Assembly: GCA_035547835.1 (NCBI GenBank)
Contig: DASZTW010000006.1
Location: 5,001 to 69,000, forward strand
Direction of reading: 5' to 3'
Length of the DNA stretch: 64,000 nucleotides
DNA from: Acidimicrobiales bacterium
Lineage (GTDB): Bacteria > Actinomycetota > Acidimicrobiia > Acidimicrobiales > Iamiaceae
Shown: piece after piece, positions 1 to 64,000 of the stretch
How positions within the stretch are numbered: the first letter of the stretch is position 1
Layout of the letters: each line of letters begins with the position of its first letter
Position numbers and translations under genes: made by a program
Notes under the pieces: generated by a model
What the model saw: only the letters and a program-made list of their open reading frames with translations
The model's database searches: none
What the model was told of the DNA's origin: nothing

Positions 1-1167
1 CACGTACACCCCGCCCTGCGCCAGCGTCCGTCGACCCTCGCTGCGCGACGCGACCAGGCCCGAAGTGGCCAGCAACTCGTCGAGCTCCATGGCCGGGCGC
101 AGCCCGTCGCCATCGAGGCGAACCGTCGGGATCTCCCGGGCCAGCGCCTCCAGGGTGTCCAGACCGACCTGGTCCAGCGGGCGCCCGAACAGGACATCGG
201 CCACTTCCTCGGCGGTTCGTGCGGCCCCTGGGCCGTGCACGAGCTCGGTGGCCTCCCGCGCCAGGCGCCGCTGTCCCTGCCGTCGCCGGGGCTCGGCCGC
301 GTGCGCCGCGGCCACCTCGCGCGCCTCGTCGACCGTCAACAGCGTGAACTGCAGGAGGAACTGCTCCACCTGCCGGTCGTCGGTCTGCATCCAGTACTGG
401 TGGAACTGATACGGCGATGTGCGCGCGGGATCCAGCCACACACGGGCGCCCGTCGTCTTGCCGAGCTTGGTCCCGTCCGGGGCGGTCAGCAACGGCCACG
501 ACAGCGCGTGCACCGCGTGGCCGCGGGTGCGACGGATCAGGTCGACCCCGCCCAGGATGTTCCCCCACTGGTCCGAGCCACCGATCTGAAGCTCGCAGTC
601 GCGGTGGTCGTGGAGCCACAGGTAGTCGTTCGCCTGCAGCAGCATGTAGCTGAACTCGGTGAACGAAATGCCGTGCTCCGAGGCCAGGCGTGCCTTGACC
701 GACTCCCGCGCCAGCATCTGGTTCACCGTGGCGTGCTTGCCGACATCGCGCAGGAAGTCGATCACCGACATCGGTTCGGTCCACGTGCGGTTGTCGACCA
801 CCTCGATCGTCGGGTCGGCGAGGACCTGCCGCATCTGGTCCGCGATCGCCGCGAGGTTCCGGTCGAGGGTGGCCGCGTCGAGCAGGTTCCGCTCCTCCGA
901 CCGACCACTCGGGTCACCCACCATCCCGGTCGCGCCGCCGGCCAACGCCACCGGGCGGTGGCCCGCGGCCGCCAGCCGTCGCAGCACCAGGAGACCGATC
1001 AGGTTTCCGACGTGGAGGCTGGGCGCAGTGGGATCACAGCCGTAGTAGACGGTGACCGGACCCGACGCGAGGCGATCGGCCAGCGCCGCACGGTCGGTGA
1101 CGTCGTGGACGAGACCGCGGGCTTCGAGGTCCGAGAGGATGTCGACGGGCTCGGCCATGGCGGTCAT
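1..1167 (-). CDS. tyrS: Tyrosyl-tRNA synthetase (3' end cut by window edge)
   Basis: Cytoplasmic class I aminoacyl-tRNA synthetase that charges tRNA-Tyr. Reading the minus strand from 1167 gives about 389 residues. The N-terminal tyrosine-binding stretch VYYGCDPTAPSLHVGN (near residues 37-52, numbering from the second ATG at 1158) contains the HIGH-type HVGN. GSDQWGN follows near 194-200 and the KMSKS-type loop KLGKT near 231-235. The visible C-terminus ends in RRTLAQGGVYV, typical of an S4 RNA-binding domain, so only a few dozen residues should be missing. Start choice is between ATG 1167 and ATG 1158; neither has a clear ribosome site. It is divergent from the gene at 1247. Confidence 0.95.
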   Translation of the reverse strand, partial: MTAMAEPVDILSDLEARGLVHDVTDRAALADRLASGPVTVYYGCDPTAPSLHVGNLIGLLVLRRLAAAGHRPVALAGGATGMVGDPSGRSEERNLLDAATLDRNLAAIADQMRQVLADPTIEVVDNRTWTEPMSVIDFLRDVGKHATVNQMLARESVKARLASEHGISFTEFSYMLLQANDYLWLHDHRDCELQIGGSDQWGNILGGVDLIRRTRGHAVHALSWPLLTAPDGTKLGKTTGARVWLDPARTSPYQFHQYWMQTDDRQVEQFLLQFTLLTVDEAREVAAAHAAEPRRRQGQRRLAREATELVHGPGAARTAEEVADVLFGRPLDQVGLDTLEALAREIPTVRLDGDGLRPAMELDELLATSGLVASRSEGRRTLAQGGVYV

Positions 1168-1246
1168 GCTCGCCGCCCGACCTGCGCCGGGTCCAGCCCG
1201 TTGCCTCAGTTGGGGTCGACTGCCGGGTCGATGGCAGGCTGGAGCG

Positions 1247-1804
1247 GTGGGCCCCGCCAGCGACACCGCCGACCGCGACCCGGCGATCCCGGCCGCCAAG
1301 CTTCGCCAACACCACTGGGCGGTGATCGGCGGCATCGGCGCGTTCGTGGTGCTGGCGATCTTCTGGGCGCTCGTGTTCACCGGCACCCTCACGCCGAAGA
1401 ACCCCGACCGGCTGGCCGACCGGGCCTGGGTGCACCGCACCGACGCGCAGTGCAAGAAGGTGCAAGACGCCATCAACCGCCTGCCCAACGCCGGCAAGGC
1501 GACCTCGGCGGCAGCACGGGCCGATTCCCTGCAGCGCGGCTCGGACCTGCTCACGGGTTTGGTGGCCGACGTGCGGGCCGACCAGCCCGACACGGCTGAC
1601 CAGCGTGCGGTCGTACGGTCCTGGCTGGCCGACTGGGACTTCTACCTCGCCGATCGCGCGGCGTACATCCACGCGTTGCGCACGGAGGGTGGCAGCGCCA
1701 AGCCACTCATGCGCCCGATCCACGGCAGCACCGCCAAGCAGACGATCACCGACTTCGCCGACGCCAACGGCATGGGCAACTGCGAGGCCCCGCTCGACTT
1801 CTGA
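1247..1804 (+). CDS. Hypothetical single-pass membrane protein
   Basis: I do not recognise a family. GTG 1247 gives 185 residues. A short N-terminus precedes one strong hydrophobic segment (about residues 26-45, WAVIGGIGAFVVLAIFWALV). A soluble, mostly helical domain follows, with a conserved-looking pair of cysteines (in AQCKK and GNCEAP) that could form a disulfide outside the membrane. The orientation, N-in and C-out, is inferred from the basic N-terminus. GTG is chosen because the reading frame upstream runs into tyrS antisense sequence. It converges on cysC, with a strong palindrome between them. Confidence 0.7.
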   Translation: MGPASDTADRDPAIPAAKLRQHHWAVIGGIGAFVVLAIFWALVFTGTLTPKNPDRLADRAWVHRTDAQCKKVQDAINRLPNAGKATSAAARADSLQRGSDLLTGLVADVRADQPDTADQRAVVRSWLADWDFYLADRAAYIHALRTEGGSAKPLMRPIHGSTAKQTITDFADANGMGNCEAPLDF

Positions 1805-1833
1805 GCGCGCGCACCAACCAAAACCCCCCGAGT

Positions 1834-1874
1834 TGTGAGCACTTGGCCACCTCCACGGTGGCCAAGTGCTCACA
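1834..1874. repeat. Perfect 18-bp inverted repeat, family 1 copy 1
   Basis: The arms TGTGAGCACTTGGCCACC and their exact reverse complement flank the spacer TCCAC. The element lies between two convergent genes (stops at 1804 and 1912) and would form a stable hairpin from either strand, so it may act as a bidirectional terminator. There is no classic T-tract. A second copy with a partly decayed left arm is at 28173-28213, and similarity extends into the C-rich and G-rich flanks, which marks it as a dispersed element. Confidence 0.75.
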
Positions 1875-1911
1875 GCAGCGGGTTGTTCTTGGGGCGGGCC
1901 GAATCCTGGGC

Positions 1912-2496
1912 TCAGTCCAGGGCTCGGTGCAGGACGTCGGCCACACGGCCGGCCTGCGCGAGCGGGTCCCCGTCCGCGGGCGTCAGGACCAGCTCCGGGT
2001 GCAGCGGCGATTCGTACGGATCGTCGACGCCGGTGAAGCCGGTGACCTCACCGCGGCGGGCCTTGCGGTACAGGCCTTTCGGATCTCGCGCCTCGCAGAC
2101 CGCCAGCGGGGTGTCGACGAACACCTCGACGAACGGCGCTCCTGCTTGGTCGTGCCATGCCCGGATCTCGTCGCGGCCGGACCGGTAGGGGCTGATCAGA
2201 GCGACCACCGCCACCACGCCCGCGTCCGCGAACAACACCGACACGCGGCCCGCGCGGCGCACGTTCTCGTCGCGGTCGGCAGCCGAGAAGCCGAGATCGG
2301 CGTTGAGCCCGTGACGCAGGTTGTCGCCATCGAGGCGGTACGCGGGACGTCCCTGGCCGACCAACAGGCGTTCCAACTCGATGGCCACCGTGGACTTGCC
2401 CGAGCCGGAAAGGCCCGTCAACCAGACCGTGGCGCCGCGAAAGGGCCGATCGGCCGGGCTGAGCGGGCTGGCATGCCAAGTGACGTTGGTGCTCAC
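1912..2496 (-). CDS. cysC: Adenylylsulfate (APS) kinase
   Basis: Phosphorylates adenosine 5'-phosphosulfate to PAPS with ATP, the second step of sulfate activation. The 194 residues are the usual length for a stand-alone enzyme. The Walker A loop GLSGSGKS is at 28-35, DGDN at 56-59, the ISPYRSGRD stretch near 101-109, and the C-terminal GLYRKARRGE near 140. It is the last gene of cysD-cysN-cysC, starting 16 nt after the cysN stop. In many bacteria this domain is fused to CysN; here it is separate. Confidence 0.95.
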   Translation of the reverse strand: MSTNVTWHASPLSPADRPFRGATVWLTGLSGSGKSTVAIELERLLVGQGRPAYRLDGDNLRHGLNADLGFSAADRDENVRRAGRVSVLFADAGVVAVVALISPYRSGRDEIRAWHDQAGAPFVEVFVDTPLAVCEARDPKGLYRKARRGEVTGFTGVDDPYESPLHPELVLTPADGDPLAQAGRVADVLHRALD

Positions 2497-2512
2497 GGCG
2501 CGAGCAACCCGG

Positions 2513-3769
2513 TCAGGCCGAGGCGCCGAGGATCATGCCGGCAGCCACGGTGTTGTTGGTCGCCTCGTCGACGAGGATGAAGCTGCCGGTCGCCCGGTTG
2601 CGGCGGTACTCGTCATAGAACAGCGGCTGGGTCGTGCGCAGCCGGATACGGCCGATCTCGTTGAGGCGCAGCTCCTCGACGGCTTCGTCGCGGTGCAGCG
2701 TGTTGACGTCGAGCCGGTACGGCAGCTCCTTCACCAGCCCACGAACCCATCGGGTCGTGTGCTTGAGCGCGTACTTGGCGCCAGGCCGCAGGCTGCCCTG
2801 CTCGGTGAGCCAGCACACCATGGCGTCGAGGTCCTGGCCGGTCTCGGGGCGGTTGTGCGGGCGGCAGATCATGTCGCCGCGTGAGACGTCGAGATCGTCC
2901 GCCAGTCGGACGGTCACCGACATCGGCGGGTACGCCTCCTCCACCGGACCGTCAGCCGTGTCGATCTGGGCGATCGTCGTGGTGAACCCCGACGGGAGGG
3001 CCATGACCTCATCGCCCGGCTTCAGCACGCCCCCAGCGACCGTGCCGGCATAGCCCCGGTAGTCACGCCACTCGTTGGACTGGGGCCGCACGACGTACTG
3101 CACCGGGAACCGCACGTCGATCAAGTTGCGGTCCGACGCGATGTGCACTTCCTCGAGGTGGTGCAGGAGCGACGCGCCGTCGTACCAAGGGGTGTTGGCT
3201 GATCGCTCGACCACGTTGTCGCCCGTGAGCGCCGAGATCGGGATGAACGTGAGGTCAGCGATGTCGAGCTTCGAGGCGAAGTCGCGGAACTCGTCGCGGA
3301 TGCGCTCGAACACCGCCTGATCCCAGTCGACCAGATCCATCTTGTTGACGCACAGGACGAGGTGCGGCACCCGCAGCAGCGAGGCAAGGAAGCTGTGTCG
3401 GCGGGTCTGTTCGGTGATGCCGTTGCGGGCGTCGACCAGCAACAGCACCAGATCGGCGGTCGAGCAACCGGTGACCATGTTGCGCGTGTACTGCACGTGC
3501 CCCGGGCAGTCGGCGATCACGAACTTGCGCTTCGGCGTGGCGAAGTAGCGGTACGCCACATCGATGGTGATGCCTTGTTCCCGCTCGGCGCGGAGACCGT
3601 CGGTGAGCAGCGCCAAGTTGGTGTACTCGTCGCCACGCTCGGAGCTGGTGCGCTCGATCGACTCGAGCTGATCCTCGAAGATCGTCTTGGTGTCGTAGAG
3701 GATCCGCCCGATCAGGGTGGACTTCCCGTCGTCGACGCTGCCCGCAGTCGCGAACCGGAGCATCTCCAT
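2513..3769 (-). CDS. cysN: Sulfate adenylyltransferase, GTPase subunit
   Basis: The GTP-hydrolysing subunit of ATP sulfurylase; with CysD it makes APS from ATP and sulfate. It has 418 residues. GTPase motifs are clear: G1 GSVDDGKS at 10-17, G3 DCPGH at 87-91, G4 NKMD at 142-145. EF-Tu-like beta-barrel domains follow. There is no C-terminal APS-kinase domain, in keeping with the separate cysC. The start ATG (3769) overlaps the cysD stop by one base (TGATG), so translation is probably coupled. Confidence 0.96.
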   Translation of the reverse strand: MEMLRFATAGSVDDGKSTLIGRILYDTKTIFEDQLESIERTSSERGDEYTNLALLTDGLRAEREQGITIDVAYRYFATPKRKFVIADCPGHVQYTRNMVTGCSTADLVLLLVDARNGITEQTRRHSFLASLLRVPHLVLCVNKMDLVDWDQAVFERIRDEFRDFASKLDIADLTFIPISALTGDNVVERSANTPWYDGASLLHHLEEVHIASDRNLIDVRFPVQYVVRPQSNEWRDYRGYAGTVAGGVLKPGDEVMALPSGFTTTIAQIDTADGPVEEAYPPMSVTVRLADDLDVSRGDMICRPHNRPETGQDLDAMVCWLTEQGSLRPGAKYALKHTTRWVRGLVKELPYRLDVNTLHRDEAVEELRLNEIGRIRLRTTQPLFYDEYRRNRATGSFILVDEATNNTVAAGMILGASA

Positions 3770-4680
3770 CAGAAGTAGCCCTCCTTCTTGCGGTCCTCCA
3801 TGGCGGCCTCGGAGAAACGGTCGTCGGCCCGGGTGGCGCCTCGCTCGGTGATGCGGGTTGCCGCGACCTCGGCCACCACCGCCTCGGGTGTGGCGGCCGT
3901 CGACTCGACCGACCCGGTGCACGAGGCGTCGCCCACCGTGCGGAAGCGCACCGAGGCCGTGTAGGGCTCCTCGCCTTCGAGCAGCGTGAGGAAGCGGGTG
4001 ACGGCCAACAACATTCCGTCGCGGCGCACCACCTCGCGCTGGTGGGCGTAGTAGATCTCCGGCACCTCCACGCGGTCCTCGGCGATGTACTGCCACACGT
4101 CGAGCTCGGTCCAGTTGCTCAGCGGGAAGGCTCGGATGTGCTCGCCCTTGTTGATGCGGCCGTTGTACAGATCCCACAGCTCCGGGCGCTGGTTCTTCGG
4201 GTCCCATTGGCCGAACTCGTCGCGAAAGCTGAACATGCGCTCTTTGGCGCGGGCTTTCTCCTCATCGCGCCGGCCGCCGCCGAACAGCGCGTCGAAACCG
4301 CGCTCCTCGATGGCTTCGAGCAAGACGCCGGTCTGGAGCCGGTTCCGCGAGGCGGTGGCGCCTTTCTCTTCCACCGCCTTGCCGGCGTCGATCGCGGCTT
4401 GCACGGACGCCACCACGATCCGCAGCCCGAGCGCTTCGACCCGCTCGTCGCGAAAGGCCAGCACCTCGTCGAAGTTCTCGCCGGTGTCGACGTGCATGAC
4501 CGGGAACGGGATCGGCGCCGGCCAGAAGGCCTTGGCGGCCAGGTGCAACATCACCGCCGAGTCCTTGCCACCGGAGAAGAGCAGGCAGGGCCGCTCGAAC
4601 TCGGCGGCGACCTCCCGGAAGAGATGGATGGATTCCGCCTCGAGGGTGCGGAGGTGGGGCAGTTGGTACGTCGGGGGCAT
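3769..4680 (-). CDS. cysD: Sulfate adenylyltransferase, catalytic subunit
   Basis: The PP-loop subunit of ATP sulfurylase, acting with CysN in the cytoplasm. Its 303 residues match family length. The pyrophosphate-binding SGGKDS is at 36-41, followed by the HVDTGENF and GGGRRDEEKARAKE signatures and an aromatic KKEGYF end. ATG 4680 is preceded by a GGAAAGG ribosome site. It is the first gene of the operon; the 25-bp palindrome at 4718-4742 lies just upstream and is the likely control point. No sulfite or PAPS reductase gene is next to this operon. Confidence 0.97.
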   Translation of the reverse strand: MPPTYQLPHLRTLEAESIHLFREVAAEFERPCLLFSGGKDSAVMLHLAAKAFWPAPIPFPVMHVDTGENFDEVLAFRDERVEALGLRIVVASVQAAIDAGKAVEEKGATASRNRLQTGVLLEAIEERGFDALFGGGRRDEEKARAKERMFSFRDEFGQWDPKNQRPELWDLYNGRINKGEHIRAFPLSNWTELDVWQYIAEDRVEVPEIYYAHQREVVRRDGMLLAVTRFLTLLEGEEPYTASVRFRTVGDASCTGSVESTAATPEAVVAEVAATRITERGATRADDRFSEAAMEDRKKEGYF

Positions 4681-4717
4681 GGCCTTTCCCTGCGGTGCGG
4701 GCGGAAGGTCGACACAT

Positions 4718-4742
4718 AATCCTGACCGATATGGTCAGGATT
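4718..4742. promoter_or_regulatory. Perfect 25-bp palindrome, candidate operator of divergent sulfur genes
   Basis: AATCCTGACC and its exact reverse complement GGTCAGGATT flank GATAT. It lies between cysD (start 4680, minus) and the cysQ-like gene (start 4798, plus), the only intergenic space from which both could be controlled. A dimeric repressor or activator site is the simplest reading. The factor is unknown; Rrf2- or LysR-type sulfur regulators are possibilities only by analogy. Confidence 0.6.
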
Positions 4743-4797
4743 CACCAAACCGGGGCGGCACCGCCGGCGAGCGGGCGCCACGGGGTCGCGGTCCCGG

Positions 4798-5604
4798 ATG
4801 GATGTCGACATGACGGAAACTACTGCGATGAGCGCCACCGAACAGGACCACGAGCTCGCCGCCCAACTCGCGGTGGCCGCCGCCCGGCTGCTGCTCGACG
4901 TCCGCACCCAGCTCGTCGCACGGGGAGCGCCAGCCGAGGAGCTCGAGGCCGAAGGCGATCGCCTCGCCCACGAGCTGCTGATGGCCGGCCTCGCCCAGCA
5001 CGCGCCGCACGACGCGGTGCTGTCGGAAGAGCAGGCCGGCAGCCGCGAGGGCGGCGACCACCCTCGGCTCCACGCCGAGCGGGTGTGGATCGTCGACCCC
5101 CTCGACGGCACCCGAGAGTTCGGCGAGCCCGAACGAGGCGACTGGGCGGTGCACGTGGCGTTGGCCATCGACGGCGACGTGGCGGCCGGAGCGGTCGCGC
5201 TCCCGGCCCAGCACGTGGTGCTCGGCACGCGGCCTGCTCCCCCACCCCTGCCACCAGCCGCCGAACGCCCCCGCTTGGTCGTCAGCCGGTCGCGCCCTCC
5301 GGTGGTCGCCGAGCAGCTCGCCACCCACCTCGACGGCGAGCTGGTGCCGATGGGGTCCGCCGGCGCCAAGGCGATGGCGGTGGTGCTCGGCGGCGCGGAG
5401 ATCTACGTGCACAGCGGCGGGCAGTACGAGTGGGACTCCGCCGCGCCCGTCGCCGTTGCCCGCGCGGCCGGCCTGCACACGAGCCGGATCGACGGCTCGC
5501 CGCTGCGCTACAACAACCCGGAGCCGTACCTGCCCGACCTGTTGATCTGCCGTGCAGAGCTGGCGGAGCAGGTGCTGTCGGAGCTGGCGTCGCTCGCGAG
5601 CTGA
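4798..5604 (+). CDS. cysQ: CysQ-type 3'(2'),5'-bisphosphate nucleotidase (inositol monophosphatase fold)
   Basis: Likely removes the 3'-phosphate from PAP/PAPS, the by-product of sulfate assimilation. Metal- and phosphate-binding motifs of the family are present: LSEEQ at 75-79, WIVDPLDGTREF at 97-108, and the second-site EWDSAAP near 211-217. Length is 268 residues from ATG 4798; ATGs at 4810 and 4828 are alternative starts. Facing the cys operon across a shared palindrome supports PAP/PAPS over inositol phosphate as substrate, but the sequence alone cannot separate these. It converges on the next gene with only 7 nt between stops. Confidence 0.82.
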   Translation: MDVDMTETTAMSATEQDHELAAQLAVAAARLLLDVRTQLVARGAPAEELEAEGDRLAHELLMAGLAQHAPHDAVLSEEQAGSREGGDHPRLHAERVWIVDPLDGTREFGEPERGDWAVHVALAIDGDVAAGAVALPAQHVVLGTRPAPPPLPPAAERPRLVVSRSRPPVVAEQLATHLDGELVPMGSAGAKAMAVVLGGAEIYVHSGGQYEWDSAAPVAVARAAGLHTSRIDGSPLRYNNPEPYLPDLLICRAELAEQVLSELASLAS

Positions 5605-5611
5605 CGCAGCC

Positions 5612-6949
5612 TCAAGGCGCGCGGCGCACCACCAGGACTGCTGCGTCATCGCCGCCTCCCGTTCCGGCCCACGCATGCACGCTGCGCGCGACGTGGTCGG
5701 CGATCGTGCCCGCCGAGCGCCCGCGGCACTGTCGGAGCGCCTCGGCGATCCCGGCCTCGCCGAACTCCTGGCGGTCGCGGCGCGCCTCGGTGACCCCATC
5801 GGTGTACAGCACGATGGCGTCGCCCCGGCCGAGGTGGACTTCGACGTCGGAGAGCTTGGGATCGGGCACCACGCCCAGCAGGGTTCCCGTGCAGGCCAAG
5901 GGGCGCACCTCGCCCTCGAGCGGAAGGACCAACGGGCGAGGATGTCCACCTGACGCGACCCAGACCGTGGCGCCGGTCGGCCCCGGACGGAGGTGTACCA
6001 GCGCAGCCGTGCAAAAGCGTGTGTCGTCGACTTGGCCGAGCAGCACCTCGTTGGCGCGCCGGAGCGTGTCACTCGGCGACTGGCCCGGTTGGCTGACCGC
6101 CCGAATCGTGTTGCGGACCAAGCCGGTGATGGCAGCAGCGACCGAGCCCTTGCCCGACACATCGCCGATCACGATCGACCAGCAGCCGTCGGGCAGCTGG
6201 AACAGGTCGTAGAAGTCGCCGCCGACATCGAGCTGCTCCTCGGCCGTGCGGTAACGCGCGGACACCTCGACATCGGGGATCTCGGGCAGGTGCGGCGGCA
6301 GTAGCGCCTGTTGGAGGATCCGCGCCACCTGCGTGCGCTCGGCGAAGAGCCGGGCGTTGTCGAGCGCCATGCCGGCGCGTGCCACGACGTTGTCGATGAG
6401 CCGCTCGTCGGCCAAGTCGAAGTGGCGCCCCGACGCACCGTCGCGGGTGCGGGCGCACGTCACGACGCCGATGACCCGGCCGCGACCGAGCAGCGGCAAC
6501 ACCACAACGGCGGTCGTGGCCAGCTGACGCTGGAGATCTGCGTCGAGTGATCCCACGGCGCGAGCAGCCAGCTCGTCTTCCGTCACGTCACGCCAGCGCG
6601 CCGCCCGCCCGGATCGCGCGACGTCGTCGATCCCCCACGCGAGCGGCTTCCCGGCCTTGTCGACCTCGTGGCGGCTGCCCTCGAGCAGGCCGATGCCCTC
6701 CTCCGTCGCGTGGGCAGTCGCCGCCTCCTTCAGGCGCCCCGCGTCGTCGACGCTGTGCACGGTGCACCAATCGCACAGCGCCGGCACCAGCAACTGGGCC
6801 AGCGTGCCCACGGTGCTCACCGGGTCGAGCGTGGTGGTGAGCGCGGTACCTGCCGACGCGAGGAACGCCAGCCGGTCCCGTTCGAGCTCCGCCTCTCGCC
6901 GCGCGGTCCGCTCCTGCTCGAGGCGGACGCTCAGGGGCACTTCGGGCAT
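5612..6949 (-). CDS. GAF-domain PP2C-type serine phosphatase (RsbU/SpoIIE family)
   Basis: Probably dephosphorylates an anti-sigma-factor antagonist in response to a signal sensed by its GAF domain. It has 445 residues: a short coiled N-terminus (EQERTARREAELERDR), a GAF domain at about 45-205, then a PPM phosphatase domain. Metal-site motifs are GGDFYD (243-248), GDVSGKG (262-268), LYTDGVTEA (around 378) and GGGDDAAV near the end. No RsbT/RsbW or antagonist gene is adjacent, so its partner is elsewhere. ATG 6949 is the first start; the enoyl-CoA hydratase gene is divergent. Confidence 0.88.
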   Translation of the reverse strand: MPEVPLSVRLEQERTARREAELERDRLAFLASAGTALTTTLDPVSTVGTLAQLLVPALCDWCTVHSVDDAGRLKEAATAHATEEGIGLLEGSRHEVDKAGKPLAWGIDDVARSGRAARWRDVTEDELAARAVGSLDADLQRQLATTAVVVLPLLGRGRVIGVVTCARTRDGASGRHFDLADERLIDNVVARAGMALDNARLFAERTQVARILQQALLPPHLPEIPDVEVSARYRTAEEQLDVGGDFYDLFQLPDGCWSIVIGDVSGKGSVAAAITGLVRNTIRAVSQPGQSPSDTLRRANEVLLGQVDDTRFCTAALVHLRPGPTGATVWVASGGHPRPLVLPLEGEVRPLACTGTLLGVVPDPKLSDVEVHLGRGDAIVLYTDGVTEARRDRQEFGEAGIAEALRQCRGRSAGTIADHVARSVHAWAGTGGGDDAAVLVVRRAP

Positions 6950-7001
6950 GATCCGAGAGGCTATCGGTGGCGCCCAGGCGCGGGCGTGGGACGATGGCCT
7001 C

Positions 7002-7835
7002 GTGGATCCTTCGGAGTTCCGCGTGGTGCGCTACCAGGTCGACGCTGGCGTGGCCACGATCACGTTGAACCGCCCCGACCGGCTCAATGCATGGACCGGC
7101 CGGATGCACACCGAGTACCGGGCCGCCCTCGCCGCGGCCGAAGCCGACCACCGGGTGCGGGTGGCGGTCGTGACCGGCGCGGGACGCGGGTTCTGCGCCG
7201 GTGCGGACAGCCAGGCGCTTGCCGTCCACGCCGACGCACGGACGTACGACGCGGGCATCGATCCCGGCGCCATCGCCCGGCCGGGTTTCGGGGTGCGCCC
7301 CGAGTTCGACCACCCGTTCGCGTTCCACTTCGGGCTCCGGTTCCCGGTCATCGCAGCGGTCAACGGGGCGGCGGCGGGTGTGGGGCTCGTGCTCGCCTGC
7401 TTTTGCGATCTCCGGTTCGCAGCCAGTGGCGCCAAGCTCACGACCTCGGCGCCCCGCCTGGCGCTACCGGCCGAGTATGGGCTGTCGTGGCTGCTGCCGC
7501 GCCTGGTCGGCATCGGTCACGCGGCCGACCTGCTCTTGTCGAGCCGGGTCGTGCTCGCCGAGGAAGCGGCCACCATCGGGCTGGTCAACCGCGTGGTCGC
7601 ACCCGACGACCTGCTCCCGGCGACGTACGCGTACGCCAACGCCATGGCGACGCAGGTCTCCCCGGCATCGCTACGGGTGACCAAACGCCAGTTGTACACC
7701 GACTTGCACCGCGACGTCGGCAGCGCAGTGGCCGACAGCGAAGCGCTGTTGGCCGAGATGACCAGTGGGGACGATTACGCCGAGGGGGTGGCGGCCCTGT
7801 TGGCCAAGCGTCCGCCCCGCTTCGCAGATCAGTAG
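7002..7835 (+). CDS. Enoyl-CoA hydratase/isomerase family protein
   Basis: Crotonase-fold enzyme, likely hydrating 2-enoyl-CoA in beta-oxidation. GTG 7002 gives 277 residues. Oxyanion-hole segments are GFCAGAD (63-69) and NGAAAGVGL (121-129). PAEYGLSWLLPRLVG (156-170) carries a candidate catalytic glutamate (E158) in the position seen in the AEHG-type actinobacterial members; the other expected glutamate near 141-146 is not obvious, so a different crotonase reaction is possible. The gene stands alone and is followed by the AarF-type kinase gene 127 nt on. Confidence 0.85.
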   Translation: MDPSEFRVVRYQVDAGVATITLNRPDRLNAWTGRMHTEYRAALAAAEADHRVRVAVVTGAGRGFCAGADSQALAVHADARTYDAGIDPGAIARPGFGVRPEFDHPFAFHFGLRFPVIAAVNGAAAGVGLVLACFCDLRFAASGAKLTTSAPRLALPAEYGLSWLLPRLVGIGHAADLLLSSRVVLAEEAATIGLVNRVVAPDDLLPATYAYANAMATQVSPASLRVTKRQLYTDLHRDVGSAVADSEALLAEMTSGDDYAEGVAALLAKRPPRFADQ

Positions 7836-7962
7836 CACCGCAGCTCCCCGCGTGGATGCGCGCCGATTCGCGCACGGGTGGACCCGCGAGCACCAGCCGA
7901 GACCTGGGCAGCGAGGTTCCGCCGATGGGCGCCGGCGGGGCTCGGCACGCGAGACTTCCGTC

Positions 7963-9606
7963 GTGACCGACGCGCCGCCCCATCCCGGTGACCTCGACCG
8001 TGGCGTCTTCAGCGACCAGCCGCCGTGGGAGCTCCCCTGGCCGCACCAGCTGGTGTGGCGCTACCCGGTCCCTGCACTCCGCGACGAGCTGACCGCGGAG
8101 CTGCCGAGGCTGCTCGAGCCTCGCCTGCTGCCGCCCGGCCGGCGCATGGTCGGCGTCGTCCGGCACTTGGGAGGGGCGCTGGCGGGTTGGGCGTTGCGCG
8201 AGCGGCGACGCGGCGGACAGGAGTCGATCGCCGGGCTGTCGCGCCGGCTCCGCAAGGCCGCCGAGGCGCTCGGGCCCACCTACATCAAGCTCGCCCAGAT
8301 CATCTCCTCGGGCGAAGGCCTCTTCCCCGAAGAGTTGGTGTCGGAGTTCCGCAAGTGCCGCGACCAGGTGCCGCCGGAGCCGTTCGACATGGTGCGCAAG
8401 GTCGTCGAGGGTGAGCTCGGCCGCCCGCTCGAGCAGGTGTTCTCATCGTTCGATCGCAAACCACTCGCCGCTGCCTCGATCGCACAGGTGCATGCAGCGG
8501 TCCTGACCACCGGCCAGTCTGTCGTGGTGAAGGTGCAGCGGCCCACCGTGAACCGCCTGGTCCACCAGGACCTGCGAGTGATGTCGTGGGTGGCGCCGAA
8601 GCTGGTCGGACGGATCCCGGTCGCCGCGCTCGCCAATCCGCCCGCGCTGGTCGAGCTGTTCGCCGAGACCATCACCGAGGAGCTCGACTTCCGCCTCGAA
8701 GGCGACAACATGCTCGACGTCGCCCAGGTGTACGCCGAGCTCGATCAGCGCCATTTCGTGATCCCCCGACCGCACCCTGATCTGGTCACGCCTCGAATCC
8801 TGGTCATGGAGCGACTCGACGGCTTCAACTTCGACGATGTGGCCGGGATGCAGGACGCCGGCGTCGACACGAAGGCGGTGGTGCGTGCCGGCATGATCGG
8901 TTTCCTCGAAGGCGCCCTCCTCCACGGTGTGTTCCACGGCGACCTGCACGGCGGCAACTTGTTCGTCCTGCCGGACGGCCGTACCGCCCTGCTCGACTTC
9001 GGGATCACCGGGCGGCTGAGCCCGGTCCAGCGCCAGGCCTTCTTGCGGTTGCTCGTCACCGCCACCACCAACGACCTCGCCGGCCAAGTCGCCTCGTTCC
9101 GCGACCTCGGCGCCCTTCCGCCCGACACCGACATCGACGCGGTGGTCGCCGAGCTCGGCCTCGATCAGCCCGCCGTCGACCTCACGACGCTCACCGGCGA
9201 CGACCTCACCAAGGAGATCCAGCGCGTCATCAAGGCGCTGCTCGGCATGGGCGCCCGCTTTCCCAAGGAGCTGATGTTGTTCGTGAAGAACATGGTGTTC
9301 CTCGACGGCTCCATCGCCACCCTTGCTCCTGACGTCGACTTGTTCGCCGAGATCACGCATGTGGCCACGTACTTCGCCACCCATCACGGCGAGCGGATCG
9401 CCGCCGAGGTCGGCCTCGAAGGCACCACCTGGGACCTCGATCTCACCGGCATCAAGGCCAGCTACGGCGTCGACCCCTCCGTGACGACCTCGCTCACCTA
9501 CCAAGAGCTCCAGGACCGCCGGGTGGTCATGCGCCAGCGGATGGAACAGCGTGAGCGGCGACGCGGCCGCCGCCTGCTCGGCGGCCGTCGCCAGCACGGG
9601 GACTGA
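7963..9606 (+). CDS. ABC1/AarF/UbiB family protein kinase-like protein
   Basis: Atypical kinase-like ATPase of the ADCK/UbiB family, usually linked to quinone or lipid metabolism at the membrane. GTG 7963 gives 547 residues. Motifs: KLAQ at 109-112 (family consensus KxGQ, here alanine for glycine), the alanine-rich loop [11 protein letters not shown] (169-179), the ATP lysine in VVVKVQRP (187-194), HGDLHGGN near 326 and LLDFGI near 343. The C-terminus ends in an arginine-rich tail after residue 520. The exact substrate cannot be inferred. GTG is chosen because the upstream frame contains no other plausible start with homology. Confidence 0.88.
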
Positions 9607-9640
9607 GTCCACCCGGTCACGCTCTACCATCGGCGGCCGC

Positions 9641-10300
9641 ATGAGGCTCGTGATCGCCCGCTGCTCGGTCGACTACGTCGGTCGGCTCAACGCCCACCTC
9701 CCGCCTGCCATCCGCCTGTTGATGGTGAAGGCCGACGGGAGCGTGTGCGTCCACGCCGACGGCGGCGCGTACAAGCCGCTCAACTGGATGACCCCTCCAA
9801 ACCGCTTCGAGGAGGCCGACGGCGAATGGCGGGTGTCGAACAGCAAAGGCGACGCGCTCGTGATCACGATCGACGAGGTCCTGTCCGACTCGTCGTGGGA
9901 CCTCGGTGACGACCCGGGGCTGCACAAGGACGGCGTCGAGGCCCACCTCCAAGAGCTGCTGGCCGCCAACTGCACCGCGATCGCACCCGGCTTGGAGCTG
10001 ATCCGCCGGGAGTACCCCACGGCCATCGGGCCGGTCGATCTTCTGTGCCGCGACCCCGAGGGTGGCACCGTGGCGATCGAGATCAAGCGGCGTGGCGAGA
10101 TCGACGGCGTCGAGCAGCTCACCCGCTACCTCGAGTACCTCGAGCGCGACCCACTGCTGCGACCCGTCCGCGGCATCTTCGTGGCCCAGCAGATCAAGCC
10201 CCAGGCCCGCACCCTCGCCACCGACCGCGGACTCGGTTGGGTCGAGGTCGACTACGACGAGCTCCGCGGCATCGAGTCCGACGAGCTCCGCCTGTTCTGA
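9641..10300 (+). CDS. nucS: Mismatch-specific endonuclease NucS (EndoMS)
   Basis: Cleaves both strands at mismatches; the MutS/MutL-independent mismatch repair nuclease of actinobacteria and archaea. It has 219 residues: an N-terminal DNA-binding and dimerisation domain (1-95) and a RecB-like nuclease domain with E100, D133 (GPVDLL), E147 and K149 (VAIEIKRR) and Q159. The C-terminal DELRLF matches the position of the sliding-clamp-binding tail known in this family. ATG 9641 lies 34 nt after the preceding stop. This gene is strong evidence for an actinobacterial host. Confidence 0.96.
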
Positions 10301-10334
10301 CCCCGCCCCGTCCCCGCGCCACCCCCCCAACATC

Positions 10335-10390
10335 CCCGTTCTGGGCTGTTTTTTACGCGTCCCAGCGCGTCAAAAACAGCCCAGAACGGG
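10335..10390. terminator. 19-bp perfect inverted repeat with T/A tracts between convergent genes, family 2 copy 1
   Basis: CCCGTTCTGGGCTGTTTTT pairs exactly with AAAAACAGCCCAGAACGGG. Inside, an ACGCG/CGCGT stem extends it after one mismatch, leaving a small loop. It lies between the stops of nucS (10300) and the MaoC gene (10403), so it probably terminates both. A related element, in opposite orientation, is at 50914-50983, also between convergent genes. Confidence 0.8.
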
Positions 10391-10402
10391 AGAGCGGGCG
10401 GG

Positions 10403-11269
10403 TCAGGCGAACTTGACGAGGCCGGCGTCGAGGACGATGCGACCGTCGCCGCCCTGGGTCTGGAAGACGGCCTCGCTGCCGCCCGTGCCCCACACGCTGA
10501 TGGTGAGCGACTCACCAGGGAACACCGGCGAGGAGAAGCGGCCCTCCATGGCCTTGAAACGCGACGGGTCGCCTTCGCACACCGTGTTGAGCAAGGCCCG
10601 ACCAGTGAAGCCGTACGTGCACAGACCGTGCAGGATCGGCCGATCGAACCCGCCCATCTTGGCGAACTGCGGGTCGGCGTGGAGCGGGTTGCGGTCACCC
10701 GAGAGCCGGTAGATCAGCGCCTGCTCGGGCCGGGTCGTGTACGTGACCTTGTGGTCAGGGTCGCGCTCGGGCGGCACGTTGCGCGGGCCCGATGGGCCAC
10801 GCTCGCCGCCGAAGTCGCCCTCGCCCCGGATGAAGGCCGACATCACGGTCGTGAACAGCGGCTCGCCGACCTTGCCGTCGCCCTCGAGCAGCGTCGAGAC
10901 CGAGGTGCTCTCGACCACCGCGCCCTTGCCCTTGTCCCAGATCGCGGTGATCTCGCCGACCGTCGACACCTTGCCGGCCACCGGGATCTCCTGGTGGAGC
11001 TCGATGCGTTCCTCACCGTGGACGAGCATGGCGGGGTTGAACGAGCCGATCTTCCCCATCACGCCGCCGCCGCCGAAGCCCAACACGACGGCCTGGGTCG
11101 GCAGCACGCGCTGGGTGATGTTCATCGAGTTCTCGGTGGTGAAGGCGAGCTCCTCGAGCGGCTCCTGGCCGGCGCCCACACCGACCGCGTACAGCAGCGA
11201 GTCGCGGCTGGTCCACGACGACTCGACCGGGTCACCTTTCGCGCCGACGGCGCCGGGATCGATGGCCAT
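10403..11269 (-). CDS. MaoC-type enoyl-CoA hydratase (hydratase 2 family)
   Basis: Likely (R)-specific hydratase acting on 2-enoyl-CoA. Its 288 residues form a double hot-dog. The C-terminal half has the hydratase-2 signature around YRLSGDRNPLHADP (187-200), with D192, N194 and H197 as the catalytic region, followed by PILHGLCTYG. It begins one base after the stop of the SDR gene (TGA-C-ATG), so the two are almost certainly co-translated. Together they resemble the dehydrogenase and hydratase halves of the peroxisomal multifunctional enzyme type 2, split into two genes. Confidence 0.9.
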   Translation of the reverse strand: MAIDPGAVGAKGDPVESSWTSRDSLLYAVGVGAGQEPLEELAFTTENSMNITQRVLPTQAVVLGFGGGGVMGKIGSFNPAMLVHGEERIELHQEIPVAGKVSTVGEITAIWDKGKGAVVESTSVSTLLEGDGKVGEPLFTTVMSAFIRGEGDFGGERGPSGPRNVPPERDPDHKVTYTTRPEQALIYRLSGDRNPLHADPQFAKMGGFDRPILHGLCTYGFTGRALLNTVCEGDPSRFKAMEGRFSSPVFPGESLTISVWGTGGSEAVFQTQGGDGRIVLDAGLVKFA

Positions 11270-11270
11270 G

Positions 11271-12179
11271 TCAGGCGTCCTTCTTGTCGGCGCCGAACAT
11301 GTCGGCGTTGGGACGAGCCTCGGCCACGAGCTTGCGGACGACCTCGCCGGTCTCGGCGACGGTGTCGGGCGTATCGGCCGTGGGCCCCCGGTGCCAGCCC
11401 TCCGACACCGACAGCAGCCGACCGCTGATGTCGAACACGCGACCGGTGACGTCCTTGGACTCGGCCGACGACAGCCACGCGATCAGCGGCGCGATGCGAG
11501 CAGGCGACATCTGCTCCTTCACCTCGTCGGACGCTTGGCCCATGCCCAGGTTCTCCGTCATGCGGGTGAGCGCGGCGGGGGCGATGGCGTTGACCGTGAC
11601 GCCGTATCGGGCGAGCTCCATCGAGGCGATGATCGTGAACGCGGCGATGCCGGCTTTGGCAGCGCCGTAGTTCGTCTGTCCGACGTTGCCGTAGATGCCC
11701 GACGGCGACGAGGTGTTGATGATCCGGCCGTCGACCGGGTTGCCGGCCTTGGCCTGTTCCCGCCAGTACGCCGCGGCGTGACGCGACGGGCCGAACGTGC
11801 CCTTCAGGTGCACCTTGATGACCGCGTCCCACTCGGCCTCGGTCATGTTCGTCAGCATGCGGTCGCGCAGGATGCCGGCGTTGTTGATGACCACGTCGAG
11901 GCCGCCGAACGTGTCGATGGCTTGTTTGATCAGGCGCTCCGCGCCGTCGAAATCGCTGATGTCGTCACCGTTGGCGACCGCTTCGCCGCCGGCCGCCTTG
12001 ATCTCGTCGACGACTTCCTGCGCGGGCCCGGTGGAACGGCCCTCGCCGTCCATCTCCCCGCCGAGGTCGTTGACGACCACCTTCGCGCCTTCGTGGGCCA
12101 GGAGCAGTGCGTGCTCCCGCCCGATCCCTCGGCCGGCGCCGGTGATCACGCAGACGCGGCCTTCACAAGTCCCTGCCAT
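11271..12179 (-). CDS. SDR family oxidoreductase, MFE-2-like 3-hydroxyacyl-CoA dehydrogenase
   Basis: NAD(P)-dependent dehydrogenase. It has 302 residues: cofactor loop TGAGRGIG at 13-20, NNAG at 99-102, catalytic Y171 and K175 in NYGAAK. The long VVNDLGGEMDGEG loop after the second strand is typical of MFE-2/HSD17B4-type enzymes, which supports a 3-hydroxyacyl-CoA substrate. ATG 12179 has AGGGGG about 10 nt upstream. It is first in a two-gene unit with the MaoC hydratase. The paralogue at 27211 is similar in sequence and motif layout. Confidence 0.9.
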   Translation of the reverse strand: MAGTCEGRVCVITGAGRGIGREHALLLAHEGAKVVVNDLGGEMDGEGRSTGPAQEVVDEIKAAGGEAVANGDDISDFDGAERLIKQAIDTFGGLDVVINNAGILRDRMLTNMTEAEWDAVIKVHLKGTFGPSRHAAAYWREQAKAGNPVDGRIINTSSPSGIYGNVGQTNYGAAKAGIAAFTIIASMELARYGVTVNAIAPAALTRMTENLGMGQASDEVKEQMSPARIAPLIAWLSSAESKDVTGRVFDISGRLLSVSEGWHRGPTADTPDTVAETGEVVRKLVAEARPNADMFGADKKDA

Positions 12180-12453
12180 CGATGTCGTCCCCCTGGGGTG
12201 TGCCGAGCGGTGTCGGCATCTTGGCAGACGCCCCCGAGCGAGTGCACACCGAGGACCGGCACGCGGTGCGGCCACGCCGCCACGGGATCACACCGGCACG
12301 AACGCGGCGATCTCGTCGGCTACACGAGCTGGCGCGTCGAGCGGGACGAAGGCAGCCCGAGCCGAGATGCGCCCGATCATCGCCACACTCATCCACGGCC
12401 TCGCCGCCGATCGCCGTCCCTCGGACTGACCCGGCGATGGTGGTTCCCGTTCG
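12180..12453. other. Intergenic region with possible hydrolase remnant
   Basis: No intact gene seen. Read on the minus strand, 12288-12390 gives a short stretch ending AFVPLDAPARVADEIAAF and a stop, which looks like the last 20-odd residues of an alpha/beta-hydrolase. No nucleophile elbow or upstream body is present. It may be a remnant, or chance in GC-rich DNA. The right end holds the promoter motif at 12454. Confidence 0.25.
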
Positions 12454-12476
12454 ATGTCACAGGTCGTCGTCATGAT
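12454..12476 (+). promoter_or_regulatory. GTCACA-type promoter, copy 1 (PafBC-like architecture)
   Basis: ATGTCACAG, 8 nt, then CATGAT. The 9-8-6 spacing equals that of the mycobacterial LexA-independent DNA-damage promoter (TTGTCRGTG-N8-TAnnnT, read by PafBC). The same GTCACA core and spacing precede the genes at 32425 and 42954; copies 1 and 3 are nearly identical over about 30 nt. It lies just upstream of the sigma-like gene. Confidence 0.55.
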
Positions 12477-12517
12477 GGGGGTTGACGGGCGGACGACGAC
12501 GAAAGGCGGGCGCCACG

Positions 12518-13231
12518 ATGGAAGCGGAACGACGAGCAGAGTTGGAGCGGATCATGGGCCGCCTCGCCGAGGGCGACGATGCTGCAGTGGTCGAGCTGCT
12601 CACGGGGTTCACCAAAGAACTGCAATCGGCGGTCGCCACTCAGGCGTTGCGGCGCGGGGTTCCCCTCGATCGCGCCGATCGTGAGTCGCTGGCGGTCGAC
12701 ACCGCCTTCGCCATCGCCGCCGTCGCCGGTACGTGGCGCGCCGATGGCGGGGCCCTCCCCTGGGTGTGGGCGGCGCACCGCATCGGCAACGTCATCGCCG
12801 CACACGTCGGCACCTTTGCCACCTCGTGCGACACGGAACAGTTCGCCGAAGCGCGTGACGCTCGCGACGAGATCGTCGCATGGATCGGTCGACCGGCCGA
12901 CGAGGAACCGGTCGCGCTGCTCGAACAGCTGGCCACGTCCGACGAGCAGCTGGCCGCGCTCTGCACCCTGGCCCGGCGCGTCGGTGACCGCGACCTCGGA
13001 CTGCTGCTCGACTACCAGGTCCAACACGACCAGGGCGACCCCGCTCCGGCCGAGACGGTCGGGCGCACCCGCGGCCTACAAGCCGCCACGGTGCGCCAGC
13101 GAGTGAGTCGCTACCGCCGCAAGCTGCGCGACGCGGCGAGGGCGGACGCCGAGCTCGCCTGGCTCGCCGACATCCCCTTGTTGAGCGGTGGCCCCGCAGG
13201 CGACGAGCCGATGCTGGCGCCGGTCGCATGA
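12518..13231 (+). CDS. ECF sigma-factor-like protein
   Basis: Probable DNA-binding regulator with the layout of an extracytoplasmic-function sigma factor. It has 237 residues. The N-terminal half (GRLAEGDDAAVVELL at about 8-22, then GALPWVWAAHRIGN at about 80-93) resembles region 2. Near the C-terminus, LQAATVRQRVSRYRRKLRD looks like the region-4 helix-turn-helix. Similarity is weak, so it could be a sigma-like regulator rather than a true sigma factor. ATG 12518 has GGCGGG upstream; a TTG at 12482, 5 nt after the -10-like box, is an alternative leaderless start. It overlaps the next gene by ATGA. Confidence 0.6.
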   Translation: MEAERRAELERIMGRLAEGDDAAVVELLTGFTKELQSAVATQALRRGVPLDRADRESLAVDTAFAIAAVAGTWRADGGALPWVWAAHRIGNVIAAHVGTFATSCDTEQFAEARDARDEIVAWIGRPADEEPVALLEQLATSDEQLAALCTLARRVGDRDLGLLLDYQVQHDQGDPAPAETVGRTRGLQAATVRQRVSRYRRKLRDAARADAELAWLADIPLLSGGPAGDEPMLAPVA

Positions 13232-13746
13232 GCGCCGGCCGACCCGAGCCACGAGCGGAGGAGGGGTTGCCGTTGCGGCCGCCGGCGACCACCTCCGAGC
13301 GGCTCGCCCGGATGGCCTACGAACGACTGGCGGCGAACTACCTGCGGGCGAGGCGGCCGTGGCCCGCAGGCATGGCTGCCACCGTCACGGTCCGAGGGGT
13401 GCTGGGCGGCACCCGGGCCGAGCTCGCGGCGGCGTTCCAGCTCCCGGTGCCGGGCGTCGACGATCTCGAGGAAGGCCGTGTCCACCCCGCCTTGATCCCG
13501 GCGTCCTATGTCGAGGCGAGCCCGTGGCTGCCGTGGAACGAGATCGTCGAGCTCGCGCTCGACGAAGCCGCCACTCCGGTGTTCCAGCGCGACCGCAGCT
13601 GGCCACCGGCAACCGCTGCTGCCTGGCTCACCCAGCACGCCTTGTTGCCCGACGCCGCGCCGTCGCGCCACCCGGCCGCTGGCCGCGCCAAGCCGGGTCC
13701 GGCCGACCGACCCGGCCCCGTGCCCCCATCTGAACCCGCGCCGTGA
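13228..13746 (+). CDS. Uncharacterised protein with possible helix-turn-helix, partner of the sigma-like gene
   Basis: I do not recognise a named family. It has 172 residues, starting inside the stop of the sigma-like gene (ATGA), so it is translated with it. A region of about 40-75 (GVLGGTRAELAAAFQLPV, then DDLEEG) reads like an XRE-style helix-turn-helix. The middle has SPWLPWNEIVELALDEA, and the last 30 residues are proline-rich and probably disordered. Co-expression suggests it modulates or works with the sigma-like protein, for example as an anti-sigma or co-regulator; that is inference. Confidence 0.6.
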   Translation: MSAGRPEPRAEEGLPLRPPATTSERLARMAYERLAANYLRARRPWPAGMAATVTVRGVLGGTRAELAAAFQLPVPGVDDLEEGRVHPALIPASYVEASPWLPWNEIVELALDEAATPVFQRDRSWPPATAAAWLTQHALLPDAAPSRHPAAGRAKPGPADRPGPVPPSEPAP

Positions 13747-13762
13747 TCGACGGCGACCGCCC

Positions 13763-14809
13763 TCAGCTGTTCGCCAAGGCGGCGACGAACAAGACCGCCC
13801 AGAGCACGATGCCGACGTAGCCGAGGATCAGCCCCGCCAAGGCCATCCCGTCGCCCCGCTCCCCCGTCTCGCGGATCTGGCGCCGCCCGAGGTGACCGAA
13901 GATCACAGCGAGCAGGTTCCCGCCGAGCAACCCCAGCACGAGCGCCACGACGGCGAACGCGTTGGTGGGCGTGAGCCCCGACCCTCCCGTGGGCGCGCCT
14001 TGTCGGCCGGCCGCGAGGGTCGAGGCGTTGGTCACGTCCACCGTTCGCGCCGCCGGCTGCGGTGCGTCGAGCGCGGCCGCGACCGCGGCGATCCCGAGCA
14101 CCACCAGGGCGCCGGCCACGCCAAGTGAGTTGGTGTACGCGTGCTTGGCGGTGTGGGTGATGAGCGGCTGGGGGCCGAGCAGCAGCGCGCCGGCGAACGC
14201 GCCGCCGAGCGCTGGGAACCACGACCGCTCGAACCCCGTGGCCACCACGATCACCACGAACCCGAACACCGCACCCATCACCGCGCTGGCGCAGGCGTAG
14301 CGGACCGCCTGGGTGGTGCTCAACTGGAGCCCCGTGTGCAACAGGTAAGGGCTGAGACGGGAGATGCGGATCACGAACCTGGTGCCAGCGACGCGATCGC
14401 CGGCGACCGCGGCGGCGACCGCCACGGCCACCACCATCACGCCGAAGCCCACCACGGCACCGGCGACGACCTGCCCGAGCCGCTTCGTCCGCATCATCAG
14501 CGCGCCGGCCGCGACCGTGAGCACCCATGGGAACACCAGCAACGCAAACCAGACCTTCCCGTCCGACACGCGCCCGTAGCCGTACGGGCCCGCCCATTGG
14601 AAGTCCGCGACGACTGCGGCGAGCAGCGTGGCGCCCACCATCGCGACCACCACGCCGGACGCCCGAAGGGAACGTCGGCTGCGGGAGGCGGCGGCTGGAG
14701 CCGGCACAGGACGTTCGGGGGGCACCGCACCGGTGGCGCCGCGTGGCGGATCGCCACCCGGAGGCGGGCCGTCCGATGTCGTGGTCGACTCGTCACTCGG
14801 TGTGCTCAT
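13763..14809 (-). CDS. DUF4190-containing membrane protein
   Basis: Integral membrane protein of unknown function, 348 residues from ATG 14809 (an in-frame ATG at 14821 is an alternative). About 40 residues of proline-rich cytoplasmic tail come first. Six or seven hydrophobic segments follow, then a C-terminal DUF4190 hairpin: two membrane helices around FGHLGRRQIRETGERGDG. The DUF4190 unit is common in actinobacterial envelope proteins. It converges on the gene pair at 12518-13746 and is divergent from the FAD reductase at 14889. Confidence 0.75.
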   Translation of the reverse strand: MSTPSDESTTTSDGPPPGGDPPRGATGAVPPERPVPAPAAASRSRRSLRASGVVVAMVGATLLAAVVADFQWAGPYGYGRVSDGKVWFALLVFPWVLTVAAGALMMRTKRLGQVVAGAVVGFGVMVVAVAVAAAVAGDRVAGTRFVIRISRLSPYLLHTGLQLSTTQAVRYACASAVMGAVFGFVVIVVATGFERSWFPALGGAFAGALLLGPQPLITHTAKHAYTNSLGVAGALVVLGIAAVAAALDAPQPAARTVDVTNASTLAAGRQGAPTGGSGLTPTNAFAVVALVLGLLGGNLLAVIFGHLGRRQIRETGERGDGMALAGLILGYVGIVLWAVLFVAALANS

Positions 14810-14888
14810 GGCGGACAGCATGGCATGACAGGGTCTGAGGATGTGCGATCGAACGGCCGGGTGCCGGCGACGTGTCTACGGTGGCGTC

Positions 14889-16121
14889 GTGGAGCAACGC
14901 GAGATCGTCGTGGTCGGTGGAGGGCCCGCAGGCACCGCTGCCGCCATCACCGCCGCGCGGGCCGGCCGTCAGGTGACCCTGATCGACAAAGCGAGGTTCC
15001 CTCGCGACAAGTGCTGCGGCGATGGGCTGACGGCCGGGGCGTTGCGGCTGGTCGAGCACCTCGGCCTCGACCCTGCCGATGTGCCGTCCTGGCAGGTGGT
15101 CGACGACGTGATCGTCCGGTCACCGTCCGGCCGCGAGGGACGATTCCCCCTGCCGCGCGACGACGGCCAGTTCGCAGTGGTGGCTCGTCGCCGGGAGCTC
15201 GATGCAGCGATGCTCGACCTGGCACGCGCGGCCGGCGTTGAGGTGCTCGAAGGCCACGGCTGCACCGGTGCGGTGAACCGGCCCGACCACGTCGAGCTCG
15301 TCGTGGACCGCGTCGGCACGATCGCAGCCCGCTACGCGATCGGCGCCGACGGGATGTGGTCGCCGCTGCGCAAGCACCTCGGCCTTGCTGACCCGACGTA
15401 CCGGGGCGAATGGCACGCCTTCCGCCAGTACTTCACCGACGTGGGCCCCCGGGCGGCGAGCGAGCTGTTCGTGTGGTTCGAGCCCGACCTGCTGCCGGGC
15501 TACGCGTGGTCGTTCCCGCTGCCGGGCAGCCGGGCGAATGTCGGCTACTGCATCATCCGACCCGAAGAGCTCGACGGAGGGGCGCTTCGGCGGCTGTGGA
15601 TCGACTTGCTCGACCGTCCCGCCATCCACGAGGTGCTCGGCCCGACCGCCCGCCCGGAGGACCGTCACAAGGCGTGGCCCATCCCTGCCCGCATCGACGG
15701 CGTGCGGCTCGCCACGGGCCGAGTGCTGTTCGTGGGCGACGCGGCGCGGGCCACCGATCCCATGACCGGCGAGGGAATCGGCCAGGCCTTGTTGTCCGGG
15801 GTCCTCGCCGCGCAGGCGATGACCGCGGCGGGGCCGCTCGACGCGGTGGGCGCAGCCCGTCACTATCGCCACGCCGTACGCCGCGAGCTCGTCGCCGACC
15901 ACCGGATGGCGCTGGTGACCGCCCGGGGGCTGCGCCACCGCAAAGGCGCTCGAGCCGCGGTGCGCTTGGCGGCCGCCAACGACTGGACCCGGCGCACCTT
16001 CGCTCGCTGGCTGTTCGAGGACTATCCGCGGGCCATGGCGGTCACGCCCGGCCGCTGGCACCCCGGCGTGTTCACCGGCCACGGCGCGTACCGCGAGCAC
16101 CCACGGCCCGGCCCTTGTTGA
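14889..16121 (+). CDS. Geranylgeranyl reductase family FAD-dependent oxidoreductase
   Basis: Flavoprotein likely reducing isoprenoid double bonds, for example in menaquinone side chains or polyprenyl lipids. It has 410 residues. The Rossmann FAD motif VVVGGGPAGTAAA is near 7-19, the family cysteine motif KCCGDG near 41-46, and the second FAD motif GDAARATDPMTGEG near 282-295. GTG 14889 is chosen because TACGGT sits exactly 6 nt before it, fitting a leaderless start. An aromatic hydroxylase of the same fold is the main alternative; the CCGDG motif argues for the reductase family. Confidence 0.85.
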   Translation: MEQREIVVVGGGPAGTAAAITAARAGRQVTLIDKARFPRDKCCGDGLTAGALRLVEHLGLDPADVPSWQVVDDVIVRSPSGREGRFPLPRDDGQFAVVARRRELDAAMLDLARAAGVEVLEGHGCTGAVNRPDHVELVVDRVGTIAARYAIGADGMWSPLRKHLGLADPTYRGEWHAFRQYFTDVGPRAASELFVWFEPDLLPGYAWSFPLPGSRANVGYCIIRPEELDGGALRRLWIDLLDRPAIHEVLGPTARPEDRHKAWPIPARIDGVRLATGRVLFVGDAARATDPMTGEGIGQALLSGVLAAQAMTAAGPLDAVGAARHYRHAVRRELVADHRMALVTARGLRHRKGARAAVRLAAANDWTRRTFARWLFEDYPRAMAVTPGRWHPGVFTGHGAYREHPRPGPC

Positions 16122-16132
16122 CCGCACGGTCG
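16119..16132. promoter_or_regulatory. Near-palindrome TGACCG-CA-CGGTCG upstream of nitronate monooxygenase
   Basis: Matches the TGACCG-NN-CGGTCA palindrome seen before the acyl-CoA dehydrogenase and acyl-CoA synthetase in all but the last base. It overlaps the stop codon of the preceding gene and lies 23 nt before the next start. It may be a weak site of the same regulator or chance. Confidence 0.3.
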
Positions 16133-16155
16133 AGTGCGGGCCTACAGTCCGGTCG

Positions 16156-17121
16156 ATGCGCACTCGTCTGACCGAGACCCTCGACGTCGAGCACCCGGTG
16201 ATGCTGGCCGGGATGGGTGGCGTCTCCTTCCACGAGCTGGTTGCGGCCGTGTCGGAGGCCGGCGGCTACGGCTGCATCGGTGCCGCCGCCGCGAGCCACG
16301 AGGAGATGGTCGCCGAGATCGCGGCCACGCGGGCGCGGACGTCGAAGCCGTTCGGTGTCGACTTGCTCACCGCCGCCCCCCAGGACATCGAGGCGAAGAT
16401 CCGCGACATCGCCAAGGGCGGTGCGACTTCTTACGTGGCCGGCCTCGGCGTGCCCCGCGACGTGATCGAGTTGTGCCACGAGCTGAATCTGCTGGTGATG
16501 AGCATGTGCGGCAAGGTGCGCCATGCGGTGGCCGCGGTGGAAGCAGGGTGCGACATCGTGGTCGCCCAGGGCACCGAGGCCGGCGGCCACACGGGCACGG
16601 TCGCCACGATGGCGCTGGTCCCCCAAGTGGTCGACGCGGTGGGCGACCGCGTGCCGGTGGTCGCCGCCGGCGGGATCTTCGACGGTCGGGGTCTGGCGGC
16701 CGCGCTCAGCCTCGGCGCCGACGGTGTCTGGGTGGGCACACGCTTCATCGCGACCCCCGAGGCCCACACTGTGAAGGGGTACAAGGACCGGCTGCTCGCC
16801 ACCCCTGAAGACGGCACCATCGTCACCCGTGCGTACACCGGCAAGACCTGCCGGGTCGTGCGCACCAGCTATGTCGACGACTTCGAGGCGGCCGGCGGTG
16901 AGCCACTCCCCTTCCCTGGCCAGGTCCTGCAGTCCTGGCAGGACGGGGTGAACCACCTCGGCGCGGGACCCGAGACGACCGACGTCGACATCGACCGCGA
17001 GTTCATGCCGGCGGGGCAAGGCGTGGGCGCCATCCACGAGCTGGTGCCCGCCGGCGAGCTGGTGCACCGCTTCGTGGCCGAGGCCGAAGCCGCCCTCGGC
17101 CGGGTCGACGCGGCCCGCTGA
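16156..17121 (+). CDS. Nitronate monooxygenase / 2-nitropropane dioxygenase-like FMN enzyme
   Basis: FMN-dependent TIM-barrel oxidoreductase, 321 residues. Family features: the start RLTETLDVEHPVMLAGMGGV, the glycine-rich AQGTEAGGHTG near 137-147, the phosphate-binding VVAAGGIFDGRGLAAAL near 171-187, and DGVWVGTRFIAT. Many actinobacterial members act on compounds other than nitronates, so the substrate is open. TACAGT lies 7 nt before ATG 16156, fitting a leaderless transcript. Its 3' end runs into a 118-bp repeat shared with 20959-21078. Confidence 0.85.
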   Translation: MRTRLTETLDVEHPVMLAGMGGVSFHELVAAVSEAGGYGCIGAAAASHEEMVAEIAATRARTSKPFGVDLLTAAPQDIEAKIRDIAKGGATSYVAGLGVPRDVIELCHELNLLVMSMCGKVRHAVAAVEAGCDIVVAQGTEAGGHTGTVATMALVPQVVDAVGDRVPVVAAGGIFDGRGLAAALSLGADGVWVGTRFIATPEAHTVKGYKDRLLATPEDGTIVTRAYTGKTCRVVRTSYVDDFEAAGGEPLPFPGQVLQSWQDGVNHLGAGPETTDVDIDREFMPAGQGVGAIHELVPAGELVHRFVAEAEAALGRVDAAR

Positions 17122-17236
17122 GGAGGCGAGCCGGTAGGCGAACCGACCATCAACACGGCGCCTGATTCGCCAGGCACAGCCTGGCGAATCGCACGGCGAC
17201 CCGCGAGTCGGGCGACCCGTCCGCGCAGGTCCTGAG
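17119..17236. repeat. Dispersed 118-bp imperfect repeat, family 3 copy 1
   Basis: Starts at the stop codon of the nitronate monooxygenase gene and fills the gap to the convergent aldehyde dehydrogenase. It contains a perfect hairpin, GATTCGCCAGG-CACAG-CCTGGCGAATC. The same order of blocks (GGAGGCGAGCCG, the hairpin, GACCCGCGA, TCGGGCGACC, CGCGCAGGTCCT) recurs at 20959-21078 at about 80% identity by eye, in the same orientation. It carries no open frame. Confidence 0.75.
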
Positions 17237-17247
17237 CGGGTCCGGTC

Positions 17248-18786
17248 TCAGCGCGGGTTGCGGCTGGGCAGCAGCGCCTTGAGCTTCTTGCCGGCACCCG
17301 ACCGGTACCGGGCCCGCAGCAGCTTGAGGCCCATCCGGTCGATCCGCTTGGGCAGCGGGAACCAGTAGACCTCCTTCTTCAGGCCGGCGCGGTCGACCAA
17401 CACCGACTTCTCGATCGAGAAGCGGCGCAGCGCTTCCTCGCCGTGCACCCGCCCGATGCCCGATTCCTTGACACCGCCGAACGGCAACGACGTGACGCCG
17501 TAGCTGACCAGCGCGTCGTTCACGCACACGTTGCCGGCCTGGATGCGCGCCGCGAGCTGCTCGCCCCGCTCGGGGCTCTTGGTCCACACCGAGGAGTTGA
17601 GGCCGTAGACGGAGTCGTTGGCGAGCGCGATCGCTTCCTTGTCGTCGTGGAACCGCATGATCGGAAGGACCGGCCCGAAGGTCTCGTCGCGCATCACGGC
17701 CATGTCGTGGTCGACGTCGACCAGCACCGTCGGCTCGAACCACAGCCCCGGCTTGCCGAGGACGCGGTGGCCGCCGACGAGTGCCTTTGCACCCTTGTCG
17801 ACTGCTTCGTCGACGTGACGCTCGACGATGTCGACCTGCTTGGGGAAGGTCATCGAGCCGATGTCATGCGCCGGACCCTCGCCTTGGCGGATCTTGCTCG
17901 CACCATCGACCACCTTGTCGACGAACTGGTCGTAGACGGAGTCCTGCACGTACACACGCTCGACCGCCATGCACGTCTGGCCCGAGTTCGAGAACGCACC
18001 CCACAGCGCGCCCGCCGCCGCACGGTCGAGGTCGGCGTCGTCGCACACGATCATCGGGTCCTTGCCGCCGAGCTCGAGGATCACCGGGATCAGCTGCTCC
18101 GCCGCCGCCACAGCGACCTTGCGGCCGGTGGCGACCGAGCCGGTGAAGCACACCATGTCGACCCCGCCGCGCACGACCGCATCGCCCGTCATGCCGTCGC
18201 CGGTCACCACCTGCACGATGTCGGGATGCCCGCCGACCTCCGCGAACAGCTTGCCGACCTCGACGCCCACCAGCGGGGTGACTTCCGACGGCTTGAGCAC
18301 CACCGTGTTGCCGGCGAACAGTGCAGTGGCCACGGGGGTCATCGTCAGCGTCAGCGGATAGTTCCACGGGCTGATCACGCCGACCACGCCCATCGGTTCG
18401 TACCACCGCATGGCCTTCTTGTGGACCATGGTCGAACCGGCCGACACCTTCTCGGGCTGGAGCGTGCGCCCGCCGTGCTTGGCGTAGTAGTCGATCAGCT
18501 CGCAGGCCACCATGAGCTCGGTGAAGACCGCCTCGCCGCGCAGCTTGCCGGTCTCCGCGCAGACGACGTCGACCAGCTGCTCTGCCCGGTCGAGCAGGAG
18601 GTCGCGCACCGCCTTCAGATGCGTCGCACGCTCCTCGAAGGTGAGGCCGGCCCACGCCACCGATGCGACGCGGGCGCGCGCGATGGCCGCGGCCACTTCG
18701 TCGGGACCCTGGTTCGGCACCGAACCCGTCACCGCGCCCGTGCGCGGGTCGCTGGTCTGGATCGTGCGTTCAGCGGTGTCCGTCAT
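17248..18786 (-). CDS. NAD(P)-dependent aldehyde dehydrogenase (succinate-semialdehyde type)
   Basis: Oxidises an aldehyde to the acid. It has 512 residues. The general-base glutamate E238 is in LELGGKDP, the nucleophile C272 in SNSGQTCMAVERV, and the cofactor-binding region around FTGSVATG (214-221). The layout and sequence resemble succinic-semialdehyde dehydrogenases of actinobacteria, though substrate is uncertain. A basic C-terminal extension of about 35 residues (YWFPLPKRIDRMGLKLL onward) follows the catalytic fold, as in membrane-associated actinobacterial members. ATG 18786 begins the family homology; the reading frame further upstream is not conserved. Confidence 0.9.
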   Translation of the reverse strand: MTDTAERTIQTSDPRTGAVTGSVPNQGPDEVAAAIARARVASVAWAGLTFEERATHLKAVRDLLLDRAEQLVDVVCAETGKLRGEAVFTELMVACELIDYYAKHGGRTLQPEKVSAGSTMVHKKAMRWYEPMGVVGVISPWNYPLTLTMTPVATALFAGNTVVLKPSEVTPLVGVEVGKLFAEVGGHPDIVQVVTGDGMTGDAVVRGGVDMVCFTGSVATGRKVAVAAAEQLIPVILELGGKDPMIVCDDADLDRAAAGALWGAFSNSGQTCMAVERVYVQDSVYDQFVDKVVDGASKIRQGEGPAHDIGSMTFPKQVDIVERHVDEAVDKGAKALVGGHRVLGKPGLWFEPTVLVDVDHDMAVMRDETFGPVLPIMRFHDDKEAIALANDSVYGLNSSVWTKSPERGEQLAARIQAGNVCVNDALVSYGVTSLPFGGVKESGIGRVHGEEALRRFSIEKSVLVDRAGLKKEVYWFPLPKRIDRMGLKLLRARYRSGAGKKLKALLPSRNPR

Positions 18787-18919
18787 GCCCCTATGCTCGC
18801 CGCGATCGCGACGAGATGCACGCGGCGAGCCTTGGCGGTCGGGCTCACGGACCGTTGACGATCGTGCCAGAGCCAGCAATCGGCATGAGGTGCGGAGCAA
18901 CAACGAGGTCAGCTGAGGG

Positions 18920-19486
18920 TCACCAGGAGTCCCGACCGGGTCGGTAGCGCAGCACCACCGCGCCAGAGCCGAGCTCCTCGCGACCCACGAGCGTGAGATC
19001 GAGCCGCTCCCGAAGACCGGCCAGCAGCGCGGGCCCATGACCCGCAACGATGGGCTGCACGACGAACTCGTACTCGTCGATCAGCCGCAAGTCGGCCAAC
19101 GCAAGCGGGAGGGTCACCCCGCCGACCGCGAGGCCCTCGCCCGGCTGCTCCTTGAGCGCACGGACCGCGTCGCCGAGGTCACCGGTCACGAGCTCGGCGT
19201 TCCAGTCGACGTGGTCCAAGGTGCTCGACACGACGTACTTCTTGGCGCCGTCGATGGTGTCGGCGAACGGCACCATCCAGTCGGCCATCCATTCGGGCCA
19301 GGCGCCGGACGGCGGCCTCCGCCATGCCTCCTCCATCATCTCGTACGTGACGCGGCCGAACAGGAGGGCGTCAGCCCGCGCGAGGTTCGCCGCGTGGTGG
19401 CGGTGCAACTCCTCGTCGGGGATGCCCTCGCGATGATCGCAACAGCCGTCGAGTGTCACATTGATCGAGTAGCGAAGTGGTCGCAT
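18920..19486 (-). CDS. Dihydrofolate reductase-fold protein (RibD C-terminal family)
   Basis: Small NADPH-binding reductase-fold protein, 188 residues, of the family often annotated as dihydrofolate reductase but usually of unknown substrate. Recognisable parts: MRPLRYSINVTLDGCCDHR at the N-terminus, ADALLFGRVTYEMME near 38-52, YVVSSTLDHVDWNAELV, and the glycine-rich LAVGGVTLPLAL. It lacks the tight DHFR folate-site pattern. No riboflavin or folate gene is adjacent. It is followed by the aldehyde dehydrogenase gene in the same direction after 133 nt. Confidence 0.8.
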   Translation of the reverse strand: MRPLRYSINVTLDGCCDHREGIPDEELHRHHAANLARADALLFGRVTYEMMEEAWRRPPSGAWPEWMADWMVPFADTIDGAKKYVVSSTLDHVDWNAELVTGDLGDAVRALKEQPGEGLAVGGVTLPLALADLRLIDEYEFVVQPIVAGHGPALLAGLRERLDLTLVGREELGSGAVVLRYRPGRDSW

Positions 19487-19803
19487 CGGGTTCTCGGCGC
19501 TCCCTTGCCGCGGCGGCCGGCGCCGCGCCGGCCTCCATGAGACGTGATCAGCGGCGCTGGCTCATCGGTCGCCGATCGCGATGGCAACACGGCCACCGGC
19601 CGCGGCCACCGTCCGGAGAAGTCCAGATCCGATGTATCTGCGACGCCGACGGGCGCTCTGTGCAGCAACCCCTGGCAACAGGGGTGCGAGGACGGGCGGT
19701 CTGCGGGGGATGTGGGCGCAGCTGCAGAGCGCACGTCGAGTGGAGGGGTGGGGCTCTCGGCTCGGATCGCGCCGACGGTCCGAGCCGGCTCGCGTTCGCC
19801 CCT
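19487..19803. other. 317-bp intergenic region, no gene seen
   Basis: No convincing gene in any frame. It contains two small hairpins: CAGAT/ATCTG (19624-19640) and CCCCTG-GCAA-CAGGGG (19669-19684), the latter with a GNRA-type loop. GCAACC...GGTGC around the second hairpin recalls an S-box core, but no gene follows on that strand. It lies between two minus-strand genes. Confidence 0.35.
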
Positions 19804-20853
19804 TCAGTCGCTGATCGCCTTGACCTTCTCGATCACCTCGGTGGGCTTTTGGCCGCCGGTCGGCACCGGTGTGACCTGAAGGTGCGTCACGCCGGCCTCT
19901 TTGAAAGCAGCGACCCGCTCCGCGATGTAGCTCTCGGGCCCGCACAGCGTGGTGGCCTCCAGCAGTTCGTCGGGCACGAGCGCCGCGGCTTCCTGCTTCT
20001 TGCCGTCGAGGTAGAGGTCCTGGATCTTCGCAGCCGCTTCCTCGAAGCCGTAGCGGCAGGCGAGGTCGTTGTAGAAGTTCTTGCCCTTTGCGCCCATGCC
20101 GCCCACATACAACGCCACCATCGGGCGTGCGAACTCGCGGATGGCGGTCACGTCGTCGCCGTCGCCGATTGCCAGCAGACCGCCTGCAGAGATCTGCAGC
20201 GGCCCGAGCGCCGGGTCACGCTTGGCGGCTCCCTCGTCGACCGACTTGCCCCACACTTCGCGATACCGCTCGGGGATGAAGAAGATCGGCAGCCAGCCGT
20301 TGGCCACCTCGGCCGTCATCGCCACGTTCTTCTCACCGATCGACGCGACCCACACCGGGATCTGGTCGCGTACCGGGTGGGCGATGATCTTCAGCGCCTT
20401 GCCGAGGCCCGTGCCCTGCCCTTCGGGCAACGGCAGGTGGTAGTGCTTGCCGTCGAACGTGACGCGCTCTTCGCGCTTCCACACCTTGCGGCAGATGTCG
20501 ATGATCTCTCGCGTGCGGCCGATCGGCGCGGTGTACGGGATGCCGTGCCAGCCTTCGATGACCTGCGGGCCCGAGGCGCCGAGACCGAGCTGGAAGCGAC
20601 CTTCGGACAAGGCGTCGATGCCAGCCGCGGTCATGGCGATCAAGGTCGGCGTGCGGGTGTACAGCGGCAAGATTCCGGACGCGATCTGCACGCGCTCGGT
20701 CTTGGCGGCCAGATACCCCATGAGGCTGGGGCCGTCGAAGCCGTAGGCCTCGGCCACCCACACCAGGTCGAGCCCGGCCTTTTCGTACTCGGCCACCGAC
20801 TCAGCGGCTTCCCGGAAACCCCCGGCGTAGCTGAGCGGCATGCTGATCTGCAT
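19804..20853 (-). CDS. LLM-class F420-dependent oxidoreductase
   Basis: Luciferase-like TIM-barrel enzyme, probably using coenzyme F420, 349 residues. Family marks: QISMPLSYAGGF at the start, DLVWVAEAYGFDG near 29-41, the cofactor-side GRFQLGLGASGPQVIEGW, and IPVWVASIGEKN. ATG 20853 has GGGGGAAG about 5 nt upstream, and the frame before it is not conserved. One of three members of this family in the window (also 34873 and 39605), in line with an F420-rich actinobacterium. Substrate unknown. Confidence 0.87.
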   Translation of the reverse strand: MQISMPLSYAGGFREAAESVAEYEKAGLDLVWVAEAYGFDGPSLMGYLAAKTERVQIASGILPLYTRTPTLIAMTAAGIDALSEGRFQLGLGASGPQVIEGWHGIPYTAPIGRTREIIDICRKVWKREERVTFDGKHYHLPLPEGQGTGLGKALKIIAHPVRDQIPVWVASIGEKNVAMTAEVANGWLPIFFIPERYREVWGKSVDEGAAKRDPALGPLQISAGGLLAIGDGDDVTAIREFARPMVALYVGGMGAKGKNFYNDLACRYGFEEAAAKIQDLYLDGKKQEAAALVPDELLEATTLCGPESYIAERVAAFKEAGVTHLQVTPVPTGGQKPTEVIEKVKAISD

Positions 20854-20958
20854 TGGACTTCCCCCTGCGGAACTTGCGGACGGCGAGACGCGATCGCCCA
20901 TCCTTCCGGCACGGACGCCTGCGGCGCCAACCGGCACGGGTGCAACGAAGCCGGCCAC

Positions 20959-21078
20959 GTCCTCAGGAGGCGAGCCGACAGGCGAGCCGACCCATCAACC
21001 CGACGCCTGTCCGCCAGGCGTAGCCTGGCGAATCGAACCCTGACCCGCGACTCGGGCGACCTATTTCGCGCAGGTCCT
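20959..21078. repeat. Dispersed imperfect repeat, family 3 copy 2
   Basis: Second copy of the repeat at 17119-17236, same orientation, about 80% identical by eye. The central hairpin is kept in shorter form (CGCCAGG-CGTAG-CCTGGCG). Here it lies between divergent genes, upstream of the LLM gene and of the MarR gene at 21093, so it is not simply a terminator. Confidence 0.75.
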
Positions 21079-21092
21079 TACCCTGGTGAACG

Positions 21093-21572
21093 ATGACGAG
21101 TACGCCGCCCACACCCGCCGACCCCTCTGAGGTGGCGGGTCGCCTCCGTATCGCCGTGGCCCGACTCAACCGGCAGCTGCGCCAGCAGGCCGACCTCGAC
21201 CTCCCCCCGACCCGGCTCGCCCACCTCGCGACCATCGAGCGGCGCGGTCCCCTCACGCTCGGCGAGCTGGCCGCGATCGAGCGGGTGGCGCCCGCGACCG
21301 TGACCAAGGTCGTCGACCACCTGGAGCGCCTCGACCTCGCCCGCCGCCAGCGCGATCCCCGCGACCGCCGCGTGACCCGGGTCGAGGCGACGGCAGCCGG
21401 TCGGGCCCGGCTGGCCGAGACCCGCACCCGCAAACACGCGTGGTTGGCACAGCAGGTTGCCGCCCTCGACCCCGACGCGATCGGGCGTCTGGCAGCCAGC
21501 CTCGACGTGCTCGAGGGATTGGCACAGCCCGAACTTCACGATGGAGCCGCCGCCACGAGCGACCCCTGCTGA
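21093..21572 (+). CDS. MarR family transcriptional regulator
   Basis: Dimeric winged-helix DNA-binding protein, 159 residues. The wing region is typical: LTLGELAAIERVAPATVTK (about 53-71) as the helix-turn-helix, then the conserved ARRQRDPRDRRVTRVEAT wing (about 82-99). The N-terminal helix AGRLRIAVARLNRQLR forms the dimer interface. The ligand cannot be predicted. A 15-bp palindrome lies 46 nt after its stop and before the next gene, and is a candidate binding site. Confidence 0.9.
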   Translation: MTSTPPTPADPSEVAGRLRIAVARLNRQLRQQADLDLPPTRLAHLATIERRGPLTLGELAAIERVAPATVTKVVDHLERLDLARRQRDPRDRRVTRVEATAAGRARLAETRTRKHAWLAQQVAALDPDAIGRLAASLDVLEGLAQPELHDGAAATSDPC

Positions 21573-21617
21573 GCGCAGCCAGCACGCTCAGCCCGGCCTC
21601 CACAAGCGGCAGCTCCT

Positions 21618-21632
21618 ATCGCTTCAAGCGAT
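21618..21632. promoter_or_regulatory. 15-bp palindrome, candidate operator
   Basis: ATCGCTT-C-AAGCGAT is perfectly palindromic around the central base. It sits between the MarR gene (ends 21572) and the cyclic-nucleotide-binding protein gene (starts 21700). The MarR product is the obvious candidate to bind it. Confidence 0.35.
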
Positions 21633-21699
21633 CGGTCGCATCGAAACAAACCATGTCGATGATGGCGAAATCGGCGCTCGGCGGCCGCACAATGAGGTC

Positions 21700-22083
21700 A
21701 TGCGCAAACTCATCGACCCCGTCAGCCAGATGTTGGTCGAGCGCCGCGGGCTGAGCCGGCGGGCGGCCAACCACCTCTCCCTCGCAGGGACCACCATCGC
21801 GGTCGAGGACGGCCAGGTCCTGTGCCGCAAAGGTGACCGAGGCCTCGAGGCGTTCGTGATCGCCGACGGCACGGCCACCGTGCTCACCGACGACGGTGCG
21901 ATCGAGCTCGGCCCCGGCGACGTGGTCGGCGAGTTGGCCACGCTGGATCCGAGCCGGGTGCGCAACGCCACCGTCGTGGCGTCGTCGCCGGGCCATGTGG
22001 TGGTCTACGACGTCCGCACGTTCCGGGCGCTCACCGAGGACGAGGAGCTGTCGCCCGTCTTGCAGCCTGCCCGCGCCGCCTGA
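21700..22083 (+). CDS. Cyclic-nucleotide-binding-domain protein
   Basis: A stand-alone cNMP-binding-fold protein of 127 residues. The fold is seen in VEDGQVLCRKGDRGLEAFVI (the beta-roll strands and turn) followed by GPGDVVGELATLDPSRVRNA, which matches the phosphate-binding cassette pattern GE-L-x-x-R. There is no DNA-binding wing or kinase domain, so it may be a sensor subunit. ATG 21700 is chosen because the fold begins soon after and the upstream frame is unconserved. It is followed by the convergent acyl-CoA dehydrogenase. Confidence 0.75.
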   Translation: MRKLIDPVSQMLVERRGLSRRAANHLSLAGTTIAVEDGQVLCRKGDRGLEAFVIADGTATVLTDDGAIELGPGDVVGELATLDPSRVRNATVVASSPGHVVVYDVRTFRALTEDEELSPVLQPARAA

Positions 22084-22116
22084 CCCCAACGGTCGCAGGG
22101 TCCGACCAAGCGGGGC

Positions 22117-23292
22117 TCACCCGGCGACGAGTCGACGCGACTCCGCCCAGGTGCGGCCGACTTCCACGTCGATGTCGTGGGGCAACCCGAGCACCCGCTC
22201 GCTGATGATGTTGCGCTGGACGTCGCCAGTGCCGCCGCCGACGGTCAAAGCCTGCGAGAACAGGTAGCCGTAGTGCCAGATCGAGTCGTCTGAGCCGAGC
22301 GGCCCGTTGTTCACGCCACCCGTCAGCAGCGCGCTGGCGCCGGACAAGTCCTTGGCCAGGGCCATGATCCGTTGGCCGTGCTCGTCGGCCAACACTTTGC
22401 GCACCGACGCTTCCGGGCCGGGCTGGTCGCCGCGGATGCGGGCGCTGACCGTGCGCAACCGGATCAGGTCGAGCACCTTCGCTTCGATGTAGAGCGCCGC
22501 CACGCGCTGGCGCAGCAGTGGGTCGTGCAGGCCTCCGCGCTGGTGGATCACGTCGAGCAGGTCCCCCGCGTCGGGTCCCTGTCCCCACAGCGCGCCGCCG
22601 CTCGAGAGCGAGACGCGCTCGTTGGAGAGCGTCACCTTGGCCAGCGTCCAGCCACCGTTCACGTCGCCGACGAGGTTCTCGGCGGGCAGTCGCACGTCGG
22701 TGAAGAACACCTCGTTGAAGTTGTGCGCGCCGGTCATCTCGATGATGGGCCGGATCTCGATCCCGGGGGTGTCCATCGGGCAGATGAAGTAGCTGATGCC
22801 TTGGTGCTTGGCCACGTCGGGGTCGGTGCGGGCGATCAAGATGCCGTACCTGGCCAGGTGGCCGAGCGACGTCCAGATCTTCTGGCCGTTGATGACCCAC
22901 TCGTCGCCGTCGCGCACGGCACGGGTGCCGAGGTTGGCAAGATCGCTGCCCGCGCCGGGCTCGCTGAACAGCTGGCACCAGATGTCGGTGCCGGCGACGA
23001 TGCCGGGAAGGTACTTGGCCTTTTGCTCCTCGGTGCCGGCGTGCAGCAACGTCGGTCCCGCCCAACCCATCGCGATCGGGTTCGCCGGTCGCTTGACTTT
23101 GGCCCGCCGGAGCTCGTCGTCGATGATCAGCTGGTGGATCGGGTCGGCGTCGATCCCGTAGGGCTTGGGCCAGTGCGGAACCATGTAGCCCGCCGCTCCC
23201 AGGTCGGCACCCGACGGCTGGGGATGGTCGTCCAACCAGGCACGGATCTCCGCGCGGCGCGGGTCGTCATCCGGGGGCAGCTCGAAGTCCAT
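22117..23292 (-). CDS. Acyl-CoA dehydrogenase
   Basis: FAD enzyme introducing the alpha-beta double bond in acyl-CoA; 391 residues. Motifs: CQLFSEPGAGSDLANLGTRA (106-125, FAD- and substrate-binding), NGQKIWTSLGHLARY (135-149), NERVSLSSGG, and a C-terminal ALTVGGGTGDVQRNIISER. The usual catalytic glutamate position is not obvious, as in some actinobacterial heteromeric steroid-type dehydrogenases, so it may need a partner subunit. A perfect TGACCG-AC-CGGTCA palindrome is 22 nt upstream of the start. Confidence 0.9.
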   Translation of the reverse strand: MDFELPPDDDPRRAEIRAWLDDHPQPSGADLGAAGYMVPHWPKPYGIDADPIHQLIIDDELRRAKVKRPANPIAMGWAGPTLLHAGTEEQKAKYLPGIVAGTDIWCQLFSEPGAGSDLANLGTRAVRDGDEWVINGQKIWTSLGHLARYGILIARTDPDVAKHQGISYFICPMDTPGIEIRPIIEMTGAHNFNEVFFTDVRLPAENLVGDVNGGWTLAKVTLSNERVSLSSGGALWGQGPDAGDLLDVIHQRGGLHDPLLRQRVAALYIEAKVLDLIRLRTVSARIRGDQPGPEASVRKVLADEHGQRIMALAKDLSGASALLTGGVNNGPLGSDDSIWHYGYLFSQALTVGGGTGDVQRNIISERVLGLPHDIDVEVGRTWAESRRLVAG

Positions 23293-23314
23293 GTCGCAAA
23301 CGTTCGCAGGCCCC

Positions 23315-23328
23315 TGACCGACCGGTCA
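23315..23328. promoter_or_regulatory. Palindrome TGACCG-AC-CGGTCA, candidate TetR-type operator
   Basis: Perfect inverted repeat between the acyl-CoA dehydrogenase (start 23292, minus) and the gene at 23417 (plus). The same palindrome with GT in the centre precedes the acyl-CoA synthetase at 25475. Sites of this form suit TetR-family repressors of fatty-acid catabolism; no such regulator is encoded in the window. Confidence 0.55.
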
Positions 23329-23416
23329 AAGAACGGGCTCCGGGCGAGCCGGCGGCGTCCGACGCCGTGGCACGCCGAGGGGGACAGCAGCGGCCCGCCA
23401 CCGTACGGTGAGCGCC

Positions 23417-25321
23417 GTGACCGACCCCCAGCGGATCGACCGCTTCCGCATCGAGGTGCACCTCGGCCTGGCCATGGTGCCGGCGTTCGCCCCGCTTGGC
23501 TGGGACGCCGCCGCGTACGAACGGCACTTCACCGGCGACGACCCGCTGCCCGAGGTGCTCGCGTGGCATGCCGAGCATTGGCCCGAGGTGCGCACGTTCG
23601 CCGACTTCACGCCGCACCTCGACCTCGCCGCCTGGGACCTCGCCACTTGGGTCGGCCTCGCGAGCACGGCCTGCGCCGGCGGCCTCACCGTCGTCGCCGA
23701 CCCCCACGTCCACCCCCACCTCACCGAACCAGGTGGGGACCAGGTCGTCGGGGCGACCACATCTCCCCCCAGTTCGGGGTTCGACGCGGGGGTTCGTCGG
23801 TCTGGGGCGGTGCTGCGGCGGGGGTTGGGGGCGTCGTCGACCTGGAACCGGGTCGAGGGCGACGACGACCGGCTCGGCGCCGCCGATCTGGTCGCGGTGA
23901 TCGCGGCTGCGGCGGCACGCGGCGACGCGCTGGCCCTCACGCTCGGGCCGCTGCCCGATGGGTCGGTGCCACCGGAGGTCGCCAGCACCCTCGGGGCCGC
24001 GGGCCACTGGCTGTCGGCCAACGTCCATGCCCTCGCCGACGTCGATCCCTTCGATGTCGCCGGCGACCCCGAAGTTCGCTACACAGCCCGGCCCGGCCCG
24101 GACCCGGGCACCCGCACCGTGTACGTGATCGACCTGACGGGCGCCCCCACCCGGGAGATCGCGCACTTCAGCCCGCACCGCTACCCGATCGAAGCCGTCG
24201 ACGGCGCCGCCGACTGGAGCCAGGGCCCCGCGGGGGTGCGGCTGATCGCCAACCCGGCGCAGCCCCGGCCCGCCGGCCAACCGGCCGGGGTCACCTATGA
24301 GCTCACGATCCGCGCCAAGCGCGCCCGGGTACTGGCCGTGACGGGCGAGCGGGCGCCCGCCGCCGTGCGCATCGACGCGACCACGTTCCCCACGCTCGCC
24401 GCCGCGCTCGACGCTGCCCGGCCCGGCGACCAGATCGATCTCCCCGCCGCCCGCTACGGCTCCCCCGCCGTGACCTTCCCGATCGCCGTGCCGGCAGGGG
24501 TGACGATCGCCGGCGTCAGCCCCGACGACCCCACGGTCGACCCGCCCACGCTCGACGGCGCCGACGTGGCACCCGGCACGCCGCTGGTCGTCCTCGCCGA
24601 CGACGCCGGCATCGAAGGCCTCACCTTGATCGGACCGGCACGGCGAGGGCGCACCCTGGACGCCGAGCTGCCGACCCACGCAACCGACACCTCCCCGCTG
24701 GTCACCAGCGAGGGAGCGCACCGCACGGTGGTCGAGCGCTGCGTGGTCCACGGGTCGGTCCACCACGACGGCGGCGCGGACCACGCCGTGTCGTTCAACA
24801 CCGTTGCCGGCGGCGCGATTCGGTCGTCGGCAGCCGAGCGGGTCACCGTCACCGGCAACCGCGTGCTGGAAGCCGCCGACCACCCCACCGGCGCGCCACC
24901 GACGGGCACCGGCATCTCGATCAGCGGCGGGACGGAGCACCGCGTCGACGCCAACACGGTGTCGGGCGTCGACACCGGTATCCGCCTCACCGGAACCCGC
25001 GACGCCACCGTGTCGTCCAACGCCGCCCGCGCGGAGCGCTGGGCCATCCACCTCGTCGACTGCAATGGCGGCGACGTCTCCGGGAACCAGTGCCGGGGTG
25101 GACGGGGCGTCACCCTCACCGGCGGCGAGGAGAACCACGTCATGGTCAACGTGGCCGACGGCACCGGCACCGGCCTTCTGCTCGAGCGCGGCGCCGGCGG
25201 CACGGTCGCGAGTGGGAACCAGTTCCTCCGGTGCCGCGTCGGCATCCTGTCGTGGTCGCACCACGCCTCGGCCCTCGACGGCAACCGGTTCGTCGACTGC
25301 GACACCAACCGCGTCCGCTGA
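23417..25321 (+). CDS. Decayed alpha-L-fucosidase (GH29) domain fused to a parallel beta-helix
   Basis: A 634-residue protein. Residues about 8-103 follow the N-terminal GH29 pattern (VHLGLAMVPAF, AYERHF, FADFTPHLDLAAWDLATW). Residues about 120-210 match the end of the same domain (LTLGPLPDGSVPPEV, GHWLSANVHAL). The middle of the barrel, including the region that carries the nucleophile, is absent, and the usual HHDGF is replaced by DPHVHPH, so glycosidase activity is unlikely. Residues about 324-634 form a right-handed beta-helix with repeated N-x-V and G-I turns. No signal peptide is seen. GTG 23417 has TACGGT 7 nt upstream. A dispersed 47-bp repeat lies exactly at the junction. Confidence 0.7.
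   Translation: MTDPQRIDRFRIEVHLGLAMVPAFAPLGWDAAAYERHFTGDDPLPEVLAWHAEHWPEVRTFADFTPHLDLAAWDLATWVGLASTACAGGLTVVADPHVHPHLTEPGGDQVVGATTSPPSSGFDAGVRRSGAVLRRGLGASSTWNRVEGDDDRLGAADLVAVIAAAAARGDALALTLGPLPDGSVPPEVASTLGAAGHWLSANVHALADVDPFDVAGDPEVRYTARPGPDPGTRTVYVIDLTGAPTREIAHFSPHRYPIEAVDGAADWSQGPAGVRLIANPAQPRPAGQPAGVTYELTIRAKRARVLAVTGERAPAAVRIDATTFPTLAAALDAARPGDQIDLPAARYGSPAVTFPIAVPAGVTIAGVSPDDPTVDPPTLDGADVAPGTPLVVLADDAGIEGLTLIGPARRGRTLDAELPTHATDTSPLVTSEGAHRTVVERCVVHGSVHHDGGADHAVSFNTVAGGAIRSSAAERVTVTGNRVLEAADHPTGAPPTGTGISISGGTEHRVDANTVSGVDTGIRLTGTRDATVSSNAARAERWAIHLVDCNGGDVSGNQCRGGRGVTLTGGEENHVMVNVADGTGTGLLLERGAGGTVASGNQFLRCRVGILSWSHHASALDGNRFVDCDTNRVR
23732..23778. repeat. 47-bp dispersed repeat inside a gene, family 4 copy 1
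   Basis: GGTGGGGACCAGGTCGTCGG continuing to CCCCCCAGTTCGGG. It matches the reverse complement of 60828-60874 at 39 of 47 positions by eye. It encodes residues about 106-121 of the fucosidase-like protein, right where the domain's middle is missing. Confidence 0.6.
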
Positions 25322-25415
25322 GCGCCGGCCGGGTCCGCTGGCCCGCGCCGCCACGCCCCCGGATCCCCCACGGGCGCGACCAGTCGCTGCCGCGCCCTAC
25401 ACTCCGCCCGGAACC

Positions 25416-25429
25416 TGACCGGTCGGTCA
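25416..25429. promoter_or_regulatory. Palindrome TGACCG-GT-CGGTCA, candidate TetR-type operator
   Basis: Perfect inverted repeat 45 nt upstream of the acyl-CoA synthetase start. Same arms as the site at 23315-23328. Confidence 0.55.
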
Positions 25430-25474
25430 AGCGGTCGCTCGGGTCCACCACCTGCCGAGCCGATAGGGGGACAA

Positions 25475-27091
25475 ATGCCCGGTTGGAACTACGCCGACAT
25501 CTGGGAGACCGTCGCACAGCAGATCCCGGACGCGACCGCCCAGGTCCACGCCGGCGAACATCGCACGTGGTCGGACTTCAACCGGCGCGCCAACGGGGTG
25601 GCGCAGGCGTTGCTCGACCGCGGTGTAGCCGAGCAGGACAAGGTGGCGCAGTACCTCTACAACGGCACCGAGTACCTCGAGTCGATGTTCGCGGCGTTCA
25701 AGGCCGGGCTGGTGCCCATCAACACCAACTACCGCTACGCCGACGACGAGCTCGTGTACCTGTGGGACAACGCCGACGCCACCGTGGTCGTCTTCCACGG
25801 CACGTTCACCGACACCATCGAACGGATCCGCGAACGGGTTCCCCGGGTGACCACGTGGCTGTGGGTCGACGACGGGTCGGGGCCGTTGCCCGAATGGGCG
25901 ATCGCCTACGAGGACGCCGCCGCGACGCCCGCCAACGGCGACGTGTCGGCCCCGTGGGGACGCAGCGGCGACCAGCTCCTCATGCTCTACACGGGCGGCA
26001 CCACGGGGATGCCCAAGGGGGTGATGTGGCGCCAGGACGACCAGATCCGCAGCGTGGTCGGGTCGCTGTGGCCCGACCTGCAGAACGCGCCTGCCGCCGA
26101 CCTCGACATGATCCGCGAGCGGGTGCAGGGACCCGGTCTGGTCGGCATGGCGGCGTGTCCGCTGATGCACGGCACCGGCATGTTCACGCAGCTCGCCCTG
26201 CTCGCCCTGGGCGGATCGGCCGTCACGATGGCGAGCCGCCATCTCGACATCGAGGAGCTGCTCGACACGATCCAGCGCGAGAAGGTCAACCAGATCGCCA
26301 TCGTCGGCGACGCGTTCGCCAAGCCCATCGTGTCGGCGATGGACGCCGAGCCCGGCCGCTGGGACATCTCGTCCCTGGTGAGCATCACGTCCTCGGGTGT
26401 CATGTGGAGCCAGGAGGTGAAGAACCGGCTGCTGGAGATCCACCCCGGGATGATGTTGCTCGACGCGTTCAGCTCGTCAGAGGCACTGGGCATGGGCAGC
26501 TCGATCTCGACCGCGGGCAATGCCGCCAGCACCGCCAAGTTCATGCTGGGCCCCAACGCCAAGGTCATCACCGACGAAGGCAAGGAAGTGCAACCGGGCT
26601 CCGAGGAGATCGGCCGAGTCGCCGTCGGCGGCTTCCAACCGATCGGCTACTACAAGGACGAGGCGAAGACCGCCGCCACGTTCATCGAGTTCGAAGGCAA
26701 GCGCTACTCGGTGCCAGGCGACTACGCCAAAGTCGAAGCCGATGGCTCGCTGACGCTGCTCGGGCGGGGCTCGGTGTGCATCAACACCGGCGGCGAGAAG
26801 GTCTTCCCTGAAGAAGTCGAGGAGATCCTGAAGCTGCACCCGGCGGTGGCCGATGCCGTCGTCGTCGGTGTGCCCGACGACAAGTTCGGCGAGGCGATCA
26901 CCGCCGTGGTCGAGGCCGCCGACGGCGCGGAAGTGCGCGAAGACGACGTCATCGGCTTCGTGAAGGGGAAGCTGTCGTCGTACAAGGCGCCCAAGCGCGT
27001 GCTCACCATCGACACGATCGGCCGCGCCCCCAACGCCAAAGTCGACTACAAGCGCCTCAAGGCCTACGCCCGCGAGAGCCTCGGGGTCTGA
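25475..27091 (+). CDS. Acyl-CoA synthetase (FadD-like AMP-binding enzyme)
   Basis: Activates a carboxylic acid to its CoA thioester through an acyl-adenylate; 538 residues. Phosphate loop YTGGTTGMPKG at 172-182, AFSSSEALG near 330, the adenylate aspartate in PGDYAKV near 415, hinge GRGSVCINTGGEKV and the catalytic lysine in NAKVDYKRLK near the C-terminus. Sequence resembles actinobacterial FadD-type enzymes linked to fatty-acid or steroid side-chain breakdown. AGGGGGA precedes ATG 25475. It lies upstream of a MFE-2-type SDR gene (27211), which suits a beta-oxidation role. Confidence 0.92.
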   Translation: MPGWNYADIWETVAQQIPDATAQVHAGEHRTWSDFNRRANGVAQALLDRGVAEQDKVAQYLYNGTEYLESMFAAFKAGLVPINTNYRYADDELVYLWDNADATVVVFHGTFTDTIERIRERVPRVTTWLWVDDGSGPLPEWAIAYEDAAATPANGDVSAPWGRSGDQLLMLYTGGTTGMPKGVMWRQDDQIRSVVGSLWPDLQNAPAADLDMIRERVQGPGLVGMAACPLMHGTGMFTQLALLALGGSAVTMASRHLDIEELLDTIQREKVNQIAIVGDAFAKPIVSAMDAEPGRWDISSLVSITSSGVMWSQEVKNRLLEIHPGMMLLDAFSSSEALGMGSSISTAGNAASTAKFMLGPNAKVITDEGKEVQPGSEEIGRVAVGGFQPIGYYKDEAKTAATFIEFEGKRYSVPGDYAKVEADGSLTLLGRGSVCINTGGEKVFPEEVEEILKLHPAVADAVVVGVPDDKFGEAITAVVEAADGAEVREDDVIGFVKGKLSSYKAPKRVLTIDTIGRAPNAKVDYKRLKAYARESLGV

Positions 27092-27210
27092 CGTCCCGCC
27101 ACGCCGGGGTCGGCGCCGCCGCCGGGCGGCGAGTGACCGCCGCGGCTTGGCTCCCGGATCAGGGCCACCACTACGGTGACCCGGTCGCCATCCCCTGAAG
27201 GAGCAACGAA

Positions 27211-28113
27211 ATGGCTGAACTCGGTTACGACGGCAAGGTCGCGATCATCACCGGCGCCGGAGGTGGGCTGGGCCGCTCGCACGCGCTCGAGCTGGCGAGC
27301 CGCGGCGCGCTCGTCGTGGTGAACGACCTCGGCGGGGCGATGGACGGCACCGGCGCCGACGCGTCGGCCGCGCAGAAGGTCGTCGACGAGATCAAGGCGG
27401 CCGGGGGCGAGGCCGTCGCCAACCACGACTCCGTGGCCACGCCCGAGGGCGGCGAGGCCATCGTGCAGACCGCGCTCGACACGTTCGGCCGAGTCGACAT
27501 CGTGATCAACAACGCGGGGATCCTGCGCGACAAGGCGTTCCACAACATGACGCCCGACCTCGTCGACGCCGTGATCGACGTGCACCTCAAGGGCGCCTTC
27601 AACGTGACACGGCCGGCGTACGTGAAGATGAAGGAGCAGGGCTACGGCCGCATTGTGAACACGGCTTCGGGCGCCGGTGTGTTCGGCAACTTCGGCCAGG
27701 CGAACTACGGCGCCGCCAAGATGGGCCTCGTCGGGTTCACCCGCGTGCTGGCAGTCGAAGGCGCCAAGAACAACATCAAGGCCAACGTGATCGCGCCGGT
27801 CGCCAAGACCCGTATGACCGAGGAGCTCATGGGCGCACTCGTCGAGCGGTTCGGTCCCGAGTTCGTCACCCCGGTGGTGGCCTGGTTGGCGCACGAGGAC
27901 TGCCCGGTGTCGGGCGAGCTGTACACGCTCGGCGGCGGCCACGTCGGCCGCGTCTTCCTCGGCGTCACCCCGGGTTGGACCGAGACCGACCACGACAAGT
28001 TCACGGTCGAGGCGATCCGCGACCACTTCGACGAGATCCGCGCCGAGGACGGCTACGCCGTGCCCGCCAACCTGAACGAGGAGCTGGGCCTCACCCTCAA
28101 GTCCCTAGGCTGA
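27211..28113 (+). CDS. SDR family oxidoreductase, MFE-2-like 3-hydroxyacyl-CoA dehydrogenase
   Basis: NAD(P)-dependent dehydrogenase of 300 residues. TGAGGGLG at 14-21, VVNDLGGAMDGTG at 36-48, NNAG at 100-103, catalytic Y166 and K170 in NYGAAK. Similar to the SDR at 11271-12179, so probably another 3-hydroxyacyl-CoA dehydrogenase. It has a strong AAGGAG ribosome site (27198-27203) and follows the acyl-CoA synthetase by 119 nt. Its 3' end, including the last four codons and stop, is duplicated in tandem. Confidence 0.9.
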   Translation: MAELGYDGKVAIITGAGGGLGRSHALELASRGALVVVNDLGGAMDGTGADASAAQKVVDEIKAAGGEAVANHDSVATPEGGEAIVQTALDTFGRVDIVINNAGILRDKAFHNMTPDLVDAVIDVHLKGAFNVTRPAYVKMKEQGYGRIVNTASGAGVFGNFGQANYGAAKMGLVGFTRVLAVEGAKNNIKANVIAPVAKTRMTEELMGALVERFGPEFVTPVVAWLAHEDCPVSGELYTLGGGHVGRVFLGVTPGWTETDHDKFTVEAIRDHFDEIRAEDGYAVPANLNEELGLTLKSLG

Positions 28114-28148
28114 GCAGCGGCCAAGTCCCTCGGCTGAGTAGCAGCGGG
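28098..28148 (+). repeat. Tandem duplication of the SDR gene end
   Basis: CAAGTCCCTAGGCTGAGCAG is followed 24 nt later by CAAGTCCCTCGGCTGAGTAG, then GCAGCGGG. The second unit repeats the last codons and stop of the gene outside the reading frame's end. It is a short local duplication with three changes. Confidence 0.7.
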
Positions 28149-28172
28149 GGTCCCACCCCAACCCCACCGAGC

Positions 28173-28213
28173 TGTGAGCAGCTACCCACCCACCAGGTGG
28201 CCAAGTGCTCACA
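28173..28213. repeat. Palindromic repeat, family 1 copy 2 (decayed left arm)
   Basis: The right arm GGTGGCCAAGTGCTCACA is identical to that at 1857-1874. The left arm keeps TGTGAGCA and ACC but its middle reads GCTACCC instead of CTTGGCC. C-rich and G-rich flanks (CCCCAACCCC / GGGGGTTTGGGG) extend the symmetry. It lies between two plus-strand genes, so here it would end the SDR transcript. Confidence 0.7.
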
Positions 28214-28299
28214 GCAGCGGGGGTTTGGGGGCGGGGTTGACGGCCACGCCTGCGCCCACCCGGGGGGGCCGGGGCAGCGGCGGGTAACGTCGCCGGACT

Positions 28300-29712
28300 A
28301 TGGGTGACGAGCGACCCCCGACCACGGGCGACCGGTTCCACGCGGAGGAGACCGTCATCGAAGCCGCCGCGGGCCGACCCGTCACGGCGCCCGACGACGC
28401 GGTCGCGCCGCGCACGGGCGGCGAGGGCGGCCCGCTCCGCAAGCTCGCCGCGCTGTTCCCCCCGGGCACCGTGCCGGTCGCGGCGGCGCTGCTGGTCACC
28501 GGCCTGACCGCGTACGCGTTCTTGGCCGTGGCCAACCGTGCGCTCAACGCCGACCAGTACGACTCGGTGAGCGTGCTGTGGGCGCTCGTGTTCCTGCTCG
28601 GCCCCGGCCTGTTCATCCCGATCGAGCAGGAAGTCGGTCGGGCCATCGCCCACCGCCGCAGCTTGGGGCAGGGCTGGACCCCGATCGTGCGCCGCGCGGC
28701 GCAAGTGGCCGCCGCGTTCGCCGTCCTGCTCACCATCGTCGCCCTCGCCGCCAACGCGCCGCTCCGTCAGCACCTGTTCGCCCACCAGTGGATGGTGCTG
28801 ATCGGCCTCATCCTCGGCGTCGACGGCTACGCGATGGAGCACCTGCTGCGCGGCACGCTCGCCGGGACCGGGCGGTTCGCTGCCTACGGGTGGGTGTTCG
28901 GCACGGAATCGGTCCTGCGGCTCGTCGGCGCGGTCGGCCTGTGGATCGTCGGCACCAAGACGGCCGGGCCGTTCGGGTTCGTCGTGGGCATCTGCCCGCT
29001 GATCGCCGTGCTGCTCGTGGGCCGCCACCAGCGGGAGGGGTTGCTCGAGCCGGGCCCCGAGGCGCAGCTCCCGGAGATCTCCCAGAACCTCGGCCTGCTG
29101 CTCGCCGCGTCCATCGGCAACTTCGGGCTGATGAACTGCACCCCGGTCGCCGCCCGCCTCCTCACCCACGGCGGCGCCAACAACGCCGGCACGATGTTGA
29201 ACGGTCTGCTGATCGCCCGTGTCCCGCTGTTCTTCTTCCAGGCCGTGCAAGCCGCGCTGTTGCCCAACTTGGCCAAGATGGCTGCCGAGCGCCGCTTCGC
29301 GGAGTTCCGCGACGACCTCCGCAAGCTGTTCGTCGTGGTGGCCGCCATCGCGGTGCTGGGGGTGTTGGGCTGCCTGGCCATCGGGCCGTGGGTGGTCGAC
29401 ACCTTGTTCCCCAGCAAGCAGGTCCTGAGCCGTTATGACCTGGCCCTCCTCGCGCTCGGCAGCGCGGCCGTGATGGTCGGGATCGTCACGTCGCAAGGCT
29501 CGATCTCCCTCGGCGCGCACCGCGACGCGGCCATTGGGTGGCTGGGCGGGCTGGTGGTGTTCGTGGCCGCGTGCGCGCTACCCGGCGCGGTGTTGACGCG
29601 GGTGACGTGGGCGTTCCTGCTCGGCACCGTGTCGGCGGCGATCACGCTGACCGTGCTGATGGTCAAACGCGTCCGTGCGGCACACCCGACACCCTCACCC
29701 GCTCGCACCTGA
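28300..29712 (+). CDS. Polysaccharide flippase-like multi-pass membrane protein (MOP superfamily)
   Basis: Probable lipid-linked saccharide exporter or Wzx/MurJ-like protein, 470 residues. A polar N-terminus of about 55 residues precedes some 12 hydrophobic segments. Landmarks are LGPGLFIPIEQEVGRAIAHR (first loop, conserved in Wzx-like proteins) and PLFFFQAVQAALLPNLAKM near 308-326, a typical mid-protein motif of the family. No glycosyltransferases are adjacent, so the cargo is unknown. Start ATG 28300 has TAACGT 9 nt upstream. Confidence 0.72.
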   Translation: MGDERPPTTGDRFHAEETVIEAAAGRPVTAPDDAVAPRTGGEGGPLRKLAALFPPGTVPVAAALLVTGLTAYAFLAVANRALNADQYDSVSVLWALVFLLGPGLFIPIEQEVGRAIAHRRSLGQGWTPIVRRAAQVAAAFAVLLTIVALAANAPLRQHLFAHQWMVLIGLILGVDGYAMEHLLRGTLAGTGRFAAYGWVFGTESVLRLVGAVGLWIVGTKTAGPFGFVVGICPLIAVLLVGRHQREGLLEPGPEAQLPEISQNLGLLLAASIGNFGLMNCTPVAARLLTHGGANNAGTMLNGLLIARVPLFFFQAVQAALLPNLAKMAAERRFAEFRDDLRKLFVVVAAIAVLGVLGCLAIGPWVVDTLFPSKQVLSRYDLALLALGSAAVMVGIVTSQGSISLGAHRDAAIGWLGGLVVFVAACALPGAVLTRVTWAFLLGTVSAAITLTVLMVKRVRAAHPTPSPART

Positions 29713-29787
29713 GCACGGCGACCGTCGCGCAGCGATCCGCTGATCACCTCAGGCAGGTCGGGCAGGTCCCGCAACACACCTCGTGGG

Positions 29788-30603
29788 TCACGGCACTTCG
29801 CTGGCGGGCACCTGCGTCGGCGGCACCAGCGCTCGGCGACCGACACGCCACTGGCCACCCAGGTAGTCGACCGTCTCGGCCTCATACACGCTCGGGCAGC
29901 AGTTCGGGTCGTCGGGCCCGAACTGCGCGGCCCAGTCGTGGTACACGCCGTCGCTCACTTGCACCCGCCCCTGGTCGAGCTCACGGTGGAACTGCACCAC
30001 GCCCGCGGCGCCGACCACGTCGACGTGGAGCTGGCCGCCCGTCCCGCCCAGCCGGTAGCCCACCACGATCTCGTCACCGGGCGGCCCGCCGACGTCCGCG
30101 GTGAACGCCTTGACGCTCGTCCATGACGTGCCGTCGGGGTCGGTGGCGGTCAGGGCCACGGTCGCCGTGCCCGACCCGACCCGGTAGATGTCGACGCCTT
30201 TGGTGGCGCCGGGCCCGTGGTGGACCACCCACGCCAGGTCGGAGCTGCCCGCCGTGCCCCGCCCGCACCCGTCGGCCACCGCCCCCGCCGGCACAAGGTC
30301 CCTGCAGTCGCCGGTGTAGGGCACGGGCGTCGCCGTGGTCGTGGGCGGCGCCAGCTCCGCGCCTTGGGCCGACACGACCGGCCCGTCGGGGTTGGCGGGT
30401 GTCGTGGTGGTCGCTGCAGTGGGAGGTGTGGAGCTCGTGCTGGAAGTCGACGCGACCGTGGTCGACGATGAAGACGACGAAGACGACGAGGTCGACGTCG
30501 AGGCCGCATGCTTCGCGCCGCCGCACCCTGCGACGAGCAGCAAGCTGACGAGCGTCGCGATGGCCACCCGCCGACGACACGTCGCGCCCCGGCGCCGAGG
30601 CAT
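29788..30603 (-). CDS. Hypothetical lipoprotein with Ser/Thr-rich linker
   Basis: Secreted and lipid-anchored: a basic start (MPRRRGATCRRR), a hydrophobic core and the lipobox LLVAGC with C27. A low-complexity serine/threonine linker (about 33-75) keeps the folded part away from the membrane. The remaining 190 residues are soluble, with cysteines in GDCRDL, DGCGRG and PNCCPS. No family recognised. The start ATG overlaps the stop of the next upstream gene by one base (TGATG), so the two are translated together. Confidence 0.72.
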   Translation of the reverse strand: MPRRRGATCRRRVAIATLVSLLLVAGCGGAKHAASTSTSSSSSSSSSTTVASTSSTSSTPPTAATTTTPANPDGPVVSAQGAELAPPTTTATPVPYTGDCRDLVPAGAVADGCGRGTAGSSDLAWVVHHGPGATKGVDIYRVGSGTATVALTATDPDGTSWTSVKAFTADVGGPPGDEIVVGYRLGGTGGQLHVDVVGAAGVVQFHRELDQGRVQVSDGVYHDWAAQFGPDDPNCCPSVYEAETVDYLGGQWRVGRRALVPPTQVPASEVP

Positions 30604-31532
30604 CAGCGGCTCGGGCCTTCCTGCAGCGGGTGATGGGCGAGCTCGGCCACCAGCGCGTCGCCTGCACGCTCGAGCAGCTCGTCGAGCGGCCCGTCGACCA
30701 CGACCATCGCGTCGTCGGCCACACCGTCGATCACCGAGAGGTGGCCCCGCCCGGCCCGCACGGTCACGCCGTCGCCCCCTGCGGGGCACATCGCCACCGA
30801 GACGGCGAACGGGCTGCGGGCGACCGCCATCCGGATCGCCGCGCCGCTCAAGAACTCGGGCAGGGCCTCGGCCACCAGGTGGGCGAACAGCGACGCGCCA
30901 TGCTCGTCGATCTCGACGACGGGCAACGGCGGCGCCGACCTCGCCAGCGCCCACCCCGCCAACGCCCAACCGGCGAACGGCACGGCGAGCGGCCACAGCG
31001 CAGTGGCGGCCACGACGTCGGTGGCGGCACGCCCGAGCGAGCGGGGCACCGCGCCACGCACTTGGCGCTCGAGGTCGGCCAGCGCCTGGTCCGCGATCGC
31101 CGTAACGGCGGTGACCCCGACCGCGGCGCGGACGGCGCGGACCACTGGGGGTGCGATCGCATCGGCGAGCGACTGCGGCGCGGAAGGCCGCCCGTGCTCA
31201 CCAGCAGTGGCGGCGAACTGAACGACCGCCCGCGTGGCGTCGTCGCCACGGGGTTGGCCCATCGCTTCGGCCCATTGGCGGTGCGCCCACGCGACCCGAG
31301 GAGCACTCGCGGCGTCGGCGAACGCCACCAGGGCGGCTTGCAGGCGGCGGCGTGAGATCACCGGCCAGGGGCCGTACGCACCAGCCAGGCCGGCGGCGTT
31401 GCGGGCGACCTCGACGACCCACGCGCCCGCGGCGCGAGACAGGCGGGGGTCGCGGGGAGGCACTGGCCGAATGGTAGTTGGACGACTGGATTGGTCCGTG
31501 ACTGCGTCGCCTGCAAGCGTGGCGATGCCCAC
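30603..31532 (-). CDS. Hypothetical protein, translationally coupled to a lipoprotein gene
   Basis: Not recognised. It has 309 residues. Alanine-rich helical sequence with a probable membrane-associated stretch LWPLAVPFAGWALAGWALA around 178-196. A C-terminal domain with GDGVTVRAGRGHLSVIDGV and VVVDGPLDELLERAGDALV resembles the beta-alpha layout of SCP2-like or other small ligand-binding folds; that comparison is weak. Its stop overlaps the lipoprotein start. It is divergent from the hydrolase at 31552 with very little space, so the promoters must overlap. Confidence 0.6.
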   Translation of the reverse strand: MGIATLAGDAVTDQSSRPTTIRPVPPRDPRLSRAAGAWVVEVARNAAGLAGAYGPWPVISRRRLQAALVAFADAASAPRVAWAHRQWAEAMGQPRGDDATRAVVQFAATAGEHGRPSAPQSLADAIAPPVVRAVRAAVGVTAVTAIADQALADLERQVRGAVPRSLGRAATDVVAATALWPLAVPFAGWALAGWALARSAPPLPVVEIDEHGASLFAHLVAEALPEFLSGAAIRMAVARSPFAVSVAMCPAGGDGVTVRAGRGHLSVIDGVADDAMVVVDGPLDELLERAGDALVAELAHHPLQEGPSR

Positions 31533-31551
31533 CGCTCACGAGAGGTCCACG

Positions 31552-32358
31552 ATGTACACCACCGGGTCCGGATCGATCCCGGCCGTGCTGTGCCACGCCA
31601 CCGGGTTCTGTGGCGCCGTGCTCGGTCCCTTGGCGCGGGCGGTGCCCGGCCTACGAGCGGTCGCTCCCGACCTGCGGGGCCACGGCGACAACGCCGAGCT
31701 GCCCCCGTCGGGCGTCGACTGGCGGCTGTGGGCCGACGACGCGCTCGCCGGTGCAGCGGCGCTGCGAGCCGAAGGCCTCGACGGGCCCATGGTCGGCTTC
31801 GGGCACTCCGGCGGCGGCGCCGCGCTGCTCATCGCCGAACAGCAGCAGCCCGGCACGTTCGCGGCGCTGTACCTCTACGAGCCGGTCGTGTTCCCGCCGG
31901 AGCGCCTCAGCGAGATGACCGGCGAGAACCCGCTGTCCGGCTCGGCCCGCAAACGGCGTCCCGATTTCCCGTCGCGCGACGACGCGATCGCGAACTTCGC
32001 CTCCAAGGCACCCATGAACGTGTTCGACCGCGAGGTGCTCGAGGCGTACGTCGACCACGGCTTCGCCCGACGACCCGACGGGTCGGTCACCTTGAAGTGC
32101 CGCCCCGAAGTCGAGGCCCGCTGCTACGAGATGGCCCCCGAGAGCGGCGCGTGGGCCGCCGTCCCGTCGGTCGAATGCCCGGTCGTGGTGGCTCGCGGCA
32201 ACCTGTCGAGCGGCGGACCGGCCCTGTTCGCCGAGCACACGGCCGCCGCGCTCCCCCACGGATCGTTCGAGACGTACGACCACCTCGACCATTTCGGCCC
32301 CCTCGAAGCACCTGAGGAGATCGCCGCCGCTTTCGAGCGCCTCGTCAAGCAACGCTGA
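31552..32358 (+). CDS. Alpha/beta-hydrolase
   Basis: Esterase/lipase-fold enzyme, 268 residues. Oxyanion region CHATGFCG near 14-21, APDLRGHGDN near 38-47, nucleophile S86 in GFGHSGGG, and a probable catalytic histidine in HLDHFGPLEAP near the C-terminus. ATG 31552 has GAGAGG about 10 nt upstream; an ATG at 31525 is in frame but precedes the fold. Substrate not predictable. Confidence 0.87.
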   Translation: MYTTGSGSIPAVLCHATGFCGAVLGPLARAVPGLRAVAPDLRGHGDNAELPPSGVDWRLWADDALAGAAALRAEGLDGPMVGFGHSGGGAALLIAEQQQPGTFAALYLYEPVVFPPERLSEMTGENPLSGSARKRRPDFPSRDDAIANFASKAPMNVFDREVLEAYVDHGFARRPDGSVTLKCRPEVEARCYEMAPESGAWAAVPSVECPVVVARGNLSSGGPALFAEHTAAALPHGSFETYDHLDHFGPLEAPEEIAAAFERLVKQR

Positions 32359-32395
32359 CCGGCCAGCCACGAGCCGACCACCGGCATCACGGTCA

Positions 32396-32418
32396 CCGTC
32401 ACACCCTCTGCGTAGGGT
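32396..32418 (+). promoter_or_regulatory. GTCACA-type promoter, copy 2
   Basis: CCGTCACAC, 8 nt, then TAGGGT, with the -10-like box ending 6 nt before ATG 32425. Same GTCACA core, same spacing and same leaderless arrangement as copy 3 at 42925-42947. It precedes a RecB-family DNA nuclease. Confidence 0.5.
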
Positions 32419-32424
32419 TGGAGC

Positions 32425-33255
32425 ATGCCGTTGGCGCCGCCTCGCACACTGTCACCCTCGAAAGTGAGCTCGTTCAAGGACTGCGCGCTCGCGTTCCGGT
32501 TCTCCGTGATCGACAAGGTGCCGGAGCCGCCTTCCCTGCCGGCCAGCCGCGGCACGCTCGTGCACGCTGCGCTCGAGCGCCTCTTCGGTCTCGTCCACGT
32601 CGCCCGCACGCCCGAGGCCGCGGCCGCGTGCCTCGCCACCGCCTGGGATCAGCTGCGCACCGACCCCGAGTTCACCGGGCTCGACCTCGATGCCGACGGT
32701 GAGGCGCAACTGCTGGCCGACGCCGGCGCGCTGATCGGCAACTACTTCGCGCTCGAAGACCCCCGAGCCGTGACGCCGATCGGCCTCGAGCTGATGCTGT
32801 CGGTGCCCCTCGGCGGCGTGGTGCTGCGGGGCATCATCGACCGCCTCGAGCTCGACGACGACGGCGAGCTGGTCGTCACCGACTACAAGACCGGTCGGGC
32901 GCCGAGCGAGCGCTACGAGCAGGCGCGTTTCGATGGGGTCAACTTCTACTCGTACCTGTGCGAGCAGCTGTTCGGGAAGCGGCCGGCGCGGGTGCAGCTG
33001 TTGTACCTCGCCGATCCCGTGGCCATCACCGCCGTGCCCACCGACCAGACCACGCGGGGGCTGCGCACGAAGGTCGGCGCCGTCTGGCAGGCGGTGGAGC
33101 GGGCCTGCGCGAACGACGACTTCCGGCCCCGCACCGGACCGTTGTGCAACTGGTGCAACTTCAAGGAGTTCTGCCCGGCCTATGGTGGCGATCCCACCAG
33201 AGCCCGGTTCGCGGCCCGTGAGGCCCGCACGGGTGAGGTGCCACTCCCCCTCTGA
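32425..33255 (+). CDS. RecB-family PD-(D/E)XK exonuclease with iron-sulfur cysteines
   Basis: Single-domain nuclease of the Cas4/AddB/RecB-C-terminal type, 276 residues. LSPSKVSSFKDCALAFRF opens the domain, with C20. Active-site residues are H47 (GTLVHAALERL), D139 (GIIDRLE), and D153 and K155 (VTDYKTG). Three more cysteines near the end (C241, C244, C250 in CNWCNFKEFC) complete a four-cysteine [4Fe-4S] site with C20. Likely a DNA-repair exonuclease. The promoter resembles DNA-damage promoters. There is no CRISPR array or cas1/cas2, so a Cas4 role is unlikely. Confidence 0.9.
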   Translation: MPLAPPRTLSPSKVSSFKDCALAFRFSVIDKVPEPPSLPASRGTLVHAALERLFGLVHVARTPEAAAACLATAWDQLRTDPEFTGLDLDADGEAQLLADAGALIGNYFALEDPRAVTPIGLELMLSVPLGGVVLRGIIDRLELDDDGELVVTDYKTGRAPSERYEQARFDGVNFYSYLCEQLFGKRPARVQLLYLADPVAITAVPTDQTTRGLRTKVGAVWQAVERACANDDFRPRTGPLCNWCNFKEFCPAYGGDPTRARFAAREARTGEVPLPL

Positions 33256-33281
33256 ACCCATGGCGCGGTGAAACCCCGGCG

Positions 33282-33833
33282 ATGAAGAAGTTCGCACCCC
33301 CTGACCACTGGGCCGAACCGGTCCGCCGCTTCGACCGCGCCGCCGAACGGCACTTCGGTCGCCTGCGCGGTCATCCGGTGGTCGACCGCGTGATGTACGG
33401 CGCATCGGAGCTGGGCGACTTCGGCCTGGTCTGGCACCTGGTCGGGGCAGTGCAGGCGTTCCGCAGCGACCGCGATTTCGTGCGGGCGGTCCGCTTGTCC
33501 GCCGTCTTGGGGGTCGAGTCGGTGATCGTCAACGGGGGCGTCAAGTCGCTGTTCCAACGGTCGCGCCCCGTCCACGAAGGCGAGCGACCGCACCGGCTGC
33601 GCCAACCGCTCACGTCGAGCTTCCCGAGCGGCCACGCCAGCGCGGCGGCGTGCGCCGCGGTGCTACTCGCCGACGACGATCCGCTGTCGCCCTTGTGGGT
33701 GGCGATGGCCGTGGTGGTCGGCACCAGCCGAGCCCACGTGCGCATCCACCACCCGTCCGACGTGGTGGCCGGCGCCGCGATCGGTACGGCGATCGGGCTG
33801 GTCGCGCGCAGGCTGTGGCCGCTGCCGGGCTGA
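33282..33833 (+). CDS. PAP2-family membrane phosphatase
   Basis: Dephosphorylates a lipid phosphate at the membrane, for example undecaprenyl-diphosphate or phosphatidate. It has 183 residues. All three PAP2 signatures are intact: KSLFQRSRP (88-96), PSGH (115-118) with the catalytic-site histidine, and SRAHVRIHHPSD (149-160) with the nucleophile histidine H156. About four or five hydrophobic segments. It follows the RecB-type gene by 26 nt, probably by chance of compaction. Confidence 0.92.
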   Translation: MKKFAPPDHWAEPVRRFDRAAERHFGRLRGHPVVDRVMYGASELGDFGLVWHLVGAVQAFRSDRDFVRAVRLSAVLGVESVIVNGGVKSLFQRSRPVHEGERPHRLRQPLTSSFPSGHASAAACAAVLLADDDPLSPLWVAMAVVVGTSRAHVRIHHPSDVVAGAAIGTAIGLVARRLWPLPG

Positions 33834-33870
33834 CGGGAATGTTCGACGGCGCGGGTCGGTTCACGAAACC

Positions 33871-34470
33871 ATGCCGACGTTTCGCCTGACCTGGGACTAC
33901 CGCTGCCCTTTCGCCCGCATCGCCAACGAGCAGGTGCTCGATGCATTGGAAGCGGGAGCGGGTTGGGACGTCGAGTTCGTGCCGTTCTCCCTGGGCCAGG
34001 CACACGTCGCCGAAGGTGACACCCCGATCTGGGATCGGCCCGACGACGACAGCGGCCTGCTCGCCCTGCAAGTCGGCGTCGTCGTGCGCGACCGGCACCC
34101 CGACCACTTCCGCCGGCTGCACCGGGCGCTGTTCGACGCCCGCCACCGCGACGGGCGCCAGATCCGCGAGCACGACGTGCTGCGCGACGTGCTCGCGGAC
34201 GTGGGACTCGACGCCGATGAGGTCTTCGCCGAGGTGGACGACGGCTGGCCGCTCGACACGGTGCGCAAAGAGCACGAAGCCGTCGTGGCCGCAGCCGACG
34301 TGTGGGGCGTGCCGACCTTCATCGTCGGCGACCGCGCCGTGTTCGTGCGGCTCATGGAAGGCTCCGGCGGTGACGGGGAGCGGGCCACCCGCACCGTGCA
34401 GCGCATCTTGGACCTGATGGTCGAGCTGCCCGAGCTCAACGAGTTCAAGTACACGACGCTCAACCGCTGA
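33871..34470 (+). CDS. DsbA-family thioredoxin-fold protein lacking the second active-site cysteine
   Basis: A cytoplasmic DsbA/FrnE/HCCA-isomerase-like protein, 199 residues. The N-terminal LTWDYRCPFARIANEQV places a single cysteine (C12) where CxxC is expected, giving C-P-F-A. The helical insert is present in the middle and the cis-proline loop is VWGVPTFIVGD (about 147-157). Loss of the second cysteine argues against disulfide oxidation and for a glutathione-S-transferase-kappa or isomerase-like role. No signal peptide. Confidence 0.82.
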   Translation: MPTFRLTWDYRCPFARIANEQVLDALEAGAGWDVEFVPFSLGQAHVAEGDTPIWDRPDDDSGLLALQVGVVVRDRHPDHFRRLHRALFDARHRDGRQIREHDVLRDVLADVGLDADEVFAEVDDGWPLDTVRKEHEAVVAAADVWGVPTFIVGDRAVFVRLMEGSGGDGERATRTVQRILDLMVELPELNEFKYTTLNR

Positions 34471-34563
34471 GCGCCACCCGACCCCAACGGGCCGTCCGTC
34501 CCGACCGCCCCGTGTGGCTCGGCGGCTGGCCAGCCTGGTGAGGACGGAGGCCGAGTTGGCCGA

Positions 34564-34791
34564 TCAGTTCGTACCGGCGAGCGCGACGGACGAATCGTCG
34601 CCCGCGTCGTCGCCGTCGTCGAGCGAGCCGACGACTTCGACGGTGGGCATGGTGAGGAGCAGCCGTACGTCGAGCAGGAGGTCGGCGACCTCGCTGGACG
34701 ACAACAGCTCGCGGTGCTTGATGTCGGCGAGGCCACGATCGATGAGGGCCTTCGCCTCGTTGATCACATCGGTGCCATCGGTTTCCGTCAT
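34564..34791 (-). CDS. Small conserved-looking acidic protein
   Basis: A 75-residue protein, not recognised. The N-terminal 45 residues look like two amphipathic helices (INEAKALIDRGLADIKHREL, then SEVADLLLDVRLLL), and the tail is acidic (DDGDDAGDD). The stop follows ALAGTN. Its codon use matches the neighbours. It faces the LLM gene at 34873 with 81 nt between starts, which suffices for divergent promoters. Confidence 0.6.
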   Translation of the reverse strand: MTETDGTDVINEAKALIDRGLADIKHRELLSSSEVADLLLDVRLLLTMPTVEVVGSLDDGDDAGDDSSVALAGTN

Positions 34792-34872
34792 GCCCCCACT
34801 CTACCGACGGACTGTGACGCCAGACGTGTCATATGGCGCCACTGCGGGGTGAGGCCGGTAGCGTCGCCGACC

Positions 34873-35886
34873 ATGACTGCTCCAACACCGATGGGGGTGA
34901 CCGCGGCCAGCATCATGGGGCTCGGGCCGCGGACCTGCTTGCGGGTCGCCGACTTGGGCCGCGACCTGGGCTACCACTCGTACTGGACCGCGGAGACCAC
35001 CGGTCCGGAGGCGTTCAGCCTGCTCGGCGCAGCGGGCGCGGCCGCACCGGGAGTCGACCTCGGCACCGGGGTGCTGGCGATGCAGCTGCGGACCCCGATG
35101 GTCGTGGCGATGGCCGGCGCCACCTTGCAGGCGATGGACGACGACCGCCGAGTGCTACTCGGCATCGGCATCTCGTCGCCGGTCGTCACCGAGCGCTGGC
35201 ACGGGGTCCCATGGGACGGTGCCCGCCCCTTGGCCAAAGTGCGGGAGTACGTCACCCTCGTCCGCCAGTGCCTGAGCGGCGAGAAGGTGGACTTCGCCGG
35301 CGACTTCTACGGCGTCAAGGGCTTCCGCCTCGGCGTGCGTCTCGGGGAGCGCAAGCCCGAGATCGTGATCGCGGCACTGAACCCGGGCATGTTGCGCCTC
35401 GCCGGTCAGATTGCCGACGGCGTGCTGTTGAACTACCTGCCGGCGTCGCATGTGGCGTGGTCGGTGGCGCAGGTCCGCGAAGGCGAAGCTGCCGCCGGCC
35501 GGCCCGCAGGTGCGTGCCGCGTGTACGGCTACGTGCACGTCGGCGTCGCGGACCGCGAAGCCGGGCTCGACAACGGCCGCAAGGACCTCTTCTCCTACGC
35601 CGTGGTCGACAGCTACGCCCGCAACTTCGAGCGGGCCGGCTTCGCGGATGAGGTGGCCGAGGTGCGGGAGCGCTTCGCGGCCGGCGACCGGGCCGGGGCG
35701 GTGGCCGCGGTGTCGGACCGCATGGTCGACGCCATCGACGTGCTCGGCGACGCAGACCTGGTCCGCACGACGATGCAGGACTATGTCACCGGCGGGGTCG
35801 ACGAGCCGATCGTGATGCCCCTGCCGTGGGGGCCCGATCGCCAAGCGGTGATCGACGACACCTTGCGGGCCGCCATCGGCGCCTGA
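34873..35886 (+). CDS. LLM-class F420-dependent oxidoreductase
   Basis: Luciferase-like TIM-barrel enzyme, 337 residues. DLGYHSYWTAETTGPEAFSL near 32-51, LGTGVLAMQLRTP near 64-76, VLLGIGISSPVVTERWHG near 94-111, and KPEIVIAALNPGMLRLAG are family hallmarks. Probably uses F420; substrate unknown. ATG 34873 has TAGCGT 8 nt upstream. Followed by an SDR gene 140 nt on. Confidence 0.87.
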   Translation: MTAPTPMGVTAASIMGLGPRTCLRVADLGRDLGYHSYWTAETTGPEAFSLLGAAGAAAPGVDLGTGVLAMQLRTPMVVAMAGATLQAMDDDRRVLLGIGISSPVVTERWHGVPWDGARPLAKVREYVTLVRQCLSGEKVDFAGDFYGVKGFRLGVRLGERKPEIVIAALNPGMLRLAGQIADGVLLNYLPASHVAWSVAQVREGEAAAGRPAGACRVYGYVHVGVADREAGLDNGRKDLFSYAVVDSYARNFERAGFADEVAEVRERFAAGDRAGAVAAVSDRMVDAIDVLGDADLVRTTMQDYVTGGVDEPIVMPLPWGPDRQAVIDDTLRAAIGA

Positions 35887-36026
35887 GCCCCACGCCACAC
35901 CGCCACGGGGCCGGCGCCGACGGGTGGCCGACGGTCGCCCAAGGTTCCGAGGCGGCCGAGGACCTGCGCGGACAGGTGCCCGAGTCGCGGCCGGGGCTGT
36001 CGGACGGCGACGGTACAGTCCGCCTC

Positions 36027-36836
36027 ATGGAGCTGCGCGACAAGGTCGTTCTCGTAACCGGCGGAGCACGGGGCATCGGGCGTGCGCTGGCCGAGCGCTT
36101 CTTGGCCGAGGGCGCCAAGGGCGTGACCGTGGTCGACCTCGACCAAGCCACCGTTCAGGCCACCGCGTCGGAGCTCGGCGAACGCGCGCTCGGCCTGGCG
36201 GCGGATGCCAGCGATCGCGCCGCCGTGGAGGCAGCAGTCGACGCCACCGAAGCGAGCTTCGGGCCGATCGACCTGTTCTGCGCCAACGCCGGCATCGCCA
36301 CCGGCGTCGGCCTCGACGCGCCCGACGAGATCTGGGAGCGCGCCTGGAAGGTCAACACGTTCGCCCACGTCCAGGCCGCCCGGGTGATGGTGCCCCGGTG
36401 GCTCGAGCGCGGCGGCGGTCACCTGCTGCTCACCGCGTCGGCTGCCGGCTTGTTGAGCCAGATCGGCGACGGGCCCTACAGCACCACCAAAGCCGCCGCG
36501 GTCGGCCTCGCCGACTGGCTGGCGATCACATACGGCGACCGTGACATCCACGTGTCGTGCCTGTGCCCGCAAGGCGTCAAGACCGACATGGTGCTCGGCG
36601 GGGCGGGCGAGCTCGGCGCCGAAGTCGTCATCGCACAAGGGTTGATCGAGCCCGCCGAGGTTGCCGCGGCTGTGGTGGCCGGGCTCGCCGAGGAGCGGTT
36701 CTTGATCCTCCCCCACCCCGAAGTGGCCTCCTACACCCAGCGCAAAGCCGCCGACCACGAGCGTTGGCTGGCCGGCATGCGGCGCTTGCAGGCCCGCATC
36801 AACGCCGCCGGCTCGAGCCAGGCACACCGCGAATGA
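36027..36836 (+). CDS. SDR family oxidoreductase
   Basis: Classical short-chain dehydrogenase, 269 residues. Cofactor loop TGGARGIG at 11-18, NAG in CANAGIATG near 88-96, catalytic tyrosine and lysine in PYSTTKAA near 150-157. Acidic D following the second strand (VVDLDQ) suggests NAD rather than NADP. ATG 36027 has TACAGT 7 nt upstream. Its stop overlaps the next gene's start (ATGA), opening a run of four close plus-strand genes. Confidence 0.9.
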   Translation: MELRDKVVLVTGGARGIGRALAERFLAEGAKGVTVVDLDQATVQATASELGERALGLAADASDRAAVEAAVDATEASFGPIDLFCANAGIATGVGLDAPDEIWERAWKVNTFAHVQAARVMVPRWLERGGGHLLLTASAAGLLSQIGDGPYSTTKAAAVGLADWLAITYGDRDIHVSCLCPQGVKTDMVLGGAGELGAEVVIAQGLIEPAEVAAAVVAGLAEERFLILPHPEVASYTQRKAADHERWLAGMRRLQARINAAGSSQAHRE

Positions 36837-37174
36837 CGGATCGCCGCCACGACCACCCGCACGGCGCGCCGGCACGTCGCGACGCGCTGGCCGTCGGTCC
36901 CGACGCCGACGCGGGCCTGGTCTCGCTCGGGCTGGCGCCGGGCCAGACCGTGCGCTTCCGGCCTCGCGAGGGTTCGCGCTGGCTGGAAGCCACCGTGGTC
37001 CGACGCGAGCGCGACGGGTCGGTCGGTCTGCGTGACGAGCGGGGCCGCACCAGGGCGATCCCCGTCGAGCGGCTCCAAGTCGCAACCCGCGGACCCCGCG
37101 GCGGTCGGGTCTGGGAGCCGCTGTCCGAGCGCGCCGAGCGCGAGGAGCAACTCGCGTTCCGGTTGCCTGACTGA
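36833..37174 (+). CDS. Small protein with possible SH3-like barrel
   Basis: A 113-residue protein, not recognised. Residues about 35-85 (LAPGQTVRFRP, EGSRWLEATVVRRERDGSV, GLRDERGRTRAIPVERLQV) read as four or five short strands, as in SH3-like or Tudor-like barrels that bind nucleic acid or peptide. Ends in EEQLAFRLPD. Its start overlaps the SDR stop, and the glycosylase fusion begins 5 nt after its stop, so all three are co-transcribed. Confidence 0.6.
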   Translation: MTDRRHDHPHGAPARRDALAVGPDADAGLVSLGLAPGQTVRFRPREGSRWLEATVVRRERDGSVGLRDERGRTRAIPVERLQVATRGPRGGRVWEPLSERAEREEQLAFRLPD

Positions 37175-37179
37175 GCGCG

Positions 37180-38295
37180 ATGGACCGCGAGACCGTCGCC
37201 GTGTACGACGCCAACGCGGCGACGTACCACCGCAATCGAAGCGCCGCCGACACGGAACGGGTCGCGTCGCTCACGGCGCTGTTGGACGACGACGATCGCA
37301 TCGTCGACCTCGGTTGCGGGCCAGGCCTGAACCTCGACCAGCTCGGCGCCCACCGCACCGTCGCCCTCGACGCCGCTCGTGCCATGCTCGCCGAGATCCC
37401 GCCCGACCAGCGGCGTTTGGCGGTGCAGGCCGACCTCGCCGCCGTTCCGCTCCGCCGGGGTTCGGTGCAGGCGGTGTGGGCGAACAAGTCGCTCCAGCAC
37501 GTCGACGCCGCCACCCTGCCGATGGCGCTGGCGGGCCTGCACCACAGCCTGTCGGTCGGTGGGCAGCTCGAACTGCTCGCCTTCACCGGCGAGGGCGAGT
37601 GGCGGAGTGACGACGACCTGCCCGGGCGCCGCTTCACGTTGTGGTCCCCGGAGGCTTGGCTCGACCTCCTGATGGGCGCGGGCTTCGAGGTCGACCAGGT
37701 CGATGAGCGGACGGCGCCGCCCGGGCAGCACTGGCCGGCCGGCATGATCCGCCTCCGTGCCACCCGGGCGCGCACGCTGCCTGACACCGTGGGCCCGGGC
37801 ATGGACCTCCTCGTCTGCGGGCTCAACCCGAGCTGCTACGCGGCCGACGCCGGCGCCGGGTTCGCGCGCCCCGGGAACCGCTTCTGGCCAGCCCTCACGG
37901 CGGCCGGGCTCAGCGACGAGGCGACCGACCGCGCTCCTGCGCGGCTCCTGGCCGTGCGCCACATCGGGATGACCGACTTGGTGAAGCGCGCCTCCGTCGG
38001 GGCGGCCGAGCTGTCGACAGCCGAGTACCGGTCGGGCCTGGCTCGCGTCGAGCGGTTGTGCGGTCGGCTCCAGCCGCGGGCGGTCTGCTTCGTTGGTCTC
38101 GCGGGGTGGCGGGCGGCCGCAGACCGCAAGGCCGTCGCCGGATGGCAACCACGCGAGCTCGCTGGCGTACCGGTCTACGTGATGCCGAGCACCAGCGGCC
38201 TCAACGCGCGCACTTCGCTGGAGGTGTTCACCGACCACTTGAAGGCAGCGATTAGCGTCACGCGCAGGAGCCGACGCCCTGGAGCCCACCGATGA
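37180..38295 (+). CDS. SAM methyltransferase fused to a Mug/TDG-type mismatch uracil-DNA glycosylase
   Basis: A two-domain protein of 371 residues. Residues 1-195 form a class I methyltransferase: SAM motif IVDLGCGPGLNLDQLG at 41-56, ALDAARAML as motif II, GSVQAVWANKSLQHV as motif IV. Residues 205-365 are a Mug/TDG-type glycosylase: GLNPS (214-218) with N216 at the catalytic position, GFARPGNRFW (227-236) and the intercalation-type MPSTSGLNA (335-343). The glycosylase would remove U or T from G mismatches; the methyltransferase substrate is unknown. The join is in frame with no stop. Confidence 0.85.
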   Translation: MDRETVAVYDANAATYHRNRSAADTERVASLTALLDDDDRIVDLGCGPGLNLDQLGAHRTVALDAARAMLAEIPPDQRRLAVQADLAAVPLRRGSVQAVWANKSLQHVDAATLPMALAGLHHSLSVGGQLELLAFTGEGEWRSDDDLPGRRFTLWSPEAWLDLLMGAGFEVDQVDERTAPPGQHWPAGMIRLRATRARTLPDTVGPGMDLLVCGLNPSCYAADAGAGFARPGNRFWPALTAAGLSDEATDRAPARLLAVRHIGMTDLVKRASVGAAELSTAEYRSGLARVERLCGRLQPRAVCFVGLAGWRAAADRKAVAGWQPRELAGVPVYVMPSTSGLNARTSLEVFTDHLKAAISVTRRSRRPGAHR

Positions 38296-38319
38296 CGGAC
38301 GATCCCGCCCGCGCCCGCC

Positions 38320-39582
38320 GTGCCTGATCCGTCACCGGTCATCGGCTGGTACGCCGATCCCACCCGGCGACATCAGCACCGCTTCTGGGACGGGCAGGCC
38401 TGGACTTCCCGGGTGGCCGACGACGGCCTCGAGGCCAGCGACCCGCCGGTGGCCACTTCGACCGGCCCCCGCCGCCGCGCGTCGCGCCCGTCGGCCACCG
38501 GCCGCGCGGCGACCGCCCCGGTGACGTCCACGCTCGACCGCGGCCCGGCAACCACCGGCGTCCGGCCGGATGCCTCGACCCCGCCGCCGCACCTCGCCGG
38601 GTCGGCGCGTCGTCGTTGGCCGTTCCTCGTGGCGGCCGCCGTCCTGCTCGGGGTCGCCGGGGGCGCGGCGGCGTTCGTCGTGACCCGCCACCACGGTTCG
38701 AGCGCGCCGCCCACCACGGCGCGACGCGCCACGACAACGACGCGACCTCGCCTGCCCCGAGAAGTCGACGTCGCGGGCTCGGGGCACTACCAGGTCACGC
38801 TGCGGCGCGGGCAGCTCGACGTGCACCTGCTGCACTTGCGGGCCGGGCAGACCGCAGTGGTCGGCTGGCGTGTGGCATCCGGCCGCGCCACGGTCCGTAC
38901 CGGCATCTCGGCCACCACCGTCGACCGCTTGAGCGACCACGGCTACGTCACGGGCGTCCAGCGCGCCAGCGCCCGCGCCAGCGGCAGGTCGTTCGTCGCG
39001 CAGATCGCCGCCGACTCCGTGACCGGCACCACCACCACCGCCGGTCCTGGCGACACGGGTTCCGCCGGCGCCGGCTCGGCGTCGACCGACACATCGAGTA
39101 CGACGACCTCCTCCGGCAGCGGCATCCGGGCTCCCGGCGCCAACGACCCCACGGTGCGGGTCCCCGGCTTCCACGGTGTGGTGCTCGGCTCGCCCGACAC
39201 GATCGTCGCGCCGGTCACCGGTGACTATGCCGTGCTCATGGTGGGCGACACTGCCCCCACGAAGGTCGACGTGCTCATCACCGTCCGCAACGAGCCGACG
39301 ATCCGTGGCGACCTGCGCGCCGACTCCTACAACCGTCTGATCGCCGGCCCCTTCCACGACTCGCTCAACGCGTTCCTCACCGCGTACTGCGTCGCCAACC
39401 CCACGTACGACCGAGGCGCATGCGACCGCTTGCAGCACGAGGAGGACAACTGGCCGGTCACGGGCGCGACACCGGCCCCCGAGTCCTCCACGACCACCAC
39501 CACCGCCCCTACCGACACCGGTGCCGGCGCGTCATCGGGCTCGGCGCCGCCCGGCGGGTCGACCACGACCACCGGAGGCTGA
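38320..39582 (+). CDS. DUF2510-containing single-pass membrane protein
   Basis: A 420-residue envelope protein. The N-terminal DUF2510 is seen as GWYADPTRRHQHRFWDGQAW (9-28). A linker, one membrane helix (about 100-122) and a large outer part rich in Thr/Ser/Gly follow. The outer part has a region around FHGVVLGSPDTIVAPVTGDY and two cysteines (AYCVAN, GACDRL) that could form a disulfide. Ends in a TTTT-rich tail. Function unknown. GTG 38320 follows the fusion gene by 24 nt. Confidence 0.72.
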   Translation: MPDPSPVIGWYADPTRRHQHRFWDGQAWTSRVADDGLEASDPPVATSTGPRRRASRPSATGRAATAPVTSTLDRGPATTGVRPDASTPPPHLAGSARRRWPFLVAAAVLLGVAGGAAAFVVTRHHGSSAPPTTARRATTTTRPRLPREVDVAGSGHYQVTLRRGQLDVHLLHLRAGQTAVVGWRVASGRATVRTGISATTVDRLSDHGYVTGVQRASARASGRSFVAQIAADSVTGTTTTAGPGDTGSAGAGSASTDTSSTTTSSGSGIRAPGANDPTVRVPGFHGVVLGSPDTIVAPVTGDYAVLMVGDTAPTKVDVLITVRNEPTIRGDLRADSYNRLIAGPFHDSLNAFLTAYCVANPTYDRGACDRLQHEEDNWPVTGATPAPESSTTTTTAPTDTGAGASSGSAPPGGSTTTTGG

Positions 39583-39604
39583 CGGCCCCGCCAGCCGGGC
39601 CGGA

Positions 39605-40573
39605 TCAGCGGCGCGCGACGTCGCGGATGGCCTGGCGGGGATCGGACCCGAACGGCAACAGCGCCAGCGCCGGGCAGGTCACCCCGTTGTCGAGGTAGCG
39701 CTGGATGTGCTCGCGGCACGCTTCAGGCGACCCGTGCACGATCAGCTCGTCGACGAGGGAGTCGGGGATCGCCGCCAAGGCGGCCTTGCGGTCGCCGGCC
39801 TCCCATGCGTCCCACATCGGCTGGAGGATCTCGCCGCGGCCCATCCAGCGGTGGAACGCCGCGTAGACCGGCACTGTGAGGTAGGCCGCGATGGCGTAGC
39901 GACCCATGGCGAGCACGGTGTCGCGATCCTCGGTGACCGCCACGAAGATGCGAGCCACCACTTCGCGGGGCTCGCCCCCGGCGGCTTCGTGGACGATCGG
40001 TGCCACGGTGCGGACGTCGTCGGCCGACAACCAGTTGATGATCGCGCCGTCGCCCTCGCGCCCAGCCAGACGCAACATGCCTTCGCGTAACGCGGCGATC
40101 ATGATCAGGGGCTGCTGTTCTGGCACCAAGCCGAGCTTGAAGCCCTTCACCGAGAACGTGTCGTAGTCGTGGGTGACCTTCTCGCCGGTGAGCGCGGTGC
40201 GCAAGAAGCGGACGGTGTCGCGCACCCGCTTGTACGGCTCCTCGAACGGGATGCCGTTCCAGCGCTCGACGATGACATTCGACGAGGTGCCGATGCCCAA
40301 CGCCACCCGGCCCGGGGCGGCGTCGGCGAGCGACGCCACGGATTGCGCCAGGCACGCCGGGCCGCGCGTGTACGCCGGCACGATCGCGGAGCCGAGCCGC
40401 AACGACGGCGCCCACACCGACGACAGGGTCAGCGGCGTGAACGCGTCGGCACCCATGGCCTCGGCCGACCACACGTCGGTGTAGCCGAGGTCCTCGAGCT
40501 CTGTGATCCAGTCGCGGTGGGCATGCAGCGGCACGCCGTCGAAGGGGATGGTCATCCCGTATCGGGAGGTCAT
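39605..40573 (-). CDS. LLM-class F420-dependent oxidoreductase
   Basis: Luciferase-like enzyme, 322 residues. MTIPFDGVPLHAHRDWITEL opens the barrel, YTDVWSAEAMGADAFTPL near 31-48 and VALGIGTSSNVIVERWNGIP near 90-109 are typical, and QPLIMIAALREGMLRLAGR carries the flavin-side loop. It starts inside the stop codon of the upstream thioesterase gene (ATGA), so they form one unit. An acyl-CoA or hydroxylated lipid substrate is a guess from that pairing. Confidence 0.88.
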   Translation of the reverse strand: MTSRYGMTIPFDGVPLHAHRDWITELEDLGYTDVWSAEAMGADAFTPLTLSSVWAPSLRLGSAIVPAYTRGPACLAQSVASLADAAPGRVALGIGTSSNVIVERWNGIPFEEPYKRVRDTVRFLRTALTGEKVTHDYDTFSVKGFKLGLVPEQQPLIMIAALREGMLRLAGREGDGAIINWLSADDVRTVAPIVHEAAGGEPREVVARIFVAVTEDRDTVLAMGRYAIAAYLTVPVYAAFHRWMGRGEILQPMWDAWEAGDRKAALAAIPDSLVDELIVHGSPEACREHIQRYLDNGVTCPALALLPFGSDPRQAIRDVARR

Positions 40574-41376
40574 GGTTCGTCACCCTTCCACATCCGCACG
40601 ATGGTCGACTGACTCGCGGTGGCCATCAGCGTGCCGTCGGGCGCCCACAGCAGCACTGCGCCGTTGGCGAACCCGTGACCCACCGCGATGATGCGGATGT
40701 CGAGCAGCACCCACTCGGTCGGCACCAGGGTGGCCACCCGGATCGTGTTGTCGAGGCTGTTGCCGCCGCCGGCGCGACCCAGCGCCTGGCCGATGCCGAA
40801 CGGCACGAAGTCGCCCATGATCGCCAACGTGCCGGCCGACATCTCGAGCAGGTCGGGGATCCGGGCCCACAGCGCCGACCTTCCGTCGCCGGGCGTGCCG
40901 TCGAGGTCGCCCCAGGGCCGCGCGTCGGCCAAACGGACGTCGAGCCGGTCGTTGATCGACTCGACGCCGGGGAAGCGCAACGGCCGGTTCGGGCAGTCCT
41001 CTGGTGGCGGGACCTTCGGCATCGTGGCCCAGGTGCCGTCGAACTCGCTCGGGCGCGCCCCGAGCGCGGCGTTCACGGTGAGGATCTCCGAATCGCCCAC
41101 ATGCCCCACCGCGCGGGCCTGGGTCGTGTGGTGGCCCGCCGACGCCACGGTCACGTCGATGTCGAGCACGGATCCCGGGCGTGCGTAGCTGAGGTACTGG
41201 GCGGTGGCCCAGACCACTCGCCGGCCGGTGGTGGCTTCCATGGCGGCGATGCCCGCCCCGAGGCCGCAGCCGCCGAACAGGAACTGCCCACCGGCGCAGA
41301 TGCCGGGCACGATCGGCAAGTACCAGCGGTTGGGGTTGTGGGTCGACTCGAGGCCGAGGAAGGCAGGCGCATCCAC
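40570..41376 (-). CDS. Acyl-CoA thioesterase-like double hot-dog protein
   Basis: Likely hydrolyses acyl-CoA. GTG 41376 gives 268 residues. Two hot-dog repeats: the first includes GICAGGQFLFGGCGLGAGIA and WATAQYLSYARPGSVLDIDV, typical of the TesB-like fold; the second includes TLVPTEWVLLDIRIIAVGHG with FANGAVLLWAPDGTLMATAS. Overlaps the LLM gene by ATGA. GTG is chosen because the fold begins at once and the upstream frame is not conserved. Confidence 0.82.
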   Translation of the reverse strand: MDAPAFLGLESTHNPNRWYLPIVPGICAGGQFLFGGCGLGAGIAAMEATTGRRVVWATAQYLSYARPGSVLDIDVTVASAGHHTTQARAVGHVGDSEILTVNAALGARPSEFDGTWATMPKVPPPEDCPNRPLRFPGVESINDRLDVRLADARPWGDLDGTPGDGRSALWARIPDLLEMSAGTLAIMGDFVPFGIGQALGRAGGGNSLDNTIRVATLVPTEWVLLDIRIIAVGHGFANGAVLLWAPDGTLMATASQSTIVRMWKGDEP

Positions 41377-41504
41377 GGCGAGCAATGTACGCGGCCGGGT
41401 CGCCCGCTCCGACCATCGCACGACCGATGTCACGCGCGGGCGGCCCCGACAAAGCTGAGCGTCGACTCGGTTTCCCGCGACGCCAACGCGTAGCATCTCG
41501 GCCC

Positions 41505-42881
41505 ATGACGTCCACCTGGCAAGGCGATGCGTGCTCATTGGTCGACGCGTTCCGGCGCGGCGAGCACTCCCCGGTCGACGAGCTCGACGCGGCGCTGGCG
41601 GCGATCGACGCCAGCCCGCTCAACGCGTTCTGCCACCTCGAGGCCGACCTGGCCCGAGCGCGCGCGGCCGAAGCCGATGTCCGCTTGCCGTTCGGTGGCG
41701 TGCCGATGGGTGTCAAGCAGCTCGACCCCGTCGACGGTTGGCCCGCCACCGAAGCCTCCCTCGTGTTCGCGGACCGCACCTGGTCGTTCGACGCCACGCA
41801 GACGGCCCGCCTCCGCAGCGGCGGCGCCAACTTGATCGGTCAGACCACCGCCAGCGAGTTCGGCGGTCTCAACATCGGCCTCACCCGCCTCAACGGGGTG
41901 ACCCGGAACCCGTGGAACCACGAGCGCACCACGGGTGGGTCGTCCGCCGGCTCGGCGGCCGCGGTGGCCGGGGGGCTGGTCCCGATCGCCACGGGCGGTG
42001 ATGGCGGCGGGTCGATCCGAATCCCGGCGGGCTTTTGCGGCCTGGTCGGCATGAAAGGCACCGCGGGCCGGATCCCGCGCGGCCCGCACACCTCGATCGG
42101 GCCGCTGACGGTCGTGATGGGCTGCATGGCCCGCTCGGCGCGCGACGTGGCCCGGTGGTACGACGTCTGCGCGGGTTACGACCCTTACGACCCCTACTCG
42201 TTGCCCCGGATCGAAGGGTGGGAGCGCGACCTCGACCACCACGACCTCGCCGGCAAGAAGGTGGTGATCACGCCCGATCTCGGCGGCGCGGCCGTGGTCG
42301 CACCGGCGGTCGCCGGGCTCGTCAGAGCGCAAGCGGAGCTGCTGGCCAAAGACGCCGGGCTCGAGGTGGTCGACGTGCCGGTCGACCTACCGGGCTTCGG
42401 CTTCGAGTGGGCGATCATGAACCTCATCACGCTGCGCGAGGAGCTCGGCGATCGCTGGCCCGAGTGCAAAGACGAGCTGACCACCGAGATGGCGTTCGGC
42501 ATGTCGATCGCCGAGTCGACCTTGAACCTCGACCTCGCGGCCAAGGCCGAGGCGTCGCGACGGGCCATCAACGACGCCATGGCCGCCCTGCTCGGCGAAG
42601 TCGACTTCGTGATGACGGCCACCAACCCCGACGTGGCGTTCGGCGCCGAGATCGCCCTGAACACGCGGGTCCGCGAGCAGAAGGTGGGTCCGGAGAACAA
42701 CGGCGCCCTCACCATCCCGGCCAATGTCACGGGTGTACCAGCCATCTCGATCCCTTCCGGCACCGTCGACGGCCTGCCCGTCGGCCTCCAGGTCATCGGC
42801 CACCACCACAGCGATGCGTTGTTGCTCGACCTCGCCCGGATCGTCGAGGCCGAACGGCCCTGGCCCCTCGTCGCCGCCTGA
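41505..42881 (+). CDS. Amidase signature family hydrolase
   Basis: Ser-cisSer-Lys amidohydrolase, 458 residues. The triad is K71 (GVPMGVKQLD), S147 in TTGGSSAGS and S170 in GGDGGGSIRIP. It lacks a GatB partner nearby and the sequence departs from GatA, so a stand-alone amidase acting on small amides or acyl amides is more likely than tRNA amidation. ATG 41505 has TAGCAT 8 nt upstream. A hairpin follows the stop at once. Confidence 0.92.
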   Translation: MTSTWQGDACSLVDAFRRGEHSPVDELDAALAAIDASPLNAFCHLEADLARARAAEADVRLPFGGVPMGVKQLDPVDGWPATEASLVFADRTWSFDATQTARLRSGGANLIGQTTASEFGGLNIGLTRLNGVTRNPWNHERTTGGSSAGSAAAVAGGLVPIATGGDGGGSIRIPAGFCGLVGMKGTAGRIPRGPHTSIGPLTVVMGCMARSARDVARWYDVCAGYDPYDPYSLPRIEGWERDLDHHDLAGKKVVITPDLGGAAVVAPAVAGLVRAQAELLAKDAGLEVVDVPVDLPGFGFEWAIMNLITLREELGDRWPECKDELTTEMAFGMSIAESTLNLDLAAKAEASRRAINDAMAALLGEVDFVMTATNPDVAFGAEIALNTRVREQKVGPENNGALTIPANVTGVPAISIPSGTVDGLPVGLQVIGHHHSDALLLDLARIVEAERPWPLVAA

Positions 42882-42882
42882 C

Positions 42883-42910
42883 CCTGGTCGGCGAATCACC
42901 GTCGACCAGG
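42883..42910 (+). terminator. Hairpin directly after the amidase stop
   Basis: CCTGGTCG and CGACCAGG pair perfectly around a 12-nt loop. There is no T-tract. It separates the amidase from the GTCACA promoter 15 nt further on. Confidence 0.4.
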
Positions 42911-42924
42911 CCGCTCCGGCCTCG

Positions 42925-42947
42925 ATGTCACAGGTGATCGTCATGAT
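42925..42947 (+). promoter_or_regulatory. GTCACA-type promoter, copy 3
   Basis: ATGTCACAG, 8 nt, CATGAT, then GGGGGT and ATG 42954, so the -10-like box ends 6 nt before the start codon and the transcript would be leaderless. Nearly identical to copy 1 (12454-12476) over GATGTCACAGGT and TCGTCATGATGGGGG. Confidence 0.55.
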
Positions 42948-42953
42948 GGGGGT

Positions 42954-43133
42954 ATGGCACAACCACAGCTCTCGTTGCTCGAAGCGCCGGTCGAATGGCG
43001 GCTCGACGAGCGCACCAAGGAGGTCGGTCGCCGGGGCGTCGCCCAGGCCCGGGCGGCGCTGCACGCGGCCATCCTCCGTGGCGCCGGCGAGCACCCCTCG
43101 CACGACGACGACGATCACCGCCACGCCGCCTGA
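42954..43133 (+). CDS. 59-residue protein with sliding-clamp-binding-like motif
   Basis: Starts MAQPQLSLLEAPVEWRLDE. The pentapeptide QLSLL at 5-9 matches the bacterial clamp-binding consensus QL(S/D)LF except for the last residue. The middle (RTKEVGRRGVAQARAALHAA) forms a likely basic helix and the tail is His/Asp-rich (HDDDDHRH). No family recognised with confidence. The promoter is of the GTCACA class shared with a RecB nuclease and a sigma-like gene. I infer a small DNA-damage-induced replisome-binding protein. The gene is real on the evidence of its promoter, codon use and leaderless ATG. Confidence 0.6.
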   Translation: MAQPQLSLLEAPVEWRLDERTKEVGRRGVAQARAALHAAILRGAGEHPSHDDDDHRHAA

Positions 43134-43280
43134 ACGCACGTGCGCGGCGACCGGCGGATCCGCCGATCGCCGTCGCCGATACGTTCGCGGCTGACCGCCG
43201 CCTCCACCTTTTCGCGGCACCCGGCCGCCCCTGGTCTCGCGGCACCGGCCGCCTCTCATCGCCGAGCCCGAGGTCGTCCG

Positions 43281-43865
43281 ATGTCACCGCCATGCCCCCC
43301 ACTCGCCCCGCCCCAGCCCCGAACACGGCACCTCCGCCACCTGCTGCTCGTCTCGGTGGCCCTCACGGTGCTCCCGTTGTCGGGCTGCACCACACGCCGG
43401 GCCACTGGCGCCACCGCGGGCCCGCCCGGCACCGCGACGGTCGAGCGCGCGATCGACGGCGACACCATCGACGTGCGGATCTCCGGCCGCACCGAGCGGG
43501 TTCGCCTGCTCGGCATCGACACCCCCGAGACCAAGGACCCACGCCGGCCCGTGCAGTGCTACGGCAAGGAAGCCAGCGCGCACACCGAAGCACTCCTGCC
43601 GGCGGGGACCCGGGTACGGCTCGTCCGCGATGTGGAGAGCCGCGACAAGTACGGCCGGCTGCTCGCGTACGTCTACCGGCTGCCCGACGGGCTCTTCGTC
43701 AACCTCGACCTCGCCAAAGGCGGCTTTGCCGCGCTGTTGACGTACCCGCCCAACGTCGCCCACGCCGGCGAGTTGCGCGCCGCGGTCGACCAGGCGCGGG
43801 CCCGCGGCAGCGGCCTGTGGGGCACATGCGGCGGGCCGGGCCGACCGGCGTCGACCACCGGCTGA
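43281..43865 (+). CDS. Secreted thermonuclease-family lipoprotein
   Basis: A staphylococcal-nuclease-fold protein anchored outside the membrane; 194 residues. Hydrophobic signal and lipobox LPLSGC with C36. The nuclease domain has AIDGDTIDV (57-65), the arginine and Asp/Glu cluster RLLGIDTPETKD (75-86), CYGKEA (93-98) and the second arginine in DKYGRLLAYVYR. All expected catalytic residues appear present. Ends with GSGLWGTCGG. ATG 43281 is the first start before the signal. Confidence 0.88.
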   Translation: MSPPCPPLAPPQPRTRHLRHLLLVSVALTVLPLSGCTTRRATGATAGPPGTATVERAIDGDTIDVRISGRTERVRLLGIDTPETKDPRRPVQCYGKEASAHTEALLPAGTRVRLVRDVESRDKYGRLLAYVYRLPDGLFVNLDLAKGGFAALLTYPPNVAHAGELRAAVDQARARGSGLWGTCGGPGRPASTTG

Positions 43866-43932
43866 GCTGCGGCGCGCGGGGCCGGGTCCGTCCTCGACGG
43901 CGCGGGCGGGTCGGGCCGGTAGCGTCATGGTC

Positions 43933-44781
43933 GTGACGGAACTGGCCCAGCAGCTCGGCTTCGGCGACGACGACCGCGTGCTGATCATCAACTGCGACGA
44001 TCTCGGCTCCAGCCATGCCGCGAACGTCGGCGTCTACGAGGCGCTCCGCACCGGCATGGCCACCAGCGCCACCTTGATGGTCCCCTGCCCGTGGGCCCGC
44101 GAGGCCGCCTCCCGCTACCGCGGCGAGGACATCGGCGTGCACCTCACGTTGAACGCCGAGTTCGACCTCTACCGCTGGGGACCGATCACCCATGCGCCCT
44201 CGCTGCTCGACGGCGACGGCGGCTTCCCCCGCACGCAGCGCGATGTGTGGGACCACGCCGACCTCGACGAGGTCCGCCGCGAGCTGCGGGCGCAGGTCGA
44301 GCGGGCGATCCTGTGGGGGTTCGACGTCAGCCACCTCGACTCGCACATGGGCACGCTCCAGTTCCGGCCCGAGTTCTTCGACGTCTACCTCGACCTCGCC
44401 GTCGAGTTCGACCTGCCCCTCCGGCTGTCGGGCGCGTCGACCGAGCGCATGATCGGTTTCCCGTTCCGCAAGCTCGCCGCCGCGGAAGGTGTCCGCTTCC
44501 CCGACCACCTCGTGGTGGTCCCGGGCGTCGGAAGCCGCCGGACGATCGAGCAGGCGCTGTTCGACTTGCGGCCCGGCATCACCGAGATCTACGTGCACCC
44601 CACGGTCGACACCCCCGAGCTGCGGTCGTTCGCCGACGACTGGCCTGCCCGGGTCGACGATCACCACCTCGTCACGTACGACACCGATTTCCCCGCGATG
44701 GTGGCCAGGGCCGGCCTGAAGCTCATCGGCTACCGCGAGCTGCGCGACCTCCAGCGTCGCGAACGCCGCCCCGCGGCCTGA
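43933..44781 (+). CDS. ChbG/YdjC-family carbohydrate deacetylase
   Basis: Metal-dependent deacetylase of the ChbG/HpnK family acting on N-acetylated sugars or glycolipids; about 282 residues. Metal motif NCDDLGSSH near 21-29 (numbering from GTG 43933), GVHLTLNAEF near 68-77, and DSHMGTLQFRPE near 137-148. GTG 43933 is favoured over the in-frame ATG 43927 because TAGCGT ends 7 nt before it. The HpnK subgroup acts in hopanoid synthesis, but no hopanoid gene is adjacent. Confidence 0.88.
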   Translation: MTELAQQLGFGDDDRVLIINCDDLGSSHAANVGVYEALRTGMATSATLMVPCPWAREAASRYRGEDIGVHLTLNAEFDLYRWGPITHAPSLLDGDGGFPRTQRDVWDHADLDEVRRELRAQVERAILWGFDVSHLDSHMGTLQFRPEFFDVYLDLAVEFDLPLRLSGASTERMIGFPFRKLAAAEGVRFPDHLVVVPGVGSRRTIEQALFDLRPGITEIYVHPTVDTPELRSFADDWPARVDDHHLVTYDTDFPAMVARAGLKLIGYRELRDLQRRERRPAA

Positions 44782-44848
44782 CGCGCGACGCGCCTGACCA
44801 CGCAGCCGTCGCGCCGGCACCCGGTCGGCGAGCCGTGGGGGCGCGAGG

Positions 44849-45241
44849 TCAGGCGTCCGTGCGGGCCGCGAGCTCGACGCCCAGCTTGCGCACCGGCCCG
44901 GTCTGGCTCCACGCCAACAGGTCGAGCAGGCGACCGGTGTGGCCGGTGGGCTTGAGGTCGCCGCGCATGTACGCCGCGTTGGCGTCCTCGCTGCCCCCCA
45001 AGATCGAGCTGGCCAACGAGTAGGTCATCGCGATCGACACGTCGACGGTGCCATCCGCGGCTGGGCCGGCCGCCGTCGACATCACCTGACCGTTCGACAC
45101 GTCCAGCTGGTAAGCGACATCGCCCTCGGGGGTGCCGGAGACCGCGAGCTCGGCCCGGACCGTGACCCCTGGCGTCTCCGGCAAGTCGACTGCGAGCTCT
45201 TCGAGGGCCGCAAGCCACTCGGCCGAGCCGTACGCCGCCAT
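44849..45241 (-). CDS. SCP2-like sterol/lipid-binding domain protein
   Basis: A 130-residue single-domain protein: YQLDVSNGQVMS, GTVDVSIAMTYSLASSILGG, ANAAYMRGDLKPTG match the SCP2 fold's last three strands and closing helix. It would bind a hydrophobic ligand or acyl-CoA. ATG 45241 overlaps the stop of the mca-like gene by one base (TGATG), so they are translated together; the functional link is not known. A GTG at 45244 is an alternative start. Confidence 0.8.
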   Translation of the reverse strand: MAAYGSAEWLAALEELAVDLPETPGVTVRAELAVSGTPEGDVAYQLDVSNGQVMSTAAGPAADGTVDVSIAMTYSLASSILGGSEDANAAYMRGDLKPTGHTGRLLDLLAWSQTGPVRKLGVELAARTDA

Positions 45242-46191
45242 CACGCTTCCCCACCGACGAGATCGTGCAGCCCGGCCGCGAGATCATGTTCGGGCGTCTC
45301 GGTCGGCACTTCGCTCGACGCCAGGATCCAGTCCTCCCAGGGGTACGCCGCTTCGGCCACGTCGTCGGGGAGGCCGAACCAGAACTTCGAGGTCGGATCG
45401 ATCTGGGTGGCGTGCGCCACCAGGGCGGCCTTGCGGCGGGCGTAGTAGCCCGCCACGTCGAGGCGGGTGGTGATCCGCTGATCCTGCGAGGGACGCTCGA
45501 ACCACCGGTCATCGTAAGGCGACTCGAGGCCGAGCTCGAGGAACTTCTCGTGGAAGGCCTCGATGCGCGAGCGGGACCACGACGAGTAGTACACCTTGCT
45601 CACCTGCCACGGATCGCCGGGCAAGTGGGTCGCCGGGCCGGCCGCCACCTCGATGGCGGGCGCGGAGATGTCGTGCACGCGGAGGTGGTCGGGATGCGGA
45701 TACCACTTCTGGTCATCGGCGTATGTCAACACGATGTGGGGTCGCACGACCCGCAACACCGAGGCCAGCCGATCGACGGCTTCGTCGAAGGGGGCGTTGG
45801 CGAAGGCCCGCGGGTGGGCGTTGTGCTCGCTGTCGGGCATCCCCGAGTCGCGGTAACCGAGCATCACGACCTGGTGGTAGCCGATCACGCCCGCCGCCCT
45901 TGCGAGCTCGTCCCGCCGCACGTTGGCGAGGTCGGCCTTGACCTCGGGACGGTCCATCGCCGGGTTCAGCACGTCGCCGGCCTCACCGCCGGTGCAGGTG
46001 ACCAGCACGGCCCGGGCACCGCCGTCGGTGAGCTTGGCGATGGTGCCGGCACCCTTGGACGCCTCATCGTCGGGGTGGGCGTGGACGGACACGATCCGCA
46101 GGCGCCCGCTCGGGCCGGGGTCGACCTCGTCGACGGCGATGAGCGGCGCCGCAGGGAACGTCGTGGTCGGGTCTGGTGGCGTGTCCGACAT
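45241..46191 (-). CDS. mca: Mycothiol S-conjugate amidase
   Basis: Zinc amidase that splits mycothiol conjugates during detoxification. It has 316 residues from ATG 46191 (GTG 46197 also possible). PIG-L/LmbE fold: zinc motif HAHPDDEASKGAGT near 37-50, CTGGEAGDVLNP, and KWYPHPDHLRVHD near 162-174. HATQIDPTSKFWF near the end is typical of Mca rather than the deacetylase MshB. TAGCGT lies 8 nt before the ATG. Presence implies a mycothiol-using host. Confidence 0.88.
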   Translation of the reverse strand: MSDTPPDPTTTFPAAPLIAVDEVDPGPSGRLRIVSVHAHPDDEASKGAGTIAKLTDGGARAVLVTCTGGEAGDVLNPAMDRPEVKADLANVRRDELARAAGVIGYHQVVMLGYRDSGMPDSEHNAHPRAFANAPFDEAVDRLASVLRVVRPHIVLTYADDQKWYPHPDHLRVHDISAPAIEVAAGPATHLPGDPWQVSKVYYSSWSRSRIEAFHEKFLELGLESPYDDRWFERPSQDQRITTRLDVAGYYARRKAALVAHATQIDPTSKFWFGLPDDVAEAAYPWEDWILASSEVPTETPEHDLAAGLHDLVGGEA

Positions 46192-46210
46192 GGTCACTCA
46201 CGCTACCGGG

Positions 46211-46477
46211 GTGCCCGACCAGCCCGGCGCGGCGGACACGCCGGACCCAACCGACCCCAACCCGGCGGGAAGGTCGGAACGCGAGGCGCCCCGCCGACGG
46301 CGGGCGGTGGAGGCCCGGGGTCGGCGGGACGCAGCGTCTGGGTCGCGGCCCGGCGCCGTCAGTGGTTGGACGGGCCCGGTGGCTGGCGGAGAGGTCTCGG
46401 CGATGAGGGGCCGGCGTTCCCGGCTGGGTTCCACCCCACGTCGACGTTTCCCCTACCTGCACATCCGCGGTCCGTAA
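46211..46477 (+). CDS. Possible small Pro/Arg-rich protein
   Basis: GTG 46211 opens a frame of 88 codons starting VPDQPGAADTPDP and ending RRRFPYLHIRGP, low in complexity and rich in arginine. Divergent from mca. The frame could be chance in GC-rich DNA; the aromatic C-terminus is the only feature that looks selected. Confidence 0.3.
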   Translation: MPDQPGAADTPDPTDPNPAGRSEREAPRRRRAVEARGRRDAASGSRPGAVSGWTGPVAGGEVSAMRGRRSRLGSTPRRRFPYLHIRGP

Positions 46478-46781
46478 CGGATCGGCACAAGCGGCTCCCA
46501 GATCGACTCGTCTGCGGCGCGCACCAGGCGAGCCGCGGCCCGGCCGGGATGTCAGCTTCCGGCTCGAGCAGCCGTCAGCAGGGCGGAGACCGCTCCAAGC
46601 GCCTGCGCTCCACGGTCGTCACGATCGTTCAGCACCTCCTCGGATGCGACCGATGTGTTGCCCACCCCGATGGTCGTGGCCAATGGCCGCTCACCGGAGT
46701 AGTGCCACTGTGGACCTCGCGCGGTGGTGCGTCAAGAGGCTCCGCAGGCTTTTTCCGCTCGTGAAGCGATGCGCTCGCAAA
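46478..46781. other. 304-bp intergenic region, no gene seen
   Basis: I see no convincing gene, RNA or repeat. The right end (46730-46790) has lower GC and the weak stem AGGCTCCGCAGGCTTTTTCC, which could help end transcription of the thioesterase gene from the right only if it lies on that transcript's far side. Confidence 0.3.
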
Positions 46782-47618
46782 TCAACCGGGAGCAGCCAGG
46801 AACACCGCGAGTTGGCGGCTCTGGGCGAGCAGCTTGCCTCCCTCGGTCCACACTTCGCCGTCCTCTTCGAGGTAGCCCGACGACGACACGTCCGTCGTGA
46901 AACGGACCAGTGACCACGCCCCGGTGGTGTCGCCTTCGGGCAGCGGGTCACGGAAGTGGATGGTGAGGTCGACGGTGGGGACGGCCGCGAAACCTTCGTG
47001 CTTGGTGAACACCGCAGGCAGCCACGCGTCGGTCAACGCGGCGACCAGCGGCCAATCGAGCGGTTCGTGCACCTTGGGCCGGATCCAACCGGTGGTCAGC
47101 GCTCGCGCCTGGCCGCTGAACGGCACGCCTTCGACCCAGCGCTGCTCGAAGCGGTTGCCGAGGGGCACGGTCGGCTCGGTGCTGGTGGCGATCGCGTCGG
47201 CCGGCGGCGCGTCGACCCGCTCGAGCGTCGACCACTCAGGCGCAGGCCGGTCCGCGGCGACGGCGGCCATCGCCAGTACTTTCGGTTCCCCGTCCTGCAC
47301 GAGGCGGGCGGTGACCGTGGTGAGCGACCGGCCGGTGCGCTCCACGGCCGTGACGATCTCGACGGGCCCGTCGGTGGCGGGCGCGATGTAGTGGAGCGTC
47401 AGCGAGCGCGGGCGCCGCGACGGGTCGTCGACCTCGGCGAGGATGGCCCGCAGCACGATCGCCGCCAGGTAACCGCCATTGGGTCCCCGCACGATCCACC
47501 AGCCGCGGCGCAGCGACGCGCCCCACCGGCCAGGGCCGAGCGGGTGGACGGTCGTGTCCGTCGCGAAGTCGGTGGCGTCGTCGAAGTCGGCCGGCGAGGG
47601 TTCCTCCGGGTGTGCCAC
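46782..47618 (-). CDS. Acyl-CoA thioesterase family protein (TesB-like)
   Basis: Double hot-dog thioesterase, 278 residues from GTG 47618. First repeat: WIVRGPNGGYLAAIVLRAIL and SLTLHYIAPATDGPVEIV; second: VPTVDLTIHFRDPLPEGDTT and GYLEEDGEVWTEGGKLLAQS, the usual C-terminal TesB pattern. GTG overlaps the TAG stop of the permease gene (TAGTG), so translation is probably coupled. Pairing of a thioesterase with a purine permease is odd and gives no clear pathway. Confidence 0.85.
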   Translation of the reverse strand: MAHPEEPSPADFDDATDFATDTTVHPLGPGRWGASLRRGWWIVRGPNGGYLAAIVLRAILAEVDDPSRRPRSLTLHYIAPATDGPVEIVTAVERTGRSLTTVTARLVQDGEPKVLAMAAVAADRPAPEWSTLERVDAPPADAIATSTEPTVPLGNRFEQRWVEGVPFSGQARALTTGWIRPKVHEPLDWPLVAALTDAWLPAVFTKHEGFAAVPTVDLTIHFRDPLPEGDTTGAWSLVRFTTDVSSSGYLEEDGEVWTEGGKLLAQSRQLAVFLAAPG

Positions 47619-49072
47619 TAGCCCACCCCCAGCCAGCTCTTGACCGGCTCGATGGCGAAGTAGACGAGGAACACGAACGCCGTGATCCACATCAGCGGCT
47701 TGACCTCGCGCGCCTTGCCCGACGCGGCCTGCAACACCGCGTACGCCACGAATCCGGCCCCGATCCCGTCGGTGATGGAGTACGTGAACGGCATGACGAC
47801 CATCGTCAGGAAGGCCGGCAGCGCGATGGCGAAGTCGTCGAAGCTGATGTGGCGCACCTGGCTCATCATCATCAGCCCCACGATCACCAGGGCCGGTGCG
47901 GTGGCCTGGCTCGGGATGACCCCGACGAGAGGGGTGACGAACAGCGCCAAGCCGAAGCACAACGCAGTGACCACGCTGGCGAAACCGGTCTTGGCCCCTT
48001 CACCGACGCCGGCGGCCGACTCGATGTAGCAGGTGGCCGAGCTCGACGCCGCGAGACCACCGCCGAAGGAGGCCACCGAGTCGACCAGCAGCACGGCGTC
48101 GGCGCGGGGCACCTGGTCGTGCTCGTCGAGGATCCCCGCTTGCTCGCTGACACCGTGCATGGTGCCCATGGCGTCGAAGAAATCGCTCAACATGATCGTG
48201 AAGGCGAAGACGATCACCGTGATCACCCCGACCTGGTGGAACGCGCCCCCGATGCTGAAGTGACCGAGGAGGCCGAAGTCGGGCGCGGCGACGACTTTCT
48301 TGGGCCACGCCGGTATGGCACCGCCCCACGCCGCGGCCGGGACGTCGGCCGCCTTGTTGATGATCATCGCCACCACCGTCGTGGCGATGATGCCGATCAA
48401 GATGGCGCCCTTCACCCGCCGGGCCATGAGGATCCCGATGGCGAGCAGGCCGATCACGAACACCACGACCGGCCACCCGAGCAGGTTGCCGGTCGGGCCG
48501 AGCTGGACCGGCGGGCCGCCCGGGTTGGGGGTGCGCTGGGCGAAGCCGGCGTCCACGAAGCCGATGAACGCGATGAACAGCCCGATGCCGCACGTGATGG
48601 CGTGCTTGAGCGCGGCCGGTACCGCGTCGAAGATCATCCGCCGCACCCCGGTGAGCACCAGGACCGTGATGCCCACACCTTGGATGACCACGATGCCCAT
48701 GGCGGCCGGCCACGACATGCGCGGCGCGAGCTGGAACGCCACGATCGCGTTGACGCCGAGGCCGGCGGCGAGCGCGATCGGCACGCGCCCGACGATGCCC
48801 ATCAGCAACGTGGTGGCCAGCGCCACCAGGGCGGTCGACGCGGCGATCTTCGCCGTCTCGGCGGTGAGCGGCACCGAAGCCCCACCTGCGACCTTCGGCA
48901 CGAGCTGGCCGGTCAGGTAGTGACCGCTGGCGTCACCGTGGCCGAGGATGTTGGGGTTGACGGCCAGGATGTAGGCCATCGTGAAGAACGTGGCGAGGCC
49001 ACCACGGATCTCCGCGCTGAGCGTCGAGCCCCGTCGGCTGATCTCGAAGAACCGGTCGAGGGTGCTCCGCAT
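47618..49072 (-). CDS. NCS2 purine permease (AzgA/PbuG type)
   Basis: Proton-coupled importer of adenine, guanine or hypoxanthine; 484 residues with about 12-14 membrane segments. RSTLDRFFEISRRGSTLSAE and GGLATFFTMAYILAVNPNIL at the N-terminus and FFDAMGTMHGVSEQAG in the middle are hallmarks of the AzgA group. ATG 49072 is chosen because the family homology begins at MRSTLDRFF; the ATG at 49099 adds a non-conserved tail. Confidence 0.9.
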   Translation of the reverse strand: MRSTLDRFFEISRRGSTLSAEIRGGLATFFTMAYILAVNPNILGHGDASGHYLTGQLVPKVAGGASVPLTAETAKIAASTALVALATTLLMGIVGRVPIALAAGLGVNAIVAFQLAPRMSWPAAMGIVVIQGVGITVLVLTGVRRMIFDAVPAALKHAITCGIGLFIAFIGFVDAGFAQRTPNPGGPPVQLGPTGNLLGWPVVVFVIGLLAIGILMARRVKGAILIGIIATTVVAMIINKAADVPAAAWGGAIPAWPKKVVAAPDFGLLGHFSIGGAFHQVGVITVIVFAFTIMLSDFFDAMGTMHGVSEQAGILDEHDQVPRADAVLLVDSVASFGGGLAASSSATCYIESAAGVGEGAKTGFASVVTALCFGLALFVTPLVGVIPSQATAPALVIVGLMMMSQVRHISFDDFAIALPAFLTMVVMPFTYSITDGIGAGFVAYAVLQAASGKAREVKPLMWITAFVFLVYFAIEPVKSWLGVG

Positions 49073-49158
49073 GCGTCGGGATACTACGGGGCACCTCACC
49101 GCCGACGCGCGGACCGCTCACGTCGGCGACGGTCGCGCCGAACGGCCCCGGAGAGGCG

Positions 49159-50154
49159 TTACTCGTCGCGGTCGCGCCGCGGTCGACCCGCGCTGCGCGT
49201 GGCGCGCGGCTGCGGTTTGAACAACGACGACAACAAGCCCGGACGCGGGCCGGTGTTCGGCGAGCTCGCGGCCGCGGGCCGCCGGGCGTTCGCCCCACCG
49301 CTGCGCGCCGCGCTGCGGCGGGCAGGTGCGCCGTCGTCGTCGTCCTCGTCGGCGTCGTGGTCCTCGTCGTCGAAGTCGTCGTAGTCCTCGCCGTCGAGAT
49401 CCTCAGCGGCGGTGGCATCGCGGGCCGTGGTGGGGATGGCGCGGCCGCCGCCTGCGTCGGCAAGTCGCTCGAGGCGGGCGACTTTGTACGCCTGGTAGGT
49501 GCCCCAGGCGAACGCACCGAACGGCACGATGTAGAAGATCCCGAGCTGCTGGTAGAGCATCACGAACAAGAACATGGCGATGGCGCCCATGATCCAGGTG
49601 CGCTTGCGGTTCGACGGCCGGGCGATCAAGACGGTGAGCCAGGTGAGCACCACCGGCAAGGCCAGGAACAGCCAACCACGACTGCCGGCGTTCTTGAGCA
49701 ACGTCTCGGTGTGGACTTTGCCGTGCAACGCCACGATCTGGTCGAGGCTCTGCTTCGACAGACCGGCGCCGACGTTGCCGGCCCGGTCGACGACCTCCCA
49801 GGGCCCGTCGGTGGGGATGATCTTCACGAAGATGAGCGCCACGGACGCGAGGATCGTGGCGGCGGCACCCAAGATGACGGCCTGGCCGCCCGGTTCGTTC
49901 CAACCGAACTTGCCGAGCAGACCGCCGCGTGGCACGGGAGTGCGCACCGGCCGGCCGGCAGCGGTGGTGGCGCGGCCGCCCTTGCCGGTGGCGCTGGCAA
50001 CGCCGCGTGCCGTGCGCGCCGGGCGACCCCGACCCGAGGTGGGCTCCTCGTCGCTGCCCTTGCGCCTCGACGTCTCGGCCCGCGCCGCGATCTCGGCGCG
50101 CCGCGCCCGGTTCTGCGCTTGGCGCCGTTGTTTGGCCTGGTTGCGGTCAGCCAT
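49159..50154 (-). CDS. Hypothetical three-helix membrane protein with charged tails
   Basis: 331 residues, not recognised. A basic N-terminus (KQRRQAQNRARRAEIAARAE) is followed by a hydrophobic helix near 90-112, then another near 158-178 and a longer hydrophobic stretch near 186-218. A strongly acidic run (DLDGEDYDDFDDEDHDADE, about 250-268) and a basic tail follow. Such charge blocks suggest cytoplasmic interaction regions. The start is close to the divergent lipoprotein gene. Confidence 0.65.
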   Translation of the reverse strand: MADRNQAKQRRQAQNRARRAEIAARAETSRRKGSDEEPTSGRGRPARTARGVASATGKGGRATTAAGRPVRTPVPRGGLLGKFGWNEPGGQAVILGAAATILASVALIFVKIIPTDGPWEVVDRAGNVGAGLSKQSLDQIVALHGKVHTETLLKNAGSRGWLFLALPVVLTWLTVLIARPSNRKRTWIMGAIAMFLFVMLYQQLGIFYIVPFGAFAWGTYQAYKVARLERLADAGGGRAIPTTARDATAAEDLDGEDYDDFDDEDHDADEDDDDGAPARRSAARSGGANARRPAAASSPNTGPRPGLLSSLFKPQPRATRSAGRPRRDRDE

Positions 50155-50209
50155 GGCCTTCCACGCTACCGGGCTGCGGCCAGGCGCCCGAACCGGCCAG
50201 ACTCAGCCG

Positions 50210-50905
50210 ATGCCCGCCCGAGCCCGCCGGATCGCTGCCGCGCTCCTCCTCGTCGGGTCGTTGGCCCTGACGACCAGCGGATGTGCGCGCACCGCCGGGC
50301 CGGCCAGCGCGGTGGGCCCTACCGCCGGCGGCACCACCATCCGCTTCAAACCGTGCGACGACACGGCCGCGATCAGGCGCCTGCGGCTCCTCGACCCGCG
50401 CAACCGCGTGGTGTGGTCGGCCACGGTGTCGCCAGGCGGCGCCTCGACGACCGACCTGACGGTCGCGAGGCACGTGCCGGGCTACCGGGTGGTCGACGAC
50501 CTCGGCGCCGGAGGGCTCCGACGAGGCACGACGTACCGCGCGTTGGCGGAGTCCACGACCGGTGACGCGTGGACCGGGCCCACGTTCGACCCCGCCGACC
50601 TGCGTGCCGGCGAAGTCCGAGCGGCCGGTCGGCGTGTCGAAACCTCCACTTGGCTCGCGGGCAAGGCGAGCTGCGGCCACCGGTCGCTGACGCGGGTGGC
50701 GGTCAGCGCGCTGCTCGCCGGCGTGGTCGCTGCCGCGCTCATCGGCGTGGTGCTCGGCCCGCTGTGGCTGCTGCGCCGGGCGGCACTCCGACGTGCCCGC
50801 GACCGAGAAGGTCCCGTGCCCTGGTTGCACGACCCGCCCCCGCCGCCGTCGCCGCGTCCCTGGCGCGTCCGCCGCCACGACCAACCCCGGGACCCCGACC
50901 CCTGA
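50210..50905 (+). CDS. Hypothetical lipoprotein with C-terminal membrane helix
   Basis: 231 residues, not recognised. Signal and lipobox LTTSGC with C25. The outer domain is about 130 residues with KPCDDTA and KASCGHR cysteines. A second hydrophobic helix near 162-188 (VAVSALLAGVVAAALIGVVL) leads to a basic, proline-rich tail that would be cytoplasmic. Lipoproteins seldom have a C-terminal membrane helix, so the first cysteine might instead be chance. It is followed by a terminator shared with msrA. Confidence 0.6.
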   Translation: MPARARRIAAALLLVGSLALTTSGCARTAGPASAVGPTAGGTTIRFKPCDDTAAIRRLRLLDPRNRVVWSATVSPGGASTTDLTVARHVPGYRVVDDLGAGGLRRGTTYRALAESTTGDAWTGPTFDPADLRAGEVRAAGRRVETSTWLAGKASCGHRSLTRVAVSALLAGVVAAALIGVVLGPLWLLRRAALRRARDREGPVPWLHDPPPPPSPRPWRVRRHDQPRDPDP

Positions 50906-50913
50906 GTCCCCCA

Positions 50914-50983
50914 CCTCAACTGTTCTGGGCTGAAAAAAGCGCGTTGGGACGCGTAAAAAGCAGCCCAGAACGGGATGTTGAGG
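50914..50983. terminator. Palindromic repeat between convergent genes, family 2 copy 2
   Basis: CCTCAAC and GTTGAGG form the outer pair, GTTCTGGGCTG and CAGCCCAGAAC the main stem. A-tracts and the inner GCGCGTTGGGACGCGT follow. The inner part is the reverse complement of the 10355-10370 segment with small changes, so the element is inverted relative to copy 1. It lies between the stops at 50905 and 50987. Confidence 0.75.
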
Positions 50984-50986
50984 CGG

Positions 50987-51622
50987 TCAGGCGGGGAAGG
51001 CGATGCCGGTGGCGGAGTGGCAGCGGTAGCCGTTGGGGTTCTTGTGCAGGTACTGCTGGTGGTAGGGCTCGGCGTAGAAGAAGGGGCCGAGCGGACCGAT
51101 CTCGGTGGTGACCTCGCCACGGCCCGCCGTGTGGAGCGCTGCCTGGTATCGGGTGGCCGACGCTTCGGCTTCGGCCAACTGCTGGTCGGACGTGGTGTAG
51201 ATGGCCGACCGGTACTGCGTCCCGATGTCGTTGCCCTGACGCATCCCCTGGGTGGGGTCGTGCGTCTCCCAGAACGTGCGCAGGATCTCGTCGAGGCTCA
51301 CCACCGCCGGATCGAACACGACCAAGACCGCTTCGGTGTGGCCGGTCCGGCCGGTGCACACCTCTTCGTACGTGGGGTTCGGGGTTACCCCACCCGCATA
51401 GCCGACCGCGGTGGTGTACACGCCCGGCAGCTGCCAGAACAGCTCCTCGGTGCCCCAGAAGCAGCCGCTGCCGAGCACGATCTGCTCCAGCCCGTCAGGG
51501 AACGGTGGCACGAGCGGATGGCCGTTGACCTCGTGCGTTGCGGGGACCGGCATCGGCTCGTCGCGCCCAGCGAGCGCGTGCTCGGGTGCCGGCAGATCCT
51601 GTGCCTTGCGAAGCGACCTCAT
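50987..51622 (-). CDS. msrA: Peptide methionine-S-sulfoxide reductase
   Basis: Repairs oxidised methionine. 211 residues. The nucleophile C54 is in [10 protein letters not shown], followed by the family blocks [45 protein letters not shown] and [10 protein letters not shown]. The resolving cysteine is probably in GYRCHS near 202. About 45 residues precede the fold, with no signal peptide. No msrB gene is adjacent. Confidence 0.94.
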
Positions 51623-51758
51623 GCCGTCAGGTTACGGACCGACGACGACGTCTGCGCCCGCGCCGACCGGGCCGAGGGCGTTCGCGGAAAGTGTTCACAA
51701 GCGCACGAGCGCGCCGTCGTCGCGTATCGTGGTGCTGCGGGCACGAAGGAGGTCAACG

Positions 51759-52184
51759 ATGCGCCGATATCTGGTGGTGGCCCACCGCACCATCGGGAGC
51801 AGCGCCCTGCTCGACGAAGTGCGCCAGCGCATCGCGCAGGGCCCGAGCTCGTTTCACCTCGTCGTCCCGATCACCCACCCGGCCGACCACGTCTGGACCG
51901 AAGGCGAAGTGCAAGCGGAGGCACAGGCCCGGCTCGACGCCGCCATCGCTGCGTTCACCGAGCTCGGCGCAGCCGAGGTCAGCGGCGAGATCGGCGACAT
52001 CAACCCGGTGCACGCGGTGCACGTCGTGTTCGACCGCGACACCGCCTTCGATGGCGTGATCATGTCGACCTTGCCGGCCGGGCCGTCGCGATGGCTCAAG
52101 CTCGACGCACCCAGCCGTCTCCGCAAGGAGCTGACGATCCCGTTCACCCACGTGGTGGGCGACCGCGAACCGGCGTCGACCTGA
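51759..52184 (+). CDS. Small universal-stress-like protein
   Basis: 141 residues, a Rossmann-like alpha/beta protein. Starts MRRYLVVAHRTIGSSALLDE, followed by VVPITHP and ARLDAAIAAFTELGAAEVSG, which match the alternating strand-helix plan of the universal stress family. DGVIMSTLPAGPSRWLKLD, near the C-terminus, replaces the usual nucleotide loop. It has one of the strongest ribosome sites in the window, AAGGAGG at 51746-51752, which suggests high expression. Ligand not predictable. Confidence 0.7.
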   Translation: MRRYLVVAHRTIGSSALLDEVRQRIAQGPSSFHLVVPITHPADHVWTEGEVQAEAQARLDAAIAAFTELGAAEVSGEIGDINPVHAVHVVFDRDTAFDGVIMSTLPAGPSRWLKLDAPSRLRKELTIPFTHVVGDREPAST

Positions 52185-52230
52185 GCCTGAGGGACCCGGC
52201 CTCACCCGCCGGTAGGGCGCGCCCGCTCGC

Positions 52231-52992
52231 TCAACCGCGGGCTGCCGCCCACAAGGCCGCCAAGTCGTGGGGTCGCACGTCGGCGAGCGTCGACACCTGC
52301 ACCACTCCGGGCTGCTCCGCGACGCCCGCCACGTTCGGCACGGCCAACGTCGGGACGCCGGCAGCCACGGCCGCGGCCACGCCGGTCGGTGAGTCCTCGA
52401 TGGCCAAGCCGTGAGCCGGCTCGATCCCCAGCCGGGCGGCCGCCGCCAGATACGGGTCCGGATGGGGCTTGCCGCGCGTGACCACGTCGCCGGTCACCAC
52501 CGCCGCGAACGTTCCGGCCGGCAGATGGTCGACGACCGAGTTGGCAAGGCCGGCCCACGACATGGTCACCAGCGCGCACGGCACTTCGGATCGGCGGAGG
52601 CCATCGAGCAACTCGTACGCGCCCGGTCGCCACTTCGGCTCGTGGGCGATCCGGTCCTGCACCTCGGCGGACAAGCGGTGCACGATCTCCTCTGGCTGCA
52701 GGTCGACCGAGCCGAGCCGCCGGATCACCCCGGCGGCGGCGAGCAGGTCGAGCCCGATCAGGCTGTGGGCCCGCCCGTCGTCCCAGTGCCCGCCGAACTC
52801 CTCGACCAGCGCGTACTCCGCGGCGATCCAGTCCGGCTCGGTGTCGACGAGCGTGCCGTCCATGTCCCACATCACCGCGAACGGAGGGCTTTCGAGCGGG
52901 GTCGGCATCGATGCGGAGTCGACCGTCATGGCTGGATGATCCCCCGCCGCCGAGACGGCAGCGAAATCGGACACGCCCGGCCGCCTCGGCAT
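52231..52992 (-). CDS. HAD-superfamily phosphatase (beta-phosphoglucomutase-like)
   Basis: Haloacid-dehalogenase-type phosphatase, 253 residues from ATG 52992. Motif I DMDGTLVDTE near 43-52, a helical cap, motif II in ALVTMS, motif III lysine and IV acidic pair in TRGKPHPDPYL and AIEDSPTG. Nearest types are beta-phosphoglucomutase and sugar-phosphate phosphatases. ATG 52992 overlaps the dnaE2 stop (TGATG); ATGs at 52929 and 52908 are also possible. Coupling to dnaE2 makes it probably part of the LexA-controlled transcript, where a nucleotide-cleaning role would fit, but this is inference. Confidence 0.82.
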   Translation of the reverse strand: MPRRPGVSDFAAVSAAGDHPAMTVDSASMPTPLESPPFAVMWDMDGTLVDTEPDWIAAEYALVEEFGGHWDDGRAHSLIGLDLLAAAGVIRRLGSVDLQPEEIVHRLSAEVQDRIAHEPKWRPGAYELLDGLRRSEVPCALVTMSWAGLANSVVDHLPAGTFAAVVTGDVVTRGKPHPDPYLAAAARLGIEPAHGLAIEDSPTGVAAAVAAGVPTLAVPNVAGVAEQPGVVQVSTLADVRPHDLAALWAAARG

Positions 52993-55900
52993 CAGCGGAA
53001 GTCGCGGGAGCGGAGCGTGCCGGCCGCCAGCGGCAGCGGCTCCAACTTCTCGGCAACCACGTTCACCACCCCCTCGACCTTTTCCAGCCGACCGCGCACC
53101 AACAGGGCGGGGCACGTGCGGGCCAGCCGGCGGTAGCGAGCCCAGCACCCCTTCGAGCACACCACGTTGATGAGGCCGGTCTCGTCTTCGAGGTTGACGA
53201 ACACCGTGCCGCCTGCCGTGGCCGGGCGCTGGCGGTGGGTCACGACCCCACCCACCGTGACCTTGGCCCGGTCGGGTAGCTGGTGCAGCCCCACTGCGGT
53301 CGTGACGCCGAGGCGGTCGAGGGTGTCGCGCACGAACCGGGTGGGGTGGCCGTCGGGCGCCACCCCGGTGGCCCACAAGTCGGCGACTGCCGTCTCCGCT
53401 GGCGACAGTCCCGGCAGGGGCGGCGCCTCCACCCCGGTGACGACACCCGGCAACCGGCCCGGCCCCCCTTGGGCCACCGCCCCCGCCGCCCACAACGCAG
53501 CCCGCCGCGCCATCCCTCCCCCGCCAGACCCGGCCCCGTCGGACGGCCCGGCACCGGCAAAGCAGGCAAACGCGCCGGCGGTGGCCAACGCCTCGAGTTG
53601 CGGCTGGGACAGGCCACACCGTCGGGCGACGTCTTCCATGCCGGTGTACGGGCGACCCGCCGCGATGCGCTCGGCGAGCTCCGCGCCGATGGTGCGCACC
53701 GACGAGATGCCCATGCGGACCGCCACGTCGTTGTGGCTGCCAGGGCACGGCTCGAGCGTGGCCTTGGCCGACGATGCAGCGAGGTCGGGGGAATGCACGA
53801 CCACACCGTGTCGGCGTGCGTCCTGCACGAGCGAGTGCGGCGAGTAGAACCCCATCGGCTGCGCGTTCAACAGCGCCGCGCAGAACGCAGCCGGCTCGTA
53901 CAACTTGATCCACGCCGAGCTGTACACGAGGTAGGCGAAGCTCACCGAGTGGCTCTCGGGGAAGCCGAAATTGGCGAACGCGGCGAGCTTGTCCCAGATG
54001 GCGTCCGCGATGTCGCCGGTGATCCCCCGCTCGGCCATACCGCCGTAGAAACGGGCGCGCAACCGCTCCATCCGTTGCGCCGACCGCTTCGCCCCCATGG
54101 CTTGGCGGAGCTGATCGGCGTCGGCGGCCGAGAACCCACCGACGTCGATGGCCATCTGCATGAGTTGCTCTTGGAACAGCGGGATGCCGAGCGTCTTGCG
54201 CAGCGCCGGCTCGAGCAGTGGGTGGAGGTACGTGACCGGCTCGCGGCCATTGCGGCGACGGATGTAGGGGTGGACGGACCCGCCTTGGATCGGGCCGGGC
54301 CGGATCAGCGCCACTTCGACCACCAAGTCGTAGAACTCGCGCGGTCGCAAGCGGGGCAGCGTGGCCATCTGCGCCCGGGACTCGACTTGGAACACCCCGA
54401 CCGAGTCGGCCCGGCACAACATGTCGTACACCGCGGGATCCTGTGGAAGCTCGGCCAAGTCGAGCTCGTAGTCGCGGTGCGCACGGATCAGGTCGACCGC
54501 TTCGTGCAAGGCGGTGAGCATCCCCAGGCCGAGCAAGTCGAACTTCACCAGCCCCTCGGCCGCGCAGTCGTCCTTGTCCCACTGGAGCACGCTGCGGCCT
54601 TCCATCCGACCCCACTCGACCGGGCAGACCTCGACCACCGGCCGGTCGCAGATCACCATGCCGCCCGAGTGGATGCCGAGGTGGCGGGGGGCGTCGAGCA
54701 GCTCACCGGCGAGGTCGACGACCGCCGCCGGGACCTCGCCGCCGGCGTCGGGCAAGGGCCCCCAGTGGTCGATCTGCTTGGCGAAAGCATCCTGCTGGCC
54801 GGTCGCGTAGCCGAGCGCCTTGGCCATGTCGCGGATGGCCGACCGCGGCCGGTACGTGATGACGTTGGCGACTTGGGCGGCGTTCTGGCGGCCGTAGCGC
54901 GCATAGACGTACTGGATCGCTTCCTCCCGCCGGCCGCTCTCGATGTCGAGGTCGATGTCGGGCGGGCCGTCGCGCTCGGGGGACAAGAAGCGCTCGAACA
55001 ACAGACCGAGGCGGACCGCGTCGGCCCGGGTGACCCCGAGCGCGAAGCAGACCGCCGAGTTCGCCGCCGACCCGCGGCCCTGGCAGAAGATGCCGGCCCG
55101 CTCGCAGAACTGGACGATGTCCCACACCACGAGGAAGTAACCCGGGAAGCCGAGCTGCTCGATCACTTCGAGCTCGTGGTCGATCTGGGTCCAAGCTCTG
55201 GCGACCAGGGGGTCGGTGGCGGAGGCGTGCCGAGGCCCGTAGCGGCGGGTGGCACCTTCGACAGCGAGCCGCCGCAGGAACGCCATCTCGTCGAGCCCGT
55301 CGGGGCACGGGAACGGCGGCAACTTGGGCGCCACCAGCCGGAGGTCGAACGCGCACTCCCGCCCGAGCGCCGCCGCCCGCTCCACCACCCCCGGCCAACG
55401 GGCGAACCGGCGGGCCTGCTCGGCGCCGGAACGCAGGTGGGCACCAGCCCCGGCGGGGAGCCACGGATCGACTTCCTCGAGGCTGCGGCGGGCGCGGACA
55501 GCGGCGAGGGCGGTGGCCAACCGCCGGCGGGTCGGGACGGCGTAGTGCACGTTGTTGGTGGCCACCAACGGCAGCCCGGCACGCACCGCCAGCTCGGCCA
55601 GAGCGTCGTTGCGAGCGGAGTCGAGCGGGTCGCCGTGGTCCCACAGCTCGACCGCGACGTTGGCGGGCCCGAACGCGGCCAGCAGCCGTTGCAGCTCACG
55701 GGCTGCGGCTGACGGGCCGGCATCGACCAGCGCGGCGGGCACCGCGCCTTTGCGACAACCGGTGAGCACCAGCCAGTGGTCGGCGGCCCCGGCTGGGCCG
55801 GCTCCCGTTCCGCCGGGACGGCTCGCGGGGGTCGTGCCGAGCGAGCCGCCCGAGCCCAGCAGCGCCAACTCGTCGAGCGTGAGGCGGGGCGCGCCTTTCT

Positions 55901-56441
55901 CCCCCGCCATCTGCGCCTCGCTGATGGCGCGGGCCAGGCGGGCGTAGCCGACCGGATCGCGGGCCAGCACCACCACGTGGCGGCCTGGCGGATCGGCGAC
56001 CCCCGCCGGGGTGCGGGCGGCACCGTCGAGCGTGAGCTCGGCACCGAACACCGTGGGCAGGCCGACCTCACGAGCCGCCTCCGCGAAACGGACCACCCCG
56101 TAGAAGCCGTCGTGGTCGGTGAGCGCGAGGGCTTCGAGTCCCAACCGGTCGGCTTCCTCGGCCAGCTCCTCGGGATGCGACGCGCCGTCGAGGAAGCTGA
56201 AGTTCGAGTGGCAGTGGAGCTCGGCGTACGGCACACCCGCGGCACGGTCGGACCGCGGTCGGCGGTCGGGCGCGACGTACGGCGAGCGTTTGCGCGACCA
56301 GGCCGGGCTGTCGCCACCGTCGGCCCCAGCAGGCACCGCGTCGGAGCGGCCGTCGCGACGACGCCCCTGTTGGTGGCGGACCTTGCCGGAATACCGTTGC
56401 TCGAGCTCCCTCCAGGGGATCTGCGGGTTCCCGAACCCCAT
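52992..56441 (-). CDS. dnaE2: Error-prone DNA polymerase III alpha subunit DnaE2 (ImuC)
   Basis: Catalytic subunit of the damage-induced mutasome. 1149 residues from ATG 56441. PHP domain begins at HCHSNFSFLDGASHPEE (76 on); the polymerase active-site PDIDLDIE is near 494-501; the C-terminal OB fold is near 1060-1130; it ends SRDFR, as in the family. ATG 56441 (MGFGNPQIPWRELE) is where family homology begins; an in-frame ATG at 56495 would place the LexA box inside the gene. Works with ImuA' and ImuB, encoded at 60922-63329. Confidence 0.95.
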   Translation of the reverse strand: MGFGNPQIPWRELEQRYSGKVRHQQGRRRDGRSDAVPAGADGGDSPAWSRKRSPYVAPDRRPRSDRAAGVPYAELHCHSNFSFLDGASHPEELAEEADRLGLEALALTDHDGFYGVVRFAEAAREVGLPTVFGAELTLDGAARTPAGVADPPGRHVVVLARDPVGYARLARAISEAQMAGEKGAPRLTLDELALLGSGGSLGTTPASRPGGTGAGPAGAADHWLVLTGCRKGAVPAALVDAGPSAAARELQRLLAAFGPANVAVELWDHGDPLDSARNDALAELAVRAGLPLVATNNVHYAVPTRRRLATALAAVRARRSLEEVDPWLPAGAGAHLRSGAEQARRFARWPGVVERAAALGRECAFDLRLVAPKLPPFPCPDGLDEMAFLRRLAVEGATRRYGPRHASATDPLVARAWTQIDHELEVIEQLGFPGYFLVVWDIVQFCERAGIFCQGRGSAANSAVCFALGVTRADAVRLGLLFERFLSPERDGPPDIDLDIESGRREEAIQYVYARYGRQNAAQVANVITYRPRSAIRDMAKALGYATGQQDAFAKQIDHWGPLPDAGGEVPAAVVDLAGELLDAPRHLGIHSGGMVICDRPVVEVCPVEWGRMEGRSVLQWDKDDCAAEGLVKFDLLGLGMLTALHEAVDLIRAHRDYELDLAELPQDPAVYDMLCRADSVGVFQVESRAQMATLPRLRPREFYDLVVEVALIRPGPIQGGSVHPYIRRRNGREPVTYLHPLLEPALRKTLGIPLFQEQLMQMAIDVGGFSAADADQLRQAMGAKRSAQRMERLRARFYGGMAERGITGDIADAIWDKLAAFANFGFPESHSVSFAYLVYSSAWIKLYEPAAFCAALLNAQPMGFYSPHSLVQDARRHGVVVHSPDLAASSAKATLEPCPGSHNDVAVRMGISSVRTIGAELAERIAAGRPYTGMEDVARRCGLSQPQLEALATAGAFACFAGAGPSDGAGSGGGGMARRAALWAAGAVAQGGPGRLPGVVTGVEAPPLPGLSPAETAVADLWATGVAPDGHPTRFVRDTLDRLGVTTAVGLHQLPDRAKVTVGGVVTHRQRPATAGGTVFVNLEDETGLINVVCSKGCWARYRRLARTCPALLVRGRLEKVEGVVNVVAEKLEPLPLAAGTLRSRDFR

Positions 56442-56452
56442 CGCGCGAGTAT

Positions 56453-56466
56453 CGAACGTCTGTTCG
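56453..56466. promoter_or_regulatory. LexA (SOS) box of dnaE2
   Basis: CGAAC-GTCT-GTTCG, a perfect match to the actinobacterial/Gram-positive SOS box. It ends 11 nt upstream of the dnaE2 start. The same 14 bases occur before imuA' at 63341-63354. Confidence 0.9.
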
Positions 56467-56551
56467 TTCTCTGCAACTCGCTTCGCCGGGATCATGCGGG
56501 CGACGCCGCCGCCCCGGCCCGGAAGCCGAGGAGGGACCGCGATTCGCCACG

Positions 56552-56580
56552 TACGAATAGTTCGCCCTACGATTAGTTCG
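56552..56580 (+). promoter_or_regulatory. Direct repeats and -10 box at the ClC start
   Basis: TACGAATAGTTCG, CCC, TACGATTAGTTCG: two 13-nt direct repeats 16 bp apart, differing at one base. Each half also has a CGAA/TTCG-type symmetry. The second repeat carries TACGAT, ending 6 nt before GTG 56580, so it covers the promoter of a leaderless transcript. A binding site for the MarR protein encoded at the end of this operon is plausible. Confidence 0.45.
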
Positions 56581-57986
56581 TGTCAGAGCTGCCACCCATC
56601 TTCCAGCGCCCGACGTTCGCCCGGCCCCGTCGCCTCTTCCTCGAAGCCTTCTCCGGGCCGCGCAACCGGTTGCTCCCCCTGGTGGTGGCCACGGGTCTGA
56701 TCGGCGGGCTGGTCGGCGCCGGGTACGTCGAGGCGCTGCGTGGCCTGCAGCACTTCCTCTGGCCTACGCACTACGCCAACTGGACCCACTGGCCGCTCCT
56801 CATCGCGATCGGCATCGCCGTCGCCCTGCTCGTCAAGCTGCTTGGCGACCCCGGCGACACCGAGCTGCTCGTCGACAACATCCACATCACCGGCGGCATG
56901 GAGGACGTCCACAACCTCCGCTCGCTGGTGCCGGTGTCGCTGCTCGGCATCGCGGTCGGTGGCGGCATCGGGCCCGAGGCCCCCCTCACCCAGATCACCG
57001 GCACGCTCGGCTCGTGGGTCGGGATCCGCTCCGACAGCGACCGGGTCGACCGCCGCATCCTCACCATCACCGGCATGGCGGCGGGCTTCACCGTGTTGTT
57101 CGGTGCGCCGCTCGGCTCTGCCGTGTTCGCGCTGGAGATCCTGCACCGGCGCGGCCTCGAGTACTACGAGGCTCTCCTCCCCGCCTGCCTGGGCAGCGCG
57201 ATCGGGTACGCGGTGTACGTCGCCATCACGTCACTCGGGCTCCAGCCGATCTGGCGCTTCCCGGCCGCACCGATGCACATCCACACCAGTGACCTCGGGT
57301 GGGCCGTGTTGTGCGGGGTGGCGGGCGCCGTCGTCGCCTACCTCTTCACGTGGTTGTCGATGTTCTTCCGCTGGACGGTGCGGCGACTGCCGAGCTGGTC
57401 GAAGCCGGTCGTGGCCGGCGTCGCGCTCGGCGGCATCGCCTGGATCTCGCCGTACGCCCTCACGTTCTCCGAGGCGCAACTCACCCACATCGGCGCGCTC
57501 AACACCATCGCGGTGTCGACGTTGCTGCTCGCCGCGCTGGGTCACCTCATCTCCGCGCCGGTCACCATGGCGGGCCAGTGGAAGGGCGGGTTCATCATCC
57601 CGCTGTTCTTCATCGGCTACTGCGTCGGGCGGGCAGGCGGCATCCAGTTCGGCCACGGGCAGGACTATGTGCTGTGGGCCACCGCGTGCATGGTGGCGTG
57701 CAACGTGGGGGTGACCAAGACGCCCCTCGGCTCGACCTTGGTGGTGGCCGAGATGGTGGGGATGCGCATCATCCCCACGTTGCTGATCGCCGCGATCGTG
57801 TCGCTGTTCCTCACGTCGGGCGCCAACTTGTTGCACAGCCAACGTCGCCGCGAAGGCGCCCACGGCGAGAGCAGCGGCGACCCGGAGGACCTCGTCCGCG
57901 GCGATGACGGCCTCGCCAACCCACACCCGTCGCCACGCAAGCCCGCGGGCGCCCACGGGTCGGCAGTGGAGGCGCCGAGCCGATGA
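56580..57986 (+). CDS. ClC-family chloride channel/transporter
   Basis: Membrane anion channel or Cl-/H+ antiporter, 468 residues, about ten helices. The signature GREGP appears as GPEAPLTQITG (near 130-141), keeping the gating glutamate; the later GxFxP appears as WKGGFIIPLFFIGYCVG near 336-352. No C-terminal CBS pair; the tail is short and polar. GTG 56580 is the first codon after the TACGAT box. The MarR gene overlaps its stop by ATGA. Confidence 0.88.
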   Translation: MSELPPIFQRPTFARPRRLFLEAFSGPRNRLLPLVVATGLIGGLVGAGYVEALRGLQHFLWPTHYANWTHWPLLIAIGIAVALLVKLLGDPGDTELLVDNIHITGGMEDVHNLRSLVPVSLLGIAVGGGIGPEAPLTQITGTLGSWVGIRSDSDRVDRRILTITGMAAGFTVLFGAPLGSAVFALEILHRRGLEYYEALLPACLGSAIGYAVYVAITSLGLQPIWRFPAAPMHIHTSDLGWAVLCGVAGAVVAYLFTWLSMFFRWTVRRLPSWSKPVVAGVALGGIAWISPYALTFSEAQLTHIGALNTIAVSTLLLAALGHLISAPVTMAGQWKGGFIIPLFFIGYCVGRAGGIQFGHGQDYVLWATACMVACNVGVTKTPLGSTLVVAEMVGMRIIPTLLIAAIVSLFLTSGANLLHSQRRREGAHGESSGDPEDLVRGDDGLANPHPSPRKPAGAHGSAVEAPSR

Positions 57987-58441
57987 GCAAGCCGACGACC
58001 TCATCGCCCGCTCGCGCTTCGAAGTCGACCCCGCGGGCGAAGCCGTCGGCGGCGGACTACCAGGCGCTCGCGCAGTTCCGCTACACGCTGCGCCAGTTCC
58101 TTCGCTTCTCCGAGCAGGCCGCCCGCGCCGCAGGGATCACCCCCGCCCAGCACCAACTGCTCCTCGCCATCAAGGGCGCACCCGGCGAGGAGCCACCGAC
58201 CTTGAGCGAGGTGGCCGAGTTGCTGCAGCTGCGCCTGCACTCGGTGAGCGAGCTGGTCGAGCGGGCGGTCGCCAACGGCCTGGTCGACCGTGACACCGAC
58301 CCGGGCGACCACCGCCGCGTCCGGCTGCGCCTCACCGACACCGGCGACGAGCGTCTGGCCGACTTGTCGACGCTCCACCGCGACGAAGTCCGCCGCTTCC
58401 GCCAGACGATGACCGAGATCCTCGACTCGATCAACACCTGA
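57983..58441 (+). CDS. MarR family transcriptional regulator
   Basis: 152 residues. A basic, serine-rich N-terminus, then the dimer helix, the helix-turn-helix PTLSEVAELLQLRLHSVSEL (about 73-92) and the wing NGLVDRDTDPGDHRRVRLRL (about 100-119). Starts inside the ClC stop, so it is co-transcribed with the channel and may control it through the direct repeats at 56552-56580. Ligand unknown. Confidence 0.9.
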   Translation: MSKPTTSSPARASKSTPRAKPSAADYQALAQFRYTLRQFLRFSEQAARAAGITPAQHQLLLAIKGAPGEEPPTLSEVAELLQLRLHSVSELVERAVANGLVDRDTDPGDHRRVRLRLTDTGDERLADLSTLHRDEVRRFRQTMTEILDSINT

Positions 58442-58631
58442 CCCGGCCGCGAACAGCCGCAGCGGGTGACCTGACCGGACCGCGACGGACGGAGCGCGGG
58501 ATCGATCCGCAGCCCGCCCCATCCGCGCCCGGACCGGCACGCGAGCGGCTGCCTGCGCGCGATCGACGCCTGTCCGCCGGGCGGCCGAGGGCACCGAAAC
58601 GGCAGATCGGTCCCGGCTACCGTCGCCGGCG

Positions 58632-60794
58632 ATGCAGACCACGACGGTGCACTCGGGCGGTGACGGCTATGCGTTCGTGGTGGACGACCGCGGGCTGCTC
58701 CACCAGGCGGGCTTCGGGCCCGCGATCGAGCGCCATGTCGCGGCGCTGTCGCCCGAGCTGCCGGCGGGGCTGTACCCACTCGCCCACCCGTCGTGGGACC
58801 AGGAACCGCTGCGGGCGCCGGCGCTGCGCGTGACGCACGCGGACGGCGCCACCACCACGCACCTTCGGGTGGAGCACGTCGAGACGGTCGACGAACCGGG
58901 CGGCTCCGGTGGTGCCGGGGGCGAGGCTGGAAGTAGCCCCGGGCTCACCATCGTGCTGGTCGACGACGGCCGACCGCTCGAGGTCCGGCTGCACTTCCGA
59001 CCCGAGCCGCACGGGGTGCTGCGCCAGTGGGTCGAGGTCGTGAACCGCCAGGACCGTCCCGTCACGCTGCACGAGGTCGCGGCGGCGGCCCCGCTGCTGC
59101 GCGACAGCGGCGCCCACCTGACGCACTTCGGCGGCGACTGGGCAGCCGAGTGGACCCCCACCTGGGAGCCCGTCACCCTCGGCACCCGGCTGTTGGAGTC
59201 ACGCGGCGGGGTGCGGCCCCACTTGCAGCGCAGCCCGTTCTTCCTGCTGGCGCCCGATGGCCCGGCCACCGAGATCACCGGCACCGTGGTGGCCGGGATG
59301 CTGGCCTGGGGCGGCAACGTGCGCTTCGGGTTCGAGCGTTCGGCCCACCCCGTCGTGCGGGTGTGGTGCGGGCACAACCCGTTCGCCGCCGAGTACGTCC
59401 TCGACCCCGGCGAAGTGTTCACCACGCCGGAGATGTGCTGGGCGTGGTCGACCGAAGGGGTCGGCCCGCTGAGCCGCCGCCTGCACCGGTGGGCCCGCGA
59501 GCGTGTGGTGCGTGACGGCGACACCGTCCGCCCGATCGTCGTGAACAACTGGGAAGCCACCGGGTTCGCGTTCGACGAGCAGCGGCTGGTCGACCTCGTC
59601 GACGACACCAGCGACTTGGGTGCCGAGTTGTTCCTCCTCGATGACGGTTGGTTCGGTGACGCACACCCGCGCGACGACGACGACGCCGGCCTCGGCGACT
59701 GGACCGTCGACCCGGGCAAGCTGCCCAACGGGCTCACCCCGGTGGCCGAGCGGGCACGCGAACGTGGGGTGCGCTTCGGGCTGTGGCTGGAGCCGGAGAT
59801 GGTGAACCCGGGATCGTCGTGCTACGAACACCATCCCGACTGGGTGGTCGGCCAGCCGGGGCGGCCGCGCCGCGAGGAGCGCCAGCAGCTCGTCCTCGAC
59901 GTGCTGCAACCCGAGGTGGCTGACTTCGTGGCGGGCGTGTTCGACCGCACCCTCGAGGCGACCCCCGGCATCACGTACGTGAAGTGGGATGCCAACCGGG
60001 CGATGACCGATGCCGGATCGCCCATGCTCGGCGCGGATCGGCAGTCGAACTTCTGGGTGGACCACGCCCGGGCCACCTGGGATGTGATGGCCACCGTGGC
60101 CACACGTCACCCCGATCTCACGCTGATGCTGTGCGCGTCGGGCGGCGGGCGGGTCGACGTCGGCACCATGCGGTGGTTCCACGAGGTGTGGTTGTCGGAC
60201 AACACCGACCCGCTCGACCGGGTACGGATGCAGTGGGCCGCGTCGCACTTCTTGCCGGCGCTGGCCGTGGGTGCACACGTGACCCGTTGGGGTGGCCGGC
60301 CGGTCGCGTTCGGCTGCGCCGTGGCGATGAGCGCCCGCTTCGGGTTCGACCTCGACACCCGTGCGCTCACGCCGCACGAGCGGGAGGTGTGCCGGCGCGC
60401 TGTCGGCGTCTACCGCCGAGTCCGGCCGCTCGTGCAGCACGGCGACCTGTACCGGCTGGTGTCGCCGTTCGAGGGTGACGCAGACCGCGCGGCGTTGGCC
60501 TACCTGGCCCCCGACCGATCCGCGGCCGTCGTGTTCGCCTACCAACTCACGGCGCGGGCGGGCGCCGCCGACGCAGGCGCAGCGCTCGACCCGTCGCACG
60601 CGGGCGGCCTCGACGCGTTGCACGTGGACGGCCTCGACCCCGACCGCGACTACGCCGTGACGGAGATCGACCTCGCGGCCGGCGACACCGATCGCGGCGT
60701 CACCACGGGCGCCGCGCTGGCCGGTAGCGGCCTCGCCTGGCCACTCACCTCGGCCACCACCGCCCGGATCTGGCACCTCCGCCCACCCACCTGA
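58632..60794 (+). CDS. Alpha-galactosidase (GH36)
   Basis: Retaining glycoside hydrolase removing terminal alpha-galactose; 720 residues, the standard GH36 length. An N-terminal beta-domain precedes the barrel. LFLLDDGWFGDAHPRDDDD near 335 and FGLWLEPEMVNPGS near 380 are typical. The nucleophile is D453 in YVKWDANR and the acid/base D523 in WLSDNTDPLDR. No signal peptide, so it acts in the cytoplasm on imported sugars, though no transporter is adjacent. TACCGT ends 8 nt before ATG 58632. Confidence 0.95.
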   Translation: MQTTTVHSGGDGYAFVVDDRGLLHQAGFGPAIERHVAALSPELPAGLYPLAHPSWDQEPLRAPALRVTHADGATTTHLRVEHVETVDEPGGSGGAGGEAGSSPGLTIVLVDDGRPLEVRLHFRPEPHGVLRQWVEVVNRQDRPVTLHEVAAAAPLLRDSGAHLTHFGGDWAAEWTPTWEPVTLGTRLLESRGGVRPHLQRSPFFLLAPDGPATEITGTVVAGMLAWGGNVRFGFERSAHPVVRVWCGHNPFAAEYVLDPGEVFTTPEMCWAWSTEGVGPLSRRLHRWARERVVRDGDTVRPIVVNNWEATGFAFDEQRLVDLVDDTSDLGAELFLLDDGWFGDAHPRDDDDAGLGDWTVDPGKLPNGLTPVAERARERGVRFGLWLEPEMVNPGSSCYEHHPDWVVGQPGRPRREERQQLVLDVLQPEVADFVAGVFDRTLEATPGITYVKWDANRAMTDAGSPMLGADRQSNFWVDHARATWDVMATVATRHPDLTLMLCASGGGRVDVGTMRWFHEVWLSDNTDPLDRVRMQWAASHFLPALAVGAHVTRWGGRPVAFGCAVAMSARFGFDLDTRALTPHEREVCRRAVGVYRRVRPLVQHGDLYRLVSPFEGDADRAALAYLAPDRSAAVVFAYQLTARAGAADAGAALDPSHAGGLDALHVDGLDPDRDYAVTEIDLAAGDTDRGVTTGAALAGSGLAWPLTSATTARIWHLRPPT

Positions 60795-60827
60795 CGTCCT
60801 GTCCTGTCCCCGCGGCCGCACCCGGTA

Positions 60828-60874
60828 CCCGAACTGGGGGGGATTCCGGTCGCCCCAACGACCACGTCCCCACC
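60828..60874. repeat. 47-bp dispersed repeat, family 4 copy 2 (intergenic)
   Basis: On the minus strand reads GGTGGGGACGTGGTCGTTGG to CCCCCCCAGTTCGGG, 39 of 47 positions equal to 23732-23778 by eye. It lies between the convergent alpha-galactosidase and imuB genes. G-tracts flank it on the right. Confidence 0.6.
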
Positions 60875-60921
60875 CACTACGGGGTCTGGTGGGGGGCGAC
60901 GGGGGCGGGGGCGGCGGGGTG

Positions 60922-62583
60922 TCAGGCGTAGAGGGCTTCGAGCCACCAACTGCCGTGCTCGCGGGCCACGAGGTAGGCGCCTGTGGGGGTGACCACCTGG
61001 AGGCGGGCACGGCGACGATGGTGCTCAGGGTCCCACCAGCGCTCGTCGGTCGGCCACGGGCCCGCCCACGCGGTGACCGGCTGGGACCGTCGGCCGCGCC
61101 ACACCTCCGCCGGCGGCGCGCTGAGCTGCCCGCGCCCGTCGACCGCCACCTCGCGGCCCGTGACGTCGCACACTTCGATCGCCTCACGCTGTGCCGTGGC
61201 GGCAGCCGCCGCAGGAGTGGGCGGCGGCATCCGCCCGGGCCACGGGAGCGCGTGGGATGGGGTGGTGGCTCGGCGCTGCTCGCGCAGCTCGACTGCCACC
61301 GCCGGCACCAGACGGACCTGTCGTTCGGGGTCGCGCCCGCCGCCCAACTCGGGCACACACACCGCTTCGGGACCGAGCAGACCGCTCACCCGGGCCACGG
61401 CCCGCACGACCCGCTCCCCCGCCCCCGCGGCACCGCCCCAGAACCCCGGCTGGCGGCTGCCCGCGACCACCAGCTCCTCGGGCACCAGGGCGAGGCGGAT
61501 GATCCCCGACGTGGGCCGCACGGCGGGCGGGCCGCTCAGCCAACCGTCGAGTTGCCACCGCACCCGGTCCGCCACGGCGGCGGCGCCCATCTGCCCGAAC
61601 CCGGTGTCGGTCTGCCAACAGCGCTCGAGCCGCTCGCTGTGCTCGGTCTCGGCGACCACCAGCAGGCGGGCGCACGCGAGCCCGTCGTGGTGCAGCCGGC
61701 CGAGCAGCTCGTCGGCCAGGGCTTTGGCGGCGAACGCCACCCGGTCGACCCGTTCGGCCGGCGGGTCGAGCTCGGCGGCCACGGTGAGCTCGGGCGGGAT
61801 CGGACGGGTCGACAGCGGCCTGGGGTCGAGGCCCGACGCCAAGCGGTGAGCGGCCGACCCCGCGGGGCCGAACCGGCCGGCGACCTGGCCAGCGGGAAGG
61901 GCGGCGAACGCGCCGAGGGTGTGCAGGCCGAGGCGGCCCAGCACGCCGACCAGCTCGACGATCGCCCCGTCGCGCACCTCGGCACCACCTCCGCCTCCCA
62001 CGCCGGCAGCCCACTCGCCGAGCACGGTGACCGGCAGGGGTGCGAGGAAGGCCGGCGAGCCACCGGGCGGCACCAGGGCGGTGGGCTGGTGGTCGCTGGC
62101 CCCCACTGCGGCGAGCAGCGCGGCGAACGGCCCGTCGGCCAGGCCGACACGCACCGGCGCACGGCCGGCCACGGCTCCTCGCGCCACGGCTTCGGCCCGC
62201 TCGAGGAGCGGCGCGTCGCCGCCGTGGTAGCGCGACGGGCCGCGGCTGGCGAACGAGCAGGTGCCGGGCCGGGTCACCTCGACCCGTGGGGTGAGGGTGC
62301 CCAACGCCGCGGCGACCGCTTCGAACGCCCGGGCGTCGCGGGCAGGGTCGTGGGTGTGCACCACCAGTTCGGGGCAGCGCCGCTGCGCTTCGCGGCGCCG
62401 CAGGCCCGGCACCACGTCGTCGCGGCGCGCCGCGGCGGTGGCAGCCACCACCCGGTTGGCGTGGAACACGGCGGCCGGCTCGTCCGGCGGTGCGCCGGCG
62501 GCGGCGGCGGGCCAGTCGGGGCAGTGCACCGCCACCGTGCGGATCGGCTCCGCGCTTGGGACCTCGCGGGAGCGCGCGTTCAC
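60922..62583 (-). CDS. imuB: ImuB, inactive Y-family polymerase-like clamp adaptor
   Basis: Non-catalytic Y-family protein that bridges DnaE2 and the sliding clamp. 553 residues from GTG 62583. It begins TVAVHCPDWPAAAA where an active polymerase would have DFDCFFA, so the metal-binding aspartates are missing, as expected for ImuB. The middle has FASRGPSRYHGGD and a helix-hairpin region LGRLGLHTLGAFAALPAG. The C-terminus contains WAGPWPTDERWWD, typical of ImuB tails. GTG overlaps the imuA' stop by four bases (GTGA). Confidence 0.93.
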   Translation of the reverse strand: MNARSREVPSAEPIRTVAVHCPDWPAAAAGAPPDEPAAVFHANRVVAATAAARRDDVVPGLRRREAQRRCPELVVHTHDPARDARAFEAVAAALGTLTPRVEVTRPGTCSFASRGPSRYHGGDAPLLERAEAVARGAVAGRAPVRVGLADGPFAALLAAVGASDHQPTALVPPGGSPAFLAPLPVTVLGEWAAGVGGGGGAEVRDGAIVELVGVLGRLGLHTLGAFAALPAGQVAGRFGPAGSAAHRLASGLDPRPLSTRPIPPELTVAAELDPPAERVDRVAFAAKALADELLGRLHHDGLACARLLVVAETEHSERLERCWQTDTGFGQMGAAAVADRVRWQLDGWLSGPPAVRPTSGIIRLALVPEELVVAGSRQPGFWGGAAGAGERVVRAVARVSGLLGPEAVCVPELGGGRDPERQVRLVPAVAVELREQRRATTPSHALPWPGRMPPPTPAAAAATAQREAIEVCDVTGREVAVDGRGQLSAPPAEVWRGRRSQPVTAWAGPWPTDERWWDPEHHRRRARLQVVTPTGAYLVAREHGSWWLEALYA

Positions 62584-63329
62584 GAGCGCAAGGCGGTCAC
62601 CGACGCCACCGGTTCGACCACGGCCATGTCGCCCGACGCCCCCGGCAGCCACAGCTCGGCGCGGCGCGGCCGCGGGACTCGGCGCCCACCCACCTCGACC
62701 TGCACGCGCCGGCCGGTCAGGTGGCCGTGGCCCGAGCCGATGCCGATCCACTCGGCGGTGTCGGCACGGCAGTGCAGGTCGGTCGATTCGGGCCACGCCT
62801 CACACCGCTCGCCGAACGGGTCGGGCAACGGCACGAGCACGCTGCCTTGTTGGCGGGCGCGGCCGGCCAGGCGACGTGCCTCGGCGGCGCGCACGCGCTG
62901 CCGGCCCGGGCCATGCACCGCCACCACCAGGTCGAACCCGTCGAGCAGGGCGCCAGCCGCCTCGGCCCAGCGTTCAGCGCCAGGATCGGCTACGGCGACC
63001 GTGCGCTCGATGGCGACCCCCAACTCGGCGGCAGCGGGCCAGGCGAGCCACGGCGCGCCGAGCACGGCCAGCCACGATCCGGTGCGGGTTGCCTCGGCTG
63101 CCAAGGCCAAGGTGAGCGACACGGCCGCGTCGCCCACCACGCCCACGGCGGTACCGCGGCGCAACCCGTCGGGGAACAGCCCGCGCAGCTCGGGAGCGAC
63201 GACCAGGGCGCGTTCGCCGGCCAAGGTGAGCGGCCCGGTGCGCGCGCGGAGCCGGCGCAGCGCTTCGGGTTGGTGATCGGGTTCCGGTGCGGTCGAGCGG
63301 GAGCGTTCCGGTGCGGCGGGCGGCGTCAC
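62580..63329 (-). CDS. imuA': ImuA', RecA-like mutasome subunit
   Basis: Accessory protein required for DnaE2-dependent mutagenesis. 249 residues from GTG 63329. RecA-like core: LRRGTAVGVVGDAAVSLTLA near 56-75 replaces Walker A with a degenerate loop lacking GKT, then WLAVLGAPWLAWPAAAELGV. No ATP-binding lysine is seen, as in known ImuA' proteins. A LexA box ends 11 nt upstream. It is co-translated with imuB. Confidence 0.85.
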   Translation of the reverse strand: MTPPAAPERSRSTAPEPDHQPEALRRLRARTGPLTLAGERALVVAPELRGLFPDGLRRGTAVGVVGDAAVSLTLALAAEATRTGSWLAVLGAPWLAWPAAAELGVAIERTVAVADPGAERWAEAAGALLDGFDLVVAVHGPGRQRVRAAEARRLAGRARQQGSVLVPLPDPFGERCEAWPESTDLHCRADTAEWIGIGSGHGHLTGRRVQVEVGGRRVPRPRRAELWLPGASGDMAVVEPVASVTALRS

Positions 63330-63340
63330 CCATCCACTAT

Positions 63341-63354
63341 CGAACGTCTGTTCG
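63341..63354. promoter_or_regulatory. LexA (SOS) box of imuA'-imuB
   Basis: CGAAC-GTCT-GTTCG, identical over 14 bases to the box before dnaE2 and at the same 11-nt distance from the start codon. Confidence 0.9.
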
Positions 63355-63360
63355 CTTCCG

Positions 63361-63774
63361 TCAAGCGGGGTTGGCGAGCGCGTCGCGCCGACGAACAGAG
63401 CGCAACGAGCGGATCGTCCACCCTGCGGCGGCCCACGACACGAGCGCCAGCACCGTGTGGACGCCCTTGAAGCCCACGGACCGCCCGTCGAACCAGATCA
63501 CCGGGAGGCGCACCACCCAGTAGAAGATGGTCCACCACGCGACAACCCGGGCGAGGGTGCGGTCGCGTGCCGCGAGGTGCGGACCAGGGGTCCGCACCAC
63601 CACGGCGAGCGCCGCCATCCCCGCGACGACGAACACCACCACCGGCACCGTGGCCCACAGCTTCGAGGCCGACGAGCCGCCGGTGCCCCACGCCAACCCC
63701 AACCGCCCGGTCCACATCGCCAAGGTGAGCGCGCCCAACACGGTGACGGCAAGGGGTCGGAGCCGATCGGACAT
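63361..63774 (-). CDS. Hypothetical four-helix membrane protein
   Basis: 137 residues with four hydrophobic segments: about 8-28, 40-62, 74-95 and 102-121. The loop VIWFDGRSVGFKGVHT between the last two is the best-conserved-looking part. Resembles small DUF-type actinobacterial membrane proteins, no function known. Its stop lies 7 nt from the LexA box of imuA', so read-through into imuA' is possible. Confidence 0.65.
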   Translation of the reverse strand: MSDRLRPLAVTVLGALTLAMWTGRLGLAWGTGGSSASKLWATVPVVVFVVAGMAALAVVVRTPGPHLAARDRTLARVVAWWTIFYWVVRLPVIWFDGRSVGFKGVHTVLALVSWAAAGWTIRSLRSVRRRDALANPA

Positions 63775-63892
63775 CCGTCAACGGTAGAGGGGCGACCCCC
63801 CGTGGGGCACTTCGCCAGGTCGGGCAACTCCACGCCCCGGCGCGCGGACGTGCCGGGGCGGCCGCGGTTCTTGTAGGTTCACCTCTGCCACT

Positions 63893-63906
63893 TGACTGAC
63901 TGGTCA
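63893..63906. promoter_or_regulatory. Imperfect palindrome TGACTG-AC-TGGTCA
   Basis: A variant of the TGACCG-NN-CGGTCA sites at 23315 and 25416, with flanking CT/AG extending the outer arms to CTTGAC/GTCAAG. It lies 40 nt before the right-edge gene. Confidence 0.4.
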
Positions 63907-63945
63907 AGTTGTGGAGCCGGACTGCACCCGGGGGGAGCACGACCA

Positions 63946-64000
63946 ATGGCAGAACCGACCATCAGCCTCGACGACTTCCTGGCCGAGGCCGCCACGTTCC
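63946..64000 (+). CDS. Start of a probable acyl-CoA dehydrogenase-type protein (cut by window edge)
   Basis: ATG 63946 follows GGGGGGAG by 8 nt. Only 18 codons are visible: MAEPTISLDDFLAEAATF. This resembles the start of actinobacterial acyl-CoA dehydrogenases, and the upstream TetR-like palindrome fits a lipid-catabolic gene. The identity is provisional. Confidence 0.5.
   Translation, partial: MAEPTISLDDFLAEAATF

Follow-up and report, generated by a model that had tools for sequence, protein, structure and literature searches.

A class-wide miniprotein family of Acidimicrobiia with a clamp-type N-terminal motif and a damage-type promoter

The window analyzed here, i.e., the whole stretch of 64,000 nucleotides, carries on its forward strand a gene for a protein of 59 amino acids (42954..43133, +), which is present as a single copy in its own genome and is supported by orthologues in relatives. 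Its open reading frame runs from an ATG at 42954 to a TGA at 43131-43133, and these coordinates and this length match exactly those given in a preliminary description of the locus. The same description held that the gene stands alone, a claim that did not survive locus comparison, since a co-directional amidase gene upstream and thiolase, SNase, and YdjC genes downstream recur in relatives. Within the window, the amidase gene (41505..42881, +) is the upstream neighbour found in many relatives, and the conserved downstream neighbours encode a thermonuclease-like SNase (43281..43865, +) and a YdjC-family carbohydrate deacetylase (43927..44781, +). The recurrent order is amidase, small gene, thiolase (at some loci), SNase, and YdjC, all on one strand. 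Among the 69 loci compared, some of which are mutual duplicates or too short to contain all neighbours, the downstream genes include thiolase at 42 loci, SNase at 27, and YdjC also at 27. About 10 kb off, and considered as context only, lies a convergent gene for the error-prone polymerase DnaE2 (52992..56495, -), which is linked to the small gene in many relatives. Comparison of coordinates by hand placed a convergent dnaE2 at 6-31 kb from the small gene in its own genome and in roughly 17 relatives, three of which have genomes made up of one to three contigs. This linkage is not universal, given that about 1.6 Mb separates the two genes in genome G028. Furthermore, genome G057 (98% complete) keeps the small gene and its promoter and has no detectable DnaE2 or IMS_C (DinB).

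An alignment of 25 sequences produced the consensus M-A-R-Q-L-[TSV]-L-[IL]-E-x(n)-W-R-L-D-E-R-T-R-E-x-G-R-R-G-x-A-x-A-R-A-A-L-x(n)-A-A. Near its start, the protein bears the clamp-binding-like motif Q5-L6-S7-L8-L9 (42966..42980, +), assigned on the basis of the alignment, class-wide conservation, and likeness to the tail of DinB; the peptide QLSLL had been placed at residues 5-9 by the preliminary description, where it is indeed found. The segment W15-x-L17-D18 is followed by a conserved helix at residues 19-43 (43008..43082, +), assigned from conservation and from an AlphaFold2 model (mdc8a7a5694ed). Modelling of 12 sequences with AlphaFold2 yielded this single confident helix, as anticipated for the region behind the motif, with mean pLDDT values per block of 95-97 over residues 21-40 and with both ends flexible. 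The N-terminus containing the motif lies outside the helix and is non-helical and of low confidence in these models. Residues D18, T21, G25, G28, A32, and A35/L36, which are mostly small, are conserved at a spacing of three to four positions and so would fall on one helix face, a stripe that suggests a tight helix-helix contact. From the helix to the C-terminus, length and composition differ among homologues. The His/Asp-rich tail previously listed as a feature is not kept in them; only the C-terminal Ala-[Ala/Gly/Ser] is.

This C-terminal Ala-Ala (43125..43130, +), which is A[AGS] across homologues, was considered as a possible proteolysis signal on the basis of ending counts. Among 96 homologues, the last two residues were AA in 68, AS in 11, and AG in 9, meaning that 68/96 have the AA ending of the ssrA-like ClpXP pattern (LAA/AA) and 20/96 end in AS or AG. 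Covariation of the protein ending with the tmRNA tag was also looked for in 20 genomes and was not supported, as the tags end in AA in 19 of them, whichever ending the small protein has. Since the C-terminus does not follow the tag, the degron idea is weak, and the small protein may at best be turned over via this end. Genome G502 contained two loci (L197 and L209) that both scored as full-length tmRNA, possibly because of duplication or contamination.

A search with one sequence retrieved a single-copy orthologue from 42 of 61 relatives, and a profile search detected homologues in 126 of 395 sampled Acidimicrobiia genomes, or 101 of the 268 of good quality. These homologues are present across dozens of families within the class. 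When a sample of the whole phylum was searched with the profile, convincing matches were found solely inside Acidimicrobiia; weak matches in large frames outside the class were treated as chance. The preliminary description had proposed looking in relatives for short QLSL proteins, and its idea would have fallen with orthologues that are confined to close strains or that do not keep QLSLL; homologues turned out to occur throughout the class, and 91 of 96 carry QLxL. Named records with orthologues were Acidimicrobiales, Acidimicrobiaceae, and Aquihabitans MAGs, according to a contig search that ran on a five-sequence subset of the alignment. The protein and the family profile had no match in Pfam, NCBIfam, or PDB, and no relative of the protein was detected in the viral contigs searched. 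Clamp-docking peptides and PafBC-type promoters are already known, but as far as these searches go both the miniprotein family and its combination with a damage-type promoter are undescribed.

The small gene is preceded by a PafBC-type promoter (42926..42947, +) consisting of a -26-like element, TGTCACAGG (42926-42934), and a -10-like element, CATGAT (42942-42947), a pattern common to recA and uvrB. The two elements are seven nucleotides apart (TGTCACAGG-N7-CATGAT), and only 6 nt separate the second from the ATG, which corresponds to the leaderless damage-type promoter that had been described. The association with stress proposed at the same time is strengthened, as this promoter matches those that precede recA, uvrB, and rmuC in its own genome as well as the recA promoters of relatives. 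Upstream DNA of the homologues reads TGTCACACC-N7/8-[GC]ATACT-N6-ATG almost throughout, the small gene's own box being a CAGG variant. A box situated 24-32 nt ahead of the start was found in 80/96 homologues versus 1.5% of background ATGs.

Across its own genome, the pattern TGTCACA-N10-ANNNT matched 15 times and the reversed control pattern 0 times. Box-led genes confirmed through Pfam were recA, uvrB, rmuC, a LysM gene, a DUF222 gene, a comM-type Mg-chelatase gene, rpsF, and AbiEi/DUF559. Most box-led genes start 26-32 nt past the box, and the comM-type gene does so at 85 nt. By eye, an nrdR-like frame follows the LysM gene and the DUF222 gene has an HNH-like C-terminus; box-led AddB/RecB-like and sigma-like frames were likewise named by eye, with no Pfam match. 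Among relatives, recA is boxed in 24/30, typically as TGTCACACC-N8-TAGGGT. The window itself holds a second damage-type promoter at 12455-12476 (+), TGTCACAGGTCGTCGTCATGAT, identical to that of the small gene at 20/22 positions, which precedes a frame of 249 amino acids that resembles a sigma factor by eye and has no Pfam match; a TTG at 12482 could give it a leaderless start. Further box-led genes of this genome (L053, L051, L057, and L059) encode a 103-aa protein, a 168-aa HNH-like protein (by eye), AbiEi/DUF559, and a weakly AbiEi-like protein.

LexA-type boxes (GAAC-N4-GT[AT]CG) were detected within 200 nt upstream of about a dozen homologues versus ~1.4 expected. This suggests that certain lineages may have placed the small gene under both SOS and PafBC-type control. 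Boxes of this kind (TCGAAC-N4-GTACGA and variants) lie 48-95 nt ahead of the small gene at L007, L011, L012, L015, L016, L017, L018, L022, L024, L047, L179, and L186. The recA of the same genome as the window (L033, minus strand, 1431 and 1501) has a LexA-type palindrome, TCGAACGGGCGTTCGT, and a PafBC-type box 70 nt apart. Exactly two WYL genes are encoded in this genome, in tandem, at about 269.5-271.4 kb of contig G000:C7. We infer from these promoter patterns that PafBC would induce the small gene.

The consensus for binding to the clamp is QL(S/D)LF, and variation from it is tolerated (PMC9690074, PMC3919608). An N-terminal Q-[LI]-x-[LF] was found in 91/96 distinct homologues, compared with 2.6% when the N-terminal regions were shuffled; L173 was left out of the count by eye because its match falls within the helix. 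The other 5/96 have no recognisable motif. The Q, L, and L of the motif are invariant in the 25-sequence alignment and show synonymous codon variation, which indicates selection on the peptide itself. Between motif and helix, the linker measures 5 to 42 residues with the motif retained, as expected of a tethered short motif. A QL(S/D)LF-like motif is present in a loose form: F gives way to L/I/V at position 5 in most cases, and R is frequent at position 3, so that affinity for the clamp could be low.

Placing starts with the aid of the promoter provided a partly blind check on the motif. Twelve of 102 rows had no box at the first-assigned start, and in nine of these a good box was present further upstream, followed in all nine by a start codon 28 nt past it. 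All nine re-placed starts led to QL[RHS]L[VIL] or QLALPL in the N-terminal region, a motif that was newly exposed in seven cases (L153, L156, L158, L165, L167, L180, and L182) and already visible in two (L161 and L170). The remaining three rows (L046, L151, and L185) had no convincing box.

In the DinB proteins of the same genomes, RQL[ST]L[DE][DE] or RQLSFD directly follows the IMS_C domain, and DinB of the genome studied here carries RQLGLFDDD at this site, where Pol IV is known to have its clamp motif. Scanning the phylum for a box, a leaderless start, and QLxL together revealed no further small-protein family, and two box-led repair-type proteins with the same layout. One is a UvrD-like helicase from another class of the phylum (L231 in G150); it pairs this box with a leaderless start and begins with MESAQLGLALD. 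The other is a DnaQ-like exonuclease (L219 in G054) in a 475-aa frame with a TGTC-type box that starts with VEQLGLDDD.

Taken as a whole, these patterns are best read as those of a small adaptor or modulator that is induced by damage and docks on the clamp, and we regard this as reasonably likely. The clamp reading derives from the form and the setting of the peptide and is supported indirectly by the shape of the motif, its terminal flexible position, a linker of variable length, and the agreement with the DinB tail; on these grounds we infer a role at the clamp. The conservation of the helix, in turn, points to a second contact beyond simple blocking. According to the mechanism that we propose, DNA damage would act via PafB/PafC-type WYL activators to switch on the leaderless promoter, in common with recA and uvrB. 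The flexible N-terminal peptide, QLSLL here and QLxL[LIV] in homologues, would then dock, like the similar DinB tail, in the hydrophobic pocket of DnaN, the sliding clamp, and the rigid conserved helix would bind a second partner, which could be a different repair protein or a further copy of the miniprotein. In this way, the protein might tether or exchange a factor at damaged forks, and its lifetime may be shortened by the disordered tail, which ends in Ala-Ala here and in Ala-Gly/Ser elsewhere.

The main rival, rather unlikely in our assessment, is a protein acting purely as a competitor, whose peptide would fill the clamp pocket, displace polymerases, and slow or reroute replication after damage, with the helix serving only for dimerisation (two peptides for two clamp sites) or stability. 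A small, mostly flexible protein with a terminal motif and a damage-type promoter would suit this role, the T/G/G/A/L stripe of the helix could give a homodimer, and SocB is a precedent for blocking elongation via the usual clamp-binding motif (PMC9690074). However, conservation of the helix equals or exceeds that of the peptide, which is beyond the need of a simple blocker, and position 5 of the motif is weaker than the consensus. Similarly improbable is a damage-response factor whose QLxL docks on a target other than the clamp, such as RecA, RNA polymerase, a protease, or another repair enzyme, the likeness to clamp motifs being a coincidence. Short motifs are promiscuous, and the tolerance of R at position 3 and of L/I/V at position 5 would fit such a target, but DinB of the same genomes has the same motif and preceding Arg at its clamp-binding place, and the box-led UvrD-like and DnaQ-like proteins likewise have QLGL at their starts.

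We consider it very improbable that the protein works exclusively with the translesion polymerases DnaE2 or DinB, as a dedicated partner and functional stand-in for ImuB, as the convergent linkage to dnaE2 might suggest: the distance between the two genes in G028 argues against it, and the strict form of this idea was rejected on account of G057, which lacks both polymerases as far as detectable, yet keeps gene and promoter. Finally, the possibility of a spurious open reading frame, for which its size below length cut-offs and lack of family matches could be cited, is negligible and refuted by the conservation of the protein with synonymous codon variation and of its start, promoter, and C-terminus.

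Under the preferred reading of a damage-induced clamp-docking adaptor or modulator, this family would represent a dedicated non-enzymatic clamp ligand under DNA-damage control, provided that it does bind DnaN. It is an unannotated family whose small size can let it escape gene callers, yet its promoter links it to recA within a class that has received little study. The promoter box, for its part, is usable as a marker of the damage regulon in Acidimicrobiia.

Among known systems, the mycobacterial damage motif is tTGTCRgtg-8 nt-TannnT (PMC5656591), read by PafBC through sigma adaptation at the -26 motif (PMC11804915). The promoters described here resemble those of the mycobacterial regulon in the TGTC element, the 8-nt spacing, the ANNNT -10 element, and their presence at recA and uvrB, and the tandem WYL genes of the genome may correspond to PafB and PafC. 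On the other hand, the clade studied here reads TGTCACACC or TGTCACAGG and not TGTCRGTG, the full element being absent, with CAC/CAG in place of GTG, also at recA. The regulon is predicted from sequence in this clade, and the small-protein family was found in Acidimicrobiia only. SocB, a toxin of Caulobacter, is likewise a non-polymerase protein proposed to dock in the DnaN clamp pocket (PMC9690074). The miniprotein differs from it in sequence and in its damage-type promoter, and no SocA-like adaptor or antitoxin adjoins the small gene, whose neighbours are the amidase, thiolase, SNase, and YdjC genes. Its likeness to beta-clamp-binding peptides such as the DinB/Pol IV tail lies in Q-L-x-L-hydrophobic within a flexible terminus, with letters close to those of DinB from the same genomes. 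It differs from them in having the motif at the extreme N-terminus, no enzymatic domain, and usually L/I/V instead of F at position 5. Eukaryotic p21, which occupies PCNA and displaces polymerases, and PAF15 offer a working analogy only: they too are small, flexible, and damage-controlled with a clamp-docking peptide, but there is no homology, and the PCNA motif QxxI/LxxFF is absent from the miniprotein. Extending this analogy, we tentatively propose, as a doubtful idea, that the family could be a class-wide bacterial counterpart of p21/PAF15, i.e., a damage-induced, short-lived clamp gatekeeper that would choose which proteins reach the clamp, independently of translesion polymerases.
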